A stretch of DNA of 64,000 nucleotides from Bacteriovoracaceae bacterium. GTDB taxonomy: Bacteria > Bdellovibrionota > Bacteriovoracia > Bacteriovoracales > Bacteriovoracaceae. Position numbers and translations under genes: made by a program. Positions within the stretch are counted from its first letter, which is position 1. Each line of letters starts with the position of its first letter. Shown here in pieces: positions 1 to 64,000 of this stretch. A model generated the notes under the pieces. That model worked only from the letters and a program-made list of their open reading frames with translations. It was not told where the DNA came from and made no database searches. Where the stretch lies: positions 930,001 to 994,000 of the forward strand of contig JANJTC010000005.1 in NCBI GenBank assembly GCA_024711325.1. The letters run 5' to 3'.

Positions 1-56
1 TTTGTCAATGCTAACTTACGATTAAATAACGTTTTTTATCATGACGCCAAGTGTTG

Positions 57-470
57 TTAGTTTTGAGTTGGGCATGTCCTTGGAGTATGCATTTGCAGGG
101 TGCATATCACTTCAGTTTCAATCTTATTTTCAGGGAATAAGCTTTGCAGGACATAGGGGTTTTTATCGGCCGGTTTAATGACAACTTTGCTGGCAAAAAC
201 TTTAGAAAGTGCAGCGAAAGTACATTCCCGGATTCGCTTTTCTTTCACCAGGATTTCTTGGGCGAGGTTAATTTTCACCTGATCGAGATTAAGAGTTAAA
301 GTGCCTTCTACAAAATGTGAGTATTTCAGGTTAATCAGGTCTTCATTCAGTCCGTATTCCCAAGTGACCGTACCGTCAGAGTTTGAACATTTCATTGCTT
401 TAAATGGAGTGTTGGCCTGTGCAAAAGTGGTGAGAAGGGAAAACAGAACAATGAGAGTGAGGACTTTCAT
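57..470 (-). CDS. Small secreted protein of unknown function
   Basis: I do not recognise this 137-residue protein. The first 19 residues form a clear Sec signal peptide (positive start, Leu/Val/Phe-rich core, AQA just before Asn-Thr), so the mature protein of about 118 residues is probably periplasmic or secreted. It has four cysteines, all in the mature part (KCSN, RECT, VICT, RTCP), which would suit two disulphides. No membrane segment follows the signal. It lies 96 bp downstream of the HD-GYP-like gene on the same strand, so co-transcription is possible but unproven. Confidence 0.6.
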   Translation of the reverse strand: MKVLTLIVLFSLLTTFAQANTPFKAMKCSNSDGTVTWEYGLNEDLINLKYSHFVEGTLTLNLDQVKINLAQEILVKEKRIRECTFAALSKVFASKVVIKPADKNPYVLQSLFPENKIETEVICTLQMHTPRTCPTQN

Positions 471-566
471 TTAAACTCCAGGGAAGGTTGTACCCATCGT
501 TTTTACTGGGGTGTTTGCTTGACCGTCAATGGAGGATAATGGAGCAGCGATTAACGTTTCGTGTTT

Positions 567-1895
567 TTACTGAAACTTCTGCTCCAAAGCTTTAATTATC
601 TTTTGATAGCTAGGATTCGTGAAACGGGTTCTGAGGAGGGGCAGAATTTCTTTTTTACTCGACGGCAGTGCCGGATTCAAAAGAGTCTTTACAAAACAGT
701 CGGCGATAATGAAAACCTTTGAAAGTGGGTGAAGATCCTCACCCGGATTCTCTTCAAATCCAATTCCGTCTAACTTTCCATGAGATTGTAGCAGAACAGT
801 CTTGATGTACTCGTTGGCCTCTGGATGCTGATCAAGAATCATCACGGCCTCTGAAGCATGATTCATCACCTGGCGAATTTCTTCATCAGTTAAATTTGAT
901 TCGGTTAATTCTTTTAAACTCGAGATTTGCATCTGCATCTGTGATTTGAGTGTTACATCTGAAAAGAACGAAACGAATGAAAGAATTTCCAGATGTTCTT
1001 GTTTGTACCAACTTTGCTTAGACAGTACATAATGGCACATGAGCGCCAGTAAGTGACTATGTTGGTAGGCATAGGAGACTTTATTGGAAAAAACAAACTT
1101 TAAAAGATTGGTCACTTCCGGTGAATTTTTAACTGATTGAACCATCGAATTGATAGAGGCGTCTGAAAGATCAACCGCTGCTTGATCAAGCCCCATCTGC
1201 TGAATTTTTTCCCGGACAATTTCATGGGCGTTGGCAGTCGTTAGAATCCGGTCTTCCAGAGTCAGGTCATCTCTTTCGAGCTTTTCCACCAGATTATTTG
1301 TCACAAAAGTAGTGAAGTACTGAATGTAATCCTTGGGAATGAAGAATTCTTTTAAGCCTTGAGATTCATATTTAAGAATATCATTTTTATCAAAAATGTC
1401 CTTGGAATGAATCCGCTTCACATATTGATATTCATTGGGACCTTTCTTGATCCGGATATAAACATCACAGGGTGTTTTTTGAATGTCATAAAAATAATAA
1501 ACAGGAACTGGAAAATAGTCCGGCTTAACTTTATTAGTCGAATCCTGAAGTGTTACACCGAGATAAGATGCTGCCTGTTTGATGAGTATTTCCCAACTAA
1601 CAGGTTCTTGAAGACACAAAATCTCATCTGCTAAAGATGGACATTCACCAATCACAATCAGTTCGGATTTTAAGCCTTCATTCCTTAAAAATTGATGAAG
1701 CTTAACGGCGGTCTCTTCATTTCCAACCTTGCACTTAGTAATGATTAAAGCCACCTGAGGCAAGATCCTGAGAAGCTCCATTGCATCTTCTGCATTTTTT
1801 CTATGGATAACATCTGTTCCAACAAATGTGTGAAGATTTAGCGAGAAGATTTTCTTTAAATCTTCATTAGTTTCAATAAGAATAGTTTGGCTCAT
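567..1895 (-). CDS. Degenerate HD-GYP-domain protein with receiver-like N-terminus
   Basis: A 442-residue cytoplasmic protein in three parts. Residues 1 to about 115 look like a divergent receiver fold. About 125-205 is a middle domain with the DVYIRIKKG...YVKRIHSKDIF pattern often found ahead of bacterial HD-GYP domains. About 260-440 is HD-GYP-like, with LTDEEIRQVMNHASEAV, then SHGKLDGIGF (compare HHExxDGxGYP) and IIADCFVKTL. HD-GYP enzymes hydrolyse cyclic di-GMP, but here the HD dyad expected in LLHDIGK is replaced by SFFSDVTLK, and HHE is SHG. It may therefore bind the nucleotide, or only act as a protein-interaction module. The domain call is fairly secure; activity is doubtful. Confidence 0.72.
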   Translation of the reverse strand: MSQTILIETNEDLKKIFSLNLHTFVGTDVIHRKNAEDAMELLRILPQVALIITKCKVGNEETAVKLHQFLRNEGLKSELIVIGECPSLADEILCLQEPVSWEILIKQAASYLGVTLQDSTNKVKPDYFPVPVYYFYDIQKTPCDVYIRIKKGPNEYQYVKRIHSKDIFDKNDILKYESQGLKEFFIPKDYIQYFTTFVTNNLVEKLERDDLTLEDRILTTANAHEIVREKIQQMGLDQAAVDLSDASINSMVQSVKNSPEVTNLLKFVFSNKVSYAYQHSHLLALMCHYVLSKQSWYKQEHLEILSFVSFFSDVTLKSQMQMQISSLKELTESNLTDEEIRQVMNHASEAVMILDQHPEANEYIKTVLLQSHGKLDGIGFEENPGEDLHPLSKVFIIADCFVKTLLNPALPSSKKEILPLLRTRFTNPSYQKIIKALEQKFQ

Positions 1896-1964
1896 AAGAA
1901 AAATTTTATCATGACTCGAGCTAACTCCAAGAATTTTAAAGTCAGAAAAGTCTGCCGGGAAAAC

Positions 1965-3044
1965 TTAAATAAAAAAGTCAGGCTCTTGCAGCTTAATGAG
2001 AGAGCCATTTTTGGCCAGTAGCTGCCCAGAAAATGTGGTGCTCTCTGGATTGTAGGCAGAAACCTTTCCATGGCCGCCTGGAATATCGATGACGTAATGA
2101 GGGATGGCCCAGCCGGGAAGAAGATCTCTGAGTCTTTGATAGAGCTCACGCCCCGTTTTTAGCGGTATGTAAAAATGCATGCCACCTTTCACCCGGTCTG
2201 GATGGTGGAGGTAGTAGGGACGAACCTTAAGCTCGATGAAGAGTTCGAAAAGCTCCACCAGGTCTTTATGCTGGTCATTGATGCCCTTTAAGAGCACAGT
2301 TTGCGAGAGTAGCTGGACTTTGGTTTTGGAGAGTCTTTCAATCGCCTTTTGATTGGTAGGATCAAATTCTTTTACATGATTGGCATGAATGGCGAGCGAA
2401 ACAGTTCTGAAGCGCTCCGTGGCCCCGTTGAGGAGGTCCAGAAAATCCTGATCGATTCTGTCCGGCAGGATCACCGGATAGCGAGTATGAAAACGAATGT
2501 CTTTTATGGATTTTATTTCGGAGAAGGACTTTAAATACTTGTCAATTTTCTCATTAGAAAGAGTTAGTGGATCTCCCCCTGTGAAGATGATTTCCGAAAT
2601 TTCCGGATGCTCTTTAAGATAAGCAAGCGTCTTAAGAAAATCCTGTTGAAAAAGCTCATCAGTGGAATTTAGCTCATTTTTTCTAAAGCAATAGCGGCAA
2701 TGAACGGGACAGACAGTCGTTGGGGTGAAGAGTGCTCTTGAGCCATAACGATGAATCAGTTGCGGGGCCTTGAAAAAAGTTTTATCTCCTATGGGATCCA
2801 GTAGGCCAGTTTGATTCAAGTCGGCGTTTAGTTCTGATGGATGAGGAAGAAATTCTTTAGCGAGTATTCCATCGGGACCTTCGGCCTTTATTTTAATGGC
2901 AAGACTTCTGGGTACAAACAGGGGATAGCTATCTGCCACGGACAATAAACTGTCATTGAGAGTCCACCCTAGAAACTGGTAAAGCTCTTTTAAGTTCTTG
3001 TATGATTGCTTAAATTCATTTGTCCAGTTGGGGGTCTCGACCAT
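1965..3044 (-). CDS. KamA-family radical SAM protein (lysine 2,3-aminomutase / EpmB-like)
   Basis: A 359-residue radical SAM, PLP-dependent aminomutase. The iron-sulphur motif CPVHCRYC has Cys112, Cys116 and Cys119, and IIFTGGDPLTLS is the family GGD/SAM-binding strand. PGGHGK near the C-terminus (Lys327) fits the PLP-binding lysine of the PGGGGK motif. The family moves the alpha-amino group of lysine to the beta position, either on free lysine or, for EpmB, to feed elongation factor P modification. The length is nearer EpmB (about 340) than catabolic KamA (about 415), and no lysine-degradation genes are nearby. EpmA and EF-P are not in this window, so the substrate is unresolved. The start overlaps the upstream small membrane protein gene by 29 bp. 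Confidence 0.85.
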   Translation of the reverse strand: MVETPNWTNEFKQSYKNLKELYQFLGWTLNDSLLSVADSYPLFVPRSLAIKIKAEGPDGILAKEFLPHPSELNADLNQTGLLDPIGDKTFFKAPQLIHRYGSRALFTPTTVCPVHCRYCFRKNELNSTDELFQQDFLKTLAYLKEHPEISEIIFTGGDPLTLSNEKIDKYLKSFSEIKSIKDIRFHTRYPVILPDRIDQDFLDLLNGATERFRTVSLAIHANHVKEFDPTNQKAIERLSKTKVQLLSQTVLLKGINDQHKDLVELFELFIELKVRPYYLHHPDRVKGGMHFYIPLKTGRELYQRLRDLLPGWAIPHYVIDIPGGHGKVSAYNPESTTFSGQLLAKNGSLIKLQEPDFFI

Positions 3045-3279
3045 CTTTTTCGAGCTCCTTTAAATACTGGCGTTTATAAATATAGGCACAAGTTCGAATT
3101 AAAAGTCCGCCTGAAATCGAGATTCCCAGAAAATGATACATCAAGGTCTGAAAGGGAAGAACGCCACCTTCGTACAGGGTGTAGAGGATCCATTTCAGAA
3201 GGACAATATGGGCAATCAAGATCATTAATTGGGTAAAACGTTGACCAAGATTTTCTTTTGTTACGAAGTTTTTAATCAT
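3016..3279 (-). CDS. Small inner-membrane protein, two predicted helices
   Basis: An 87-residue protein with two hydrophobic stretches, about residues 15-35 (LMILIAHIVLLKWILYTL) and 43-65 (LPFQTLMYHFLGISISGG), and a charged C-terminal tail. I recognise no family. It overlaps the stop of the exonuclease gene by 4 bp and the start of the KamA-family gene by 29 bp, so the three genes are almost certainly one translationally coupled transcript. This tight placement is the main support that it is real. Confidence 0.6.
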   Translation of the reverse strand: MIKNFVTKENLGQRFTQLMILIAHIVLLKWILYTLYEGGVLPFQTLMYHFLGISISGGLLIRTCAYIYKRQYLKELEKDGRDPQLDK

Positions 3280-4178
3280 GTTGTGGGTCCTTGTTTCCAG
3301 AGGCTTGCCTCAAGTTTTTGATAGGACTTAATCTTTTTAAGTAAAAAGGATTTATTCATTCCTGTTAAGAGACATTCAGCGAATAAGACCGGACCCTTTG
3401 GAAGAGGCATAAGTCCAATAGGTCGAACCGGACGTGTCCTGCCAACACTTGAACCTCCGCGGTAGTCCAAAACCAGAAGGTCCTTTTCCTGAACCATGGA
3501 GGCTAGATTTTTAAGTCGGGTGGAGTAGTTGAAACAGTCGTTACGGTCAAAGTTTGAAAGTCTAAAAACAAAACTTTTTTCCATTGCTGTTTTATGATCC
3601 GTTTCTACATTGGCAAGATGAGCAAGGATTTTTAAGCAGGCATAGGTGTCTTCAATAGCTACATGGTGCTGCAATTTAAATCCAACAAACTCACCCAGAG
3701 TGGAAAGCTTGTAATTTACAGGAGCATCCTCCCTTTTTCGATAGACGGCCCGAGCATAACGACAGCTATCGTAAATATCCAAAGGAGGAAATTCAATTTG
3801 AAAATCATGGGAAGATTTAATTAGATAACCTAGATCAAAAGTAGAATTGTGGGCAATCATCGGAAGTCGTCCCACAAAATTCCAAAGCTCTTTTAGTGGC
3901 TTTTTAATGGTAGGAGAACTTTTCAGATCATCGTTTTGCAATCCGTGAAACTGAATAGTGAATTCCGGGATTTCAATTAAGGGATTAATCAATTGGTGAA
4001 AAGTCGACAGCTCTCCTTGCTCGGTAATTTTCACTGCGGCAATTTCAATTATTTTATCTACCAGAGGTGAGAGTCCGGTGGTTTCCAAATCGACTGCTAC
4101 TAAGCCTTTAGGGTACAGCTTAAGAATTGAGGTAATTTCCTCAGGTGTAATGGAGAGTGCAGATCGCGATCTTGACAT
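3276..4178 (-). CDS. DnaQ-like DEDDh 3'-5' exonuclease
   Basis: A 300-residue protein with an N-terminal RNase-T/DnaQ exonuclease fold. VAVDLETTGL carries the first Asp and Glu, HNSTFDLGYL the second Asp region, and HHVAIEDTYACLKIL the catalytic His and final Asp (DEDDh). The family removes 3' nucleotides using two metal ions, as DNA polymerase III epsilon or as a stand-alone repair or RNA-trimming enzyme. About 100 C-terminal residues (VFRLSNFDRNDCF onward) match nothing I recognise. I chose the ATG at 4178. The frame stays open to a TTG at 4319, but that start has no ribosome site, would overlap the divergent lpd gene and would cover its probable promoter. Confidence 0.8.
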   Translation of the reverse strand: MSRSRSALSITPEEITSILKLYPKGLVAVDLETTGLSPLVDKIIEIAAVKITEQGELSTFHQLINPLIEIPEFTIQFHGLQNDDLKSSPTIKKPLKELWNFVGRLPMIAHNSTFDLGYLIKSSHDFQIEFPPLDIYDSCRYARAVYRKREDAPVNYKLSTLGEFVGFKLQHHVAIEDTYACLKILAHLANVETDHKTAMEKSFVFRLSNFDRNDCFNYSTRLKNLASMVQEKDLLVLDYRGGSSVGRTRPVRPIGLMPLPKGPVLFAECLLTGMNKSFLLKKIKSYQKLEASLWKQGPTT

Positions 4179-4236
4179 AGAGTGTCTTATAGCTTTTTTA
4201 ATGGCCTTTCGTCTAGCTAAAAACCCCTGAGCTTCA

Positions 4237-4266
4237 TTGACAAGTGCAGAGCGCAAACCCCATGAT
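4237..4266 (+). promoter_or_regulatory. Candidate sigma-70 promoter for lpd
   Basis: A perfect -35 hexamer TTGACA at 4237-4242 is followed after 18 bp by CATGAT at 4261-4266 (four of six matches to TATAAT). This would start transcription near 4273, about 40 nt before the lpd ATG. It lies between divergent genes, where a promoter is expected. Called by eye; not tested. Confidence 0.4.
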
Positions 4267-4311
4267 TTCGGGACATTTATAGTTCTATTGGAAACAAAAG
4301 GAAGATCGAAA

Positions 4312-5703
4312 ATGGCCAAATCGTTTGATGTTGTAGTTTTAGGTGCTGGCCCTGGTGGTTACGTGGCCGCCATTCGCGCCTCTCAGTTAGGAAAAAAAGT
4401 GGCCATTATTGAGGCCGATAAACTTGGTGGAGTATGTCTTAACCGTGGCTGTATTCCGACCAAAGCTCTTTTAAAGTCCGCTCATTCAGTTCATGAAATT
4501 GCAGATCTAAAAGGCTTGGGAATTAACGTTGATCTTAAAGGCCTTGATGCCGGTGTCGCTGTGAAACGCGCTAATTTAATCGCTGAAAATATGTCTAAGG
4601 GCATCGCCTTTTTGATGAAGAAAAACAAAATAGAAGTCATTAACGGCAAAGGCGTATTTAAATCCGCTAAGGTGCTTGAGGTGACTGGTGCTGATGGGAA
4701 AAAAGAAGAAGTCAGTGCTACCAATATTATTATCGCCACTGGGGCTAAATATCGTTCTTTCCCAGGTCTTGAACATGATGGGAAACGTCTCTTAGGAGCA
4801 TGGGAAGCACTTAAGCTTGAAAAGCTTCCTAAGTCGATTGGTATCGTTGGTGCAGGTGCCATTGGGATGGAGTTTGCTTACTTTTGGAATGCTTTTGGTG
4901 TTGAAGTTCATATCTTTGAAATGCAACCAAATCTTCTTCCCATTGAAGACACTGAAGTTTCAAAAGAAGTTGAGAAGGCCTATAAAAAATATGGCATGAA
5001 AGTTTCAACAGGAATTGAAGGAGTGACCACTAAAAACAACGGAAACGATGTTACCTTCACAGTTAAAGAGGGTGGTAAGTCCAATGAATACAAATTCGAA
5101 ATGGGTTTGATTGCAGTTGGAATGACCGGAAACATTGATGGCTTTGGTCTTGATAAGGCAGGCGTCCAAACGGAGCGCGGTTTTATTAAAGTAAATGATA
5201 TGTATGAGACAAGTGTTAAGGGTGTTTACGCCATTGGTGACGTGTCGGGGCCACCACTTTTAGCACACGCAGCTTCTCATGAAGGTGTTGTTGCGGCCGA
5301 GCACTTGGCAGGAAAACATCCTCATGCCATTGATAAGCTCAATATTGCCGGTTGTACATATTGTCAGCCACAAGTGGCATCTGTCGGATATACTGAACGG
5401 GCCCTAAAAGAAAAAGGGATTGAATATAATGTCGGTAAGGCACCTTTTACTGCGAATGGTAAGGCGATTGCTTCTAATGAGAACAATGGTTTTATTAAAG
5501 TTCTGACTGGTAAGCATGGTGAACTTCTGGGAGCTCACATTGTTGGGACTCAGGCGACAGAACTTATTCATGAATATGTTCTCTTCCGTACGATGGAAGG
5601 AATTGATGAAGAAATTTTCGCAACCATTCATCCACATCCAACTCTGGGAGAATTCCTGGGTGAAGCGGTTCTGGCAGCGAAGGGTAGAGCTTTAAACTTA
5701 TAA
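4312..5703 (+). CDS. lpd: Dihydrolipoyl dehydrogenase (E3)
   Basis: A 463-residue flavoprotein that reoxidises the dihydrolipoyl arm of 2-oxoacid dehydrogenase complexes with NAD+. Visible are the FAD Rossmann motif VVVLGAGPGGYVAA at the N-terminus, the redox disulphide GGVCLNRGC (Cys42, Cys47), a second nucleotide motif SIGIVGAGAIGMEF, the FAD motif GVYAIGDVSG, and the C-terminal active-site HPHPTLGE with its His-Glu pair (about residues 442-447). Length is typical. The start is the ATG preceded by AGGAAG; a longer frame back to 4237 would add an unrelated N-terminal stretch ahead of the FAD motif. It is followed after 19 bp by the lipoyl acyltransferase, so the two should be co-transcribed. 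Confidence 0.96.
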   Translation: MAKSFDVVVLGAGPGGYVAAIRASQLGKKVAIIEADKLGGVCLNRGCIPTKALLKSAHSVHEIADLKGLGINVDLKGLDAGVAVKRANLIAENMSKGIAFLMKKNKIEVINGKGVFKSAKVLEVTGADGKKEEVSATNIIIATGAKYRSFPGLEHDGKRLLGAWEALKLEKLPKSIGIVGAGAIGMEFAYFWNAFGVEVHIFEMQPNLLPIEDTEVSKEVEKAYKKYGMKVSTGIEGVTTKNNGNDVTFTVKEGGKSNEYKFEMGLIAVGMTGNIDGFGLDKAGVQTERGFIKVNDMYETSVKGVYAIGDVSGPPLLAHAASHEGVVAAEHLAGKHPHAIDKLNIAGCTYCQPQVASVGYTERALKEKGIEYNVGKAPFTANGKAIASNENNGFIKVLTGKHGELLGAHIVGTQATELIHEYVLFRTMEGIDEEIFATIHPHPTLGEFLGEAVLAAKGRALNL

Positions 5704-5722
5704 GAAACTAGAGGAGATTTAT

Positions 5723-7042
5723 ATGGCAAAGGTTGAAGTAGTAATGCCTCAGATGGGAGAGTCGATCACGACTGGTACCATTACTAAGTGGCACAAAGCA
5801 GCGGGTGAAGTGATTGAGCTTGATGCCATCCTTCTTGAGATTTCAACGGATAAAGTTGAATCAGAAATTCCGTCACCAATTCACGGTAAAATAGTCGAGC
5901 TTTTGTACCCAGAAGGTGCAACTGTTGATGTCGGTCGTCCGATTGCAATCATCGAAGATGATTTAAATGCAAAAGTTGAAACTAGTGGAGCTCCCAAAGC
6001 TCAGGCCTCTGCTGCTCCTGAAAAAGCAACTGCTCCGGCCGCTGAGGCAGGTTCAACTCAAACAGCTGGCGCTCCTGAGGCCATGAATCAGTCTGATGAA
6101 TCGGAAGAAGGCTTCCGTTTTTACACTCCGCTGGTTAAGGCGATGGCCAAAGATGCAGGTATTGCACTTTCTGAACTTAAAAATATAAAAGGTTCAGGAG
6201 CTGCTGGTCGGGTTAATAAATCAGATCTTGAAAATTACATTGCAAACCGTGGATCCAAAGGTGCTCAGGCAACCGCGCCAGCTCCTAAAGCTGCTCCGGC
6301 GCCAAGTGCTGCTCCTTCAGGAGTTGCTCAAACCCGTGGTTCTGATCGTGTTGAAATTGTAGCGATGGATAACATGAGAAAGGCCATTGCTAAGAACATG
6401 GTACTTTCTAAGCAAACTTCACCTCATGTTAACTCGATAGATGAAATCGACATGACAAGACTAGTGAAGGCGCGTGAGAAGATTAAAAACGACTTCAAGA
6501 AACGCGAAGGCATTAACCTCACTTATTCTCACTTCGTTCTCTATGCTATCGTTCAGGCCTTGAAAGAGCATCCGCTTATCAATGCTTCAATCGAAGGTGA
6601 TAATATTGTTATCAAGAAAGATATTCATTTAGGTTGCGCCGTTGCTACTCCAACTGGTCTGGTTGTTCCGGTTATTAAAAATGCCGGAGACTTGAACTTA
6701 ACAGGAATTGCCCGCCAACTAGATGTTCTTGCTACTAAAGCGAAGACTAAAAAACTTACGATGGATGATCTTTCAGGTGGAACATATACTTTCACTAATA
6801 ACGGTTCATTCGGGACATTGATTGCGACGCCAGTGATTCTTCAGCCTCAGATTGGTATCTTCTGTACTGGTGTGATCAAGAAGAGAGTCATGGTAATGGA
6901 AGATGATGCGATCGCTGTCCGCTCAATGATGTATGGAACTCACACATATGATCACCGCTTAATTGATGGAGAGCTTGGAAGTAAGTTCCTGGCCTCAGTG
7001 AAACATCATCTTGAGACGATGAATCCAGAAAATCTTATTTAA
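5723..7042 (+). CDS. Lipoyl-dependent 2-oxoacid dehydrogenase acyltransferase (E2)
   Basis: A 439-residue E2 core subunit. One lipoyl domain spans residues 1 to about 77, with the lipoylated lysine in the STDKVES motif (Lys44). An Ala/Pro-rich linker, a peripheral-subunit-binding domain (FYTPLVKAMAKDAGI to GRVNKSDLENYI, about 135-173), a second Ala/Pro linker and a catalytic domain from about 210 follow, ending in YDHRLIDG with catalytic His411 and Asp415. It passes acyl groups from lipoamide to coenzyme A. The DKVxSEIPSP lipoyl context is common in succinyl and branched-chain E2s, but I cannot fix the substrate and the E1 genes are not here. AGAGGAGA is a strong ribosome site, and a terminator follows. 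Confidence 0.9.
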   Translation: MAKVEVVMPQMGESITTGTITKWHKAAGEVIELDAILLEISTDKVESEIPSPIHGKIVELLYPEGATVDVGRPIAIIEDDLNAKVETSGAPKAQASAAPEKATAPAAEAGSTQTAGAPEAMNQSDESEEGFRFYTPLVKAMAKDAGIALSELKNIKGSGAAGRVNKSDLENYIANRGSKGAQATAPAPKAAPAPSAAPSGVAQTRGSDRVEIVAMDNMRKAIAKNMVLSKQTSPHVNSIDEIDMTRLVKAREKIKNDFKKREGINLTYSHFVLYAIVQALKEHPLINASIEGDNIVIKKDIHLGCAVATPTGLVVPVIKNAGDLNLTGIARQLDVLATKAKTKKLTMDDLSGGTYTFTNNGSFGTLIATPVILQPQIGIFCTGVIKKRVMVMEDDAIAVRSMMYGTHTYDHRLIDGELGSKFLASVKHHLETMNPENLI

Positions 7043-7050
7043 ATGATTTA

Positions 7051-7077
7051 AGGCCCTCGAAAGAGGGCCTTTTCTTT
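7051..7077 (+). terminator. Intrinsic terminator of the lpd-E2 operon
   Basis: The arms AGGCCCTC (7051-7058) and GAGGGCCT (7063-7070) pair perfectly around a GAAA tetraloop and run into TTTCTTT. It begins 8 bp after the E2 stop codon. Confidence 0.88.
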
Positions 7078-7084
7078 AAAAAAC

Positions 7085-7612
7085 TTAATGACGAAGAGGT
7101 CTTTTATCGTGGCGATGTTCTCTAATGAACTCCTTGATAACCATAGTCACACTTCTTTGATCTGTATGTCTTCGCCACCAGTCAAAAGCTCCTCCGGCCA
7201 GAACTAAGGTTAATACTGTATTTAAAATGTGATCTGTCCTGCCAATTTCATGGAAGCCAGGAATGATTCTTACTAAGTCTGGATCTGGCCGATCATAACC
7301 AACTTGTGGAATTCCATAAGAACCAAAAACCCATCCTACGAGGGCGTGCAGGCCATAGAAAATCGCAAAACCTAAGGTTGTAAGATAAGCGTCTCGGCTG
7401 TTATTTTTATAACCGGTATACATGAGAAGGACACCTGAAGCCAGAATTGAGAAACTATAGGCCGGCCCTAAGTGCAGTCCTGCAAAGGCTGGAAAGAGAA
7501 TTCCACATAATCCAAGAATGATTAAAACCCCGCCTACAAACATACTGATTATTTGAGTTGAGTTCTTGGCCTTTCCCGTACCTGGTGAGTGTAATTTTAT
7601 ATCATTATCCAT
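7085..7612 (-). CDS. Polytopic membrane protein, about four helices
   Basis: A 175-residue integral membrane protein. Hydrophobic stretches follow at FVGGVLIILGLCGILFPAFAG, AYSFSILASGVLLMYTG, LGFAIFYGLHALVGWVFG and ILNTVLTLVLAGGAFDW. The C-terminus is basic and His/Arg-rich (EHRHDKRPLRH). The layout resembles DUF4383-type four-helix proteins, but I cannot confirm the family. I chose the ATG at 7612 because AGGAGG sits just upstream; the longer frame to 7708 lacks such a site. It is convergent with the E2 gene, sharing the intervening terminator region. Confidence 0.68.
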   Translation of the reverse strand: MDNDIKLHSPGTGKAKNSTQIISMFVGGVLIILGLCGILFPAFAGLHLGPAYSFSILASGVLLMYTGYKNNSRDAYLTTLGFAIFYGLHALVGWVFGSYGIPQVGYDRPDPDLVRIIPGFHEIGRTDHILNTVLTLVLAGGAFDWWRRHTDQRSVTMVIKEFIREHRHDKRPLRH

Positions 7613-7730
7613 GTGGCCTCCTGGCTTTAATCTATAAAGATTAAGCAAATTTGAGACCACTGGAAGCATACTGAAAACACTTAAATACGAAGCCCACTCA
7701 TAACGCAAAATGCCTCATGCCTGAGAAAGT

Positions 7731-8210
7731 CTAGAATCTTTTACGATAAATGCATTGCTGATTTAGCTCAACTTCATCAGTTAAGTCGCCTTTCCGATCA
7801 ATCAAACTTGCATAAACTGTTCTGGTTAGGATATCTGCTTCTAATTCCAGAGTTATGATATCTCGCCATTTATGAATGCCGAAACCGACTGAATGAGTGG
7901 TTTTAGTTTTAGTAATGATATTATTCTCAAGTTCAACTTTAACCTTAATACGTTCAAGTGATGGAAAAATTGCATGTCCACCGGAATTTCTCTCTGTATT
8001 TGTTTCCGATCCTTTATTGATGTTACAAAAACTTTCACCCTCTTTAATCTGAATCCCTTTGCACCGTTCTTGAATTTCAATATTTTTTTTGCAATTTCGA
8101 CTAATACTAGTAGGAAGAAGATCGTAGTTGCCGGAAAAATCCCGTAAAGGAAGTTCGTTGGCCGATGCTAAAGTTGAATACAATATTGCCAAAGTAATTA
8201 CCAGATTCAT
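7731..8210 (-). CDS. Secreted protein of unknown function
   Basis: A 159-residue protein with a short signal peptide (hydrophobic LVITLAILYSTL, then ASA before Asn-Glu, about residue 17). The mature part starts LPLRDFSGNYDLLP, a pattern often seen in lipocalin-like or META-like secreted proteins ('F.G.Y.L'), has four cysteines and looks mostly beta. I can name no family. The ribosome site AGGAAGAGGA directly precedes the ATG, which supports the start. Confidence 0.55.
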   Translation of the reverse strand: MNLVITLAILYSTLASANELPLRDFSGNYDLLPTSISRNCKKNIEIQERCKGIQIKEGESFCNINKGSETNTERNSGGHAIFPSLERIKVKVELENNIITKTKTTHSVGFGIHKWRDIITLELEADILTRTVYASLIDRKGDLTDEVELNQQCIYRKRF

Positions 8211-8252
8211 TCCTCTTCCTTATTCAAAGTTTAACTCCGATACTCTAAATGA

Positions 8253-8324
8253 GATCGCTGCCATTTGCGATCAGGCCGGAAAAGCCTACACGTAGGTGTA
8301 CAAACTATTTACGGCCCAAGCCGG
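8253..8324 (+). other. Cluster of hairpins in the leader of the 8360 gene
   Basis: Four short hairpins can be drawn in about 70 nt: GATCGC/GCGATC (8253-8258 with 8267-8272), AGGC/GCCT (8273-8276 with 8284-8287), TACAC/GTGTA (8287-8291 with 8296-8300) and CGGC/GCCG (8312-8315 with 8320-8323). The GGCC and CCGG segments also allow alternative pairing. The stretch is richer in G and C than its surroundings. It matches no riboswitch consensus I know, so it is described only as a possible structured leader. Confidence 0.3.
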
Positions 8325-8359
8325 ATAGGTGCTTGTAATAATGTGATGAAGGGTGGCCC

Positions 8360-9157
8360 GTGACTTGCTCTAATTTTGTCATGATCAGAAGCCTTGTATT
8401 TACTTTGTCTCTTATTCTTGGTCAATTTGCTTATGCTGACCTCGTTACCACTGAATTTTCTTCAGGGGGACATAGCTATAGGGCCGAAGGACTTTCTAAT
8501 TTTAAATATCCTTTCATCACGATTCATGAGGATACTCTTCTTCTGGTAACTCATGCCTCAACTTATTGGGATAATCAGAAAGTGACCTGGCCAGGCATTA
8601 ATCCATTGATTAAATTTTTCAAAGATAAGAATCTTCCTCTTAAGTATTTAGTTAGTCTTCATGAGAAATCCTTTCAATCTTCCCTGAGTTTTCCGGATAG
8701 AATTATTCAGGATGATTTTCATCCTTTTCAAGGTGATTCACATCGAATCATTCTTCGGGGAAAAAATTTGATTTTAACTGGCGGAAATTTCACTATCTGC
8801 GCATGTAATGCGGCCAGATCGATCATTGCTTTATCTGAAACAAGTGAAACACTAAATGTATATTTTGTTTTGGATGGTATTTATGAGGGACAACAGGGGA
8901 TAACTCGTACCTTATTTGATATCTCTGAAGAAAAAAATGACAATGGATTTATAAAATACTTAAGAAACTCGTTTTTCAATTCTGACGGACTTCCATGTAA
9001 AGATCCAAGTTTATTTGTGCTTGATCGTAGTTTTATTTATCGGATTTATCGTAATGGTAAATTTATTGGAAGTTATGGAAATGGCAGAACACCAGTTAAT
9101 TTCTTTTTTAAAAGCAGTCACGACATAATCAAAGTGCTCCAGTCCCAAAATTTCTAG
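8360..9157 (+). CDS. Secreted protein of unknown function
   Basis: A 265-residue protein (258 from the alternative start) with a signal peptide (SLVFTLSLILGQFAYA before Asp-Leu). The mature region is about 235 residues with no further membrane segment. A central segment GGNFTICACNAARSI has two closely spaced cysteines, and a third (LPCKDPS) lies near the end. The fold is not recognisable to me. The listed start is a GTG with AAGGGTGG upstream; the ATG at 8381 would remove seven residues and leave the signal peptide intact, so either may be used. A hairpin-rich leader precedes it. Confidence 0.55.
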   Translation: MTCSNFVMIRSLVFTLSLILGQFAYADLVTTEFSSGGHSYRAEGLSNFKYPFITIHEDTLLLVTHASTYWDNQKVTWPGINPLIKFFKDKNLPLKYLVSLHEKSFQSSLSFPDRIIQDDFHPFQGDSHRIILRGKNLILTGGNFTICACNAARSIIALSETSETLNVYFVLDGIYEGQQGITRTLFDISEEKNDNGFIKYLRNSFFNSDGLPCKDPSLFVLDRSFIYRIYRNGKFIGSYGNGRTPVNFFFKSSHDIIKVLQSQNF

Positions 9158-9329
9158 GCCATTCTGTATTAAGTGAGAATTATTAATCAGCTTTAACTGC
9201 ATTAGGTTTAAATGGTGTAACTCCCTGTAACTCGGGCGGGTTAAATAGTTGTTAATTAATTAAGAAAAACCGTAAAAAATACATGAAATATTTAAAATAT
9301 TAGTTTTTTATTAAAATTCGCGGTAAGAG

Positions 9330-9345
9330 AGTGATATTCATCACA
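9330..9345 (+). promoter_or_regulatory. Crp/Fnr-family-like operator
   Basis: AGTGA-TATTCA-TCACA fits the TGTGA-N6-TCACA Crp consensus with one mismatch. It ends 17 bp before the ATG of the repeat-protein gene, inside an AT-rich promoter region (about 9241-9325). That close position would suit repression or a downstream-overlapping site. Seen by eye only. Confidence 0.35.
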
Positions 9346-9362
9346 CTTTACGAGGATTTTTT

Positions 9363-11996
9363 ATGAAGTTTAAGGCTCCTTTGAGTTTCCTTTTGTCCGC
9401 ACTTGTTACTTTCACTCCCTTTGCTGGGGCCCAATCTCGGGGCAATTCAGGGAACGGAAATAACGGTAATGGTGTAGGAAATACGGGTTCAGGTAATCAG
9501 GGTAATACTTCATCCAATGGTAATGCTGGTGGAACAACAGGTTCTACTGCTGGCGGCGGTTCGAATGTCGGTAACACTGGCAATGGAAATAACGGTAATG
9601 GTGTAGGAAATACAGGTTCAGGTAATCAGGGTAATACTTCATCCAATGGTAATGCTGGTGGAACAACAGGTTCTACTACTGGCGGCGGTTCAAATAGTGG
9701 AGCAACTGGAGGCCATGCGGGTGGTAATAATGGTAACGGCGTAGGTAATACCGGTCCAGGAAATCAAGGAAACGATACTCAAAATGGGAATGCCGGTGGA
9801 ACTACAGGCGGAAACAACGGTGGATCTAACGGCGGCAACAACGGTGGATCAAACGGTGGCAACAACGGCGGGTCTACAGGCGGAGACAACGGCGGATCTA
9901 ACGGTGGCAACAACGGCGGATCTAACGGTGGCAACAACGGCGGATCTAACGGTGGCAACAACGGCGGATCTAACGGTGGCAACAACGGTGGATCTAACGG
10001 CGGCAACAACGGTGGATCTAACGGCGGCAACAACGGTGGATCTAACGGCGGTGACAATGGCGGATCTAACGGTGGTGACAATGGCGGATCTAACGGTGGT
10101 GACAATGGCGGAACAACCGGTGGTGACAATGGCGGAACAACCGGTGGTGACAATGGCGGAACAACCGGTGGTGACAATGGCGGAACAACTGGTGGTGACA
10201 ATGGCGGAACAACCGGTGGTGACGAAGGCGGAACAACCGGTGGTGACGAAGGCGGAACAAATGGTGGTGACGAAGGCGGAACAAATGGTGGTGACGAAGG
10301 CGGAGAGACTGGTGGCGAAGAAGGCGGAGACAACGTCGGCGAAGAAGATGAGACAGGTGAAGTTGTAGAGACTCAAGATTCATCTAAGCCGAAGAAAAAA
10401 GTTAAAGTTAGAGTTCTTCCATTAGTATTTGGTAACTATGATATTTTCAAAAAAGTGGTCAACCTAACAGCTGGAGAATTGCAAACTGCTAACACTCCGG
10501 TCATTTTAGATGATTTTAAAGCGGGATTCCAAGTCTCTCAAATGAAGTCTTATAACCTCGGTCTGGGAATTGCCCCTCAAGTCTATGTTGATAATGCTAC
10601 AGGCTTAATGGCCCTTTCAACAGGTGTCGTAGGTTTGGCGGCCACAAAAAATAGTCTTGTTCAGTTTGAAAGATTTATTGAAACTGAAGAAGAAGTGTCT
10701 CAAATGGCAAATCTTCCGATTCCATATAAGAAAAACCAGCTTGATTTATATAAAACTGGTGAGAGCGTTTACTTTGAGAATACAGGTGGAATGCTTTTCA
10801 TTGGTGGTGTAAGTGTTGCCGGTGTCTTTACTGGTGGATCAGTTGTTGCTGAGGGCGGGTTTAAAACTTTCGTAACCAAAACAGACCACAATAAAGTTTC
10901 TGTTCAAGTCGTTAAAACGAAGATCAACAATACCACTCTGTTTACAGGATTTACGGTGATCAAGTTAGACGCTGCTTCAAATAAACAATTGAACAGAGGT
11001 TTCTCATATAACTTTGACTTAAATTCTGATGCAGCGATTGATGCATATGAAAGACTTCTTGCTGGTAACGCTGTTCCAGCGCAAGAGCTTTCGGCCAGAG
11101 GTGCATTCACTGGTGTGGTTATTACAGATACCTTCAATAACTCACAGAATGTGAGAAGCAGAGGCCTTACGATTGGAATTCCAATGGTGTTTATCTACAA
11201 CTGGTCTACAGGTAAAACATATGGTCAGACAGAGACTCTATATCATGAGAATAATTCTAAGACTGATCTGAACTACGGAGTTTACTTCAAGGAACTTAAT
11301 GGTCGCTTCTTCCATAAACATAAAAAGCTGGTAAGAACTTTCTATTCAGGCAAGGCTTTGAATAAAACTTCAAAAGGATCTGTGATTTCTCAAGATCAAT
11401 TAGCAACTTACCTTTGGAGTTATGAAAACGATTCTTCTAAGAGTACGACATTCAAAAAAGCTCTTAAGACGTTCCAAAAAGATTTAGGTCTTAGAAGTGT
11501 ATTCAATCCTTCAATTAGTCCAAAAGAAATTCTGGGTTATATGAAACTAGAAGCACAAGTTGAAATTCCTGAAAGCTATACAAAGAGAATGATTAAAGCG
11601 ATCGATGCCGGCCTGGTAAGTGATGTTATGGTCAAACAGTCGGCCAACCTCATCAATGATTACTTCGCGAAGGGTGACTTAGATGAACTTTGTCTGAATG
11701 AAGATGATGAAGTCATTGCTCAAGGTCCAAGCTGTAAAGATAAATTGGCCCGTCAAACTAAGATCTCATTGAAAAAGATTAATTCAATCTTATCTCAAAT
11801 GAATAAATCAGCTAACGCTGCTGAATTCACAGCACTTCACGCTCTTGTTGGTAAAGAAGTGGTAAAAAACCAATTTGTGCTTGGTACCTTCTTCGCCATG
11901 GATTCTAAATGTGAACTTTCTTATAAAGTTAAATTAGAAGGCGAAAGATTAAGTCGAGTGATTAAAAAAGTTGCAGCAAACCCAGACTGTCGTTAA
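9363..11996 (+). CDS. Large exported protein with Gly/Asn-rich tandem repeats
   Basis: An 877-residue protein. The signal peptide ends at AGA-Gln (about residue 23). Residues 30-145 hold about three imperfect copies of a Gly/Asn/Thr/Ser unit of about 43 residues. Residues about 148-325 hold some 22 copies of an 8-residue unit that drifts from GGSNGGNN through GGTTGGDN to GGTNGGDE and GGETGGEE, so acidity rises along the array. A basic hinge (SKPKKKVKVRV) leads to a globular region of about 530 residues that I cannot assign; it ends in segments with Cys pairs. The likely role is a surface or secreted structural protein with a flexible stalk. A terminator follows the stop. Confidence 0.82.
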   Translation: MKFKAPLSFLLSALVTFTPFAGAQSRGNSGNGNNGNGVGNTGSGNQGNTSSNGNAGGTTGSTAGGGSNVGNTGNGNNGNGVGNTGSGNQGNTSSNGNAGGTTGSTTGGGSNSGATGGHAGGNNGNGVGNTGPGNQGNDTQNGNAGGTTGGNNGGSNGGNNGGSNGGNNGGSTGGDNGGSNGGNNGGSNGGNNGGSNGGNNGGSNGGNNGGSNGGNNGGSNGGNNGGSNGGDNGGSNGGDNGGSNGGDNGGTTGGDNGGTTGGDNGGTTGGDNGGTTGGDNGGTTGGDEGGTTGGDEGGTNGGDEGGTNGGDEGGETGGEEGGDNVGEEDETGEVVETQDSSKPKKKVKVRVLPLVFGNYDIFKKVVNLTAGELQTANTPVILDDFKAGFQVSQMKSYNLGLGIAPQVYVDNATGLMALSTGVVGLAATKNSLVQFERFIETEEEVSQMANLPIPYKKNQLDLYKTGESVYFENTGGMLFIGGVSVAGVFTGGSVVAEGGFKTFVTKTDHNKVSVQVVKTKINNTTLFTGFTVIKLDAASNKQLNRGFSYNFDLNSDAAIDAYERLLAGNAVPAQELSARGAFTGVVITDTFNNSQNVRSRGLTIGIPMVFIYNWSTGKTYGQTETLYHENNSKTDLNYGVYFKELNGRFFHKHKKLVRTFYSGKALNKTSKGSVISQDQLATYLWSYENDSSKSTTFKKALKTFQKDLGLRSVFNPSISPKEILGYMKLEAQVEIPESYTKRMIKAIDAGLVSDVMVKQSANLINDYFAKGDLDELCLNEDDEVIAQGPSCKDKLARQTKISLKKINSILSQMNKSANAAEFTALHALVGKEVVKNQFVLGTFFAMDSKCELSYKVKLEGERLSRVIKKVAANPDCR
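9452..9750 (+). repeat. Long imperfect tandem repeat within the Gly/Asn-rich gene
   Basis: Two near-identical copies of about 129 nt (43 codons) begin near 9456 and 9585, with GGAAATAACGGTAATGG recurring exactly 129 nt apart, and a diverged partial third copy begins near 9720. The copies differ mostly at synonymous or conservative positions, which points to in-frame duplication. Confidence 0.8.
9805..10335 (+). repeat. 24-nt tandem repeat encoding GGxxGGxx units
   Basis: About 22 in-frame copies of a 24-nt unit of the type GGATCTAACGGTGGCAACAA plus CGGC. Neighbouring copies are nearly identical in runs (GGATCTAAC runs, then GGAACAACC runs), which indicates recent local amplification. Such arrays usually vary in copy number between isolates and are prone to assembly error. 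Confidence 0.88.
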
Positions 11997-12003
11997 TTAA
12001 CAT

Positions 12004-12037
12004 GAGCGGGGAGGTGAAAACTTCCTCGCTCTTTTTT
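12004..12037 (+). terminator. Intrinsic terminator after the repeat-protein gene
   Basis: GAGCGGGGAGG pairs with CTTCCTCGCTC (two G-T pairs) around TGAAAA and is followed by a run of six T. It sits 8 bp after the stop codon and touches the 3' end of the convergent rarA gene. Confidence 0.82.
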
Positions 12038-13277
12038 AATTTCGTTTCGTTGTAAATTTCCACTGTTCTGAAAGTATCTTCTCTGACCCATTATTTTTAG
12101 GCCTATAAAAGTTCTCTGTGACATTTAGCGGGAGATAGCGCTGCGGAGTCCAGCCTTCTGGTTGTGAGTGAGGATACTTATAATTTTTCTTTTCGGGTGA
12201 GACGTTCGATAGATGCCCTGGAACTTCAATCGTTGGATTCTCTTTAACAAATTCGAGAGCGGCATTAATCGCCGCGTAAGCCGAATTTGATTTTGGTGAC
12301 ATGGCCATGAAAACAGTCGCGTGGGATAAAGTGATGCGGGCCTCTGGCATACCGATATGCTTAACCACGTAATGGGCATTACTGGTGACTTGTAATGCCT
12401 GTGAGTTGGCCAGCCCTACATCTTCACTGGCCAGGATCATGAGGCGTCTGGCAATGAATTCCGGATCTTCTCCCCCATCGAGCATGATTGCTAAATATAA
12501 AAGTGCTGCATCCGGGTCAGATCCGCGGATAGACTTAATAAAGGCGGAAATGACATCATAGTGACGATTAGCATTCCGGTCATATTGTCTGGCATGCTCA
12601 AATAGCTCTTTTAAAACTTGTTCTTTATTCTCTAGTTCGGTCTGGTTGAAAGCCGCCAGTCGAGCTAATTGATTGAGAGCAAAGCGGGCATCACCATTAG
12701 AGAGTTTTGCGAGATCTTCTCCAAAACTTTTAAGTTCTGGCCGTTTTAAATCCTCACAACCTCTTTCTAAAATTTGAATCAGATCTTCCACTTGAAGCTG
12801 TTTTAATTCAATCAGAGAAACTCTTGAGATAAGTGCTTTATTCAAAGAAGTGTGGGGATATTCAGTTGTGGCCCCAATGAATAAAAAATCGCCATTTTCC
12901 AGATAAGGAAGAAGAGCGTCCTGCTGTGATTTATTAAACCGATGAATCTCATCAATAAAGAGAATGGATTCTTTTCCAAATTCTCTTCGTCGATCGAGCA
13001 TTTCCTGAATGATTCTTTTAAGTTCAGGGATACCGCTGGTCACAGCACTAAAAACCGTTAATTCACGACCAATTTGACCTGCAAGGATGTGGGCCAGAGT
13101 CGTTTTGCCCGTGCCTGGAGGACCCCAAAAGATCACATGTCGTGGATGAGAGACTAATTTCTCTAATTGCGGGCGAATTTTTAGTTGCCCGAAAAAATCT
13201 TCGAGACTTCGGGGACGAAGTTTCGCCGCCAAGGGCACTTCATGCTGGTCATTTTGAGAGAAGGCATCTAATTGCAT
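12036..13277 (-). CDS. rarA: Replication-associated recombination protein A (AAA+ ATPase)
   Basis: A 413-residue MgsA/RarA/Mgs1-family clamp-loader-like AAA+ ATPase that acts at stalled replication forks with single-strand-binding protein. The N-terminus AAKLRPRSLEDFFGQ is typical. Walker A GPPGTGKT is at 52-59, Walker B LFIDEIHRF at about 106-113, sensor 1 IGATTEYP and a sensor-2 region follow. The C-terminal tetramerisation part contains the conserved SIRGSDPDAALLYLA and DVGLANSQAL stretches. The start is the ATG at 13277 preceded by AGAAG; a GTG 33 bp upstream extends the frame but lacks a ribosome site. Length fits the family (about 420-450). Confidence 0.94.
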   Translation of the reverse strand: MQLDAFSQNDQHEVPLAAKLRPRSLEDFFGQLKIRPQLEKLVSHPRHVIFWGPPGTGKTTLAHILAGQIGRELTVFSAVTSGIPELKRIIQEMLDRRREFGKESILFIDEIHRFNKSQQDALLPYLENGDFLFIGATTEYPHTSLNKALISRVSLIELKQLQVEDLIQILERGCEDLKRPELKSFGEDLAKLSNGDARFALNQLARLAAFNQTELENKEQVLKELFEHARQYDRNANRHYDVISAFIKSIRGSDPDAALLYLAIMLDGGEDPEFIARRLMILASEDVGLANSQALQVTSNAHYVVKHIGMPEARITLSHATVFMAMSPKSNSAYAAINAALEFVKENPTIEVPGHLSNVSPEKKNYKYPHSQPEGWTPQRYLPLNVTENFYRPKNNGSEKILSEQWKFTTKRN

Positions 13278-13321
13278 ATTTACTTCTAGCAAATAAAATG
13301 CATTTTGCACAGTGTCTAAGG

Positions 13322-13350
13322 TTGACGGGGTAGCGTTAAAAGGTTACCTT
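13322..13350 (+). promoter_or_regulatory. Candidate promoter for rpsU
   Basis: TTGACG (five of six to the -35 consensus) at 13322-13327 is followed by a 17-bp spacer and TACCTT at 13345-13350, a weak -10. The leader to the rpsU ATG would be about 57 nt. Tentative. Confidence 0.3.
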
Positions 13351-13413
13351 TTTGGTCTTTGAAAAATGAGCTGTTTCGGCTTTTCAATGTCATGCGGAAG
13401 GGGGTGTGTGAGC

Positions 13414-13629
13414 ATGTCTACAATTCAAATTACTATTGATGACAGATTTCCTGCAGAAAAAGCGATAAAGAAATTTAAACGTCTTTGTGATGCTTACGGT
13501 ATTGTTAAGGAATATCGCGCTCGTTCAGAGTACAAAAAACCTTCGATTAAGAAAGCTGAAAAGCTGGAGAACGCAGACAAGCGTCGTCGTAAAAACGACG
13601 TTCGCGGTCGTACTCGTACTAAGTACTAA
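13414..13629 (+). CDS. rpsU: Small-subunit ribosomal protein bS21
   Basis: A 71-residue, very basic protein matching bS21, which binds near the anti-Shine-Dalgarno end of 16S rRNA. It shows the family elements: an N-terminal acidic/hydrophobic strand (IQITIDDRFPAEKAIKKFKRLCDAYGI is the recognisable region, residues 4-30), then Lys/Arg-rich helices ending RRRKNDVRGRTRTKY. I chose the ATG at 13414 because it gives the family length and is preceded by GGAAGGGGGTG; an upstream extension adds a Cys-rich stretch not found in the family. It is monocistronic, with its own terminator. Confidence 0.92.
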   Translation: MSTIQITIDDRFPAEKAIKKFKRLCDAYGIVKEYRARSEYKKPSIKKAEKLENADKRRRKNDVRGRTRTKY

Positions 13630-13638
13630 TCAAAAAAG

Positions 13639-13666
13639 AGGCCTTCGCAAGAAGGCCTTTTTTTTT
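13639..13666 (+). terminator. Intrinsic terminator of rpsU
   Basis: AGGCCTTC and GAAGGCCT pair perfectly around a GCAA tetraloop and are followed by nine T. The run of A upstream on the other strand makes it usable for the convergent gene ending at 13668. Confidence 0.9.
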
Positions 13667-13667
13667 G

Positions 13668-14444
13668 TCAAAAATAGTACCTTAGAAGTGAATTCCAGCG
13701 ATTGTGCATGACTGCCAGATAGGGGCCCATACCTTCGGGTGTTTTCTTTCTCTTGGTTAAATTCATATTCAGAAGATTAATGGCAAAATTTAAAGAATCA
13801 ACATTTCGGTTGAGAAATTCATAATTCTTATTTTTAGAAATCTGGAGCTGCACCGGATGAACGAAGTTAAAAAAGAATTGCCTGAAATCTTCCCGGTAAG
13901 TAAATGGTATAAATTCAACCACTGCCAGCGAGAGTAGAGTATTTAGTTCATCAAGCTCTTTCAGGACAAAATACGTTTCACGTTTTTGTGGAATCTGGGC
14001 CCTTAAAAAGAAAGAAGCATTATCCAAGTAGGCCTTGGCCTCCTCTAATTCGGAATCAAACTGCGAAACCATTCTAAGCCCAGAAAGAGAATTAAGATAC
14101 AGGGAGGATGACATCTTTTGTTGGGCCATAACATTTAAAGAAAGCGACTTTATTTTGACTAATTTACGGCGCAAAGAATTCATAGTCTCTTCACACTTAG
14201 TCGTCAAAAGTCTTGGGCAACTTGCCCTCAGGGTCTCTTTATCTTCAGTTAAAGTGTCGAGTTCTTGAATCAGAGGAATGAGTTCTTTCGGGAAATCTGG
14301 AAACAAGGTAATCATTTGATAAAAATCACCTAAAATACCATTAAGCACAGGTCTAACCTTCACCATAAAGGTTTCTCGGCCAAGATTTTTTTGAGCAAAA
14401 GCAACAGGACTCATGATGAGGAGAAAAATAACCAGATACCGCAT
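13668..14444 (-). CDS. Secreted protein of unknown function, helical
   Basis: A 258-residue protein whose signal peptide (RYLVIFLLIMSPVAFA before Gln) is followed by a mostly helical sequence rich in Leu, Lys and Glu. There are no repeats and no membrane segment. Two cysteines (ASCPRLLTTKCEE) are nine residues apart and could form a disulphide. The ATG at 14444 gives a clean signal peptide and removes an overlap with the next gene, so I prefer it over the longer frame to 14480. It sits 7 bp from the upstream gene and is probably co-transcribed. Function unknown. Confidence 0.6.
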   Translation of the reverse strand: MRYLVIFLLIMSPVAFAQKNLGRETFMVKVRPVLNGILGDFYQMITLFPDFPKELIPLIQELDTLTEDKETLRASCPRLLTTKCEETMNSLRRKLVKIKSLSLNVMAQQKMSSSLYLNSLSGLRMVSQFDSELEEAKAYLDNASFFLRAQIPQKRETYFVLKELDELNTLLSLAVVEFIPFTYREDFRQFFFNFVHPVQLQISKNKNYEFLNRNVDSLNFAINLLNMNLTKRKKTPEGMGPYLAVMHNRWNSLLRYYF

Positions 14445-14451
14445 GGATCTA

Positions 14452-14985
14452 TTATGCCTTACTGATCTGGAAAAGATCAATCAGGTTTGATTTTTGCCAT
14501 AGAGTAGGAAAATTGAGCAGAAAACTATGCCCCTGGGGACGTAGGATGAAATGGACATTGCAACTAAAGTTTTCCCCTCGTTTCATTATGTCTAGGGGGA
14601 GTTCAGAGGTGTAGCAAATAAGTTTTTTTTCTTCCAGAAATGGGGCAGGACCTCTTAACAGTGCCATAAAGAGGTATATACCTCCCCCGCACGTTGAAAA
14701 GGTTAATAATTGATCTTTTTCCTGAGAAAGCTTTTCGACAAAATTCTCTGAGATTCTTTCAAATTCACGAGAATTGAAATAAGGATGCCGGAGAAATATT
14801 TTGCGGAGGTTTAAAGAGAATAATTTCTTTTCCCTATCATTTAATTCAAGGTAATCGAATTCTTTCATCAGAAGTTCTTCCATGGTGAATTCTTCGGGAA
14901 CTTTTAACTCGGCCTGAAAGTAGGGGTGGGTTCCATCCATGGTCTCTTTTAAAACTGTTAGTTTAAAAAAATCCTTCCAGTTCAA
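14452..14985 (-). CDS. Hypothetical cytoplasmic protein
   Basis: A 177-residue protein with no signal peptide or membrane helix. The N-terminal half is charged (EEFTMEELLMKEFDYLELNDREKKLF). The C-terminal half contains TFSTCGGGIYLFMALLRG and ends in an alternating hydrophobic region. I recognise no family. It is divergent from the type III polyketide synthase operon across a 145-bp gap and is followed closely by a secreted-protein gene. Nothing in the sequence ties it to the polyketide pathway beyond position. Confidence 0.55.
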   Translation of the reverse strand: MNWKDFFKLTVLKETMDGTHPYFQAELKVPEEFTMEELLMKEFDYLELNDREKKLFSLNLRKIFLRHPYFNSREFERISENFVEKLSQEKDQLLTFSTCGGGIYLFMALLRGPAPFLEEKKLICYTSELPLDIMKRGENFSCNVHFILRPQGHSFLLNFPTLWQKSNLIDLFQISKA

Positions 14986-15130
14986 AATTCACTCCTTGAA
15001 TCATGCAGCTTCATATCTTAATTCGGCTTTTTAAGAGCGAAAATTTAACGCTGTATCTTTGGAAACCTTAGGCCAAAATGTTTGAACCTTGTGTCGTTAA
15101 CCCTCTTAAAAGACATGGTAAAAGAGGGAC

Positions 15131-16234
15131 ATGATTAAGGAAATCTTCATCCATTCTTTTGAACAAGTTCTACCTGCGTATCACCTGGAGCAATCCCGGA
15201 TTGTTGAATGGATTTTAAAGTCACACCAAAGAGTCGCCTCACTCAAGAATGAGTGCCCTGATCCTCAGCAATTTACCAATGCCTTAAGGCGTTTTTGCCT
15301 CTCAGAAAAGTTCATTGAAAAGCGCTATTTTGAATGTGATGAATTGGATGAGAATTGGGAAGATCATGAAATCTATCGACTGGTGAAAGATTCTCCCGCA
15401 GGAGTAACCATAGATAAAAGAAATGAATTCTTCGGCAGGAATGTGCAGAAAGTATTATCCAAGTTATATGGAGAAAGGGCACCTGAGCACATAATTCATG
15501 TCACTTGTACTGGTTATATTTCTCCGAGTCCAGCCCAGGTTTATTTTAGCGCAAAAAAAGAGTCACCCGATATTACTCATACCTATCACATGGGATGTTA
15601 TGCTTCCTTGCCTGCGATTCGCATGGCGAAGGGACTTGTCCTGTCGGAAAGGAAGACGGTTGATATTGTTCATACTGAAATGTGCAGTCTTCATTTAAAT
15701 CCATCAATACATAGTCCTGAACAAATGGTGGTGCAAACCCTGTTTTCCGATGGGCATATTAAGTACTCTGTCGGCGAATCAAAGCGAGGATTTAATATAT
15801 TGGCCATCAAGGAAAAAATAATACCGGACTCCATAAAAGATATGACGTGGATACCTGGAGAAGTGGGAATGATGATGACTCTATCCCGTGAAGTCCCTAT
15901 TAAGATCAGGGATGCACTTCCGATTTTTGTTGATGAGTTATGTTCAGAGGCTGGGGTCAGAAAACAAGAGATTTTGGAGAGCGGTATCTTTGCCATACAT
16001 CCCGGAGGTCCTAAAATTATTGAGGCCGTTCAGAAAAAGCTGGAGCTTAAAGATGAGCAGGTTGAAATCAGTAAGAACATTTTGAAAACCCGAGGGAATA
16101 TGTCATCTGCCACTCTTCCGCATGTCTGGCAGGAGATAATGAATTCTCAATTGTCAGATGGAACCAAAATTCTCAGTCTGGCGTTTGGTCCTGGGCTCAC
16201 TATTTTTGGTTCGTTGTTCGAGGTGAAGAATTGA
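15131..16234 (+). CDS. Type III polyketide synthase (chalcone/stilbene synthase family)
   Basis: A 367-residue thiolase-fold homodimeric synthase that extends acyl-CoA starters with malonyl-CoA and cyclises the product, usually to pyrones, resorcinols or phloroglucinols. The catalytic triad is visible as Cys156 (YHMGCYAS), His290 (FAIHPGGPKII) and Asn323 (TRGNMSSAT). VTCTGYISPSPA and the C-terminal AFGPGLTIFGSLFE (GFGPG-type loop) are also typical. The ribosome site AGAGGGAC precedes the ATG. The stop overlaps the TTG start of the next gene by 4 bp, and a UbiG-like methyltransferase follows, so the product is probably a methylated phenolic or quinone lipid. The starter unit cannot be read from the sequence. 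Confidence 0.9.
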   Translation: MIKEIFIHSFEQVLPAYHLEQSRIVEWILKSHQRVASLKNECPDPQQFTNALRRFCLSEKFIEKRYFECDELDENWEDHEIYRLVKDSPAGVTIDKRNEFFGRNVQKVLSKLYGERAPEHIIHVTCTGYISPSPAQVYFSAKKESPDITHTYHMGCYASLPAIRMAKGLVLSERKTVDIVHTEMCSLHLNPSIHSPEQMVVQTLFSDGHIKYSVGESKRGFNILAIKEKIIPDSIKDMTWIPGEVGMMMTLSREVPIKIRDALPIFVDELCSEAGVRKQEILESGIFAIHPGGPKIIEAVQKKLELKDEQVEISKNILKTRGNMSSATLPHVWQEIMNSQLSDGTKILSLAFGPGLTIFGSLFEVKN

Positions 16235-16674
16235 GTGCACTTTATCTTCCATTTTTAATTCAAGGTTTTCTTATGGGCATGGATGAGAAGCTTCATCACC
16301 AGCGTGGTCTGGCCTTATGGGAAAGACTCGGACATCCACTGGATACGCTTACGGTTTTTGTAACACTCTCTTATATCGTGATTAATGACTACACTGAACA
16401 AGGTCAGATGGTTTACATCATGCTTTCCATCTTTTCCTGCTTGTTTATCACCAAAGACGAATTCATTCATACAAAAGTCTGTTCGGCCTTTGAGCACTGG
16501 CTTCATGCTGTTTTATTTATTCTTCACCCTATGATCTTTTTATGTGCAGGGATTCTTTGGAAGTATCAACCGCAAGATGAGTTTTTAAATTATTGGGCCA
16601 TTTTAACCGGCCTTTTTATGATGTATCAGATTTTTCGTTGGAGTATCCCATGGAAGGCCGTGCTGAAGAGATAG
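16231..16674 (+). CDS. Four-helix membrane protein in the type III PKS operon
   Basis: A 147-residue integral membrane protein. Helices lie at about residues 33-51, 58-74, 90-110 and 118-138, and conserved-looking polar motifs MDEKLHHQRGL and TKDEFIHTKVC occur between them. These His, Asp and Glu residues at membrane edges could bind metal, as in small membrane oxygenases, but that is speculation. The start is a TTG overlapping the synthase TGA stop (TTGA) with GAGGTG just upstream; an ATG at 16273 is an alternative. The end overlaps the methyltransferase by 25 bp. Its place between synthase and methyltransferase suggests it helps modify or hold a membrane-bound product. Confidence 0.7.
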   Translation: MSALYLPFLIQGFLMGMDEKLHHQRGLALWERLGHPLDTLTVFVTLSYIVINDYTEQGQMVYIMLSIFSCLFITKDEFIHTKVCSAFEHWLHAVLFILHPMIFLCAGILWKYQPQDEFLNYWAILTGLFMMYQIFRWSIPWKAVLKR

Positions 16675-17402
16675 ACAATAGTATCTATGAAAATTATGGT
16701 GAAAGATGGTACACGGCCTTCGATGATCCGGTCGCACTTTTACGTGCTGAAAATAGAGTTAAATTTCCTTGGATACTTTCTCAGTTAATTAGCTATTCTC
16801 ATCTGGGAAGTCGGATACTGGATGTTGGATGTGGGGGAGGCTTTTTAAGTAATGAGCTGGCCATGAATGGTTATGAAGTCACCGGTATTGATTTATCAAC
16901 TTCCAGTCTAAATGTTGCCCGGGCCCATGATAAAACTCAAACAGTTAAATATGAAATAGCTGATGCCTTTAAACTGCCTTATCCTGATGGAAGTTTTGAT
17001 GCTCTTACTGCGATGGATTTTTTAGAACATGTAGAAAAACCTCAAGAGGTGATTAAAGAGTTTTCAAGAGTTCTAAAACCAGGAGGACTTTTTTTCTTTC
17101 ATACCTTCAATCGAAATCCTTTAGCATGGCTTGTCATCATTAAATTTTTAGAGTGGTTCGTGAAAAACACTCCAAAGAATATGCACGTCTTAAGACTTTT
17201 TATAAAACCTCAAGAGCTAAAAATGTTTTGTAAGTTTGCTGAAATGGAAGTTATGTCGATGATTGGCATTCGACCTGTTATTTCTTCAATTAATTGGGAG
17301 ATGATTAAAACCGGTATTATTTCAAAAGACATGAGATTTACATTAACCCAAGGAACCCTCTTGTCCTATATGGGAGTGGCTGTGAAAAAAAGGGCCCTGT
17401 AG
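16650..17402 (+). CDS. UbiG-like SAM-dependent methyltransferase
   Basis: A 250-residue class I methyltransferase. Motif I is ILDVGCGGGFLSNEL (about 56-70), then GYEVTGIDLS, DALTAMDFLEHV (post-motif II) and VLKPGGLFFFHTFNRNP (motif III). The N-terminal WYTAFDDPVALLRAENRVKF and the order of motifs resemble UbiG, which O-methylates phenolic quinone precursors. I infer methylation of the polyketide made by the gene two upstream. The start is the ATG at 16650 with GGAG before it; a longer frame to 16593 runs through the membrane gene. The stop codon lies in the loop of the downstream hairpin. Confidence 0.85.
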   Translation: MEGRAEEIDNSIYENYGERWYTAFDDPVALLRAENRVKFPWILSQLISYSHLGSRILDVGCGGGFLSNELAMNGYEVTGIDLSTSSLNVARAHDKTQTVKYEIADAFKLPYPDGSFDALTAMDFLEHVEKPQEVIKEFSRVLKPGGLFFFHTFNRNPLAWLVIIKFLEWFVKNTPKNMHVLRLFIKPQELKMFCKFAEMEVMSMIGIRPVISSINWEMIKTGIISKDMRFTLTQGTLLSYMGVAVKKRAL

Positions 17403-17411
17403 AGGGCCCTT
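17384..17411 (-). terminator. Intrinsic terminator of ileS
   Basis: AAGGGCCCT (17390-17398) and AGGGCCCTT (17403-17411) pair perfectly around GTAG. Read on the minus strand, the stem runs into TTTTTTT (complement of 17384-17391), so it serves ileS. On the plus strand there is no T run, and the loop contains the TAG stop of the methyltransferase gene. Confidence 0.8.
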
Positions 17412-17417
17412 AAATAC

Positions 17418-20400
17418 TTACATCTTTTTTGCTAAGACTTCAAAAGTGGCATCATCAATTTCATGAATGACTGCACCGATAAGCTTAACGTCCGAGATGT
17501 TATTCTTTAGAATTAATGTTTCTGATGAAATGTAGTCGTAATATTTATTAAAAACTGCAGCGAGCTCTGGAGAGGTGAAGATTGTGACTTCAATCCTGTC
17601 AGCAACATTGAAGTTTGAATCTTTACGAGTTTTCTGAATACGATTAACCATTTCACGTGCCAGACCTTCATCAATTAAATCCTGATCTAAGGTGCAATCC
17701 AGATCAATCGTGATGAATCTGTTTGTCACGGCCTGTGTTCCAGGTTTCGCTGCTCGGAAGACCAGAATCTCAGATGAATCAAACTCAATTCCTTTTAGTG
17801 AGACTTTACCACCTTCTTCAATTCTTTGAACTTCCACTGAAGGGAGCCCTTCGATTAGAGGACGAAAGCTAGCGAAATCTTTTCCAAGTTTTTTACCTAA
17901 GACTGGTGAGTTAGGTTTGGCCGAAAGTACAACAAAGTCTGATTCATTCGTCATGTACTCAACATTTTTCACGTTAAGTTCAATCTTAATGAATTCTTCA
18001 AGTTTTTTCATCTCATTTAGAAGTGTCTGATCTTGATGAATAACTTTTAACGTATTAAGTGGAGTTTTGACTTTAACTCCTTCATTCACCCGCTTTTGAC
18101 GTCCTAGTAAAACTACCTGCTGCATTCTTCCGACTGCGGTCTCGAGAGTTGAATTAATGAGCCCTTCTACAGCATCCGGATAGGTGGTGAGATGAACAGA
18201 TTCCTCTGTATTTCCTCCGAAGGCCTTAAGCTCACGGTAGATATATTCAGAAAGGAAAGGTGAGAATGGGGCCATTAAGCGGGAGAGATTTTCCAGAGTG
18301 GTATAGAGTGTTGAGTAAGCCGCAGACTTGTCGGAAGACATTCCTTCTTCCCAGAAGCGACGACGATTTAATCGAATGTACCAGTTAGTTAGGTCTTCAA
18401 TGAAGTTAAAGAGCTCCGGAACCACATTGTAGAGCCGGTAGTTCTGCATCTCATGATTTACATTCTTAATGAGGGTCTGAAGTTTTGAGAGGAGCCATTG
18501 ATCAAGAATATTGTCAGATGACTGGCCAGTGAAGGCCATTGAACCATCTTCTGCAATTTTAATTTCCTGAAGTGCCTTCGCGTCCACTTTCCAACCGTCG
18601 ACCGAAGCATAAGTTGAGAAAAACTTAAAGGAATTAAACCACGGAAGAAGAGCACGGCGAACCATGTCCTTTACACCATCATCAGTAAACCGTAACTCCT
18701 CAGCTTTAACTAAACCTGAATTGATTAAGAAAAGACGAAGAGCATCGGCACCAAATGTTTCAATAAGTTCATCGGGTGGAGTGTAGTTTCGAAGACGTTT
18801 ACTCATCTTCTTCCCATCACCTGCCAGGACCATTCCGTTAACGATTACATTTTTAAAAGCAGGTTTATCAAAAAGAGCAGCTGATAAAACGGTCAAGGTA
18901 TAGAACCAACCACGTGTCTGATCAAGTCCTTCAGCAATGAACTCAGCTGGAAAACCGTCTTTGAAGATTTCCTGATTTTCGAAGGGATAATGTAATTGAG
19001 CATAAGGCATTGAACCTGATTCAAACCAACAGTCCAAAACTTCGGGAATGCGTTTATAACTTCCATCTTCTCCAGGAAGACTAAAGACCAGGTCATCAAC
19101 GTATTCACGATGAAGATCTGTTACATCTTTGCCGGTATATTTTTTCAGGTCGGCAATCGATCCCATACAAATGGCCTTACCATTTGTATCGTTGATCCAG
19201 ATAGGAAGGGGTGTTCCCCAAACCCTTGTTCTTGATATGGCCCAATCGCGGGCATTTTCAAGCCATTTTCCAAAACGACCTTCTTTGATTGTCTCTGGAA
19301 CCCAGGTGATCTGCTGATTGGCATTGAGCATTTTATCTTTGATTTTTTCCACTGCCAGGTACCATTGAGGCATGGCCCGATAAATCAAGGGAGTGTCTGT
19401 CCGATAGCACATGGGATAACTGTGAACCAAGGTCGATTGGTGGAAAAGCTGTCCGCGATCTTTTAAATTTTTGATGATGTCTTTATCGGCGTCCTTGATG
19501 AATTTTCCTTCAAAGTCTTTAACCGGTAAAACAAACTTAGCTGAAGCATCCAGAGGAACCACAACTTCCATGAGACCTGCGGCCTTCATGACCCGGTTAT
19601 CGTCTTCACCGAAGCCTGGGGCCTGATGAACAATCCCGGTTCCATCACCGGTTGTGACATATTCATCATTTAAAATGACAAAATATCCTTTCTGTTCAAG
19701 TTCCGAGTAGTATGGGAAGAGAGGTTCATAGGCCATGCCTTTTAACTCTGCACCAGTATAAGTTTCCACTTCTTCATACTTAAAGTTTTTCTTATAAGCT
19801 TCAAGACGGGCCTTCGCCATAATGATGAAGATATTTTTATCCAGGTCTTTAACTTTAACGTATTCAATTTCCGGATGAACACAAAGCGAAAGGTTGGATG
19901 GAAGAGTCCATGGAGTGGTTGTCCAGGCAGCGAAATAAGTATTTGTATCCTGTTTAGTTCTAAAAAGAATGGTAATCGCAGGATCCTGAATGTCCTGATA
20001 GTTTTGACCAGCTTCAAAGTTTGAAAGTGCGGTCTGAAGGGCCGGGGAATAAGGCACAATTTTATTCCCTTGATAAATAAGACCTTTCTCCCAGATTGAT
20101 TTGAACACCCACCAGGTTGATTCCATGAAAGAGAGATCCATGGTTTTATAATCGTTTTCAAAATCAACCCAACGACCAAGGCGGCCAATGGTTTTTTCCC
20201 ATTCATTTACATAGCGGTCTACAATTCCTCGACATTCATCGTTGTATTTTTTTACTCCGTGCTGGGCCACAAAGTCGGAAGCGGACATTTGGAATTTTTT
20301 ATCAATTTCTTGCTCAATTGGTAGTCCATGGCAATCCCAACCGAAGCGGCGATCAACATAAAAACCCTTCATGGTAAAATAGCGGGGAATAATATCTTTA

Positions 20401-20600
20401 ATCGTTGAGGCCACAATGTGCCCATGGTGAGGCAGGCCGGTTGCAAAAGGAGGACCGTCGTAAAAAATATAATTTTTACCCTTCCTGGTTTTCTCTAAAC
20501 TCTTCTTAAAAATTCCCTTTTCTTGCCAGAATTTTAAAACTGACCTTTCAGCTTCAACAAAAGAGAAATTTTCGGTTTGTGGTGCGGCTTCGCGTTCCAT
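17418..20600 (-). CDS. ileS: Isoleucyl-tRNA synthetase, eukaryote-like type 2
   Basis: A 1060-residue class I synthetase that charges tRNA-Ile with isoleucine. The HIGH motif is LPHHGH (58-61 region), the editing domain contains TTPWTLPSN, WDCHGLPIE is present, and the class signature is KKMSKR. The length and the patterns DGPPFATGLPHHGH and GADALRLFLINSGLVKAEEL fit the eukaryotic/type 2 IleRS group rather than the roughly 940-residue bacterial type 1 with its C-terminal zinc finger. No CxxC zinc pair is visible at the C-terminus. Type 2 enzymes are commonly insensitive to mupirocin; that property is inferred from family, not seen. TGGAGA precedes the ATG. Confidence 0.95.
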   Translation of the reverse strand: MEREAAPQTENFSFVEAERSVLKFWQEKGIFKKSLEKTRKGKNYIFYDGPPFATGLPHHGHIVASTIKDIIPRYFTMKGFYVDRRFGWDCHGLPIEQEIDKKFQMSASDFVAQHGVKKYNDECRGIVDRYVNEWEKTIGRLGRWVDFENDYKTMDLSFMESTWWVFKSIWEKGLIYQGNKIVPYSPALQTALSNFEAGQNYQDIQDPAITILFRTKQDTNTYFAAWTTTPWTLPSNLSLCVHPEIEYVKVKDLDKNIFIIMAKARLEAYKKNFKYEEVETYTGAELKGMAYEPLFPYYSELEQKGYFVILNDEYVTTGDGTGIVHQAPGFGEDDNRVMKAAGLMEVVVPLDASAKFVLPVKDFEGKFIKDADKDIIKNLKDRGQLFHQSTLVHSYPMCYRTDTPLIYRAMPQWYLAVEKIKDKMLNANQQITWVPETIKEGRFGKWLENARDWAISRTRVWGTPLPIWINDTNGKAICMGSIADLKKYTGKDVTDLHREYVDDLVFSLPGEDGSYKRIPEVLDCWFESGSMPYAQLHYPFENQEIFKDGFPAEFIAEGLDQTRGWFYTLTVLSAALFDKPAFKNVIVNGMVLAGDGKKMSKRLRNYTPPDELIETFGADALRLFLINSGLVKAEELRFTDDGVKDMVRRALLPWFNSFKFFSTYASVDGWKVDAKALQEIKIAEDGSMAFTGQSSDNILDQWLLSKLQTLIKNVNHEMQNYRLYNVVPELFNFIEDLTNWYIRLNRRRFWEEGMSSDKSAAYSTLYTTLENLSRLMAPFSPFLSEYIYRELKAFGGNTEESVHLTTYPDAVEGLINSTLETAVGRMQQVVLLGRQKRVNEGVKVKTPLNTLKVIHQDQTLLNEMKKLEEFIKIELNVKNVEYMTNESDFVVLSAKPNSPVLGKKLGKDFASFRPLIEGLPSVEVQRIEEGGKVSLKGIEFDSSEILVFRAAKPGTQAVTNRFITIDLDCTLDQDLIDEGLAREMVNRIQKTRKDSNFNVADRIEVTIFTSPELAAVFNKYYDYISSETLILKNNISDVKLIGAVIHEIDDATFEVLAKKM

Positions 20601-20713
20601 TCGGATCTCCAGAACTCAAAAGAGGTAAAATGAACCATCACTCTAGCAGAAAAGGCTCCCATCGTAAATTTTCAACTGAAAGACTCCGAGGAGAAAGTCA
20701 TAGGAATTAACGT

Positions 20714-22228
20714 ATGAAAAAACTGTTTTGGTCGGCTTTCGCCATGAGTCTAATCTTTCAATCCCTGATTGTTCGAGCCCAGACTGAGGGAGTGGACGAT
20801 TTTTTGGGTCTGGAAACTGAAATTATGCCGGAACTTGCTGGTGAGCAGGCCTTTACCGCTCCTGATTTACATGAATCACCCTCCCTTAGGGTAAAATCTC
20901 AGAATGTGGTTCAAGATGTCGTTTCACCCAATAAAGGCCAGAACTTTTCAATTATACCCTGGTCGACCATGGATACGATTGATTGGTTAAGTATCAATAC
21001 CTGGCTACTTGAACGTGAAATTAAAGATAAGACTCCTGATTGGAAGATTCGTTTACGTCAAGCGGATCACAAGGAGCTGGTAGGAAAGTTTATCCAGTGT
21101 AAAGGTACTTGCTCTGTTTATCGAGGGAGCAATAAGGCCGATACTCAATACCTTTCCCGGATCCTTGAAGGTGATGAAGTTAAAACGGAAAAAGATTCGG
21201 TTGCCTGGATTTATTTTATGGATGGGAGCTTACTCAAGCTTTCCCCTGAAACTTCTTTATCCATCCATGAGTTTAATATCGGTAAGAGTCAGATCTTTGT
21301 CCAGGCCAGACTTAATCAAGGACATATTTTTTGGCATCCTCGGAACAAAGCAGATCATCCACTGGAACTTTCGCCTGAGACAGATGCCTTCAGTCTTCCT
21401 CTTATGATTCGATCGGCCAATCAGCAGTTTTATGAACGTAAGATATTTGAGTCTCAAACTGATTTCCAGCGGGTCTCCGAAGTCATGAACCTCGATGAGC
21501 AGGCGATTAAAGATCAAATTTTCGCTTTAAATAAGCTTAAACAAGAAAACAATCTGAGTATGAATATTCCGACAAAATTCATGCTGGTTTCACCTAATGC
21601 TACGATTGTATCAAGTGAAGCAAGTTTTGATTATTACTATGTCCCTGGAGGGAATACTTATTTCAAAAAGCGCACTTTCCAGTTAGGTGAAGAGTTTTCA
21701 CTTCATTTACGAGGTTATACTGACACCTCAGTAAACACGATAAGTGAGATGGCCTGGTATGAGGTGGATAGCAATGGCAGAAGTTTTTCTCAAGTCATTG
21801 AAACACCCGGAGTATTACAAGTAACTGAGCTTTTAACAAAAAGAATTAAAACCCTGGAACTCGCACGAGAGATCTGGGTAAAAGAATTTACTGTACCAAT
21901 GATGAATGCGGTCTCTAAGCCTGAATTACTGGCTCGAAATTATGGTTATAGCTTATGGGGGGAGGAGCTTAGTAAAAGATACAATTTTCTGGTTGAATAT
22001 ACCAGAAGGATTGAGACAACTAATCTGCGTTCTCTTGAGAATCTTCTGGTTAAGCTGGAAAATGCCGGGGAAACCGTTAAACGGGATCTTTCCGAAGATC
22101 ATTATCGGGTAAGCTTAAACCACTATCTTTTGGGACTTAAATCCCGTTATGATAGTAAAAAAATGCGCGTTCGAGAAATGAATGAGCTGCAATACTATGT
22201 GTGGATTCTAAAAAATGGAAAATGGTAA
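20714..22228 (+). CDS. Exported FecR-domain protein
   Basis: A 504-residue protein with a signal peptide (residues 1-22, ending VRA before Gln-Thr). About residues 120-205 form a FecR-like domain: GTCSVYRGSN, LLEGDEVKT-type strand, SVAWIYFMDGSLLKLSPETSL, then HIFWHPR. In this lineage, FecR domains occur in periplasmic proteins without the classical TonB/sigma partners, and none are nearby here. The C-terminal 300 residues are unassigned and contain a predicted helical tail. It overlaps the Maf gene by 14 bp, so the two are translationally coupled. It is divergent from ileS across a 113-bp gap. Confidence 0.72.
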   Translation: MKKLFWSAFAMSLIFQSLIVRAQTEGVDDFLGLETEIMPELAGEQAFTAPDLHESPSLRVKSQNVVQDVVSPNKGQNFSIIPWSTMDTIDWLSINTWLLEREIKDKTPDWKIRLRQADHKELVGKFIQCKGTCSVYRGSNKADTQYLSRILEGDEVKTEKDSVAWIYFMDGSLLKLSPETSLSIHEFNIGKSQIFVQARLNQGHIFWHPRNKADHPLELSPETDAFSLPLMIRSANQQFYERKIFESQTDFQRVSEVMNLDEQAIKDQIFALNKLKQENNLSMNIPTKFMLVSPNATIVSSEASFDYYYVPGGNTYFKKRTFQLGEEFSLHLRGYTDTSVNTISEMAWYEVDSNGRSFSQVIETPGVLQVTELLTKRIKTLELAREIWVKEFTVPMMNAVSKPELLARNYGYSLWGEELSKRYNFLVEYTRRIETTNLRSLENLLVKLENAGETVKRDLSEDHYRVSLNHYLLGLKSRYDSKKMRVREMNELQYYVWILKNGKW

Positions 22229-22853
22229 AATTAAATTTATTCTGGCATCAGCCTCACCTCGCAGAAAAGAATTAATTGGTCACTTGAAAGTCCCTTTTGA
22301 AATTATGACTTTAAACGTTCCTGAAGAATCTTTTGAAACTGATCCGGTTAAATTCTCATTGGAAATTGCCAAAATTAAAGGTGAAAAGGTTTTTGAGAAA
22401 TTAAAGAGTGAACATCCAGGTACTTCTTATTTTGTGGTCTCAAGCGACACCATCGTTTGTTATAAGGATAAGATATATGGGAAGCCTCGTAACCGGATGG
22501 AGGCCAGAGAGTTTTTAAAAGAATTAAGTGGGAATACTCACTCGGTATTTACGGCCGTGGCCGTGAAGTTCATTCAAAATGAAGTAGAGGAGGAATTTTC
22601 ATTCGTGGAAGAGTCCCTTGTCACTTTTAATGCTATTTCCGAAACCTTAATGGAAAGATACCTAGATACCGGCGATTCTTTAGATAAGGCCGGTGCTTAT
22701 GGTATTCAGGGACCTTCTTTGACTTTCATTTCAAAAGTTGAAGGTGATTATGCCAACGTCGTTGGTTTTCCTTTAAGCCGCTTTGTTATTGAATGCGAAG
22801 CTTTCTTTAATAAGAAATTTCCTCAAGAGGTCCTATGGTTAAATTTATTTTGA
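22215..22853 (+). CDS. maf: Maf-family nucleoside triphosphate pyrophosphatase
   Basis: A 212-residue cytoplasmic protein of the Maf/YhdE/YceF group, which hydrolyses non-canonical or pyrimidine nucleoside triphosphates to monophosphates. It has the N-terminal signature ILASASPRRKEL, then SSDTIVCYKDKIYGKP (acidic, metal-binding), TAVAVKF, and the C-terminal DKAGAYGIQGPSLTFISKVEGDYANVVGFP (residues about 156-186). It overlaps both neighbours: 14 bp with the FecR-domain gene and 19 bp with the small secreted protein gene. Confidence 0.93.
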   Translation: MENGKIKFILASASPRRKELIGHLKVPFEIMTLNVPEESFETDPVKFSLEIAKIKGEKVFEKLKSEHPGTSYFVVSSDTIVCYKDKIYGKPRNRMEAREFLKELSGNTHSVFTAVAVKFIQNEVEEEFSFVEESLVTFNAISETLMERYLDTGDSLDKAGAYGIQGPSLTFISKVEGDYANVVGFPLSRFVIECEAFFNKKFPQEVLWLNLF

Positions 22854-23263
22854 TTTTAAATTGTTTGTTTATTTTCGATGCGAAGGCCGATCTGTTTGAT
22901 TTTGATTCCGATAAACCCCGAGAAAGTAAAATACCTGCTCTGGTAGAGAAACTCAAAAGCCTCGAGATGAAAGAGGATCCGTCCTATGAGGAAGCCTTTA
23001 ATCAATCCGTCAAATCTATTGAAAATAGTATGGAAGAGGAAAAACTATTTTGTTCAGGTGAAGCAACTGATGCTGAAGGTAAGGCCTTACCCAAGGAGCA
23101 AAAGCAGTTATGTATGAGAGAACTTAAAAAGTATTATCTGAATGCCACGATGACAATTTTTGACATTAAAAAGAAATATTTGGGGTTCATACACCAGAAG
23201 CAGTTAGAGAAACTAACTGAAATTCAGAAAAAACTTAAAGCAGACATTGAAAAAGATTTTTAG
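22835..23263 (+). CDS. Small secreted helical protein of unknown function
   Basis: A 142-residue protein with a short signal peptide (FILILNCLFIFDAKA before Asp-Leu). The mature part is strongly charged and helical (Lys/Glu-rich, DIKKKYLGFIHQKQLEKLTEIQKKLKADIEKDF region at the end) and has two cysteines (LFCSGEA, QLCMREL). AAGAGGT precedes the ATG inside the end of maf, so it is the third gene of that operon. No family recognised. Confidence 0.6.
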   Translation: MVKFILILNCLFIFDAKADLFDFDSDKPRESKIPALVEKLKSLEMKEDPSYEEAFNQSVKSIENSMEEEKLFCSGEATDAEGKALPKEQKQLCMRELKKYYLNATMTIFDIKKKYLGFIHQKQLEKLTEIQKKLKADIEKDF

Positions 23264-23442
23264 GCCCTTTCAACCATCTCTTCACTTTTTAAAACCATTG
23301 TCGCTACACCGGTCTTAGGCTTTAAGCTTCTGACTGCTACCATTGAACGCATAGGACGCAGGCTTTTCGGCTTACTTTTAGGATTAGCGTTTAGTTTTTC
23401 TAAGTTAAGAAATTGGGGAAGAACATTTTCTTTCGTTTTCAT
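23260..23442 (-). CDS. Small basic protein (60 residues), unknown
   Basis: A 60-residue, Lys/Arg-rich peptide with no signal peptide or membrane helix. It contains PKSKPKSLRPMRSM and ends KSEEMVERA. A GAGG ribosome site lies five bases before the ATG, which is unusually good for a chance reading frame. A stable hairpin (23452-23485) sits just upstream in its leader. It is convergent with, and overlaps by 4 bp, the gene ending at 23263. The function is unknown; its charge would suit nucleic-acid or ribosome binding. Confidence 0.45.
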   Translation of the reverse strand: MKTKENVLPQFLNLEKLNANPKSKPKSLRPMRSMVAVRSLKPKTGVATMVLKSEEMVERA

Positions 23443-23764
23443 ACAAACCTCGGGTTTAAAGCAGTTTAGTTTTATGCTTAAACCCTCGGCTGTCTAGTGA
23501 CGGGGGGTTAAGCGTTTTTTGGGATCTCGATGATCACTATCCAATACGCAACTCCTGTTGAAGCTATGTAATCGATTCATCTTGTCGGTCATTCGCAAAA
23601 ATTCTTGAGATTCACCTTCAAAAATGACGAATTACACTCTTATTATACCACTCAAGCTTAAAACTTGGGAAAGACCGGGAAATTTTACCGATTTCTGGGA
23701 AGTTGTCGCAAAATATCTCCGTCGCTTAAACTATTGGAAACGTAATTTTCATAGGTTAGGAAAA
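23443..23764. other. Intergenic region with hairpin and possible promoter
   Basis: A 322-bp gap between divergent genes. At 23452-23485, GGGTTTAAAGCA pairs with TGCTTAAACCC (one bulged A) around an 11-nt loop; it is in the leader of the minus-strand 60-residue gene and has no T run on either side, so it is not a standard terminator. On the plus strand, TTCAAA (23617-23622), an 18-bp spacer and TATTAT (23641-23646) make a plausible promoter for the TRAP operon. The reading frame of the TatT gene is open back to 23624, but that part looks non-coding. I see no RNA gene here. Confidence 0.4.
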
Positions 23765-24709
23765 ATGAACTGGTTCTTGCTCCCTTTATTACTAAGTTTG
23801 TACGGTTGTGGAACTTTCCAAAAATGGGCAATGAGATCGACCAATCCGGTATTTGTGAAAACATCTCATGATCTTTTACAGGAAGGGCATTGGGAATTCT
23901 TTCGGGATTCATCCCCTGGAAATCTAAAATTGATGGAACTTTTATGGCAGCAGGATCATGAAAATTTAGAACTTTTGGGTGTACTGATTAAGGGGTTCTC
24001 CGGTTATGCCTTTGCCATACCCGAAACTCTTTATTTAGAGGATGAAATCAAAGGAATTGAGGAATCACGCTGGAAGAAAGAGGCCATCGTCTTTTATACA
24101 CGGTCTTTGGACTATGGTCTTTATTACCTCCATAAGAAAGGCATTAAGAGGGAAGACCTCCTTTCAAATAACGAAAACAAACTCAAAGAAAAGTTAAAAG
24201 GGCTGGGTGAAGATGATTATATGGCCTTGCTTTATACTGCCCAATCATGGGGGAGTTTGATTAACCTCCAGAAGGATAATGTCGCCTTGGTCTCCCAGGT
24301 GCCGAAAGTCAAAATTCTGTTCGATTTCGTTTGTAACAAAAAACCAGATATAGACCAAAACGTTTGCGACATCTTTTATGCACAGTATGAATCATCCCGT
24401 CCTAAAATGTTGGGTGGAAATCCTGAAAAAGGGGAGAAGCTTTATCTGGAGGCCATTAAGAAGCATCCCAGGAATCTTCTGATCCGGGTAAGTTATATTC
24501 AATATCGTCTGATACCCGGTTTTAGAGAAGAAGAATTTCAAAGAGAAGCGGTGCTACTGAGCGAGGAATTCTCGAAATGGGAAAACTTGAATCGGGATGC
24601 TTTGGAAAACCGTTCGTCGTATAAAGACATCCCGGAACTCAATCTCTATAATTCCATTGCTCAAAAACGTTTCCAGATTATGAACAAACTTAAGAATAAA
24701 ATATTTTAA
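23765..24709 (+). CDS. TatT-family lipoprotein of a TRAP transporter
   Basis: A 314-residue lipoprotein with signal peptide and lipobox LYGC (Cys about residue 15), followed by a helical TPR-like domain. YGLYYLHKKGI, ALLYTAQSWGSLINLQKDN and MLGGNPEKGEKLYLEAI match the TatT (T-component) family. Those periplasmic proteins trimerise and bind the DctP-type receptor, defining tetratricopeptide-associated TRAP transporters. I chose the ATG at 23765, preceded by TTAGGAAAA, since it gives the lipoprotein signal at the N-terminus; the longer frame to 23624 buries it. DctP, DctQ and DctM genes follow directly, which supports the call. Confidence 0.82.
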   Translation: MNWFLLPLLLSLYGCGTFQKWAMRSTNPVFVKTSHDLLQEGHWEFFRDSSPGNLKLMELLWQQDHENLELLGVLIKGFSGYAFAIPETLYLEDEIKGIEESRWKKEAIVFYTRSLDYGLYYLHKKGIKREDLLSNNENKLKEKLKGLGEDDYMALLYTAQSWGSLINLQKDNVALVSQVPKVKILFDFVCNKKPDIDQNVCDIFYAQYESSRPKMLGGNPEKGEKLYLEAIKKHPRNLLIRVSYIQYRLIPGFREEEFQREAVLLSEEFSKWENLNRDALENRSSYKDIPELNLYNSIAQKRFQIMNKLKNKIF

Positions 24710-24718
24710 AAGGTTCTT

Positions 24719-25690
24719 ATGAAAAAACTTCTTCTCTCTCTGATTCTTTTAATTTCTTCCAGTGTCCATGCTGCCCAACAAGTGAAGTTAGCTGTTTTAG
24801 TACCAGAAGGAACCACATGGGGAAATAGCTTGAAAAAACTTTCACGGGAAATTGATACTATAACTAAGGGTGAAGTTAAGTTTAAGGTATATTACGGAGG
24901 AGTGGCAGGAGATGAACCTGATGTCTTGAGGAAAGTCAGGATCGGGCAATTTCATGGTGGCATCTTTACCGGAAAAATTCTGGGTGATATTTATGGAGAT
25001 GTCCGGGCCATGGAAATACCTTTTACTTTTTATGAAAATCAAAAGAAAGCTTCTGAAACCTTAAATAAATTAACTCCTGAGTTTAACCGGGGATTAAAGT
25101 CTAAAGGGTTTGTGAATCTGGGGTTCTTCGAAGTTGGACAGGTGTATGTCGTATCGACTAAGAAAGTAACGACTTTAAAGGAACTCAAGGGTGTTAAAAT
25201 CTGGTCATGGGAAGGGGATCCTTTGGTTAATGCTCTTCTTGAGTCATTGCAATTAGTTTCTGTCCCATTGGCATTACCTGATGTGCTCTCGTCATTATCA
25301 ACTGGTATTATCGATGCAGCTTACGCTCCACCCTTAGCAATTCTCGCCCTGCAGTGGCACACTAAAATAAAATACCTTGTTGATTTTCCTACTGCCTATT
25401 CAATTGGCGCCTTATTAGTATCAAATAAAGTCTGGTCACAAGTTAAACCGGAATATCAGAATAAAATCCTCGAGCTATCCCAAAAATATATTAAAGAGGC
25501 CAATGACAAGTCGATTGTAGAAAGTCAGGTGGCACGGGAACAATTGAAAAAATCTGGAATTGAATTTATTTCCTTTCCTGATGCTGATTATAAGGAAGCG
25601 GCTTCAGTTCGAAGTAAGGTTATTGCTAAACTAAAAGACAAGCAGATCTCCTCAAAAATCATTCAGACCTTAGATAAAGAGACTAAGTAA
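24719..25690 (+). CDS. dctP: TRAP transporter substrate-binding protein, DctP family
   Basis: A 323-residue periplasmic receptor with signal peptide ending VHA before Ala-Gln. Family features are the N-terminal VKLAVLVPEGTTWGNSLKKL strand-helix, GGVAGDEPDVLRKVRIGQFHGG, LKELKGVKIWSWEGDPLVNALL with the binding-site Arg position replaced by a Trp-Ser-Trp segment, and GIIDAAYAPPLAILALQW. In classical DctP an Arg in the VRVxxS/P motif holds a carboxylate. Its apparent absence here suggests a non-carboxylate ligand, as in other TPAT systems. The stop overlaps the DctQ start (TAATG). Confidence 0.9.
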   Translation: MKKLLLSLILLISSSVHAAQQVKLAVLVPEGTTWGNSLKKLSREIDTITKGEVKFKVYYGGVAGDEPDVLRKVRIGQFHGGIFTGKILGDIYGDVRAMEIPFTFYENQKKASETLNKLTPEFNRGLKSKGFVNLGFFEVGQVYVVSTKKVTTLKELKGVKIWSWEGDPLVNALLESLQLVSVPLALPDVLSSLSTGIIDAAYAPPLAILALQWHTKIKYLVDFPTAYSIGALLVSNKVWSQVKPEYQNKILELSQKYIKEANDKSIVESQVAREQLKKSGIEFISFPDADYKEAASVRSKVIAKLKDKQISSKIIQTLDKETK

Positions 25691-26202
25691 TGCAAAAAGT
25701 TATTCAGGTTTTTGATGACATGCTTGAGCGCTTTTCCCGCTGGGGACTTATTCTTTGTTTATTTGTCATCCTAAGCCTTGCTGTCCTTGGCATCTGCTTA
25801 CGATGGATTGGTTTGAGTCCGTTGTGGCTTGAACCCTTGGTCAGGCATCTGGTCTTTTTGTCGGCATTTTTAGGTGGTTCACTTGCAACCAGTAAGGGTG
25901 TGCATATTAAAGTGGATTTACTGACAAAATTGGTAGAGTCCTCATCATCAAAGTTTTTGCAATGGTTTCATCGAAATATAATATTAATGTTTTGTTTTAT
26001 AACCACACTTGTCTTGATGAAAACATCTTTTGATTTTTTTCTGGTTGAAAAAGAGTTCGGAGCTCCTGCATTTTTAAAGATTCACAGTGCTTATCTTGTC
26101 GGCATTATCCCTTTTGGAATGGGACTTATATGCCTGCGCTTTTTTAATCAATTGCTCAAGGGACTTATGACAGGGGAGAAGCGTGAGCATCATAGCTTAT
26201 AG
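25690..26202 (+). CDS. dctQ: TRAP transporter small membrane subunit, DctQ family
   Basis: A 170-residue protein with four transmembrane helices (about residues 16-38, 50-66, 93-113 and 130-152). The segment LSAFLGGSLATSKGVHIKVDLL matches the DctQ signature (GAxxAxRxxxHIxVD). It forms the small integral subunit that works with DctM to drive uptake with a sodium gradient. The start overlaps the dctP stop, and the end overlaps the dctM start by 20 bp. Confidence 0.88.
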   Translation: MQKVIQVFDDMLERFSRWGLILCLFVILSLAVLGICLRWIGLSPLWLEPLVRHLVFLSAFLGGSLATSKGVHIKVDLLTKLVESSSSKFLQWFHRNIILMFCFITTLVLMKTSFDFFLVEKEFGAPAFLKIHSAYLVGIIPFGMGLICLRFFNQLLKGLMTGEKREHHSL

Positions 26203-27448
26203 TGCAATACTGTTGTTTGCTCTCATGGGGACTCCCATCTTTGCGGTAATGTCAGCACTGGCATTAACGGCTTTTTATTTTAGTGGGATTGAGTTATCTG
26301 CCGTGGCAGTTGAGATTTACCGGTTGGCCTCCGCTCCAACGATATTAACTATTCCACTTTTTACTTTTGCTGGTTATGTGCTGGCAGAATCCAAGGCCCC
26401 TGTCAGGCTACTGAGATTATCCCAGGCCATACTAGGCTGGATGCCAGGTGGAGTGGCAATAGTATGTTTATTTATTTGCGCATTTTTCACTGCTTTTACA
26501 GGTGCCTCCGGTGTCACGATTATTGCTTTAGGCGGTTTGCTGTATCCCATTTTACTTCAAGAGGGATATACAGAAAAATTCTCTTTAGGTCTTGTCACGA
26601 CTTGCGGTTCTTTGGGGCTGCTCTTTCCACCGAGCCTTCCCATTATCCTTTACGGCATTATTGCCAGAGTGGATATTGACCAACTATTTTTAGCGGGGCT
26701 GGTTCCTGGCCTCATCCTGATAAGTATTTTGGGTCTATATGCCATGTTCAAATCAAAAGGGATTAAACAAACGCGCCATCAATTTTCCTGGAGGGAATTG
26801 AAAGGGGCCACATGGGAGGCGCGTTTTGAAGTTCCTTTGCCGATATTTGTTCTGGGGGGCATCTATGGAGGTTATGTAACTGCCACTGAAGCTGCGGCAC
26901 TTTCGGCCTTTTATGTTCTGGTCATGAACTGCTTTTTTACCAAAGATCTATCCCTGACTAAGGACATACCGAAAGTCATTACCGATTCTTTAACTCTGGT
27001 AGGCGCCATCTTACTTATCCTTTGTTGTGCCATGGGATTAACCAATTATCTAGTGGATGAAGAAATCCCGATGAAAATCCTCGAGCACATGAGAAGCTTT
27101 ATCACTGATAAATATCTCTTCTTATTAGTACTTAATGTCTTTTTGTTAATTGTGGGCTGTTTGATGGACATTTTTAGCGCCATCATCGTGGTGGTTCCTC
27201 TGATTTTACCTATTGCTGAGCAATTTGGAGTGAATCCTTTGCATTTAGCGATTGTGTTCCTGACAAACCTTGAAATCGGCTACATTACTCCTCCAGTAGG
27301 GATAAATTTGTTTATAAGCTCCTTCCGTTTCAATAAACCAGTCATTGAATTGTATAAGGTCAGCATTCCTTACTTGATTCTCATGCTATTTGCGCTCATT
27401 ATAATTACATATATTCCATGGTTAACATTATTTTGGTTCAACTCTTAG
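26183..27448 (+). CDS. dctM: TRAP transporter large membrane subunit, DctM family
   Basis: A 421-residue polytopic protein with about 11-12 helices, the sodium-driven translocating subunit. Typical segments are ALMGTPIFAVMSALAL, LTIPLFTFAGYVLAES, FFTAFTGASGVTIIALGGLLYPIL, FPPSLPIILYGII, and the C-terminal FLTNLEIGYITPPVGINLFI. The start is a GTG with GGGGAGAAGC upstream, inside the end of dctQ. The 3' end overlaps the next gene by 31 bp. Confidence 0.93.
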   Translation: MSIIAYSAILLFALMGTPIFAVMSALALTAFYFSGIELSAVAVEIYRLASAPTILTIPLFTFAGYVLAESKAPVRLLRLSQAILGWMPGGVAIVCLFICAFFTAFTGASGVTIIALGGLLYPILLQEGYTEKFSLGLVTTCGSLGLLFPPSLPIILYGIIARVDIDQLFLAGLVPGLILISILGLYAMFKSKGIKQTRHQFSWRELKGATWEARFEVPLPIFVLGGIYGGYVTATEAAALSAFYVLVMNCFFTKDLSLTKDIPKVITDSLTLVGAILLILCCAMGLTNYLVDEEIPMKILEHMRSFITDKYLFLLVLNVFLLIVGCLMDIFSAIIVVVPLILPIAEQFGVNPLHLAIVFLTNLEIGYITPPVGINLFISSFRFNKPVIELYKVSIPYLILMLFALIIITYIPWLTLFWFNS

Positions 27449-28971
27449 TCTTACTCATTAGTTTTGGTGTTTACGCCAAGGTGGATAGAATTCACCTCGA
27501 GGGCTATTTGGGTGAAAAAAAGCTGGATTCCTACTCCGAGCGATATCAGCCTTTAGTTTTTCAGGATATTTACCAGGGGAAAATATCTTTCGAGGATGAA
27601 ATCTTCTTTCAGAATTTCTTTCAACCTTACCTCTTTCAGAAAGAAAGTGATTACTCTTTCTTTCTGCGTTCAGAATTAAACGGCGGCATGATCTGTTCCA
27701 ATGAACTTTTAAGTGAGCATTTTGATGATATTCGTTTTTCCTATCGGTTGATTACCTTAAGCTATCTGCTGGAAGGTCAATGGCATCTTAAACTGATGTC
27801 AGATCATTTAGGTTTGAAAAATGGCTGTAAGTTTGATTTCAACCAATGGATTAAGTCTTGTCATCCCAAATCTTCTGAGATGAAAAAATTCATAGGGCGT
27901 CTCGAGCAGTATTCACCCCGCTATGATGAAACTCTGCCTAATAAGTATAAAAAAGCTGACTGGTGGAAAGAATACTCAACCAGTAATTATAAATGGTACT
28001 CACATTATCGTCTCCAGACTCAATGCCGAGGCAGATGCAGTGAAGATTCCATTCCTCAAAACTTCAAGCAAGTTTGTGAAAATGACCAGAAGATCATGAA
28101 TCTCATTTGTTCTGAAATGGATGAGATCTATGGGCTTTCCATGAATCGAGATGCTTACTATCTGCTTGGACTTTCAAATATCATCAACACCTATAATAAA
28201 AAAGGTGAAGCGATGGGGTGCCTGCGCCGTTTCTCTGAGGTTATGTCTCACAAAGAGGTTCGATACGATGTCCTGGGCCAATTGTTCCCTTCGCTACAGA
28301 CCTATCTTCGCCAGAAATATCAGGAACGTTTTTTACAAGGACGGGTTTTCTTTTTTGGTTCAGGCAAAGAATTTGAAGACAAGGGCCTTTCTAATCTTTA
28401 TGTAAAAGAGCAGCCAATAAAAATTGAGAAAGCAATTGAAGAACCTAAGATTGTGGCCAAGGAACCTTCAGCACCCAAAGTGGTTAAGACTCCTGTTAAG
28501 AAGCCTACTCCGGTTATAATTGCTGAAGCTCCCAAAAAAGAACCGGTCAAAGAGATCACCAGGCCAGTTAAGAGTGCTTTTCTTCAGGCAGCTGAGTTAC
28601 GACAGACAGATAATCTTGACCGGGTAGAAGTGGATATGCTGAAGCTGAAGTACGATTATGTCTTTAGCTTAAATATGATTAACACTTTGTCAGAGCGACT
28701 CAAAACTTTCATGACCCGAGAGGCCCTGGTCGAGATGATGAGTTACGATAAACTAGGAACCAAGGAAGGCCCAGTGCCTTTAATGTTTTTAAAGTACATG
28801 ATTGATATGCAGGAACATCATGGATTATGGAATATTATTTCTGTTCTAGGAGATAAGTTTTACGTTTCAAATGAAATAGATGCTTCATTTACTCCCGCCC
28901 CAGAGTTCATTCAACTTGCAAATAACGAGGCCACTGGCAGACAGTGGCAAATCATTATTCTAAAACCCTAA
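27418..28971 (+). CDS. Exported protein of unknown function, end of the TRAP operon
   Basis: A 517-residue protein with a signal peptide (IILVQLLVLLISFGVYA before Lys). Residues about 20-330 form a Cys-containing helical region (QTQCRGRCSED, NLICSEMDE, CLRRFSEVMS). About 340-390 is a Lys/Pro/Ala-rich linker (KEPSAPKVVKTPVKKPTP), and a compact C-terminal domain of about 130 residues follows. I do not recognise it. It starts inside dctM (31-bp overlap), so it belongs to the operon and may be an accessory to the transporter, but a merely co-transcribed gene is equally possible. No clear ribosome site is visible before the ATG. Confidence 0.65.
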   Translation: MVNIILVQLLVLLISFGVYAKVDRIHLEGYLGEKKLDSYSERYQPLVFQDIYQGKISFEDEIFFQNFFQPYLFQKESDYSFFLRSELNGGMICSNELLSEHFDDIRFSYRLITLSYLLEGQWHLKLMSDHLGLKNGCKFDFNQWIKSCHPKSSEMKKFIGRLEQYSPRYDETLPNKYKKADWWKEYSTSNYKWYSHYRLQTQCRGRCSEDSIPQNFKQVCENDQKIMNLICSEMDEIYGLSMNRDAYYLLGLSNIINTYNKKGEAMGCLRRFSEVMSHKEVRYDVLGQLFPSLQTYLRQKYQERFLQGRVFFFGSGKEFEDKGLSNLYVKEQPIKIEKAIEEPKIVAKEPSAPKVVKTPVKKPTPVIIAEAPKKEPVKEITRPVKSAFLQAAELRQTDNLDRVEVDMLKLKYDYVFSLNMINTLSERLKTFMTREALVEMMSYDKLGTKEGPVPLMFLKYMIDMQEHHGLWNIISVLGDKFYVSNEIDASFTPAPEFIQLANNEATGRQWQIIILKP

Positions 28972-28978
28972 ACGATCC

Positions 28979-29641
28979 TCAATTGCCAGGGAACCAGCCC
29001 ACTTTAATGACATGAGCTCCGGAAGACAAAGCCGCAGTGAGTCCCACATGAGAATCTTCAAAAATAATAATTTCTGTTTTATCCAAACCTGATACATCCA
29101 TGGCCTTAAGATATGGCCAGGGATCAGGCTTGTGGGCCGGGCAGTCATCTCTGGTTAAAATAAGCTGGAACATCTCGGCGAGGCCACTGATTCGCAGTAA
29201 TTCTTCAGTAATAATTTTTTCACTGGAAGTCACCAGCGCTAAATAAAGACCTTCGGACTCGGCTGCTTGAAGTAGTTTCAATGTTTCTGTTGGGAAATAT
29301 TCCGAAGCCTCGACCTTTCTTAAGATCTCAATCAGATTGGAATTTTTTTCATCGACAAAATCTTTAACTGTCCAATGCCTGGGAACTCCTTCCCAATCTT
29401 TAATGATATCAAAAACCAGATGATCGGCCTTACCCATCATGAGTTCATGAACCGTTTCGGCAGAATGTGGCGGCCTGATGTTGTATCTGCCCGCAATCAT
29501 CAGCAATGCATCTGCGTGATAAGACTCCGTGTTGAATAGAGTTCCATCCATATCAAAAAAAAGGGCCCTAAGGCCGGGATAGGCCGACTTAAGTTCAAAT
29601 AGGGTGGGAACTTTATCAAAAGTGATTGGTGTGGGTTTCAT
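28979..29641 (-). CDS. HAD-superfamily phosphatase (beta-phosphoglucomutase-like)
   Basis: A 220-residue cytoplasmic hydrolase. Motif I is LFFDMDGTLFNTE (nucleophile Asp30, Asp32), a helical cap follows at about 45-105, motif II is LALVTSSEK, and motif IV is KPDPWPYLKA...IIIFEDSHVGLTAA with the conserved Asp. This architecture is shared by beta-phosphoglucomutases, phosphoglycolate and sugar phosphatases, so the substrate is open. It is convergent with the preceding gene, 7 bp apart. Confidence 0.88.
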   Translation of the reverse strand: MKPTPITFDKVPTLFELKSAYPGLRALFFDMDGTLFNTESYHADALLMIAGRYNIRPPHSAETVHELMMGKADHLVFDIIKDWEGVPRHWTVKDFVDEKNSNLIEILRKVEASEYFPTETLKLLQAAESEGLYLALVTSSEKIITEELLRISGLAEMFQLILTRDDCPAHKPDPWPYLKAMDVSGLDKTEIIIFEDSHVGLTAALSSGAHVIKVGWFPGN

Positions 29642-29755
29642 AAAAAGATTTTAACGGGATTTTTCCCCTTTATCCAGCATTTGCTGCGCAGTGTATGCGT
29701 GGCCAGAAGGCCTGTCATGGGGTAAATAGATAAGATTCAACACTAGGAAATTATT

Positions 29756-31486
29756 ATGAATGAACCTGAGGTCAAAAAAGATCTATTAAGCCAGCTATTA
29801 TATGAATCCCAGGCCTATAAGAAGTTTGAGGATATTGAAAAACTTGTTGATTCTGGAATGGATTTATCCATGATCCCGATTCAACCACTTTATGTCTCCC
29901 TTCAGACAACCGCTAGTGATCAGATCGCAATGATTCTCCCTAAGCTTTCACCAGAACAAAGGCAGGCCCTAAGAGATATTGATCTTTGGCAAAAAGACAT
30001 CATCGATCCTGATTCGGCCTTTCATTGGCTTGAAATTTATTCAAAGTGTCCTGATGAAAATGTGATTTTGGAATACGTGAAGAGTGAAGACTTTCTTCTA
30101 ACTATTAAAAATCAGTTCACCGTGCAGACTTTTGATGCTGAAGATCCAATGTATCCTGAAGGTAATAACTATTTCTTAACGGAAGATAACCAGCTTTTGA
30201 TTGAATATCCTGAAGACTTCACAATGGTTCAGGAATTAAAAGAAATGATTCGTCGACTCTATGCTGATATCGGAGTTGAATACGCTTATGCCTTCTTGTT
30301 TAAAATGGTGGTGGATTCATACCAGATCATGGAAGAAGAAGTTTATCATCAGAAGAAAGAGCGATTGCGGGATTTTGGTTTTGTGGATTACTACGACGCC
30401 CTCGAGTACAATAGTCCTTTTTTAAAAGAGTCTCAGTTGAACGACTTTATTAAAAATAAGAAGGGCCAGACTGGGGACCTTGATGCCTTGTCTCAAAATC
30501 AATGTCTGCATGCCTCATCACTTGTGCCTTACCAGTCAGGAATGGATGGACTAAAAGATGCCTTAAGCAAAGTTGCCAGTGAAAAACGTCAGCAATTTCT
30601 GCATTTTAACTTTGTCCGTCTGGTAAATGCCAGAATGACTTTAGATAATGCGCTTAAGCACGGCTCACTTGCTATGAATAAAGTCGGAAACCAAACCCGG
30701 CAATGCCTGGAACTTGGTTTTGAATACATCAGCGATTTAATTGAGCCTTCTAAGAGAGATTCAATCTTTGAATTGTTTGATTTTGTAGACTTGTATAAAG
30801 CTGGTCATAGCCTTATTGAGATTAACAAACGAAAGATCAAAAAAGCCCTGGCACAAACACCATTTGAAAAAGATGACTTCGGGTATTTCCTTGGAATGTA
30901 CTGGAATGCTTTTCTTGAAAATTCACACGAAGAGGTTTCTAAATATAAATTTGATGGTAGCTCCAAGCCTCTCGAAATCAGGGATTTGCAGTCTTATCAT
31001 TTATGGATTGAGGCCACTGAAACTTTTACAATCGCTCTACCTTTCATTCAAATCTTCTTTGTAAGCCTTGAAAAGTTGAAGTCAGAAGGTAAGCTCAACG
31101 ATCAATTTTATCTGAACTATGAAGTGGATAATATTGATTTTGAATCAATTATGATTTCAAGCTTTATTAATTTTGTAGGTGGTTATTACCAGGAATCTAC
31201 TGCCGGTAAAATGGGTGTTACCATTTCCGAGCTAAAGAATTTCTACCACCTTTTCTTTAAGAAAAACGGTGAAGAGTATCTCATTAAAGGTGAAGAAGAT
31301 CCGATCTTACGGGAGAAAACATCCCATTTTATCAAAAAATTTGGGCTGGAGCTGATTCCACGCTTTGATAAGTATCTTTATCAAATTATGCTTGAACAGC
31401 TTAATGGTTATGAGATTGACGGGATGACTGAAGAGGATTTTCGTCACATCGGTGGGCCAATTCTTCTGAATTATTCAAATAACTAA
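29756..31486 (+). CDS. Large cytoplasmic protein, probable DUF6178 family
   Basis: A 576-residue protein without signal peptide or membrane helix. The segments LPKLSPEQRQALRDIDLWQKD, then LEYVKSEDFLLTIKN and KKERLRDFGFVDYYDALEYNSPF resemble my recollection of DUF6178, a family of unknown function found mainly in deltaproteobacteria and relatives. The rest is helical with scattered acidic patches. AGGAAA lies before the ATG. It starts a cluster of unknown genes that ends in a CpaF-type ATPase; the gene ending at 31483 is convergent and overlaps its 3' end by 4 bp. Confidence 0.6.
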   Translation: MNEPEVKKDLLSQLLYESQAYKKFEDIEKLVDSGMDLSMIPIQPLYVSLQTTASDQIAMILPKLSPEQRQALRDIDLWQKDIIDPDSAFHWLEIYSKCPDENVILEYVKSEDFLLTIKNQFTVQTFDAEDPMYPEGNNYFLTEDNQLLIEYPEDFTMVQELKEMIRRLYADIGVEYAYAFLFKMVVDSYQIMEEEVYHQKKERLRDFGFVDYYDALEYNSPFLKESQLNDFIKNKKGQTGDLDALSQNQCLHASSLVPYQSGMDGLKDALSKVASEKRQQFLHFNFVRLVNARMTLDNALKHGSLAMNKVGNQTRQCLELGFEYISDLIEPSKRDSIFELFDFVDLYKAGHSLIEINKRKIKKALAQTPFEKDDFGYFLGMYWNAFLENSHEEVSKYKFDGSSKPLEIRDLQSYHLWIEATETFTIALPFIQIFFVSLEKLKSEGKLNDQFYLNYEVDNIDFESIMISSFINFVGGYYQESTAGKMGVTISELKNFYHLFFKKNGEEYLIKGEEDPILREKTSHFIKKFGLELIPRFDKYLYQIMLEQLNGYEIDGMTEEDFRHIGGPILLNYSNN

Positions 31487-31863
31487 ATTTTGGGTGGCCC
31501 AAAAAAAGAATCAAAAATTTCATGCAAGGATTTTCGATAAGGGGAATCCTTGCTGTCACAAACTTCAAAAAGTTTTGCTCTTAACAATTCCAATTCGGCA
31601 GATTGCTCTTTTATCAATTTATCACTTTGATCAAACTTGGCCGAGAAGGGCAATTTTTCACTTAAAAGATGTTTAAGTTTAGTCAGTCTAATAGAATCAT
31701 TAGTCAAAAAAGTAAAATGTTCAAAACTGGTCTCATTTTTTTTAGAAGAACCACCAACTCCGCGTGGAAGAAAGGTCGAATCATTTGACTGGCCTTCAAT
31801 GAACTCCTCAAAACCTTTGATATCTTCAGGCCCAAGATTTTTAACCAGACGCTTCTTATCCAT
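31483..31863 (-). CDS. Hypothetical protein, 126 residues
   Basis: A soluble, charged protein with no signal peptide. The C-terminal half is a predicted coiled helix (KLIKEQSAELELLRAKLFEVCDS), ending in DSFFGPPKI. I recognise no family. It overlaps the upstream gene by 8 bp and is thus coupled to it. Both are divergent from the 229-residue gene and CpaF. Confidence 0.5.
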   Translation of the reverse strand: MDKKRLVKNLGPEDIKGFEEFIEGQSNDSTFLPRGVGGSSKKNETSFEHFTFLTNDSIRLTKLKHLLSEKLPFSAKFDQSDKLIKEQSAELELLRAKLFEVCDSKDSPYRKSLHEIFDSFFGPPKI

Positions 31864-32356
31864 TTTTAGCTCCCTTGATTAGCCGATTTAAAATGGATCG
31901 ATAAAAGCTTCTTTCTTCTTCTAGTTCAAAAATTTTCTTATGGGAATCGCCGTAATGATCTAATTCCTGCAGATTAACTGAAGTATCACTATTTTTTACT
32001 TCTTGCTGGAGAAGTTTGTTGCGACTTGCGAGGTGGGACTCTTTCACGTTCATCTTGGTTTCCCGTTGAGAAAAGAATTTTGGCAGCTCTTGCGGATTTC
32101 GGATGAGGGGAACCTTGGCAATACTTGGCTCATGATCACTTAAAATATAAATTGGGTAAGGAAATTTGAAAGAGAGATTGTGTGAAAAGAAATAATTCTC
32201 TACCAATCCAATGGTTTCTCGCTGAAGATCCATGTCCAGGCCCTTAAGGTTAAGAACTACGGGATGCTTAAGATTCATGTCAGGATTCAAAAGATTGTTC
32301 ATATCTTCGAGTGAAGCCGTTTTCACATTGATATGCTGGTAGATGGGTAAACTCAT
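31856..32356 (-). CDS. Hypothetical protein, 166 residues, with C-terminal coiled region
   Basis: The first 75 residues look like a STAS-like or FHA-peripheral alpha/beta fragment: HPVVLNLKGLDMDLQRETIGLVENYF resembles the 'vvldL..v..id' core of STAS anti-sigma-antagonist domains followed by a helix. That similarity is weak. The second half (about 100-160) is charged and helical (LQELDHYGDSHKKIFELEEERSFYRS). No signal peptide. It is the first gene of a two-gene unit with the 126-residue protein. Confidence 0.5.
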   Translation of the reverse strand: MSLPIYQHINVKTASLEDMNNLLNPDMNLKHPVVLNLKGLDMDLQRETIGLVENYFFSHNLSFKFPYPIYILSDHEPSIAKVPLIRNPQELPKFFSQRETKMNVKESHLASRNKLLQQEVKNSDTSVNLQELDHYGDSHKKIFELEEERSFYRSILNRLIKGAKNG

Positions 32357-32452
32357 ATCTTATTATTTGTAAAACCTTGGTGAAAGTCCACTCTCGTGAT
32401 TAAATAAAGCATGCCCAAAAAGAAAGAGAGTAGATTAATTTAGTCGGAGAAT

Positions 32453-33142
32453 ATGAAGAAGCTTCACTTACCCCATGTTGTCCTTCCGTCTGAATATGTG
32501 TCTTTACTAAAGGCCAATCTGGCCGTCGTATCAACCCCATCCCCTGTATTTGATATCATTCGACCGAATCAGGCACTCTATATGACTCTTGAGAATGTTT
32601 TTAAAGAGTTTGATGATGGAAGAGGTCTGGAGAAAACCATGATGGCCCTGGGCTGGTCTAATTTTCGGGAGCGCATGGGCAGTATCTTTATTTATAAAAA
32701 AATCCATGGCCCTTATCCATTATCCACCAGTATGGAATTGGTTGAAGAAATAAAGGAGCTTGAACAGCGTTTTGTGAATCATAGTGTTCACGGTTATTCG
32801 CGTTTATTCCTTTTGGGCTTTTATTTAAAATTGGCCAATTTTCAGATACAGCATCGTGAAAATAATCAATTTCTGGAAATCAAGATTCCGGATGAGATTG
32901 GCCCCCTGCTTAAACTCTCCCAAGGTCGTTCCGAGAAAGTTGACTGGTTAATTCTAATCCTGATGCATTTTCTTCATGGATTGGGAGATAAAATGATTAT
33001 GAATGCTTTGATCTCTGGAAAAAAATTTCAGGAACTCTATGAACTAATGCCTGAAGATTTGAGAAAGGCGATGCTTGATAACCTTCTGGCCTATGGGGCA
33101 AGTATACAAGAACCTGACATTTTTCTCTACGACAAGATATAG
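32453..33142 (+). CDS. Hypothetical protein preceding the CpaF-type ATPase
   Basis: A 229-residue soluble, helical protein. GGAG stands before the ATG. It has no signal peptide; the hydrophobic stretches around WLILILMHFLHGLGDKMIM are too mixed to be a sure membrane segment. I recognise no family. It ends 8 bp before the CpaF-type ATPase and must share its transcript, so a role with that ATPase is likely by position only. Confidence 0.58.
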   Translation: MKKLHLPHVVLPSEYVSLLKANLAVVSTPSPVFDIIRPNQALYMTLENVFKEFDDGRGLEKTMMALGWSNFRERMGSIFIYKKIHGPYPLSTSMELVEEIKELEQRFVNHSVHGYSRLFLLGFYLKLANFQIQHRENNQFLEIKIPDEIGPLLKLSQGRSEKVDWLILILMHFLHGLGDKMIMNALISGKKFQELYELMPEDLRKAMLDNLLAYGASIQEPDIFLYDKI

Positions 33143-33150
33143 GAATAGTA

Positions 33151-34182
33151 ATGGCAAAAAATAGAATGAATGACTTAATTGATGAGCTGGCAAAAAAATC
33201 CGGAATCTCGGAATTGATCATTAATAATAATGATAATGTCTATGTGGAGAAAGACAGTGAAATGATCCGCATTGATGCCAAGTTTAGTGATGAAGAAATA
33301 AATGATTTTTGCCAAAGCATAGCCAGTTATAATCGAAAACCTTTTGATGCAAACTATCCAATCCTGGATGGAAATCTTCCTGATGGAAGCCGGATTAATC
33401 TGATTCATAAGGATTATACCGGCACTTGTCATGGGATTACGATCCGACGCTATCAGAAAAGTATTAAGACATTCGATGCTTCACCTGGAATTTTCGGTCT
33501 GTCAGAGAACTGGATGCACTTTTTAAAAATATTAGTTAAATCAAGGATGAATATTGTTGTCTCAGGAGGGACAGGAGTAGGAAAGACCACTTTTCTTAAT
33601 CTTCTGTTGCAGGAAATTCCTCCAAAAGAAAGAATCATTACAATTGAAGATACCCGGGAACTTCAATTTAATCTTCCGAACGTGGTGAGACTTGAAGCGC
33701 GTCCCCCGGTTTCTGAACTCAAAGGTCTGATGGTCCGTGATCTATTGAAAAACACATTACGAATGAGACCTGATCGGATAATCGTCGGTGAATGTCGTGG
33801 GGGAGAAGTCTTTGATCTTCTTCAGGCCATGAACACCGGACATGAAGGATCTATGACTAGTATTCATGCTAATTCTCCGGGTGAATGCCTCTTACGTCTG
33901 GAAAACCTTTATCTCTTATCTGGCTATGATCTGCCTTTAAAAGCACTTCGTTATCAAATTTCAAATGCAGTGGATTTTATTATTCAAATCCGACGGGACA
34001 AAAACGGAAAAAGAGTCGTCCATCAAATAACTGAACTTAATCACATGGAAGGTGACAGGATCCTTATGCAGGATATTGGAATTTTCAAAGATGATGATAT
34101 TAAGTTTACGGGTCTGGTCCCTTCTAAAATGGCCAAGTTGAATAAGGCCGGATTATCCAAAGACTTTTTTTTAGGCACATAA
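33151..34182 (+). CDS. CpaF/TadA-type secretion ATPase
   Basis: A 343-residue hexameric-type P-loop ATPase of the CpaF/VirB11 branch. Walker A is SGGTGVGKTTF (about 138-148), the Asp box is IITIEDTRELQ, Walker B is DRIIVGECRGGEVFDLLQAMNTGH, and the His box is SMTSIHANSPGECL. The N-terminal domain (LIINNNDNVYVEKD) is short. CpaF proteins power Tad pili with TadB/TadC membrane partners, but none are nearby, nor are pilins. AGGAA precedes the ATG. A strong terminator follows. It may act with the upstream unknown protein in an uncharacterised machine, or with Tad genes elsewhere. Confidence 0.9.
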   Translation: MAKNRMNDLIDELAKKSGISELIINNNDNVYVEKDSEMIRIDAKFSDEEINDFCQSIASYNRKPFDANYPILDGNLPDGSRINLIHKDYTGTCHGITIRRYQKSIKTFDASPGIFGLSENWMHFLKILVKSRMNIVVSGGTGVGKTTFLNLLLQEIPPKERIITIEDTRELQFNLPNVVRLEARPPVSELKGLMVRDLLKNTLRMRPDRIIVGECRGGEVFDLLQAMNTGHEGSMTSIHANSPGECLLRLENLYLLSGYDLPLKALRYQISNAVDFIIQIRRDKNGKRVVHQITELNHMEGDRILMQDIGIFKDDDIKFTGLVPSKMAKLNKAGLSKDFFLGT

Positions 34183-34187
34183 AAAGA

Positions 34188-34216
34188 GAAGGGCCCAAAA
34201 GGGCCCTTCATTTTTT
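34188..34216 (+). terminator. Intrinsic terminator, probably bidirectional
   Basis: GAAGGGCCC (34188-34196) and GGGCCCTTC (34201-34209) pair perfectly around AAAA and are followed by A then six T. It ends the CpaF transcript and, with an A run on the other side, can also end the minus-strand lipoprotein gene whose stop overlaps it. Confidence 0.9.
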
Positions 34217-34340
34217 AGTATGGTCTGGTCATTGTTGTAAATTTTTTGTCTTCTTCTTTATCTTTACTGTCTCCGCCTCCGCAGGCGAAAGCTCCAATTG
34301 AAAAAACACAAACAAACAGGGCCAAAAGAATTTTATTCAT
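34215..34340 (-). CDS. Small lipoprotein, 41 residues
   Basis: A short gene: start ATG at 34340-34338, stop TAA at 34217-34215. The peptide has a lipoprotein signal of 19 residues (NKILLALFVCVFSIGAF core), lipobox AFAC with Cys20, then GGGDSKDKEEDKKF and the end TMTRPY. The mature part is only 22 residues, Asp/Lys-rich. GGAGG stands five bases before the ATG, a near-ideal ribosome site, which is strong support for a real gene. It lies just downstream of hemE on the same strand, 52 bp away. The function is unknown; small lipoproteins of this kind often go unannotated. Confidence 0.72.
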   Translation of the reverse strand: MNKILLALFVCVFSIGAFACGGGDSKDKEEDKKFTTMTRPY

Positions 34341-34392
34341 ACGTACCTCCGTAGCGTTGTTTTATTATAATCTATATTCAAGGAAACAATGT

Positions 34393-35415
34393 TTAACAAA
34401 TCTGAGACTGAATCAATTTCACCAGATTTCGCACATTTGTCTCTGGAGTTTGAATCAAAACCCCATGGCCCAGGCCTGCTGTCCATCGTTTAAAATCAAG
34501 ACCACGGTCCCGTAAATCCTGATAATAATGCTTGGCCTTCTTTTCCAGAATTTCCCACGGCAAATGTAACCAAGCAGGATCCAGGTTCCCCTGAATGAAG
34601 ACATGGGGAGGAAGTAGCTTTTGGATTTCAACCAAGTCACATCTCCAGTCCACGCCAATAACATCAATGTGGGTCAGATCCAATGCCTTAATAAAGCCGG
34701 CCTGAGTGTGTTTAGAATAGTAAATGATTTTCGTATTGGGAGATTTGGCCTTGAATTCTTTTAAGAGTGCCGTAATTTTGGGAACAATAAATTCCTTGTA
34801 GTCAGCAACACATAGTTCGCCTGCTGCTGTATCAAATAAGGCCACTGCCTGAGCACCGTTATTTGCCTGAGTCAGCATCTCTTTTAAAAGTTCAGGCATC
34901 AAAATATTGGTGAAGGCCTCGAAGCGTCCATCAAAAAGGCCCTGTTTCGCTGAAACCAGATTCCCTGCATGAGAGCCTTCAACTGCATAAGTGTAAAGAG
35001 TAAAGGGAGCTCCTACGAACCCAAGAAGAGTGACATCTTTAGGCAAACGTTCACGAATGAGTTTGCATGCCTCTCCTTGAAATTTATAAAACTCTTCACC
35101 GGGAGCAGTGAGCTTAAGCTTTTTAATGTCGGCCGTGGTTTGCAAATGCCATTCAAGTGTTGGAGGACCTGAGTGATAAGAAAGGCCCATGCCTAACTGC
35201 TCAAGTGGGAAGAGAAGGTCAGAAAAGAGAATGGCAGCATTGAAGCCAAAATCTTGAATAGGTCCTAAAGTGACTTCACAAGCAAGTTCGGGATTCTTAC
35301 ACATCGTCATGAAGTCAGAATTTTTTTTAATGCCTTGGTAATGAGAATGATAGCGTCCAGCTTGTCGCATAAACCAAACGGGAAGAGTTGATCCACGATT
35401 TTCAAAGATGTCCAT
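34393..35415 (-). CDS. hemE: Uroporphyrinogen decarboxylase
   Basis: A 340-residue cytoplasmic enzyme that removes four acetate carboxyls from uroporphyrinogen III to give coproporphyrinogen III. PVWFMRQAGRYH carries the substrate-binding Arg17 and Arg21; FGFNAAILFSDLLFPLEQLGM contains the conserved Asp; VEGSHAGN and GVDWRCDL-type segments and HGVLIQTPETNVRNLV follow. Length is typical. It is the last haem gene in the operon, starting directly (zero-base gap) after the response regulator stop codon. Confidence 0.95.
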   Translation of the reverse strand: MDIFENRGSTLPVWFMRQAGRYHSHYQGIKKNSDFMTMCKNPELACEVTLGPIQDFGFNAAILFSDLLFPLEQLGMGLSYHSGPPTLEWHLQTTADIKKLKLTAPGEEFYKFQGEACKLIRERLPKDVTLLGFVGAPFTLYTYAVEGSHAGNLVSAKQGLFDGRFEAFTNILMPELLKEMLTQANNGAQAVALFDTAAGELCVADYKEFIVPKITALLKEFKAKSPNTKIIYYSKHTQAGFIKALDLTHIDVIGVDWRCDLVEIQKLLPPHVFIQGNLDPAWLHLPWEILEKKAKHYYQDLRDRGLDFKRWTAGLGHGVLIQTPETNVRNLVKLIQSQIC

Positions 35416-36114
35416 TTATTGTCCTTTCCATTCTAATTTATAACCAATCCCGCGAACGGAAGTGATTTGTAGGGCCTTTTCGGAATCGGTGTCGGCCCAT
35501 TTCCTAAGTTTTACGATGTAGTTATCAATAGTACGATTGGTAGGAAATGAATTCTCTCCCCAGATGGATTCAATCATTTCATCCCTTGCCACCACTTCAT
35601 TTTTCTTTTCCAGCAAGAGCTCTAGTATGGCACACTCTTTTTGACTAAGTGAAGTAATGCCACCACTGGCATCTTGAATTTCAAATCGTTTGGGCCAGAA
35701 GACTAATTTACCAAAACGATATTCGTCTGGATTGAGTAATGTCATTTGCCTAGATTTTAAAATCCGGTCTAAACGAAGGGTGAGTTCCTTGAGTTCAAAG
35801 GGCTTGGTAATATAGTCTTCTGCCCCCAGCTCGAGGCCTTCGACTCTTAAAGAAGGATCGTTAAGTGCCGTACAAAAGAGTAGTACGCAGTCTTTTCTCT
35901 TTTGACGAAATTCCTTTGCCAGGGAAATACCATCGCCGTCAGGTAAACCAATATCCAGAATCACAACAGCAGGGGACATTTCCTGAAATCGAAAACGTGC
36001 TTCGGCACAAGAGGTTGCAAGTTCAACAATAAACTTTTTATTTCTAAGATAATCTCTTAAAGTTTGCCCAAGATTTGGTTCATCTTCCACCAGGAGTAAA
36101 GAGAGATTAGTCAT
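35416..36114 (-). CDS. OmpR-family response regulator in the haem operon
   Basis: A 232-residue protein. The receiver domain (1 to about 120) has the acidic pair Glu10-Asp11, phospho-acceptor Asp54 (VVILDIGLPDGDG), the Thr position in LLFCTAL and the Lys in YITKPFEL. A winged-helix DNA-binding domain spans about 130-230 (LSQKECAILELLLEKKNEVV, NRTIDNYIVKLRKW, VRGIGYKL). I chose the ATG at 36114, with AGGAGA five bases upstream. It overlaps the histidine kinase gene by 8 bp and abuts hemE. The cognate pair is encoded between hemL and hemE, suggesting control of tetrapyrrole synthesis or a response to its state. Confidence 0.93.
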   Translation of the reverse strand: MTNLSLLLVEDEPNLGQTLRDYLRNKKFIVELATSCAEARFRFQEMSPAVVILDIGLPDGDGISLAKEFRQKRKDCVLLFCTALNDPSLRVEGLELGAEDYITKPFELKELTLRLDRILKSRQMTLLNPDEYRFGKLVFWPKRFEIQDASGGITSLSQKECAILELLLEKKNEVVARDEMIESIWGENSFPTNRTIDNYIVKLRKWADTDSEKALQITSVRGIGYKLEWKGQ

Positions 36115-37030
36115 CACTGTCTCCTAATGGCGCTTTAAAGGTTAAATGAAACTGTAGCCGTTCTTCATTTAAAATCTGAAAGTTCCCTTGCATCTTCTTC
36201 ATTAGGTTTTTAATGAGATATAGTCCGATGCCGCTGCCTTTAGTTGAATCAAACTTATAAAAGAGTTCGCCTAAGTGGGATAAATCTCCCGCAAATCTCT
36301 GCCCAAGATCATCATAAAGAATTTCAACAAAAGGGCCGGAACGTTTGGCATGAATTTTAACAGTCTTGGCATCTTTGTGATGCCTCATCGTATTTTCAAA
36401 TAGATTCCTGAAAATGATATTTAAAGCAAGTTCATCTGCCATCACTTCTTGTGCATCCGTTTCAATTTTAAATTCAATTTTAAAAGGAGATAGAAGTTTT
36501 TGTTCCTGACGCTTGAGAAATCTTTCCAAGCTGACGGGTACTAAGGTGAGGGGAGCGTTCTGCTCGATGCGCGAAAGCTGAAGACTTTTCTCTAATTCAG
36601 ATTCGAGTTTATGAGTGTCTTCAATCAGGCGTTTAGTTAGATTTGAAAGTTGGTCATGAGAATGAGTTTCATCTTCAATTAAGTCTTTAATGACTTCGGC
36701 CTGAAGCCGCATACTTGCCAGGGGAGTTTTGAGCTCATGAGATAGAGATGAAAAGAAGGCCTGCATCGCCTTGGACTTTTTCATATCACGCATATACAAA
36801 ATGAGAAGAGAACCGCCTAATAAAACCAGAAAGAGAAAGAAAAAGCTGCCTTCCCATTTCATCATGTTAAGAAAGCTTCCCTGTGGTTCTAATTCCGGAA
36901 TGTTCAAATTGCTTAAGGTCGTGTGCAGTTTAAAGACTAAATACAACCACCAACTTCCGAGCCCCAGAAGCATGAAAACCCATAAGAGGGTCAGGATATA
37001 GAACCATCGGCGGGGTTTGTTTACTTCCAT
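36107..37030 (-). CDS. Sensor histidine kinase in the haem operon
   Basis: A 307-residue inner-membrane kinase. Two helices (about 10-34 and 61-80) enclose only some 26 periplasmic residues, with no HAMP or PAS domain. That suggests it senses inside the membrane or cytoplasm rather than a soluble periplasmic ligand. The H box is SSLSHELKTPLAS with His98; N box NIIFRNLFENTMRHH and G box GSGIGLYLIKNLMKKM follow. It overlaps hemL by 10 bp and the response regulator by 8 bp, so it is translationally coupled to both. Confidence 0.93.
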   Translation of the reverse strand: MEVNKPRRWFYILTLLWVFMLLGLGSWWLYLVFKLHTTLSNLNIPELEPQGSFLNMMKWEGSFFFLFLVLLGGSLLILYMRDMKKSKAMQAFFSSLSHELKTPLASMRLQAEVIKDLIEDETHSHDQLSNLTKRLIEDTHKLESELEKSLQLSRIEQNAPLTLVPVSLERFLKRQEQKLLSPFKIEFKIETDAQEVMADELALNIIFRNLFENTMRHHKDAKTVKIHAKRSGPFVEILYDDLGQRFAGDLSHLGELFYKFDSTKGSGIGLYLIKNLMKKMQGNFQILNEERLQFHLTFKAPLGDSDD

Positions 37031-38280
37031 AGCCTGCGTTTTAATTCTTCCTGCACACTTTCTTCATGGGCAAGACTGCAGAATCCGACCTCATATGCGT
37101 TGGGAGCGAGGTAGACTCCCTTGTTTAAGAAAATTTCAAACAACTTATAAAAGCGCTCATTCATATTTTGAGGGAGGTCACTGATTTTGGTTAACTTATT
37201 ATGACTTGAGATAGGATAAAAAAGTGATCCATACTGAATGGTTTGGTAATCTTCAAATCCATTCTTATCCATCCAGTCCTTCATGATGGCAACAACTGCC
37301 TGGGTATTTTTCTCCAGCTTTTCATAGGCCGAAGGAGTGAGTTTTTTTAGATTCACCAGACCTGCGGCCATGGCAACAGGATTCCCGGAAAGAGTTCCGG
37401 CCTGATAAACCGGCCCAATGGGAGCGAGGAATTCCATGAACTTTCGAGGGCCAGCAACAGCACCTACCGGCATACCGCCACCGATTATTTTACCATAAGT
37501 CACAAGGTCAGGATGGATCCCGACTTTTTCGGCCATGCCGCCAAAACCAATTCTAAAACCCGAGATGACTTCATCAAAAACCAAAAGGGCATTATGCTTA
37601 GTGCATAGATCCCGTAGCCCCTGAAGGAATTCCTGAGACTGAACTAAAAGCCCATTATTGGCCGGAAGTGGTTCAATGAAGATGGCGGCGATTTGATCTT
37701 TATGATCATCAAAAACTTTTGTGACTTCTGCCAGATCACCGAGTTCACAAATGAGAGTATCTCCCGCCTGTTTTTCAGTCACACCTTTTGAAGAAGCTTC
37801 CGCAGTGCCGGCAAGACCTGAACCTGCTTTAATTAACATGGCATCTAAGTGACCATGATAGCAACCATTGAACTTAATGATCTTTGAGCGGCCAGTAATA
37901 CCACGAGCGAGGCGAACCGCTGTCATGACAGCTTCAGTGCCAGAATTAACGAAACGTATTTGTTCAATGAAAGAAATTTTATCAACAATGTATTCGGCCA
38001 ATTCTAGAGAATATTTCTCACAGGCGCCAAAAGTCCACCCATGATCCAGGGCCTGAATAATGGCCTCTTTAATCTCAGGATCCTGATGTCCATGGATCAA
38101 AGGACCAAAGCTCATGCAGAAATCAATATAATCTTTTCCTTCTTCGTCCCAAATGAAAGCTCCCTTACCACGATTTACAAAACGGGGTGTGGTATGAAGA
38201 CCTTTGAAGCTTCTGACTGGGGAATGAACTCCACCTGGAACGTATTTGAGAGATTTTTCGAAAAGTTCTTTGTTATTCAT
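37021..38280 (-). CDS. hemL: Glutamate-1-semialdehyde 2,1-aminomutase
   Basis: A 419-residue PLP enzyme that converts glutamate-1-semialdehyde to 5-aminolevulinate in the C5 pathway. PGGVHSPVRSFKG at the N-terminus is the family signature, with VNSGTEAVMTAVRLAR, FNGCYHGHLD, VFDEVISGFR and the PLP lysine in VTYGKIIGGGMPVG (Lys264). The loop AGTLSGNP is intact and length is typical. AAGGAA precedes the ATG. It follows hemCD by 1 bp and overlaps the histidine kinase gene. Confidence 0.96.
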   Translation of the reverse strand: MNNKELFEKSLKYVPGGVHSPVRSFKGLHTTPRFVNRGKGAFIWDEEGKDYIDFCMSFGPLIHGHQDPEIKEAIIQALDHGWTFGACEKYSLELAEYIVDKISFIEQIRFVNSGTEAVMTAVRLARGITGRSKIIKFNGCYHGHLDAMLIKAGSGLAGTAEASSKGVTEKQAGDTLICELGDLAEVTKVFDDHKDQIAAIFIEPLPANNGLLVQSQEFLQGLRDLCTKHNALLVFDEVISGFRIGFGGMAEKVGIHPDLVTYGKIIGGGMPVGAVAGPRKFMEFLAPIGPVYQAGTLSGNPVAMAAGLVNLKKLTPSAYEKLEKNTQAVVAIMKDWMDKNGFEDYQTIQYGSLFYPISSHNKLTKISDLPQNMNERFYKLFEIFLNKGVYLAPNAYEVGFCSLAHEESVQEELKRRLWK

Positions 38281-38281
38281 A

Positions 38282-39805
38282 TTAATTCCTTAACTGATAA
38301 AATTCTTCCATAGATGAGACGGTGTGAACTTTCACTCCTGCCGCTTGGAATTCCTGCCAGGTCTTGCCCAGACCACAAAAGTGATGGGTGTGGTGAAGTT
38401 CAGGAAATTTAAGCATAAAGGCCTGGTATTGAGGATAACTAGTCCAATAGCAGGCACCCACCTGTTTTAACTTTTGATGGTAATCATCACTGACTTTATT
38501 CTCTACTCGTTCATAACAACCAACAACTGTTCCCAGATCAGAGGTGCCCATGTGATGAGTGAGGACATTCCAGTCTTGGTCTAATTGCGGATGAATTATT
38601 TTTAAGGCCTTAGAGGTTTTGAGTGCCTTAAGGTCTTCTGTTCCCAAGCTATCGGAAGTTCCATTAACCCAGAAGCCTGACTGGACCAGCATCTTGGCCG
38701 ATCTTGTCCCCGCGGCCCAAAGACCTTGAGGAGGAGTTGAAGCTTTTAGAGTATCAATACAATAACGGGAAGTGACGAAAAGATGTTTCTTTTCCAGAGT
38801 CAGATTTTTAGTCTCAGGAACCTTGGTTAAAAATTCATCATAAATAATATCAGGTTCAGATCCACCAGGAAGACCGACAAATAGTTTTCCGCTAATCTTT
38901 GGAAGTTTTGAGTTTTCCATCCAACGTGCATCAATTCTTCTTCCATCGACTTCTCCGGCATGAACATGAAGGAAATCGTCTCCAATCTTTTTAACATGAA
39001 TACCAACGGCCAGGTGACAGCCACCTCCAAATTCTTTGAAGGCCTTTCTTTCCCGATACACTTCTTCTACGGTTCTAGGATGGGCCAGCTGAGAAAGGAT
39101 GCTAAAAAGTTTTCCATTATCCTGCCGGTTTTCCTGCATCTCAATCCCCAAGGCCCCTTGAGAGGCAGCCGAAGGAAATACACTTTGAGGGAGGACGAAA
39201 TAATTCATACCTTCCAGTAGTTCAGTTAGTTCTGCGGCGGATTTTTCTGTATGGGCCAGGCGTTCAATACCTGCGAGGGCAAGAGTGATGGCATGATACT
39301 GGCCTTCTTTTAATTTTCTGATTCGCGAATTCACATTCCCGCGAAGTGTCTCACAACGAATATTCGGCGACCCAGGAATGAATTCACCTAATGAACGGGA
39401 TAAATTTACAATCCTCCGAGGAGATGATGTTCCGACAATAAAATCGCCTGACCAGTTCTTTAGTTTATCGATTGTACTCTGAGCAGTAATCAGAATGTCG
39501 TGAGCAAATCTTCTCTCTGTCACCGCCGCAAGTTTTATTCCTTCCGGCCTGATTGAACCCAGATCCTTATAGGAGTGAATCACAAAATCTACGTCACCAC
39601 GAAGAAGAGCTTCATCTAATTCCTTAGTGAAGAAGTCTTTTCCTTCCAGCTGCCATAAGGGTTTGTTGGTGATTTCATCACCTTGGGTTTTGATGAGGAC
39701 GAGTTCAAATTTTTCACCTGAAATTCGTTCGCATTCGTTTTTAATAAGAGTGGACTGAGTCACAGCAAGCAGTGACCCTCGAGTTCCGATTTTGTATGTG
39801 GTCAT
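38282..39805 (-). CDS. hemC: HemC-HemD fusion: hydroxymethylbilane synthase and uroporphyrinogen-III synthase
   Basis: A 507-residue two-domain protein. Residues 1-310 are hydroxymethylbilane synthase: IGTRGSLLAVTQ, IHSYKDLG, GTSSPRR, LRGNVNSRI, and the dipyrromethane cofactor cysteine in FGGGCHLAVG (Cys263). Residues about 340-507 resemble uroporphyrinogen-III synthase: KKHLFVTSR, LWAAGTRSAKML, GTVVGCYERVEN and ACYWTSYPQYQAF. HemD is poorly conserved, so that half is called mainly from order, length and these patches. The fusion would pass the unstable linear tetrapyrrole straight to the cyclising domain. It lies 5 bp after hemA. Confidence 0.88.
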   Translation of the reverse strand: MTTYKIGTRGSLLAVTQSTLIKNECERISGEKFELVLIKTQGDEITNKPLWQLEGKDFFTKELDEALLRGDVDFVIHSYKDLGSIRPEGIKLAAVTERRFAHDILITAQSTIDKLKNWSGDFIVGTSSPRRIVNLSRSLGEFIPGSPNIRCETLRGNVNSRIRKLKEGQYHAITLALAGIERLAHTEKSAAELTELLEGMNYFVLPQSVFPSAASQGALGIEMQENRQDNGKLFSILSQLAHPRTVEEVYRERKAFKEFGGGCHLAVGIHVKKIGDDFLHVHAGEVDGRRIDARWMENSKLPKISGKLFVGLPGGSEPDIIYDEFLTKVPETKNLTLEKKHLFVTSRYCIDTLKASTPPQGLWAAGTRSAKMLVQSGFWVNGTSDSLGTEDLKALKTSKALKIIHPQLDQDWNVLTHHMGTSDLGTVVGCYERVENKVSDDYHQKLKQVGACYWTSYPQYQAFMLKFPELHHTHHFCGLGKTWQEFQAAGVKVHTVSSMEEFYQLRN

Positions 39806-39810
39806 AATAC

Positions 39811-40743
39811 CTAGATGTATCTCACGTCTGGCGTGATTTGAGGAGAAATTAGCTCTGGTGTTCGTTTGAATTTTTGATCAAATAGTTCTCTGCGTTTGGT
39901 CGTCAGACTCACCATGGCAGCCTTCGCAAGAGCTATTTGCTCTTGTTTTTGGCCTTCAACGATGGCGCCTTCATTGAAGATATCTTCTAGACGCACAACA
40001 CCTTCTAAAAGAGAAAGTGCAGTCTTGATGGCCGAGGGAGAGCCCAGATCAACAAAGAGATGTTGCTCCTGTTTTCTCCAGACCTCAAAGAAGGCTTCAT
40101 CAAACAGGATGCTGTCAGTACCGATTGTATTCGCAATGAAAGGCTGATTGGTTAAAGAGTTGCGCTCTTCCCAAGGGATAATATTAAGGTCATGAATCTT
40201 GGCCAGCTCAGCTACTTTTTGTGTATTTCGAGCACAAATTGACACTTGCGCCTTTTTCTTAAACTGATTAATTAAATCTTCTGCTAACGCCCCGGAACCC
40301 ACCACTACAATATGCTCGGCCTTAGCTCTTTGAATAAGATGACGTCGAGTGAGAGAGGCATAAGTTTTTTGAGAAATGCCAATGAGGTACTGAGTTCTGA
40401 TATCTTTGGCATCTTTAAAGAGCTTTTCCAAAATTAAAAGAAGCTTGGTATCTTTCAAAGTCGAAGCAGCATAAATTTTGTAAGCTTCTTTGAACTGGCC
40501 CACGATTTCATTTTCTCCGATCAACTTACTCTTTAGACCACAGATGGTTTCAAGCAGGAATAAATAAGCGTCCTGACCGGTAACCAGTTCATTTTTTGGA
40601 AGCGTTTCATGGTGAAAAGGATTTAGATCATAGGCAAGCACAAGAGTACGCTGGCATGTTCTAAGAACAAAAGCGTTGCTTGTAAGCTCTTCATCCTGAA
40701 GAGTGCCAGAGCTAAAATTCCATAATTTCAGGCTCGTTAACAT
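39811..40743 (-). CDS. hemA: Glutamyl-tRNA reductase, short form
   Basis: A 310-residue enzyme that reduces glutamyl-tRNA to glutamate-1-semialdehyde with NADPH, the first step of the C5 pathway. The active-site cysteine is Cys30 in VLRTCQRTLVL (compare STCNRTE, Cys50 in the Escherichia coli protein). GENEIVGQFKEAY and the Rossmann motif VVVGSGALAEDL follow. It is about 100 residues shorter than usual: some 20 are missing before the cysteine, and the C-terminal dimerisation helices are mostly absent. A stop codon four codons upstream rules out a longer start. No good ribosome site is visible. It heads the haem operon. Confidence 0.88.
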   Translation of the reverse strand: MLTSLKLWNFSSGTLQDEELTSNAFVLRTCQRTLVLAYDLNPFHHETLPKNELVTGQDAYLFLLETICGLKSKLIGENEIVGQFKEAYKIYAASTLKDTKLLLILEKLFKDAKDIRTQYLIGISQKTYASLTRRHLIQRAKAEHIVVVGSGALAEDLINQFKKKAQVSICARNTQKVAELAKIHDLNIIPWEERNSLTNQPFIANTIGTDSILFDEAFFEVWRKQEQHLFVDLGSPSAIKTALSLLEGVVRLEDIFNEGAIVEGQKQEQIALAKAAMVSLTTKRRELFDQKFKRTPELISPQITPDVRYI

Positions 40744-40775
40744 AAGGTAACTTTAAGGTAGGGAATTCGTAAAAG

Positions 40776-40823
40776 TGTCATAGAAATGTCATAAATTTCA
40801 AGAAATTATTATGACAATTGTCA
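40776..40823. promoter_or_regulatory. TGTCA-rich operator-like region upstream of hemA
   Basis: In 48 bp there are TGTCAT at 40776-40781 and 40787-40792, then ATGACA at 40811-40816, which forms the perfect palindrome TGACAATTGTCA (40812-40823). TGTCATAA (40787-40794) and TTATGACA (40809-40816) also form an inverted pair. The two direct TGTCAT copies are 11 bp apart, one helical turn, as OmpR-type regulators like. It lies 33-80 bp from the hemA start and also upstream of the divergent gene at 40919. Confidence 0.5.
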
Positions 40824-40853
40824 CAAATAAAAAAACTTTAGCTCGTTCATTTC

Positions 40854-40882
40854 TTGACACTTTCTTCACAAAAACATTATTT
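40854..40882 (+). promoter_or_regulatory. Candidate promoter for the 40919 gene and Na/Pi cotransporter
   Basis: A perfect TTGACA (40854-40859), a 17-bp spacer and TTATTT (40877-40882) form a plausible but weak-at-10 promoter. The leader to the ATG would be about 30 nt. Confidence 0.35.
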
Positions 40883-40918
40883 CATCTTTGATAATGTACA
40901 AATTATTGGAATGTGAAT

Positions 40919-41170
40919 ATGTCGGCCTGGATTAAAACCCGGTTTCTGGCCTTTGACCGCAAGGTTGATGGGGCCATTAGCTTTTTCTTTAAACATTATG
41001 GCAAAACCAAGTTCATGGTCGCCATGTCTAAGAAATCGCAATACCTGGGATTAGAAAAATTATTTCTCAAGGGACCGAAAGCTTTTGTTTACTTTTTTTT
41101 GTTTTACTTAGTACGCGATACGATTCTCTACATCATCATACCGATCGGTTTTGCGACATTGATGGACTAG
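40919..41170 (+). CDS. Small membrane-anchored protein
   Basis: An 83-residue protein with a basic, aromatic N-terminal part (KTRFLAFDRKVDGAISFFFKHYGK) and one strong hydrophobic C-terminal stretch (FVYFFLFYLVRDTILYIIIPIGFATL, residues about 53-78) that likely spans the membrane. I chose the ATG at 40919 with GGAA upstream; a GTG six bases earlier is possible. The Na/Pi cotransporter follows 20 bp later, so they are probably co-transcribed. No family recognised. Confidence 0.55.
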   Translation: MSAWIKTRFLAFDRKVDGAISFFFKHYGKTKFMVAMSKKSQYLGLEKLFLKGPKAFVYFFLFYLVRDTILYIIIPIGFATLMD

Positions 41171-41190
41171 AGATGTTTTAAGGAGAATAG

Positions 41191-42864
41191 ATGGAAGCTT
41201 TCACCATTATTTACACCCTGCTCGGGGGACTTGGGATCTTTTTCTTCGGAATGAAGTTCATGTCCGATGGATTACAGGCCGTTGCTGGAGATGTGATTAG
41301 AAAAATCATTAACTCCATCACCTCGAATCGTTTTATGGCGGTGGGCGTAGGTCTTTTGGTTACGACTATTGTTCAATCTTCATCCGTCACCACTGTAATG
41401 ACCGTGGGATTTGTGAACGCTGGACTCATGAACCTGACTCAGGCCATTGGAGTTATTTTCGGGGCCAATATCGGTACGACGATTACAGGTTGGATCATTT
41501 CCATTCACGTCGATAAATACGGACTGCTTTTAGTGGGTCTGGGATTTATTCCGGCCCTCTTTTCAAAATCTGATAAATTTCAGCACCTAGGTCGCGCTCT
41601 ATTAGGTGTCGGTTTAGTTTTCATTGGTCTTAAAACCATGTCAGCAGCCTTCGTCCCTTTAAGAGACAATCAGGCCTTTTTGGATTCCATTGCTTATTTC
41701 TCCGGTGAGCATTATGGAGCTTACATTGCTTCCATCATGATGGGATGTTTGCTTACTATGATCGTTCAGAGTTCTTCAGCGATGCTCGGAATCACCATGG
41801 CCTTGGCCTCAACAGGGGTCATTCCTTATCATACTGCGATCGCTCTAGTTCTGGGTGAGAACATTGGAACAACCGTTACGGCGATTCTGGCTTCAATCGG
41901 CGCCACTGTGAATGCAAAACGTACGGCCCGCGCTCATGCTTGTTTCAACCTCTTTGGCGTTTTCGTCATGTTATTTTTCTTACCTCATTATTTTGAACTG
42001 ATTGATTCTTTGATCCCACTTGATCCACGCTTTGTGGCCGCTGATGGTAGTATCCCTTACGTTTCTCAGCATATTGCTCTGGGACATACCTTATTCAATG
42101 TCACTGCCACTTTAATCTTCCTGCCTTTTGTGAATCAATTAGCGGCTTTTGTGACAAAAATCACCCCAGATAAAGCCGAAAAAGAAGTGCCACATCTTCT
42201 GGTTCTCGGTGATCCTGCTATCATGTTGCCAGCGGCGTCTATGGCCCAAGCTGAATCAGAACTTAAAAAAATGAAAAAAATTGTCAGCCGCATGTACAAC
42301 CTTAATCGAGATTTCTGGATGGCAGATTCTTATGATCCTAAGATGCTGGCCAAAATTATTGATTACGAAAGAATCACTGATAATATCCATAAAGAGATCA
42401 CTGTCTTCCTTTGTTATGTGATGGAAAAGCCGATGTCACATCAACAGTCGGCCCAAATTCAATCTTTAATTAAAATTTCAGACGAACTTGAATCCGTTGC
42501 TGATTACGTTGAACGGCTTGCTAACTATCGTGAGCGTTTTAAGCATAATGAGAAACTTGAAGGTGAGTCACGTCAGGAATTTTTCCAGTTCCTGGATGAA
42601 GTTGGAGAGTTCTTTATTCTAGTGGGTCAAGGTCTAATTAACGATCAGTCGTTGGATATGCCGGCCATTGAAGCTAAATCACACGAACTTCAGCTTTGGG
42701 CCGACAGTATGAGAGAGAAGCATCTTGATCGGATTTCTAAAGGTGCCTACTTACCAGTTACGGCCCTTACTTACTCAGATATGGTTGTGGCCTTAAGAAA
42801 GATCCGCGCTCACTCATTTTTGATGGCCGGTGCCATTGAAAGCTTTCACTCTAAGTACGAATAA
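41191..42864 (+). CDS. Na+/phosphate cotransporter with PhoU-like tail
   Basis: A 557-residue NptA/YjbB-type (PF02690) inner-membrane carrier. The two inverted-repeat halves each carry the QSSS motif (VQSSSVTTVMT at about 62-72, VQSSSAMLGIT at about 192-202) followed by GANIGTTITGW and GENIGTTVTAI. The C-terminal part (about 350-550) is cytoplasmic, helical and PhoU-like. The family moves phosphate with sodium, in some bacteria as an exporter. AAGGAG is the ribosome site. A small membrane protein gene precedes it and pcm follows after 6 bp. Confidence 0.92.
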   Translation: MEAFTIIYTLLGGLGIFFFGMKFMSDGLQAVAGDVIRKIINSITSNRFMAVGVGLLVTTIVQSSSVTTVMTVGFVNAGLMNLTQAIGVIFGANIGTTITGWIISIHVDKYGLLLVGLGFIPALFSKSDKFQHLGRALLGVGLVFIGLKTMSAAFVPLRDNQAFLDSIAYFSGEHYGAYIASIMMGCLLTMIVQSSSAMLGITMALASTGVIPYHTAIALVLGENIGTTVTAILASIGATVNAKRTARAHACFNLFGVFVMLFFLPHYFELIDSLIPLDPRFVAADGSIPYVSQHIALGHTLFNVTATLIFLPFVNQLAAFVTKITPDKAEKEVPHLLVLGDPAIMLPAASMAQAESELKKMKKIVSRMYNLNRDFWMADSYDPKMLAKIIDYERITDNIHKEITVFLCYVMEKPMSHQQSAQIQSLIKISDELESVADYVERLANYRERFKHNEKLEGESRQEFFQFLDEVGEFFILVGQGLINDQSLDMPAIEAKSHELQLWADSMREKHLDRISKGAYLPVTALTYSDMVVALRKIRAHSFLMAGAIESFHSKYE

Positions 42865-42870
42865 TTCTTG

Positions 42871-43698
42871 ATGACGCATACTACTTTCACCAGTGAAAGT
42901 AGTATGCGTGCGACTAGACTTCATAAAAGAAAGCTAGAAAATAGCGGTATGGAATATCAAGATAGGTTACTCGACCTGGCCTTAAACAAATACCGCCTCT
43001 CACCTCAAGTAGTAGCCGCTTACAATAAACTTCCTCGTCATTTATTCATTAAACGCTCCTATTCAATGGATGAAATGTACGGTGATTACCCATTAGAAAT
43101 TTATCGGGATGAAAAATATATTTCTACTATCTCTCAGCCGTCCTTTGTGATGTTGATGATAGATATGCTGGATCTTAAACCGGGCCATAAAGTTCTGGAG
43201 CTAGGGGCCGGCAGTGGTTGGAATGCGGCCCTCATGGGGGAAATCGTAGGTCCTACTGGAAAAATAGTGAGTGTTGAAATTATTCCTTCCCTGGCACAAG
43301 AGACAAAGGATAATTTGAGTTCTTTGGGAATTGCCAATGTGGAGATTATTTCTGGTGATGGTGCCACAGGTTATCCGCCCGAAGCGCCTTATGATCGCGG
43401 TATTTTTACTGCCGGAGCAACGGATTTACCCAAGGCCTTCCATGAACAAATCAAAATTGGTGGAAAACTTTTATTCGTTCTTAAAACTCATTCAATTGAT
43501 TTACTTCTCCTTTTAGTTAAAAAAGAAGATCACTTTGAAGAAATCTCAAGACTTTCTTGTTCCTTTGTTCCCATGAAGGGTCAAAAAGCGGCCGATATTA
43601 CTAATGATCTTAATGTCCTGAGAGATACGCAAGGAAAGCTTGAGATCTATCCAAATTTCAAGAAAGAGGGGAGAGATTCTCTCTTTTCAATAACTTAA
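42871..43698 (+). CDS. pcm: Protein-L-isoaspartate O-methyltransferase
   Basis: A 275-residue repair methyltransferase that methylates isoaspartyl residues in damaged proteins. The signature ISQPSFVMLMIDMLDL matches the family's ISQPxxVAxMxE, motif I is VLELGAGSGWNAALMGE, then SVEIIPSLAQ and ISGDGATGYPPEAPYD follow. The start is uncertain: ATGs at 42871, 42904 and 42949 are in frame, and none has a clear ribosome site. The 42904 ATG lies in the right arm of a perfect palindrome. Starting at 42949 would give 249 residues, close to the family norm (about 210). Confidence 0.88.
   Translation: MTHTTFTSESSMRATRLHKRKLENSGMEYQDRLLDLALNKYRLSPQVVAAYNKLPRHLFIKRSYSMDEMYGDYPLEIYRDEKYISTISQPSFVMLMIDMLDLKPGHKVLELGAGSGWNAALMGEIVGPTGKIVSVEIIPSLAQETKDNLSSLGIANVEIISGDGATGYPPEAPYDRGIFTAGATDLPKAFHEQIKIGGKLLFVLKTHSIDLLLLLVKKEDHFEEISRLSCSFVPMKGQKAADITNDLNVLRDTQGKLEIYPNFKKEGRDSLFSIT
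42874..42909. repeat. Perfect 36-bp inverted repeat at the start of pcm
   Basis: ACGCATACTACTTTCAC (42874-42890), the loop CA, then GTGAAAGTAGTATGCGT (42893-42909): 17 of 17 pairs. It lies 9 bp after the Na/Pi cotransporter stop codon. No T run follows on either side, so it is not a standard terminator. As RNA it would fold into a very stable hairpin containing one of the candidate pcm start codons. Confidence 0.9.
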
Positions 43699-43765
43699 AC
43701 ATATTTCCAATTCAATCTTGATTTGGCATGATAAGCCGACACCAAACATTCACAAGGAAAGTTTC

Positions 43766-44824
43766 ATGGGATTGATTTTCTCTGCTAACGAGATTCTAGA
43801 AAGATCACGTGGTCTAACGTTCGATGATGTTCTTTTAATGCCACGGCATTCAGAGATGAGTTCTCGTCGTTCACCGGCACTGGATTCAAAAGTTACTAAA
43901 AATTTTACCCTTAAAACTCCCATTATTTCTGCCAACATGGACACAGTGACTGAGTTTCAGATGGCGATTAAAATGGCCCAACTGGGTGGTCTTGGGATTC
44001 TTCACCGTTTTATGTCCCCTGAAGAACAAGTCAGACAAGTTAAAGTTATGCGTGAAGCGATCAAGCCTCTTGGGTTACCGGTTGCTGCCAGCATTGGGGT
44101 TAAAGAAGAAGGCATGAAAAGAGCGGATATGCTGGTGGATGCCGGTGTGGATATTCTTACCATCGATATCGCTCATGGTGACTCGGTGATGATGTTTGAG
44201 ACTCTTGATTATGTGAAAAAGAAATATCCTCACATCGATGTAATTGCCGGAAACACGGCCATGCCTGAAGGTGTAAAAGGATTAATTGATCACGGTGCCG
44301 ATGCTGTGAAAATTGGAATTGGGCCAGGCTCGATGTGTACCACTAGAATCATTACTGGTTGTGGTGTTCCCCAATTAACTGCCGTGGCCATGTGTGTTTT
44401 AGAGGCTCGTAAGTATAATGTTCCAGTCATTGCTGATGGTGGTATCAAAACTTCCGGTGACATCATGAAAGCTTTTGCTGCTGGCGCACAAACAGTCATG
44501 TTAGGCTCTATGCTCTCTGGATGTTTAGAGACTCCAGGTGAAATTGAAGGTGGTCGTAAACGTTATCGTGGTATGGCCTCTAAAGATGCCCAAGTATCTT
44601 GGAGGGGAGAGCTTCCTCAAGGGATGGCAGCTGAAGGTGAGGCCCGCTGGGTAAACTGTAAAGGCTCAGTGGAAAACATAGTGCATGAACTTGCTGGAGG
44701 AGTGCGATCAGGTATGACTTACGTCAATGCCTACACCATTGCCGACATAAATAAGAATGCCCGCTTCATGGAAATGACAGCTTCTGGTATGATGGAATCT
44801 AAACCTCATGGCCTAAACCTCTAG
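43766..44824 (+). CDS. guaC: IMP dehydrogenase/GMP reductase-family enzyme, no CBS domains (probably GMP reductase)
   Basis: A 352-residue TIM-barrel oxidoreductase. LTFDDVLLMPRHS at the N-terminus, KIGIGPGSMCTTR with catalytic Cys191, then VIADGGIKTSGD and RGMASKDAQ follow. There are no CBS domains between strands: the barrel runs straight from ISANMDTVTEF to LGILHRFMSPEEQV. GMP reductases (about 347 residues, GMSSKxAM) lack CBS domains, whereas most IMP dehydrogenases have them, so I prefer GMP reductase (GMP to IMP with NADPH). A CBS-less IMP dehydrogenase cannot be excluded. AAGGAAAG precedes the ATG. Confidence 0.78.
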   Translation: MGLIFSANEILERSRGLTFDDVLLMPRHSEMSSRRSPALDSKVTKNFTLKTPIISANMDTVTEFQMAIKMAQLGGLGILHRFMSPEEQVRQVKVMREAIKPLGLPVAASIGVKEEGMKRADMLVDAGVDILTIDIAHGDSVMMFETLDYVKKKYPHIDVIAGNTAMPEGVKGLIDHGADAVKIGIGPGSMCTTRIITGCGVPQLTAVAMCVLEARKYNVPVIADGGIKTSGDIMKAFAAGAQTVMLGSMLSGCLETPGEIEGGRKRYRGMASKDAQVSWRGELPQGMAAEGEARWVNCKGSVENIVHELAGGVRSGMTYVNAYTIADINKNARFMEMTASGMMESKPHGLNL

Positions 44825-44830
44825 GATTCA

Positions 44831-46603
44831 ATGTTTTCAGATAATGCTTTTGATATAGTTTTAACTTATCCCAAACTAACTGAGCGTCTTCAGAATAAGC
44901 CTGAAGACGCTCAAAAAATAAAAAAGCTCTTTAAAGAGATTCATGGTGAGTTCTCGCCAACGCTTGTGAAATCTGCGGCAGCTCTGCTCGATGCTACTTT
45001 TTTGAAGCTGTATGATGGAGTGAATTTAGAAGTTCCTCCGGATATGGATTTTAAAAAATTAAAAGAAGATCATCACATTATTTTGGTGCCCAACCATCAA
45101 TCCCATGCTGATTATGTTGCCCTTACTTATAGCATGTTCAAAAAATTTGGTGTTCCGATCAGAGTGGCAGCAGGAATTAACTTGAATGTTTTTCCTTTGG
45201 GACAATTCTTTGGTAAGGCCGGAGCTTTTTTTATTCGCCGCTCTTTTACCTCTGATCAACTTTATAAACTGACTTTTGAAGGATATATTTATTATCTTTT
45301 AAAAACTGGTCAGGTGGTAGAATTCTTTTTTGAAGGTGGACGAACCAGAACGGGAAAACTTTTAAAGCCTAAGTATGGACTCTTTCAAATGTTACTGGAG
45401 GCCCACGCTCAGATCAAGGCCAAGCCTCTCATGTTTATTCCTGTTTCTCTGGCCCATGAGCATATTCCTGAAGAAAAGGCCCATGCCCGCGAACTTGGTG
45501 GGGGAAAGAAAGTACCTGAAAAGGGCACCCAGCTATTTAAACTTTTAAAACTTGTAAATAAACGACTGGGGACTATTCATATTCATTTTGGCGACCCGAT
45601 TGTGATGAACGGTTATGAAGGTGATTTGAAAGAGGCCACCCAGAATCTGGCCTTTGCTAATTTTAAGGCAGTTGGACGCGGAATGCCGATCACTCCAAGT
45701 TCACTTCTGGCACTTCTCATGCTGGATGAGCCTTCCGGGGCCTTGACCTGGAAACAGATTGAGGAAAGGGCCATCGACGTCATTGATTACTGCAGGGCCA
45801 TGAATATCCCTATGACTCCTAGCCTTAGCTGCGAAAACTTCCGAGACTCAATTCGCTCAGCGCTGGATATGTTCATTGGAAATAAAAAAATTGAAGTATT
45901 AAAACGTGAAAAACTGAATCAGGTTTATTACGTCATTAAAGATGAAAGAAGAGCTGAAGTTCTTTATCATAAAAACATGATCCTTCATCACTTCCTGGTG
46001 GCGGGGATTATTAATTCTACCTGGTTTAATGTCTTCAATGGCTCCATTAAAGACGGGATGCAATTAACTCGTTTCCTCATGACCAAAAGAAAAGAGCTTA
46101 AATATGAGTTCTATCTTCCAAGTATGAAAGAAATGATTCATGAGGCGCTTAATATCATCTCTTATGCACTCGGCAGGAGAGTTGAGTCGTTGGAAGAGTG
46201 TATGCGACTTTCCAGTCAGGATCTTTATCTGATTGCAACGAAAGTTCGGCGTTTCTCAACGGCCCTTTCTTATCTGTATGAAGCCTATTATATTTCTGGC
46301 CTCGCGGTGAAATACCTGTCGAACGAAAATTTTACCCAAGAGCGCTTTATTCAGGTTTCAAAAGAACTCTTCACGCTTGAAATCGAGCATGGACGAGTCA
46401 TTAAATATCCTGAGTCTTATGCGGTTCCGATTATTAAGGATACTCTGATTTATCATCAAAATCAGAAAGTAATTGAAAGAAATGAAGACCGCTCTTTCCG
46501 GGTGGTAGATCAAGTGAAGCTGGACGAATTGATTGAAAAATTTATACGTGATCTGAATGATCAGGTAGCTATTAACCTAAAGTTTAATAAGGCCCTGCCT
46601 TGA
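44831..46603 (+). CDS. plsB: Glycerol-3-phosphate acyltransferase, PlsB-like
   Basis: A 590-residue acyltransferase of the PlsB/GPAT branch, which makes lysophosphatidate from glycerol-3-phosphate. Motif I is NHQSHADY (His89 to Asp94, HX4D), motif II GAFFIRRSF, motif III FFFEGGRTRTGK and motif IV FIPVSLAHEHIPEE. It is shorter than Escherichia coli PlsB (807); the N-terminal region before motif I is only about 85 residues. The C-terminal 250 residues are helical. It lies 6 bp after the GMP reductase gene. Confidence 0.88.
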   Translation: MFSDNAFDIVLTYPKLTERLQNKPEDAQKIKKLFKEIHGEFSPTLVKSAAALLDATFLKLYDGVNLEVPPDMDFKKLKEDHHIILVPNHQSHADYVALTYSMFKKFGVPIRVAAGINLNVFPLGQFFGKAGAFFIRRSFTSDQLYKLTFEGYIYYLLKTGQVVEFFFEGGRTRTGKLLKPKYGLFQMLLEAHAQIKAKPLMFIPVSLAHEHIPEEKAHARELGGGKKVPEKGTQLFKLLKLVNKRLGTIHIHFGDPIVMNGYEGDLKEATQNLAFANFKAVGRGMPITPSSLLALLMLDEPSGALTWKQIEERAIDVIDYCRAMNIPMTPSLSCENFRDSIRSALDMFIGNKKIEVLKREKLNQVYYVIKDERRAEVLYHKNMILHHFLVAGIINSTWFNVFNGSIKDGMQLTRFLMTKRKELKYEFYLPSMKEMIHEALNIISYALGRRVESLEECMRLSSQDLYLIATKVRRFSTALSYLYEAYYISGLAVKYLSNENFTQERFIQVSKELFTLEIEHGRVIKYPESYAVPIIKDTLIYHQNQKVIERNEDRSFRVVDQVKLDELIEKFIRDLNDQVAINLKFNKALP

Positions 46604-47043
46604 ATTCATTACTTGGTAATATGAGATGGCTTTGTTTGCCATCGGAAAATTTGGGTCAGGACTGGTTTGATAAGGGACACGAAATTGACTCCCTTTTACC
46701 TCAATTGGGATTTGATCTGGCAGAAGAATCAACTTTTCTCCTCTTTTCTGCCAATCCTTCGGATGTTCTCGATGGAAGAGGTCAGTGTCTTGTGGCCCGA
46801 CCGGTCATCGGACCGAGAAAGAATGTGGAAGCTCCACTAGCTCTGCTAGACTGGAAAGCGGCCCCTGTTTGGCAGGAAACACTCTCAGGTGAGTCTTTAG
46901 TCGAGCTCCTGGAGAATGCAGAGGAGGCGAGGCTCAAGGCCCAAAAAGGGCCAAGACCACTTGCTGATTCATTTAGTTTATGTGTCAGACGCAGGTTAAA
47001 TCCTGAGCTCAAGATCACGGTTGATTCAATCTTCCATGAATGA
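46600..47043 (+). CDS. Hypothetical protein, 147 residues
   Basis: A soluble acidic protein with no signal peptide. It starts at a TTG overlapping the PlsB stop (TTGA), with AAGG seven bases upstream; an ATG at 46621 is the alternative. Segments such as LLFSANPSDVLDGRGQCLVARPVIG and a helix KAAPVWQETLSGESLVELLENAEE match nothing I know. The overlap suggests translational coupling to plsB. A promoter for infC probably lies right after it. Confidence 0.5.
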   Translation: MNSLLGNMRWLCLPSENLGQDWFDKGHEIDSLLPQLGFDLAEESTFLLFSANPSDVLDGRGQCLVARPVIGPRKNVEAPLALLDWKAAPVWQETLSGESLVELLENAEEARLKAQKGPRPLADSFSLCVRRRLNPELKITVDSIFHE

Positions 47044-47047
47044 CGGC

Positions 47048-47076
47048 TTGTCAGGTTATTCCAAGCGTTGTAATTT
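47048..47076 (+). promoter_or_regulatory. Candidate promoter for infC-rpmI-rplT
   Basis: TTGTCA (47048-47053, five of six), a 17-bp spacer and TAATTT (47071-47076) could drive infC with a leader of about 38 nt. Weak -10, called by eye. Confidence 0.33.
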
Positions 47077-47120
47077 CTGATTATTTAATTTAGACCCCGA
47101 AATTGTAATGGAGGTGGGTT

Positions 47121-47648
47121 ATAAGCGAGAAAGTTCAAGAACCACGTGTAAATGAAAGAATTCGTGCACACGAGATCCGTCTTCTTGGAGACGATGGTAA
47201 GGCCTATGGAGTAGTAACTCTGGCCCAAGCGCGTCTCATGGCCGACTCTGAAGGTTTGGACCTGATCGAAATCTCTCCAAATGCAGTTCCACCGGTTGTT
47301 AAGATGATGGATTACGGGAAATATAAGTACCAGATCCAGAAAAAACTAGCTGAAGCTAAGAAAAAGCAAGTGGTGATCGAAGTTAAAGAGATTAAATTTC
47401 GCCCAAATATCGAAAAACACGATATGGAAGTGAAGCTCAATCATATTGAGAAATTTCTTGATCATGGTGATAAAGTTAAACTTTTGATGCAATTTCGTGG
47501 ACGTGAAATGGCCCATAAAGAAATTGGTCTGGCCAAGTTTGATGAAATTGTTAAACAGGTTCTTGAAAAAGGTGCCGTGATTGAGGCCCCGTCAAAAATG
47601 ATGGGTAACCGAGTAATTGCCATGGTGGCCCCAGGCAAGAAAAAATAG
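47121..47648 (+). CDS. infC: Translation initiation factor IF-3, with AUA start codon
   Basis: A 175-residue IF-3. The N-terminal domain contains VNERIRAHEIRLLGDDG and LDLIEISPNAVPPVVKMMDYGKYKY; the C-terminal domain contains EIKFRPNIEKHDMEVKLNHIEKFL and MQFRGREMAHKEIG. An ATG-only start (47238) would cut off the first 39 residues, including the conserved RVNERI. The in-frame ATA at 47121, four bases after GGAGGTG, gives SEKVQEPRVNERI as the N-terminus, as in other IF-3s. IF-3 discriminates against non-AUG starts, and infC genes widely use them (AUU in Escherichia coli) for autoregulation. rpmI and rplT follow. Confidence 0.93.
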   Translation: MSEKVQEPRVNERIRAHEIRLLGDDGKAYGVVTLAQARLMADSEGLDLIEISPNAVPPVVKMMDYGKYKYQIQKKLAEAKKKQVVIEVKEIKFRPNIEKHDMEVKLNHIEKFLDHGDKVKLLMQFRGREMAHKEIGLAKFDEIVKQVLEKGAVIEAPSKMMGNRVIAMVAPGKKK

Positions 47649-47670
47649 TACAAAAACACTTTATCTTATA

Positions 47671-47717
47671 GTTATCCCGTGATAACTTCATGCACTCTTT
47701 TAAGGGTGCATTTTTTT
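47671..47717 (+). promoter_or_regulatory. Tandem hairpins with T run between infC and rpmI (attenuator or terminator)
   Basis: GTTATC/GATAAC (47671-47676 with 47681-47686, loop CCGT) is followed by TGCACTC/GGGTGCA (47691-47697 with 47704-47710, one T-G pair) and seven T. The second is a proper intrinsic terminator, so rpmI-rplT expression must depend on read-through or a further promoter. In other bacteria this gap holds the L20 autoregulatory site. Confidence 0.65.
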
Positions 47718-47737
47718 AATTTTTTGGAGCGATTTAT

Positions 47738-47938
47738 ATGGCTAAAATGAAGACAAAACGCGCGGCTGCCAAGCGTTTTAAAGTAACTGCTACTGGCAAG
47801 ATTAAGTATAAGAAGGCCCACCTTCGTCACTTATTAGTAAATAAGTCGAAGAAAGCTAAGAAAGATAAAGGTACTCCGGGATATGTAAATCCTGGTGATT
47901 ACCATAACGCTGCTATGTGTATCCCTTACTTAGTGTAA
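47738..47938 (+). CDS. rpmI: Large-subunit ribosomal protein bL35
   Basis: A 66-residue, very basic protein. [20 protein letters not shown] and the following [18 protein letters not shown] are diagnostic of bL35. Length is standard (64-66). TTTGGAGCG is the ribosome site. It lies in the conserved infC-rpmI-rplT order, 20 bp after the attenuator-like hairpins. Confidence 0.96.
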
Positions 47939-48019
47939 TTGGATTTTTTAATAACCATCGAGAGTAGTGAATTAGGGTGAAGTGGATTTATTCCCCCCTA
48001 TGAATGAAGAGGAGAAAGT

Positions 48020-48364
48020 ATGTCACGTGTAAAACGGGGTTTTAAGGCCCGCCAGAGAAGAAACAAAGTTCTTAAACTAGCTAAAGGTTACCACTTCGAC
48101 CGTAGAACGAAGTACAAGCACGCTTCTGAAACTGTTCGTCGCGCGCTTCACTATGCTTTTATCGGCCGTCGTCTTCTTAAGAGAGACGTTCGTAAGCTTT
48201 GGATTGTCCGTATCAATGCTGGTGCTCGTATGCTTGGCACTTCTTACAGCCAGTTCATTTCTGGTCTTAAGAAAAAAGATATTACAATTAACCGTAAAAT
48301 GCTTGCTGAGCTTGCGGTTCGCGATTTCAATGCCTTTAAAGCTATCTACGAAGCTACCAAGTAA
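48020..48364 (+). CDS. rplT: Large-subunit ribosomal protein bL20
   Basis: A 114-residue protein matching bL20 (SRVKRGFKARQRRNKVLKLA, KGYHFDRRTKYKHA, WIVRINAGARMLG, LKKKDITINRKMLAELA). GAGGAGAAAG gives a strong ribosome site. In many bacteria L20 represses its own operon by binding an RNA mimic of its 23S rRNA site; the leader here (47939-48019) has TAGGG and CCCTA that could pair. A strong terminator follows. Confidence 0.96.
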   Translation: MSRVKRGFKARQRRNKVLKLAKGYHFDRRTKYKHASETVRRALHYAFIGRRLLKRDVRKLWIVRINAGARMLGTSYSQFISGLKKKDITINRKMLAELAVRDFNAFKAIYEATK

Positions 48365-48380
48365 ACAAAATCTGCTTTAA

Positions 48381-48424
48381 AAGCCCCAACTGCTGAAAAT
48401 CTCTGCGGTTGGGGCTTTTTTTTT
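48381..48424 (+). terminator. Intrinsic terminator of rplT
   Basis: AAGCCCCAAC (48381-48390) pairs with GTTGGGGCTT (48408-48417) and is followed by nine T. It is 17 bp after the rplT stop. Confidence 0.9.
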
Positions 48425-48510
48425 ATTTGAACTAATCCCTTTTACTGCTAACCTATTAATAATTTGAAATTTTTGGCGATAAGCTTTTGAAACTTCATGG
48501 GAGACTTTCA

Positions 48511-48936
48511 ATGAGCATGACTAAGGCAGATATAGTAGAGCGTATCTACAAGGAAGCAGGCTTCTCTAAAAAAGAAGCAGCGGAATTAGTGGATCTTGTC
48601 TTTAAGGTAATTAAAGACACGTTAGCAAAAGGCGAGAAGGTTAAAATTTCTGGATTCGGAAATTTCAGCATTCGCGACAAAGCTACTCGAGTAGGCAGGA
48701 ATCCTCAGACTGGGACAGCAATGAATATTAGTGCACGTCGTGTACTAACTTTCAAGCCTTCACAAATTCTGAAAGAGGACATCACTGAGCGCTATGCTCA
48801 TCGACTAGATGAGAGCGGTAAAGAAAATGTTGCTCTTCCTATTAAAGAAGCTAAGCCACGTGCGCTAAGTTCATTCTTAAATAATGAGGATGATACTGTG
48901 TATGATGACGGCGATGACGACGACAATGACGAATAG
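48511..48936 (+). CDS. ihfA: Integration host factor alpha-type DNA-bending protein with acidic tail
   Basis: A 141-residue HU/IHF-family protein. Residues 1 to about 95 are the classical fold: MTKADIVERIYKEAGFSKKEAAELVD, KISGFGNFSIRDK, the DNA-wrapping arm RVGRNPQTGTAMNISARRVLTFKPS. The tail of about 45 residues (KENVALPIKEAKPRAL to DDGDDDDNDE) is not normal for IhfA and ends with nine acidic residues in ten positions around DDGDDDDNDE. GGGAGA precedes the ATG at 48511. The neighbour merR-type gene 24 bp downstream is the usual deltaproteobacterial context for ihfA. Confidence 0.92.
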   Translation: MSMTKADIVERIYKEAGFSKKEAAELVDLVFKVIKDTLAKGEKVKISGFGNFSIRDKATRVGRNPQTGTAMNISARRVLTFKPSQILKEDITERYAHRLDESGKENVALPIKEAKPRALSSFLNNEDDTVYDDGDDDDNDE

Positions 48937-48960
48937 TCATTCAGTTGATACGCTTTTCTC

Positions 48961-49332
48961 ATGATTCCGAATAAGTCTAACTTTAAATTTCAAGAGCTCA
49001 CCCCGATTACTGGGGTGAAGCCTTATGTGATTAGATTTTGGGAGACTGAGTTTCCTGAAATCAATCCTGTTTCCTCGGAAGGGGGACAAAAGATCTACTC
49101 AAGATCTGATGTCGAGGCCATTTTAAAAATTAAAAAATTATTGTTCGAAGATAAGCTTTCTATACCTGATGCTAAAAAACAAATGGCTTCCGGTAAGGTG
49201 GATATTTCAGCAGTAGAAATGCCAGAAACAACTTCCGCTCATGCGGATTTAAAACATGCTTTGGATTCAAGACCATTTATCTTAAATACACTCCAAATTA
49301 TTCGAGACATAAAATTTAAACGAAATTGGTGA
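48961..49332 (+). CDS. MerR-family transcriptional regulator
   Basis: A 123-residue regulator. The winged-helix domain (9-80) shows QELTPITGVKPYVIRFWETEFPEINPV, then GGQKIYSRSDVEAILKIKKLLFEDKLSI, the MerR pattern. The short C-terminus has no sensor cysteines or known ligand domain. Homologues follow ihfA in many deltaproteobacteria, where their target is mostly unknown. The 3' end overlaps the convergent ispA gene by 17 bp. Confidence 0.88.
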   Translation: MIPNKSNFKFQELTPITGVKPYVIRFWETEFPEINPVSSEGGQKIYSRSDVEAILKIKKLLFEDKLSIPDAKKQMASGKVDISAVEMPETTSAHADLKHALDSRPFILNTLQIIRDIKFKRNW

Positions 49333-50206
49333 TCCAGTTTTTTAAAGCTTCTGTATCTTTTCCAATATTATTTTCAATCGTCAAAAACTCTTCAATTAAG
49401 AGGTCTTGGCTCTTCTTAAAATAATCTTGAAGCATTCTTTCAGCATGATCAAGCCGGTGCTTGAAGAGTATGGCGGTTAATTTTAAATGAGAGTGACGTA
49501 GTTCTCTTAGTGCGCGTTCAGTGTTTGAAATAAAAGGATTAATCGCTTTCTCATGAGGAGAAACATCACTAGATGAGAGTTCAGAGAGATCATCCAGCAG
49601 TTGAAAGCTCACGCCAATCTCGCGCCCTAGACGCAAAAAATCCATTTTCTGCCGGTACGTCTGACTTTTGGTAAGTAGGTAAGTTCCCAGGGTCGCCAGT
49701 TGAATTAATCTTCCCGTTTTTAATTCATGGATTCTAACGACTTCTTGAAAGTTTAGATTTCCATCGGCAAGTAAGTCACGGAATTGGCCTTCGATAAGTC
49801 CCTTAGCACCAGTTGCCCAGGTCATGAGCTTTTGAATTTCACGATAGTTTTTATGGTCTATATTCAATAATTCATTAAAGGAGGCAATGAGAAGTGCATC
49901 TCCTGCGAGAATGGCCTTCCACTCGCCAAAATGGGCATGGGTAGAAGCCTTTCCACGTCTGATCAGATCGTTGTCCATAGCAGGTAAATCATCGTGGACT
50001 AATGTATAAGCATGATGAAGTTCTATGGCAGAGGCCAGGTGTAAATGATTTGATGTAAGTTCTTTGTTTAAATCCAGGGCAAGAGCTTCTACTAAGCGAG
50101 GGCGAAATAATTTTCCGGCAGGAAATACTGCGTACTCCATTACTTCTGAAAGGCCTGGGTTGTGTGAAGATTTTTGTAAAGCGGTGCGGATGGCCTCAGA
50201 TAACAT
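49316..50206 (-). CDS. ispA: Polyprenyl (farnesyl/geranyl) diphosphate synthase
   Basis: A 296-residue all-helical prenyltransferase that condenses isopentenyl and allylic diphosphates. The first Asp-rich motif is HDDLPAMDND (Asp72, Asp73, Asp78), with the two extra residues typical of bacterial farnesyl diphosphate synthases, followed by LIRRGKASTHAHFGE. The second motif is FQLLDDLSE, where the final Asp is Glu. The length suits IspA. AGGAAA precedes the ATG at 50206. It is the last gene of the gsp transcript, 7 bp after gspN; the link is probably only positional. Confidence 0.9.
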   Translation of the reverse strand: MLSEAIRTALQKSSHNPGLSEVMEYAVFPAGKLFRPRLVEALALDLNKELTSNHLHLASAIELHHAYTLVHDDLPAMDNDLIRRGKASTHAHFGEWKAILAGDALLIASFNELLNIDHKNYREIQKLMTWATGAKGLIEGQFRDLLADGNLNFQEVVRIHELKTGRLIQLATLGTYLLTKSQTYRQKMDFLRLGREIGVSFQLLDDLSELSSSDVSPHEKAINPFISNTERALRELRHSHLKLTAILFKHRLDHAERMLQDYFKKSQDLLIEEFLTIENNIGKDTEALKNWITNFV

Positions 50207-50213
50207 GCTTTTC

Positions 50214-51134
50214 CTATGGTGCTGAAGGTTTTGGCGCCCCCAATGTACCACCTAAACGTATTTGATAAAAGCCGTCTTTTTGGGTGAAAGATTGAAACAT
50301 CATATCAACCAGAGGAAGTGACTGTTTAAAATTTTCCGAGAACGCGACTTCTCCTGTTAGATTGAGGGGTGAGAAGGCAATAGCGTCTTGCTGAAGGTCT
50401 ATTGTACCTCTAAAGTTTGCGCGCATTGGCGACTCAGGATCTCCTACAATCAATTTGTCGACGGTAATCCTTGGAGGATTTTCTGAATTGGCCTCAATGT
50501 AGAGGTCATTGAGCTTCATGTTAGGAGTTGTGAAGCCTTGCAGGTTTTGAGAAGGAATTTGGAGATCTTTGGATTGGGCCTTGAAGCTCAAACTCTTAAC
50601 AATGTTGTTAGAGCTCATGAGTAAGTTTAAATCAACGGTCAAATTACCAGCAATTTTAAATTTGCCACCCATCAGTGGTTCAAGTCGACCCAGAACCAGT
50701 GATTGATCTTTAAGACGAAGCATTCTCTCTCCAAAACCCTGAACAAAATAAAGGCTGAGTGGTTGAGCGTTCATTTCAGTGTCAATTCTGAAAGGAAGAC
50801 CCAGAGGAGAAAAATTAATAAAATTGAAATTAATATTCACGAACCTAAAGGTAAGGGGGTTACCAGTCTGACCAAGACAAGAAGCTGGAAGGACTAGATC
50901 TGAAACGATAACTTTAGGAAGTAGCCATTCAATACGAATATGGTCGAAATCAGGGTTACAGGCCGTCCCTTTTAAGTTTGATTTTAAAAAAGACTTGAGA
51001 GTGTCCCCAATAGGAAAAAAATTAAGAAAACCCATGAAAAACAAGAATAAAACCAGAAAGAAATAAACATAGATTTTGATCTTACTTTTATAAGTGATTT
51101 CTTCTAATGATTGAATCTCGCTGACTGTTGCCAT
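50214..51134 (-). CDS. gspN: Type II secretion protein GspN
   Basis: A 306-residue protein anchored by one N-terminal helix (about 22-40) with a periplasmic remainder rich in beta strands. Segments such as LPKVIVSDLVLPASC, FINFSPLGLPF and LTGEVAFSENFKQSLPLVD fit the deltaproteobacterial GspN group, which is distantly similar to AsmA-type proteins. GspN is not essential in the best-studied systems and its role is unclear. It ends the gsp gene set here. The start is 2 bp after gspM. Confidence 0.78.
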   Translation of the reverse strand: MATVSEIQSLEEITYKSKIKIYVYFFLVLFLFFMGFLNFFPIGDTLKSFLKSNLKGTACNPDFDHIRIEWLLPKVIVSDLVLPASCLGQTGNPLTFRFVNINFNFINFSPLGLPFRIDTEMNAQPLSLYFVQGFGERMLRLKDQSLVLGRLEPLMGGKFKIAGNLTVDLNLLMSSNNIVKSLSFKAQSKDLQIPSQNLQGFTTPNMKLNDLYIEANSENPPRITVDKLIVGDPESPMRANFRGTIDLQQDAIAFSPLNLTGEVAFSENFKQSLPLVDMMFQSFTQKDGFYQIRLGGTLGAPKPSAP

Positions 51135-51136
51135 AA

Positions 51137-51784
51137 TTATTCTTCCTCTTCAACAGTCATGGCATCACTGAAATGGATGGCATGAAATTGACCTTCCAGA
51201 AGATTATTCTCAGCATTACGGATGATTTTTACAGATTGAATCCGAAACTTTTCCCGGGAAATCATTGCGGTAAAAATATTCATGAGTTCATCAGTGGAAA
51301 CACTGGAAAAAGCGAAGTCAGCTTCTGAACGCATGATGGTGTCCGATATCATTTCACCCGCATAGTTACTGACCTGGATTTTCGAGAGATCAAGGCCTAG
51401 AGTTGAGAGCAGATTAGATAGTCGTGAAGTCATCATTGATGCTCCATCGATAGGGTTCTCGGATAGAACAGCGGGACTTACTTCCAGCAGGCCCTGTTTC
51501 TGGCCGATGATTTCGTTTGCCTTGCTGATAAGTGCTATTCGATTCTTGAGATCTTCTTTAAGATCATTGTTTTGCCAATAAATGAATCCCAAAAAAAACA
51601 TGGGAATGAGAAAGATGACAAGTATGACGGCCCCTTTAAAGACCCGCTGTTGCTCTTCTTCCAGACCATTATAAAAATCCTGAATATTATTATACCCGGG
51701 AGTAAGCTTGAATTTATCCAGGCGATCAAAAATTTCGCGGTCGATTTTTTTGAACCCGGGTGTTTTAGTATTTAAATCATCCAT
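51137..51784 (-). CDS. gspM: Type II secretion protein GspM-like
   Basis: A 215-residue bitopic inner-membrane protein: about 50 cytoplasmic residues, one helix (VILVIFLIPMFFLGFIYW, about 55-72), a periplasmic coiled region (NDLKEDLKNRIALISKANEI) and a ferredoxin-like C-terminal domain. GspM binds GspL and links the ATPase to the pseudopilus. The sequence is divergent and the call rests largely on its place between gspL and gspN plus topology. Confidence 0.8.
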   Translation of the reverse strand: MDDLNTKTPGFKKIDREIFDRLDKFKLTPGYNNIQDFYNGLEEEQQRVFKGAVILVIFLIPMFFLGFIYWQNNDLKEDLKNRIALISKANEIIGQKQGLLEVSPAVLSENPIDGASMMTSRLSNLLSTLGLDLSKIQVSNYAGEMISDTIMRSEADFAFSSVSTDELMNIFTAMISREKFRIQSVKIIRNAENNLLEGQFHAIHFSDAMTVEEEE

Positions 51785-51786
51785 GC

Positions 51787-53373
51787 TTAATTTCCTACTG
51801 CTGTAACTATTAACTGGAGCTTTGACTGGTCAAGAGAGGCCTGAACATCAGTTAAATTTGAGCGCTCAAAAACATTTTTTAATTGAGAGAGAACTTCAGA
51901 GGAATCAGCTGAAAACACTGCCTTTACTTCTCCAATGTCATTAGAGGAGAATTCAACCAATGTCGCCTGAGAACTTGCCGCAATCTGGCTAATTGTGACT
52001 AAAGGAGGTAGAGCTTTAATCTGTACAGCTGACTGGAGCGTCTGGATCTCCTGACGGACTCCACGTTGTTTCTTGACTAACAAATCTAAAATTTGCTTAG
52101 GATTGGTTGTAGCTGCCCTACGAAGGCGTCCACTGATTTCCAGTTCTTCATTTTTCATAACGCTGGTCATTTTGGCATTAACAGTAGCAATATCTTTCTC
52201 GATAAAAAATCTTTCTATAAAAAGTGAGACCACAAAGACTAAACATGCCGCTGCAACTCTGACTCCAACAAAGGAAAAAGAATAAAGTGGCACTTCTGAA
52301 GTCGAAGCCTGAGCAAATCTTCCTGTGAGCAGATTAATGAAGCGATTCTTTCTACGAAAACCGATGGCCATCATATTGGTTAAAGCAAATTTAGACTTAT
52401 TTTTAGCATTTAAATCTACTTTTTCTGCTTCAACCTTATCAAAGCTCTCAAGCAGGGTTACTTTCGTCTCCCATTTTTCAGTTAGATAATTTGAGATGTT
52501 CTTAATATTCGATGTTCCGCCGCATATAAAAACATGCTGGATAGAAAGACCGAAGTTGACCTTAAAGCCAATTTTCCAACGGGCAAAATCGAAAATAAGA
52601 TGGGAAAAGACTTTTTCCATGGCAGAAGCAAAGTCTTTTTGGGCCTGTTCAACTTCTCCGTATTGAGTTGAAGTTAAAAGGAAGGCATTCTGATGCTTAT
52701 AAATAATGGCCTCATCTGGCTCTATTTTATAAGTCTCTGAGATCATCTCATTAACATGCTGGCCGCCAACATAACTGGTATGGCTCATGAGTAGCCGCGA
52801 ATTATAAAAGAAATAGGCCTTGGTTGTTTTATGACCAATGTCGAGAACGCAAAATGGACCTGCCATTGGATTTTGATTGAAGAAATTCTCTACAATGGAA
52901 GATTCTGTTGAAAGAATATTAGGAAGTATTTCTTTATCACGATGTAGATTGTAATAAGTTTCAAAAACACTTTCTTTTACCAGCTCTACTAAGGCCGTGT
53001 TTTGAGTCTTCTGAGTTTCCATCCGATAAGCATAATGAATTTCACTCAATGCATAGGGGATGTCTTCTTCGAGTTGAAAAGGTAGCATGAGTTCAGCTTT
53101 TTTCTTGCTCTTAATAGGAAGAGTGAGAAAACGCGTGGTCATCATGGAATGATCGGCCTGATAGATAATCTTCGTATCAGGTCGTGCTACTGAATCAATT
53201 ATTTCCTGAACGATCAATGCCTGAGCTTCATCTTCAGTTAATTCTTCATGATCGGCCAGATAATCACGGACGATGATCTCACTCATATCGACATGAGAAA
53301 TCTTCCGACGATCAACGAAAGAGGAAAGATATTTTACACTATAAGATCCGACGTCTATGGCTAATACATGCAT
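51787..53373 (-). CDS. gspL: Type II secretion protein GspL (PilM-like actin fold)
   Basis: A 528-residue protein. Residues 1 to about 330 form a PilM/GspL actin-like ATPase fold: MHVLAIDVGSYSVKYL (phosphate 1), VLDIGHKTTKAYFF (phosphate 2), FICGGTSNIKNI (adenosine motif). A helix (about 376-396, VRVAAACLVFVVSLF) crosses the membrane, then a periplasmic PilN-like region follows. GspL recruits the GspE ATPase. The intact nucleotide motifs are closer to PilM than to most GspL proteins, which have lost them. Confidence 0.88.
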   Translation of the reverse strand: MHVLAIDVGSYSVKYLSSFVDRRKISHVDMSEIIVRDYLADHEELTEDEAQALIVQEIIDSVARPDTKIIYQADHSMMTTRFLTLPIKSKKKAELMLPFQLEEDIPYALSEIHYAYRMETQKTQNTALVELVKESVFETYYNLHRDKEILPNILSTESSIVENFFNQNPMAGPFCVLDIGHKTTKAYFFYNSRLLMSHTSYVGGQHVNEMISETYKIEPDEAIIYKHQNAFLLTSTQYGEVEQAQKDFASAMEKVFSHLIFDFARWKIGFKVNFGLSIQHVFICGGTSNIKNISNYLTEKWETKVTLLESFDKVEAEKVDLNAKNKSKFALTNMMAIGFRRKNRFINLLTGRFAQASTSEVPLYSFSFVGVRVAAACLVFVVSLFIERFFIEKDIATVNAKMTSVMKNEELEISGRLRRAATTNPKQILDLLVKKQRGVRQEIQTLQSAVQIKALPPLVTISQIAASSQATLVEFSSNDIGEVKAVFSADSSEVLSQLKNVFERSNLTDVQASLDQSKLQLIVTAVGN

Positions 53374-53414
53374 GGTATTATTTTAACCAGAACCTATGAA
53401 TTACGCCTAGATAA

Positions 53415-54776
53415 TTAATTAATTTGTATCTCAATGATACGAGGTTCAAGTAATTGACTGTTCTTGTCTGCAGTGTTGTTGTTATTGTTGTTTACTGGTG
53501 GGGGAACTTCCTCTCCTGGATTAGGAAGACGACAGTTAGGGGGAGTACCGATCTGACCTTCAGGACATTTAGTTACCACTGGTTCATTCTTGGGGAGCAC
53601 GACATAAGCGACCAGAGTATAATTTGAGCGGTTATAAGTGCCCTGTGAGACGACTTTAAAAAGATTAGGATTGGAACCAAAAGTAATCCCCTTGCTTTCA
53701 AAGAGCTTCATTCGGGCATCGAAGTCAGTGTCACTCATGAGTCGCTCTTGATTTACGATGTATTTCTTGAAATCTTCTTTGCTGTTGATAAACTGGGGCT
53801 TTTCGGGATCGTCACGCCATAAGAAAAACTCTTTAACATCATCATCAGTAGCACTGGGAATAAGAATTTTGAGCATGTTGGCGGTGAGTTTATTAAAATC
53901 AATCTGTGTTGAAGGATAAACTGAAAACTCATTTTGAATGAGTTCAATTAATTCATCATTCCAACCGGGAATAGCATATAGTTCACTGGCCGAACTTAAG
54001 GGACCAAACTTAGGTGTCAAGGGAATGGCCTGAAAATTGGATTCAGCTTCACCTGAGAGAGGATCCTGGGCCATGCTTCCAAAATCAGACATGTAATATT
54101 TCAAAGAAGTCAGTAGTTCCTGGTAGTTTAAGTTCGAGTAACGATCTTCAAAGCTTTCATTGGTTTCTTTCTTTTCATCTACCAGTCGCTTCAAAAGAAA
54201 GTAGAGCGACTGATCAACTGAGACATCGGTTAAAATGGCGTTATCAGCTGTATTAATTATGGAGGAGGTATCCTGTGTCTCATTGGCCTCAGGATCAGGG
54301 TTATATTTAGTCATATCAATCCTGAGCATATTGAGATTCAGTCTATTCGAAATGTTCTGAATGCTTACGCTCATTTGTCCATCGAGAAGAGATTCTGCCT
54401 CAAATTTTTCAACTGTATCCTTGAAGGCCCGTGTGGCATTTCCACCTACTGGAATAGGATAAATGAAGGGTACTTCCCATAGTTGATTCAAAAGTTGGGA
54501 GGGGACAGCATTCTTGGCATTAGCGTTACCCTGAACTTTATTATAGGCCTCTTTGTATAAACGCAATCGAGTCACGGCAAGTTGTAAACCTGACTCTGCA
54601 AGAAGTTTTGCCTGTGAGCGATCAAGAATATTTGTCGCCTTGATACGGCTGATTTTAGATTCAAAAGTAAACTCACCATAGATTGCCATTAGTAAGATGA
54701 TGGCGGCCATGATCATCATGAGCGCTACACCACGTTCATTTTTAAGAATGAGCGAGAGGTCTCTTTTAAAATTCAT
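53415..54776 (-). CDS. gspK: Type II secretion minor pseudopilin GspK
   Basis: A 453-residue minor pseudopilin. The prepilin peptide cleavage region is LKNERGVALMMIMAAIILLMAI, followed by a long helix (LLAESGLQLAVTRLRLYKEAY) and a large alpha-domain, the family hallmark. A proline/asparagine-rich tail (VPPPVNNNNNN) precedes the end. GspK caps the pseudopilus tip with GspI and GspJ. The start is the ATG at 54776 with AGAGGA upstream, overlapping the gspJ stop by 11 bp; a longer frame to 54929 lies wholly in gspJ and buries the prepilin signal. Confidence 0.88.
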   Translation of the reverse strand: MNFKRDLSLILKNERGVALMMIMAAIILLMAIYGEFTFESKISRIKATNILDRSQAKLLAESGLQLAVTRLRLYKEAYNKVQGNANAKNAVPSQLLNQLWEVPFIYPIPVGGNATRAFKDTVEKFEAESLLDGQMSVSIQNISNRLNLNMLRIDMTKYNPDPEANETQDTSSIINTADNAILTDVSVDQSLYFLLKRLVDEKKETNESFEDRYSNLNYQELLTSLKYYMSDFGSMAQDPLSGEAESNFQAIPLTPKFGPLSSASELYAIPGWNDELIELIQNEFSVYPSTQIDFNKLTANMLKILIPSATDDDVKEFFLWRDDPEKPQFINSKEDFKKYIVNQERLMSDTDFDARMKLFESKGITFGSNPNLFKVVSQGTYNRSNYTLVAYVVLPKNEPVVTKCPEGQIGTPPNCRLPNPGEEVPPPVNNNNNNTADKNSQLLEPRIIEIQIN

Positions 54777-55728
54777 CATCGTCCTCTTCATTTGGCGCAC
54801 CACCTGTCGTATTGCCTCCTGCGGTGCCACCCTGGACATTCGTCGTAGTAGGTTGATCCTGAGGAACAACCATTGGCCAGTGAGTTCGAAAGATTCTGGC
54901 AGTTGAACGCTTATGCCCGAGAGAATCATACCAGGTTACAAGAACCTTAACTCCACGAATGAGATTTTCACCGTTTGGTATAGTTCTTAGAGAGGTTTCC
55001 CATTTTCGTTTGTCATAGTTCCAAAACTGGAACTCCAGGCTTTCAACATTCCTTAGAAGGACTGCACCTTTGACACTTTCATCATCAACATTGATTCGCT
55101 TATCAGAATAAGGATCATCGGCAGCGAAATAACGTACCAAACTCTTAAGAGATTTAGGAATATCAGGACTTTCTTCCTCATCCGGAAGTGCTTCCTGATT
55201 GGCCAGGGAATAACGAACCCAGGCGAAATGGGATTGTTTGGTATTCTCTAACTTTCTTCTGTTGGAGGTCGTGAAAAATTCAAACACATTCTTTTCAGGA
55301 GCATGGAACCGGGGGATAGGAAAGCCTTCACGGCTCACTGAAGAAAAATGTTCATTCCGCTCAAAACGGCTTACCAATTGTTCATAGTACTGCTGCAAAA
55401 GGGGACTCGTCTGACCGCCTGTAGTCTCTCCATCCATCCCGCCAGTTGTATTGTTGTTGGCATTTGCTGTCTGATTCGGATTTAAGACTGTAGTGAAATA
55501 CAAAGGAGAGTAAATCTGCGAAAAATCCCATTCGAACCGACTCATGGCCGTTTCTATTTGAAGGTTATTTTTATTAGCTTCCGTTGTGCGATCCATGGTT
55601 AGTGCAGCGTTCTCCGTAATGTCCACCACTGCCAAAGAAATGAAGGCCAACATAGTGATGGCAATCAAGATCTCTAAAAGTGTGAAGCCGGCCTGGTTAG
55701 AAGCCGACGTTGAGCTGTATTTTTTCAT
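54766..55728 (-). CDS. gspJ: Type II secretion minor pseudopilin GspJ
   Basis: A 320-residue minor pseudopilin with prepilin signal QAGFTLLEILIAITMLAF (cleavage after Gly, Phe +1, Glu +5). The beta-rich domain contains VLLRNVESLEFQFWNYDKRKWE, the family core. The protein is longer than usual (about 200), with Gly/Thr/Asn-rich inserts (NANNNTTGGMDGETTGGQ) and an acidic tail (EEDDDEF). It overlaps gspI by 32 bp and gspK by 11 bp. Confidence 0.88.
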   Translation of the reverse strand: MKKYSSTSASNQAGFTLLEILIAITMLAFISLAVVDITENAALTMDRTTEANKNNLQIETAMSRFEWDFSQIYSPLYFTTVLNPNQTANANNNTTGGMDGETTGGQTSPLLQQYYEQLVSRFERNEHFSSVSREGFPIPRFHAPEKNVFEFFTTSNRRKLENTKQSHFAWVRYSLANQEALPDEEESPDIPKSLKSLVRYFAADDPYSDKRINVDDESVKGAVLLRNVESLEFQFWNYDKRKWETSLRTIPNGENLIRGVKVLVTWYDSLGHKRSTARIFRTHWPMVVPQDQPTTTNVQGGTAGGNTTGGAPNEEDDDEF

Positions 55729-56266
55729 TATAATTAGTTAAGAAAGTTGAAAGCGTAAAATTATACTTAGTTTCTTTATTGGTAACAGTTACCCGTGCCT
55801 GCCAGATGACTTTCTCAATGTTTTTTTTGAGTTCTTCAAAGATCATTTTTTCCAGAGCATCATTCCTCTTATTCTTACTGCCTTCAGAATAATAATCACC
55901 TTCATAACTATCTTTTGCCTCGTCAGTTGTGGCATCTTTTTGTGAAAAGAGTTGGGCAAAATCAGGGATGGTCAGTTTTTTTATTTCCAGCGTGTATTCA
56001 TAATTTTTAAAATCGGCTTCTTCGAAAGTTTTAGTTTCTTTTAACGTTGCTGTAACGTTTGTGAATTTTGGTGGGTCTAATACCAGTTCATTTACTTTTC
56101 GTTCGGCCAGCTGTTGAAGGATGAGCTGCTCTTCAGAAAGACGAGAATCCTCTACGTTATAACCCTGACTGGTCAGGTAAGCTGTAACAAAAAAAGCAAA
56201 GAGAGTGATGGCAATCATCACTTCCAATAGAGAGAAACCTTGTTCGTTTTTTATTTTGCTAACCAC
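55697..56266 (-). CDS. gspI: Type II secretion minor pseudopilin GspI
   Basis: A 189-residue minor pseudopilin. The prepilin signal is NEQGFSLLEVMIAITLFAF with Glu at +5. A short domain with EEQLILQQLAERKVNEL follows. It is somewhat long for GspI (about 120), with a charged insert around DYYSEGSKNKRND. It starts inside gspH (16 bp overlap) and ends inside gspJ. Confidence 0.85.
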   Translation of the reverse strand: MVSKIKNEQGFSLLEVMIAITLFAFFVTAYLTSQGYNVEDSRLSEEQLILQQLAERKVNELVLDPPKFTNVTATLKETKTFEEADFKNYEYTLEIKKLTIPDFAQLFSQKDATTDEAKDSYEGDYYSEGSKNKRNDALEKMIFEELKKNIEKVIWQARVTVTNKETKYNFTLSTFLTNYNEKIQLNVGF

Positions 56267-56946
56267 TGTTTATAAACCTCGTCCATTCTAGTTTGAAGGA
56301 TATCTTCCAGTTTCGCAACGCCAGAAGTCGGAAGAGGTTCAAAAACACTGTTTGTTTCCGAGAGGAAAGGAGCTATTTCAAGGTAAGCGATTTCATCAGT
56401 TGTTGAGAAGATGATAAGACCTGCATCTTTTTCACCCGTCGGATAAAAGTAGAGAACGGCTTCGCCATCTTTCATGAGAGTATTTTGAGAAGAACTTGCC
56501 ATTCCAAGAATCGTTACATAATCCGAAATATCATGCTTTATGTCCTCAAATTCCTCAACCTTGGTGAACTGTCGGTCAAGGGATGCTCTTTTCTCTAAAT
56601 CTGCTTTTTCTTCCTCCAAAGACTTGGATAACTTCTCCGGCATGTCTGGAAGAGGTAGGTTACCAGCAGGGCCATATTCAACAGTATATTCAATGGGAGA
56701 TTTATCCAGGGAAATACGCAGGCGAACAACTGTATTACGCAGAACTGATTCATTGCTTGCAAAACGCACAGAACGATCCAAATCGTCCACGGCAGTCTTT
56801 AAGTCACGATGTTTTTGGACATGGTCACTGGAAGGAATAGCGAGAAAGATCATCGCGGCAAGCACTAACGCCACCAGGATTTCTATCAAGGAGAAACCCT
56901 GGTGGTTAGAAATGATTTTAGAGGTCTTTTGAATTGATGTCGGCAT
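56251..56946 (-). CDS. gspH: Type II secretion minor pseudopilin GspH
   Basis: A 231-residue minor pseudopilin. The prepilin signal is NHQGFSLIEILVALVLAAM (Glu +5). LDRSVRFASNESVLRNTVVRLRIS is the GspH core (xxAxxEAxxRxxxVxL). A charged insert (KLSKSLEEEKADLEKRASLD) is unusual. I chose the ATG at 56946 with GAAGG upstream; the longer frame to 56979 adds residues ahead of a normal signal. It overlaps gspG by 29 bp. Confidence 0.85.
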   Translation of the reverse strand: MPTSIQKTSKIISNHQGFSLIEILVALVLAAMIFLAIPSSDHVQKHRDLKTAVDDLDRSVRFASNESVLRNTVVRLRISLDKSPIEYTVEYGPAGNLPLPDMPEKLSKSLEEEKADLEKRASLDRQFTKVEEFEDIKHDISDYVTILGMASSSQNTLMKDGEAVLYFYPTGEKDAGLIIFSTTDEIAYLEIAPFLSETNSVFEPLPTSGVAKLEDILQTRMDEVYKQWLAK

Positions 56947-57364
56947 CAGAACCTTCACCACCTTCAGCGTTATCAGCACCTAGGGAGATGATAGTGAAAG
57001 TCTTACCATCAGACTCATAGATGAATTCCTGATCCCAAGGATCTAGAGGAACTTTTCCGCCTTCAATATAACCACCTGGAGCATAACGTTTACATTCCCG
57101 TCCGCCTTGTGGCTTATCAATCAGGGCATCAAGACCCATATCTGTGGTAGGAAGAAAGTTACAATCACGGCGGAATTCTTTAAGACGATCAGAAAGTGAT
57201 TTGATCTGAATCTTAGCGGAAGAAACTTTACCTTCCTGAAGCTGCTCGAATACCCGGCCACCTACAAAGGTACCTGCCAGAGCAAGTAGGGTCAGAGCAA
57301 TAAGGATCTCAATTAAGCTCATGCCTGCCTGAGATTTCATAATCTTTTGAATATTAGCTAACAT
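56918..57364 (-). CDS. gspG: Type II secretion major pseudopilin GspG
   Basis: A 148-residue major pseudopilin that polymerises into the periplasmic pseudopilus. The prepilin signal is SQAGMSLIEILIALTLLAL (Glu +5), with Met at +1 where Phe is usual. RDCNFLPTTDMGLDALI and VPLDPWDQEFIYES are diagnostic, as is the C-terminal calcium-binding region with Asp and Gly (SLGADNAEGGEGSDADI). Length is standard. Confidence 0.94.
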   Translation of the reverse strand: MLANIQKIMKSQAGMSLIEILIALTLLALAGTFVGGRVFEQLQEGKVSSAKIQIKSLSDRLKEFRRDCNFLPTTDMGLDALIDKPQGGRECKRYAPGGYIEGGKVPLDPWDQEFIYESDGKTFTIISLGADNAEGGEGSDADINSKDL

Positions 57365-57373
57365 ATATTCTCC

Positions 57374-58588
57374 TTAACGAAGTGAATTCATGTTCATCAT
57401 CGGAATCACGACGGCGAAGACAATAAAGCCTATCGCAGTTCCCAGACAAATCATCATGATGGGTTCAAGTACAGAGGTGAGTCCGCTGATTTTAGATTGT
57501 ACTTGATCCTCATAGTTTTCTGAAATGATTTTTAACATTGGCTCTAATTCACCTGATCTTTCACCCAATTTAATCATATGAGTCACCATGGCGGGAAAAT
57601 AACCGCTTTGCACTAAGGGAGCAGCGATAGAGGCCCCTTCAGAGACTGAAATGCGGGCCTTTTCAACGGCATCTTTCATATGCACATTAGGAATCAGGTT
57701 CTTAACGATGGTCAGAGCAGTAAGGATAGGAACCCCGGAATTCATCAAAGTTCCTAATGTTGAGCAAAAACGACTGACATTGATCATTTTGACCATCATG
57801 CCCAAAACCGGCAGCTTTAACTGTAGGGCATGCCATTGGGCTTCACCTTTAGTCGTTTGGATGTACTTGTTGACGAAATATATGGTTCCGACGATGGAGA
57901 TGATGACCACCCACCAGTAATTAACTAAGAAATTTGAAATCCAGATACAAACTTGAGTGATGAAAGGAAGTTCCTTTTTCATGCTCAGAAAAATTTTGGC
58001 AATCTTGGGAATAACGAAAATAAAAATTACGTTCATCATGACGAAACCAAAGACTCCCATGATCACCGGATAGGTCATGGCACCGCGGATTTTACTCTTA
58101 AGTTTTACCTGAGACTCAGTAAAGTCGGCCAGACGTAGGAGAACAATTTCCAAAGTACCGGAAGCTTCACCGGCCTCAACCATGTTGACATAAATGGAAT
58201 TAAAAACTTTTGGGTGATCTTGCAACGCTTTTGCCAAACTGGCCCCTTCATTAACCTTTTGTTTGAGGTCTGAAAGAACTAAGCGCAGATTAGGGTTTTC
58301 TACCTGATCCACTAAGGCCGCAAGGGCCTCCACTATTTGGATTTTTGCTTTGATGAGAGTTGCAAGCTGCCTAGTCATCATGGCGAGATCTTCTACTGGC
58401 ACAGAGCCACGTAGTTGAAGCAGGGTACGGGCCCCAGAGGTTCCCTGAGCTTTTTGTTCACGGATATCAATCAGCATGATGCCCATGGATTTCACCCGTT
58501 GCTTGGCCGCAACGATGCTTTCCACGTTTATCGTGTTCTTTATCTCTTTACCGGTTCTGTCCATTCCCTTGTAAGAGTAAATTGGCAT
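57374..58588 (-). CDS. gspF: Type II secretion inner-membrane platform protein GspF
   Basis: A 404-residue platform protein with two GspF domains (about 65-190 and 270-395) and three to four helices (VIMGVFGFVMMNVIFIFV, YWWVVIISIVGTIYFV, MMICLGTAIGFIVFAVV). MPIYSYKGMDRTGKE at the N-terminus, MTRQLATLIKAKI and MVEAGEASGTLE are family signatures; MIKLGERSGELEPML marks the second repeat. It pairs with GspE and sits 3 bp after gspE. Confidence 0.94.
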   Translation of the reverse strand: MPIYSYKGMDRTGKEIKNTINVESIVAAKQRVKSMGIMLIDIREQKAQGTSGARTLLQLRGSVPVEDLAMMTRQLATLIKAKIQIVEALAALVDQVENPNLRLVLSDLKQKVNEGASLAKALQDHPKVFNSIYVNMVEAGEASGTLEIVLLRLADFTESQVKLKSKIRGAMTYPVIMGVFGFVMMNVIFIFVIPKIAKIFLSMKKELPFITQVCIWISNFLVNYWWVVIISIVGTIYFVNKYIQTTKGEAQWHALQLKLPVLGMMVKMINVSRFCSTLGTLMNSGVPILTALTIVKNLIPNVHMKDAVEKARISVSEGASIAAPLVQSGYFPAMVTHMIKLGERSGELEPMLKIISENYEDQVQSKISGLTSVLEPIMMICLGTAIGFIVFAVVIPMMNMNSLR

Positions 58589-58591
58589 ATA

Positions 58592-60322
58592 TTATTCTGC
58601 CTCTTCCGCATTGATCGCCCGCATGATTTCATCAACTGAAGTGATACCTTCAAAAATTTTATCGAGAGCATCACCACGAAGCGTTCTCATACCGGCACGG
58701 ATTGCAGCTTTTTTAATGGTTGCCGCATCTGTTTTCTGAATAATCAAAGCTCGGATTTCATCATTGATGAGTAATAATTCAGACACTACAGTACGACCGG
58801 TATATCCAGTATTACTGCATCGAGCACAGCCTACTGGTTTGAAGATAGTAGCGGTATCTGGCACATCATCCACATCCAGGATAACTTTTTCAAAGTCAGA
58901 TAAATGGGTTAACTGCTTACACGAGGTACAGAGAGTTCTAACCAGACGTTGGGCCAGCACTCCTACAAGAGATGATGAAATTAAGAACGGTTGAACACCC
59001 ATATCAATTAATCGGGTAGGGGCCGAACTTGAATCGTTGGTATGTAGAGTAGAGAGCACAAAGTGACCTGTTAGAGAGGCGTTAATCGCCATCTCTGCCG
59101 TTTCTCTATCACGGGTTTCTCCCACCATCACCACATCCGGGTTCTGACGAAGAATTGATCTGAGTGCAACTGCAAAGGAGAGATCAATTTTATGATTTAC
59201 TTGAATCTGAGAAATTCCTGGAATTTCATATTCCACCGGATCTTCAACTGTAATGATCATTTTATCCGGAGAGTTTATCCGGTCGAGCAGGGCAAAGAGA
59301 GTAGTCGTTTTACCGTGACCAGTTGGTCCAGTCACATAGAGCACTCCATGTTTTCTGCCGGCTAATTCAACAAGACCATCGAGGACTTTACCTCTGAAAC
59401 CCAGAGTTTCCAGACGAAGAGCTGTGTTATTCTTCTCGAGAATACGCATAACAATTCGTTCACCGGACTGAATGGGAATAGTTGAAAGACGAATATCAAT
59501 ATCCTTACCGGCAATCTTGATTTTAATACGTCCATCCTGAGGGAGACGTTTTTCAGCAATATCAAGCCGGGCCATCACTTTAATACGTGAAGAAACAGCA
59601 GCATGGGTTTTTTTCGGTTGTCTTAAAACTTCAGTCATAACCCCGTTGATTCGGAAGCGATAAACCGTTTCACGGTCATAAGGCTCAATATGAATATCTG
59701 AAGCGCGCTCTTTAACCGCCCGGAAAATGACTGAGTTTACAAAGCGGATGACGGGCGCTTCATCAGCAGTGGCATCGAGAATATCGATAGGTCCTTCAAG
59801 ATCAAGATTTTCTTCAAACTCTTCATCTTCAATGGAATCAACAATATTTCGGTTGGCCTTCTCGTAAACACGGTTAATGGCATCCTGGATTTTTAACGGA
59901 GTGGTGCAGATGATCTTAATCTCTTTTTTGAAGATCATATGAAGATCATTAACCACATTGAAGTTAAAAGGATTACTCATGAGTACAGTTACAGAGAAGT
60001 CTGTTTCCATGGTTGGAAGAACTTCGTGATGTTTAGCATAATTGATGGAGAGGTCTTTTACGACATTGGCATCAATCTCATCAATCTTGATATCGGTCTG
60101 ATAAGGAATGCCGATTTGCAGGCATACAATTTTAATCAGATCGTGAGAGTGGATATAGTTTTTTCTTAGAAGAATATCTCCAAGTAATCCACCTTCAGCT
60201 CTTTGTTGTTCCAGCGATTCATCAAGTTGCGAGCGAGTCAGAGGGGTGTGCTTTAATAAAAGCTCACCAATCTTTTCCTTACTCTGCTCAATATTTTCCA
60301 GAACATCATTACTTACATTCAT
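58592..60322 (-). CDS. gspE: Type II secretion ATPase GspE
   Basis: A 576-residue hexameric ATPase that drives pseudopilus assembly. The N1/N2 domains occupy about 1-150. Walker A is VTGPTGHGKTTTL (His replaces the usual Ser), the Asp box IITVEDPVEYEI, Walker B PDVVMVGETRDRETAEMAI, and the His box HFVLSTLHTNDS. The zinc-binding tetracysteine CTSC...CARC (CxxC, about 28 residues, CxxC) is present, which GspE has and CpaF lacks. It lies 3 bp after gspD. Confidence 0.96.
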   Translation of the reverse strand: MNVSNDVLENIEQSKEKIGELLLKHTPLTRSQLDESLEQQRAEGGLLGDILLRKNYIHSHDLIKIVCLQIGIPYQTDIKIDEIDANVVKDLSINYAKHHEVLPTMETDFSVTVLMSNPFNFNVVNDLHMIFKKEIKIICTTPLKIQDAINRVYEKANRNIVDSIEDEEFEENLDLEGPIDILDATADEAPVIRFVNSVIFRAVKERASDIHIEPYDRETVYRFRINGVMTEVLRQPKKTHAAVSSRIKVMARLDIAEKRLPQDGRIKIKIAGKDIDIRLSTIPIQSGERIVMRILEKNNTALRLETLGFRGKVLDGLVELAGRKHGVLYVTGPTGHGKTTTLFALLDRINSPDKMIITVEDPVEYEIPGISQIQVNHKIDLSFAVALRSILRQNPDVVMVGETRDRETAEMAINASLTGHFVLSTLHTNDSSSAPTRLIDMGVQPFLISSSLVGVLAQRLVRTLCTSCKQLTHLSDFEKVILDVDDVPDTATIFKPVGCARCSNTGYTGRTVVSELLLINDEIRALIIQKTDAATIKKAAIRAGMRTLRGDALDKIFEGITSVDEIMRAINAEEAE

Positions 60323-60325
60323 ATC

Positions 60326-62872
60326 TTATTGCACCGATTTTCTGATTTCCTGGTAGTCGGGAGTCTCAATCTCATCTGCTGGGAAAACAGCATTTTGATC
60401 AGGTCCGATATCCACCTTGTTTAAGTTCTTATAGTGTTCTGCATCTGATAGATCATATAAAGGTCCGGCAATCTGGCGATCAAGCTTCTCATTAAGTCGC
60501 TCGGTCATCTTGGCATTTGGATCCTTCTCATCAGCTGAGAACATCTCTTTCATCCCAGCATTTCTTTTTGCCAGAATGTCTTTTGTATTTGCCGAAGCCG
60601 TTTTGGCATAAGGAGAAAGAATTTTAGGAGTCATGAAAAAGAGAAGATTCACTTTTTCAATCGTCTTGCTCTTATTCTTGAATAACCATCCAAGGACCGG
60701 AATGTCACCCAGAATAGGAACTTTGTTATTAGTCACAAGTTCTCTGTCTCTTAATAATCCACCCATGGCAATTGTATCTCTGTCACGTACCATAACTTCT
60801 GTTACCGCCGAACGAGTGGTGGTTGGAAGACCGCCGCTTTGAGCAGCTTGTTGACCACTCTTAAAGTCATCAATCTTTTGATTGATTTTAAGTTTCACAA
60901 AACGGGTCACCTTATTGATTTGTGGCGTGATCTTTAATGATAATTTTGCTTCCTGGTTAGTAGTACTGAAACTTTGTACTCCACCTGTTGCAATTGTTGA
61001 GTTACTCACCGGAACGGTATCACCAACTTCAAAAACGGCTTCGGTATTATCCAAGGCCAGAATTTGAGGTGTCGCTAGAACATTGGTGCTTGAATGGGAA
61101 GCGATCGCCTTAATTAAGGCATTCACTGCATTGACTTTTATCGGAGAGCCAGCAGCACCGTTAGCACCAGTTGGTGTAATTGTACGGGTAGGACCAAACC
61201 CTACACCTGCCATGAAACCACCAAGAGATTGAGGGACACCAGAAGCAATAAGGCCAAGAAGACCGGAGGTCGCCGAATTCTGGGTAGTGAAACCGGTACG
61301 CTGAACATTACCTTGTCCATACGCGCCTACATATTCGACACCGAATCCTTTCTCTTTTGTTACGTTGGCCTCTAAAATCATTCCCTCAACGTAAACCTGG
61401 TCACGCGGAATATCAAGTCTTCCAATCACGTCCTTAAGAGTCAGCCAATCAGTTGGTGAAGCAGTTACAACCAAAGCGTTATTGTTTTTGTCAGAAGTAA
61501 TTTTAACTTCGGCTGAGAAAATTGGATTATCTGAAGGACCAGTAAATGAAGTGAATCGGCTTGCGCCGGTTCCGCCGCTCGTTGGAGCTGCCCCTGAGAC
61601 AATACTTGAGAGAGTCTTTGATAATTCTTCTGAATCACCATAGTTCAAGTAATAAACGTGAACACGATTTGAACCAGAGGAAATAAGTTTTACGTCAAGT
61701 TTGTTGATAAGATCGCGCAGCTGTTTGGCGCCTTCGGCATTGGCCATGGCAATAATGGAGTTTGTTCGGGGTTCAGCAATAATTCGTGAGATCACGCTAG
61801 TCGATTCAGTTCCGCCTGAACTCGAACTTGAAAAACGCGGAGTCGCCGTTCCGGCCCGTCCAGCAGTTGCCGTACCAGAGCCACCTTTTAGTATGGTATC
61901 AAGAAGTTTGGCAATTTCCTGGGCCGAAGAATTTTTCACCTGAACAATTTGAAGGCCTTCTTCGTGACCTGCCACATCCAGAAACTTAACCATTTTTGCC
62001 AGACGATTAATGTTAGAACCTGTATCAGCAATAATGATGGTGTTAGTTTGTTTGATATCAATAATTCGTCCATATCGACTCATGAAAGGACGGAAGTTTC
62101 TGGCAATTTCAGCAGCAGATACGTGCTTGAGTGAGATAACCCGCATCACATAGTTTTCAGTGTCCGGTGTATAGTTACCGGTATAGATTTTAGTCGGAGT
62201 ATAGCGGATATCTCGCGCATTGATTACTTTATAAAAAGCACCGGTTTTAATGAGAGAGTATCCGGCCATATTTAAGGCCGCAAGATAGGCCTTCCAGGCA
62301 TCACCCACAGTAATAGGGGTGGGAGCGATGATGGAAACCTTACCCTTTACATCTTTATCCAGAATAAGATTAATTCCTGTCAGCTTCTGCATGTGTTTGG
62401 TAATTTCCATGATATCAGTATCTGGAAAGTCAAAACTTTCTACGATCTCAGGACCGAAAGCGGTCTCAGGATTGAGATTTACGTACTTACTATTTTTTGG
62501 TTGGGCACTTAGTTCTGCAGATGGACGGTTCCCAAAAGTCTCTTCATTTGCATCATCATCAGAGTCTGGTTCAAAAGCTGAGTCATTATTGTTTTCTTCC
62601 GGCTCATCAGCTGCAGCCTCGGATTCATTCTCAATTCTTTCTGCCGCCTTCAAGGCCGCTGCCGCATCTTCGGCCGACATTGATTCAATATCTGAAGCAG
62701 TCGGTGCGGGTGTATTACCCGGAGATGGTGGTGTGCCGTTACCAGGAGTGGTATTAAATCTGGTTTGCGAACGGTATTTGTTGAATTGAGCCTTCGCCTC
62801 ATAACTTCCCAGGAGAAGGGAAACATAGAGAAGGGAACTCATGAAATGCTTGTTTTGACTTCTTGTCTTCAT
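60326..62872 (-). CDS. gspD: Type II secretion outer-membrane secretin GspD
   Basis: An 848-residue secretin with signal peptide ending AKA before Gln. An acidic, Ala/Glu-rich insert (about 60-130) precedes the N0 domain (VESFDFPDTDIMEITKHMQKLTG), then N1, N2 and N3 repeats and the secretin core (VYVEGMILEANVTKEKGFGVEYV, VPVSNS, DRDTIAMGGLLRDRE, VPILGDIPVLGWLFK). A Gly/Ser-rich loop in N3 (GTESTSVIS region) is normal. The C-terminal ~100 residues after FFMTPKIL are probably the pilotin-binding S domain or a soluble tail. It forms the outer-membrane gate. Confidence 0.95.
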   Translation of the reverse strand: MKTRSQNKHFMSSLLYVSLLLGSYEAKAQFNKYRSQTRFNTTPGNGTPPSPGNTPAPTASDIESMSAEDAAAALKAAERIENESEAAADEPEENNNDSAFEPDSDDDANEETFGNRPSAELSAQPKNSKYVNLNPETAFGPEIVESFDFPDTDIMEITKHMQKLTGINLILDKDVKGKVSIIAPTPITVGDAWKAYLAALNMAGYSLIKTGAFYKVINARDIRYTPTKIYTGNYTPDTENYVMRVISLKHVSAAEIARNFRPFMSRYGRIIDIKQTNTIIIADTGSNINRLAKMVKFLDVAGHEEGLQIVQVKNSSAQEIAKLLDTILKGGSGTATAGRAGTATPRFSSSSSGGTESTSVISRIIAEPRTNSIIAMANAEGAKQLRDLINKLDVKLISSGSNRVHVYYLNYGDSEELSKTLSSIVSGAAPTSGGTGASRFTSFTGPSDNPIFSAEVKITSDKNNNALVVTASPTDWLTLKDVIGRLDIPRDQVYVEGMILEANVTKEKGFGVEYVGAYGQGNVQRTGFTTQNSATSGLLGLIASGVPQSLGGFMAGVGFGPTRTITPTGANGAAGSPIKVNAVNALIKAIASHSSTNVLATPQILALDNTEAVFEVGDTVPVSNSTIATGGVQSFSTTNQEAKLSLKITPQINKVTRFVKLKINQKIDDFKSGQQAAQSGGLPTTTRSAVTEVMVRDRDTIAMGGLLRDRELVTNNKVPILGDIPVLGWLFKNKSKTIEKVNLLFFMTPKILSPYAKTASANTKDILAKRNAGMKEMFSADEKDPNAKMTERLNEKLDRQIAGPLYDLSDAEHYKNLNKVDIGPDQNAVFPADEIETPDYQEIRKSVQ

Positions 62873-62884
62873 TTCCGCTCGTCC

Positions 62885-63913
62885 TTATTTCTTGATGGAA
62901 TACTCTTGTACAGAGTTTGAACCTTCACGCTTAACTCCGAGCTGAAGATTATCCAGGTTTTTTATACGACCAAAAAGGGCCATGACTTCATTCAAGTCAG
63001 CAATTGGTTTTCCATTAATCGAGGTAATGATGTCCTGATCCTGAAGACCCAGATAAGGGAAAATTCCTTCTGGATCCATTTCAGTCAATTTAAATGATAA
63101 AGTACCATCAGGATTTTGAATTTTTATTGCCCTGGCTTGAGTTAAAATGGCAGAAAGATCTTTCATCTTCTCATCGAGGAGGGCCTTAGAAATGATGAAC
63201 TTATTTCCAACATTTTCAATACCGGAAATTTTCTTATTGGCCTTGTATTGACGACTTTGTGACGGACTCATTACGGAAATTGGTGAGCGGGCCTCTTTGG
63301 CCTTATCAGAAGCGATACTTTCACAAATACCACTTTCAAGATTTTTCACCAGAATTTCAAGCCGTGTAATTTTAAAAACTTTGGCAAGATTATCAATTTG
63401 ATCACCTTCACGAAGTTCTTTAAGTGAACGATCACCACGCACTTGAACTGATGCCAGGGACTTAACTGTATCCTGAAGAACAATCGTGTTGACGAGTTTT
63501 ATTGGCAATGAGCTTGGTTGTTGAGCTTCTTCACATTTAGTATCGGCCAGTTTCTTTTTGGTACCCAGACCGGTATTTGTCCTGAAAATATTGATGCTTT
63601 TCACTTGGCCCAAAGTGCCCGGGTTAAAGTTTTCATCAAGATCAATCGCGACTCGGTAATCCCTTGCTGTATCTAAGGCCGGAGCCCCCCTTAGTACAAG
63701 AGCAGTTATTTTTCCTAAAGTATAGGTAACGCCACAAATGATAATGACCAGGGCCACTTGATGAATGGTTTCACGTGCCTCACGTGATAAAAACTTTTCG
63801 ATACTCTGACTTAGACTTGGAGAAAGTAATGCAGGAGTCTTACCTGACTTCGCTTTGAAACTATCAGGGAGTTTCCATTCTTTAGCATTAATACCGGAAA
63901 TCTTTTTACTCAT
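62885..63913 (-). CDS. gspC: Type II secretion protein GspC (start possibly beyond the window)
   Basis: A 342-residue inner-membrane protein from the ATG at 63913. It has a short cytoplasmic part, one helix (VALVIIICGVTYTLGKITALVL, about 54-75), a homology-region domain (KLVNTIVLQDTVKSLASVQV), and a PDZ-like C-terminus (FPYLGLQDQDIITSINGKPIADLNEVMALF). GspC links the inner platform to GspD. The same frame has no stop from 63914 to the window edge at 64000 and encodes a plausible continuation (PLLKLTWRDKLAQSFSG), so the gene may begin outside the window. TCTGGA precedes this ATG. Confidence 0.85.
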   Translation of the reverse strand: MSKKISGINAKEWKLPDSFKAKSGKTPALLSPSLSQSIEKFLSREARETIHQVALVIIICGVTYTLGKITALVLRGAPALDTARDYRVAIDLDENFNPGTLGQVKSINIFRTNTGLGTKKKLADTKCEEAQQPSSLPIKLVNTIVLQDTVKSLASVQVRGDRSLKELREGDQIDNLAKVFKITRLEILVKNLESGICESIASDKAKEARSPISVMSPSQSRQYKANKKISGIENVGNKFIISKALLDEKMKDLSAILTQARAIKIQNPDGTLSFKLTEMDPEGIFPYLGLQDQDIITSINGKPIADLNEVMALFGRIKNLDNLQLGVKREGSNSVQEYSIKK

Positions 63914-64000
63914 TCCAGAAAAAGATTGGGCTAACTTATCTCTCCAGGTAAGTTTTAAAAGAGGAAGGGGAGTTTCCCCCGTTAAATCATCTTCTCCATC

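Follow-up and report, generated by a model that had tools for sequence, protein, structure and literature searches.

A conserved operon of a type III polyketide synthase, a seemingly undescribed membrane protein and a UbiG-type methyltransferase in Bdellovibrionota, a candidate route to methylated phenolic lipids

Analysis of a 64,000-nucleotide stretch of genomic DNA from a Bacteriovoracaceae bacterium (hereafter the window) revealed three consecutive genes encoding a type III polyketide synthase (PKS), a small membrane protein (MEM) and a UbiG-type SAM-dependent methyltransferase (MT), whose features are collected in Table 1. The open reading frames reproduced the compact operon of the original prediction, including overlaps of 4 bp between PKS and MEM and of 25 bp between MEM and MT, the former of which probably serves translational coupling. 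Comparison with the nearest relative, the metagenome assembly Bacteriovoracaceae bacterium UBA4096 (proteins 92–94% identical), gave dN/dS values of 0.13 for PKS, 0.20 for MEM and 0.09 for MT, indicating purifying selection on all three frames, which thus behave as real genes. Promoter and terminator scans at the operon yielded no score above those of shuffled sequences; a terminator-like hairpin of ileS (minus strand) spans the end of the MT gene at positions 17390–17411.

Table 1. Genes and overlap features of the operon in the window.
Feature	Position	Strand	Remarks
Type III polyketide synthase (PKS)	15131–16234	+	367 aa, ATG start; ArsB/ArsC type
MEM, small membrane protein	16231–16674	+	147 aa, TTG start; family seemingly undescribed
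UbiG-type SAM-dependent methyltransferase (MT)	16650–17402	+	250 aa, ATG at 16650
TTGA, PKS stop/MEM start overlap	16231–16234	+	4 bp; also in many relatives
GGAG (16640–16643, RBS-like) and ATG of MT	16640–16652	+	Within the 3' end of the MEM gene

The PKS matched Pfam Chal_sti_synt_C (3.6e-21), and its triad Cys156-His290-Asn323, predicted to be intact, was confirmed and found to be invariant among relatives. The best solved relatives were 3VS9 (E 1.7e-61) and 3VS8 (1.1e-59), all others being far weaker; both entries are Azotobacter ArsC, with the G284W exchange in the case of 3VS9. ArsB produces alkylresorcinols and ArsC alkylpyrones, a difference decided by ArsB Trp281 versus ArsC Gly284 (PMC6274091). 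Alignment to 3VS9 and 3VS8 placed Trp240 of the window PKS at the ArsB Trp281 position, and Trp occupies this column in 96 of the 97 PKS sequences having it. The residue predicts alkylresorcinol formation and, at the level of sequence, strongly suggests an alkylresorcinol as the first product. While ArsB and ArsC are the nearest characterised synthases, with the same triad and Trp/Gly cyclisation position, the operon described here differs from Azotobacter arsABCD in having MEM and MT in place of a type I fatty acid synthase.

For MT (METHYLTRANSFERASE), the best solved relatives were UbiG proteins. This class I SAM methyltransferase scored 144 bits against the NCBIfam UbiG cut-off of 103 bits, retains the predicted SAM site (LDVGCGGGF), and aligns gap-free over the membrane-binding segment of UbiG, which comprises E. 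coli residues 165–187 (PMC4796655). Membership of MT in a ubiquinone pathway was ruled out, as the window genome holds a MenA homologue among men genes, identifying a menaquinone maker, has no evident 4-hydroxybenzoate UbiA (its other UbiA-family matches being one heme O synthase fusion and one weak match) and gave no COQ7 upon searching. Because the genome makes menaquinone and is without COQ7, the UbiG-type enzyme appears to act outside ubiquinone synthesis here. UbiG methylates a 3-alkylcatechol, and an alkylresorcinol, if hydroxylated beside its chain, would present just such a substrate; O-methylation of the lipid by MT is therefore strongly suggested.

MEM seems to represent an undescribed family. 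It matched no Pfam, NCBIfam or PHROGs family and gave no usable PDB-sequence match, and a Foldseek search with its model returned no solved structure at E < 1; likeness to any known hydroxylase in the libraries searched was seen neither in sequence nor in fold. Weak scores for AA_permease_2 and Gaa1 were not credible, and Pfam, PDB-sequence and Foldseek searches yielded no match to Coq7 or ferritin-like di-iron hydroxylases. Outside the phylum, no match was found in plasmids or viral contigs, and a single-sequence scan of genome contigs, which is insensitive, matched only UBA4096. Instead of the four transmembrane helices originally proposed, the AlphaFold2 model built with 21 sequences (pLDDT 91.9, pTM 0.86) predicts five helices long enough to span the membrane and a short one at the C-terminus. 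Across the 83 operon-type MEM sequences, which share a mean identity of about 46%, residues D18, E19, H22, R25, E31, H35, D38, K75, D76, E77, H80, E88, H92 and H99 are invariant. Judged by helix ends in the model, they all gather at a single membrane side, at the ends of helices 1 and 3 and the starts of helices 2 and 4, with H99 set two turns deeper, and the two ExxH and two ExxxH motifs, also invariant, share the same membrane face. Lys and Arg amount to 3.7 per 13 residues in the first loop on the side of this cluster and to 3.2 in the C-terminal tail, whereas the opposite loops are poor in them; as MT can moreover be fused to the C-terminus, the residue cluster and the C-terminus probably face the cytoplasm. 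A DExxH...ExxxH pattern occurs twice in MEM, and a repeat score of 17.0 versus at most 16.5 among 500 shuffled sequences, together with an hhalign E of 0.001, hints at a possible internal duplication. We also detected 20 lower-scoring MEM-like sequences, none of which is adjoined by a PKS; they keep E19, E31, E77, E88 and H92 and have mostly lost H35, D76 and H80. One of the 20 (L138) is an operon-type MEM that is truncated and lies next to an MT where the contig ends, and L136, L137, L139–L145 and L184–L191 form a distant paralogue family without PKS linkage in which the same three residues are mostly replaced. Since these residues are mostly missing from the PKS-unlinked paralogues, the ligand-like residues of MEM appear to track the pathway.

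A survey of 369 genomes of the one phylum, Bdellovibrionota, many of them incomplete, detected MEM (> 100 bits) in 83 and an ArsB-like PKS (> 250 bits) in 89, with both genes in 81 and neither in about 278; the carriers span at least eight family labels, and as they are related the counts do not equal independent events. Eight genomes have a PKS and no intact MEM (G033, G144, G145, G219, G237, G238, G316 and G292), and in G316 and G292 MEM is present as a fragment or cut by the contig end. The two genomes with MEM and no PKS are G140 and G335, in both of which the MEM gene lies right at a contig start. In seven same-genus genomes PKS and MEM are absent together, and two same-genus genomes negative for both (G010, G024) lack MT too. 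MEM adjoins PKS on the same strand in 79 of the 83 cases, most commonly with a 4-bp overlap, and MT adjoins in 61. The three-gene order, which was to be sought in other genomes, recurs in the PKS-bearing genomes of the window's genus and across many families of the phylum, and in four genomes MEM and MT form a single reading frame (L119:2839–4008, L121:6324–7429, L122:5738–6985, L123:5089–6366). With this linkage and these fusions, the proposal that the membrane protein is part of the pathway stood, and its unlinking in relatives was not borne out. In g71 (20 genomes), which we infer to be a Bdellovibrio-like genus, PKS and MEM stay paired and MT lies elsewhere, being detected in all 12 genomes tested; G190 has a PKS-MT pair with MEM apart, and G268 a MEM-MT pair with PKS apart. 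Genomes with a split operon have usually kept all three genes. Over 57 triples, the pairwise distances of PKS, MEM and MT track one another with correlations of 0.75–0.84, as expected for co-inheritance. The linkage and co-occurrence counts across the phylum rule out a chance adjacency, and PKS, MEM and MT constitute one conserved functional unit. A gene for a MarR-like protein, possibly a regulator of the operon, abuts it at L070:5274–5774, L122:5130–5729 and L130:4784–5233.

Operons of PKS, methyltransferase and oxidoreductase in Mycobacterium and Streptomyces direct the synthesis of polyketide quinones, which are alternative respiratory carriers beside menaquinone (PMC9927152). The pkqABC/srsABC systems resemble the present operon as three-gene units of a resorcinol-type PKS, a methyltransferase and a redox-type third slot in menaquinone-making hosts (PMC9927152, PMC6669644). 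In contrast to their ICMT-type methyltransferase, SrsB being annotated as an isoprenylcysteine carboxyl methyltransferase (PMC6669644), MT is of the class I UbiG type; their flavoprotein oxidoreductase is absent here and MEM takes its slot, in the order PKS-MEM-MT. The likeness to the srs genes drawn in the original prediction thus holds for the combination of PKS and methyltransferase and for the position of MEM in the flavoprotein slot, but not for the type of methyltransferase. The hierridin hidABC and planctomycete alkylresorcinol clusters, as far as the accessible text of the two reports describes them (PMC8086630, PMC10896814), likewise join PKS, methyltransferase and oxidoreductase and occasionally a prenyltransferase, whereas that text mentions no MEM-like gene and presents the oxidoreductase as a separate type. 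Among the relatives studied here, a UbiA-family prenyltransferase gene lies 3' of MT at L072:4083–4976, L116:6677–7591, L123:4175–5080, L198:5406–6299 and L199:5419–6309, as PKS-MT-UbiA without MEM in three genomes (L072, L198, L199) and as PKS-MEM-MT-UbiA in two, and a prenyl group may therefore be added in some lineages. With the UbiG/Coq7 step pair of ubiquinone synthesis, the operon has in common that MT passes the UbiG model; it differs in the absence of a ubiquinone pathway and of detectable homology between MEM and Coq7, a di-iron enzyme that, though unrelated, can take the place of a flavoprotein hydroxylase (PMC5069965).

No full-length class A flavoprotein hydroxylase was found in the window genome, where FAD_binding_3 matches were only of motif length or weak and partial. 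Full-length FAD_binding_3 matches were likewise missing from G005, G173 (motif-length only) and G222 (no match at all), whereas the MEM-bearing G015, G154 and G160 do have a class A flavoprotein. With few genomes tested, a full-length hydroxylase of this class was present in four of six MEM-negative versus three of seven MEM-positive genomes, a difference that only weakly suggests that a flavoprotein hydroxylase replaces MEM where the latter is absent. In both Deinococcus (L148) and G225, the next genes after PKS encode a methyltransferase and an FAD oxidoreductase. As no full-length class A enzyme was found in the window genome, G222 and G173, MEM is the best hydroxylase candidate if the ring is hydroxylated in these organisms.

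On this basis we propose a pathway in which the PKS would add three malonyl units to a long fatty acyl thioester and close an alkylresorcinol, as its family indicates. MEM, binding a metal (probably two irons) through its acidic/His cluster at the cytoplasmic face, would then hydroxylate the resorcinol ring next to the chain to give a 3-alkylcatechol/hydroquinone. MT would O-methylate the alkylated catechol, as in ubiquinone synthesis, and oxidation of the methylated product would afford 2-methoxy-6-alkyl-1,4-benzoquinone, a quinone that could work alongside menaquinone and take electrons from NDH-2. We see roughly even chances that the product of the operon is a long-chain, methylated phenolic lipid of the membrane which is probably converted to a quinone by oxidation, and that MEM serves as a non-flavin ring hydroxylase. 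Our confidence in the individual steps is moderate for ring hydroxylation by MEM and for a quinone as the end product, and weak to moderate for a use of the lipid in respiration. A further-reaching version, according to which MEM is the first member of a new class of aromatic hydroxylases that are integral to the membrane and depend on metal, and Bdellovibrionota pair it with a UbiG-type MT to supplement menaquinone with a second respiratory quinone, 2-methoxy-6-alkyl-1,4-benzoquinone, as a polyketide-derived mimic of a ubiquinone intermediate, is put forward tentatively and may well not hold in full.

Type II NADH dehydrogenase (NDH-2) reduces quinones, and in 11 g71 genomes an NDH-2 gene (Pfam NDH2_C above cut-off) is the immediate upstream neighbour of PKS-MEM, in the same orientation, at distances from an 11 bp overlap to a 44 bp gap. 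L107:3769–5079 is an example, with ten further loci in the same genus. Two further lineages, G002 (of the window's genus) and G222, also have a same-strand NDH-2 gene no more than about 3 kb away, and the window genome has one NDH-2, located away from the operon; the adjacency, being mostly confined to one genus, may reflect a single event. Of the lipid, electron carrier or signal that had been envisaged as the product, the presence of NDH-2 next to the operon in 11 genomes favours the electron carrier over a purely structural lipid.

A structural role would nevertheless follow if MEM were a membrane scaffold or lipid-handling subunit for PKS and MT and the product a methylated alkylresorcinol, as in Azotobacter cysts, in which ArsB-type lipids are structural (PMC4824345). 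The MEM-MT fusions and PKS-MEM overlaps fit such a subunit, and three genomes with PKS and MT manage without MEM. However, about a dozen invariant acidic and His residues over 83 sequences at about 46% mean identity look catalytic, and UbiG-type methyltransferases have a membrane-binding segment of their own, so that we regard a scaffold as rather unlikely. Catalysis by MEM could also take another form, namely metal-dependent hydrolysis, isomerisation, desaturation of the chain or a different ring modification of the same lipid, given that such a set of residues is compatible with several metal-dependent reactions and no homology singles one out. Yet MEM occupies what is the hydroxylase/oxidoreductase slot in the srs, pkq and hid clusters (PMC9927152, PMC8086630) and in those of Deinococcus, and a UbiG-type MT expects a catechol, which together make other chemistry improbable.

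Ring hydroxylation towards a respiratory or membrane lipid also has to be weighed against a secreted signal or antibiotic as the product. Type III PKS products are frequently bioactive, but no recurring transporter or resistance gene stood out beside the operon, whereas NDH-2 does recur, and we consider such a product very unlikely. If hydroxylation by MEM and a quinone product are correct, an undescribed enzyme family would be added to aromatic-lipid chemistry, and MEM would join UbiF/Coq7 as a second instance in which an unrelated enzyme has taken over from a flavoprotein ring hydroxylase. The range of polyketide quinones would then reach beyond Actinobacteria to an entire, mostly predatory bacterial phylum, and a respiratory role of such lipids would become testable in the genetically tractable Bdellovibrio.

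In two genomes, a cytochrome P450 gene was seen beside the PKS, at L201:473–2755, where it is fused to a flavodoxin domain, and at L208:5237–7447. G035 harbours a second type of PKS cluster unlike the MEM operon (L074:1763–6422), which contains an AMP-dependent ligase, a flavoprotein and an apparent short membrane-type methyltransferase.
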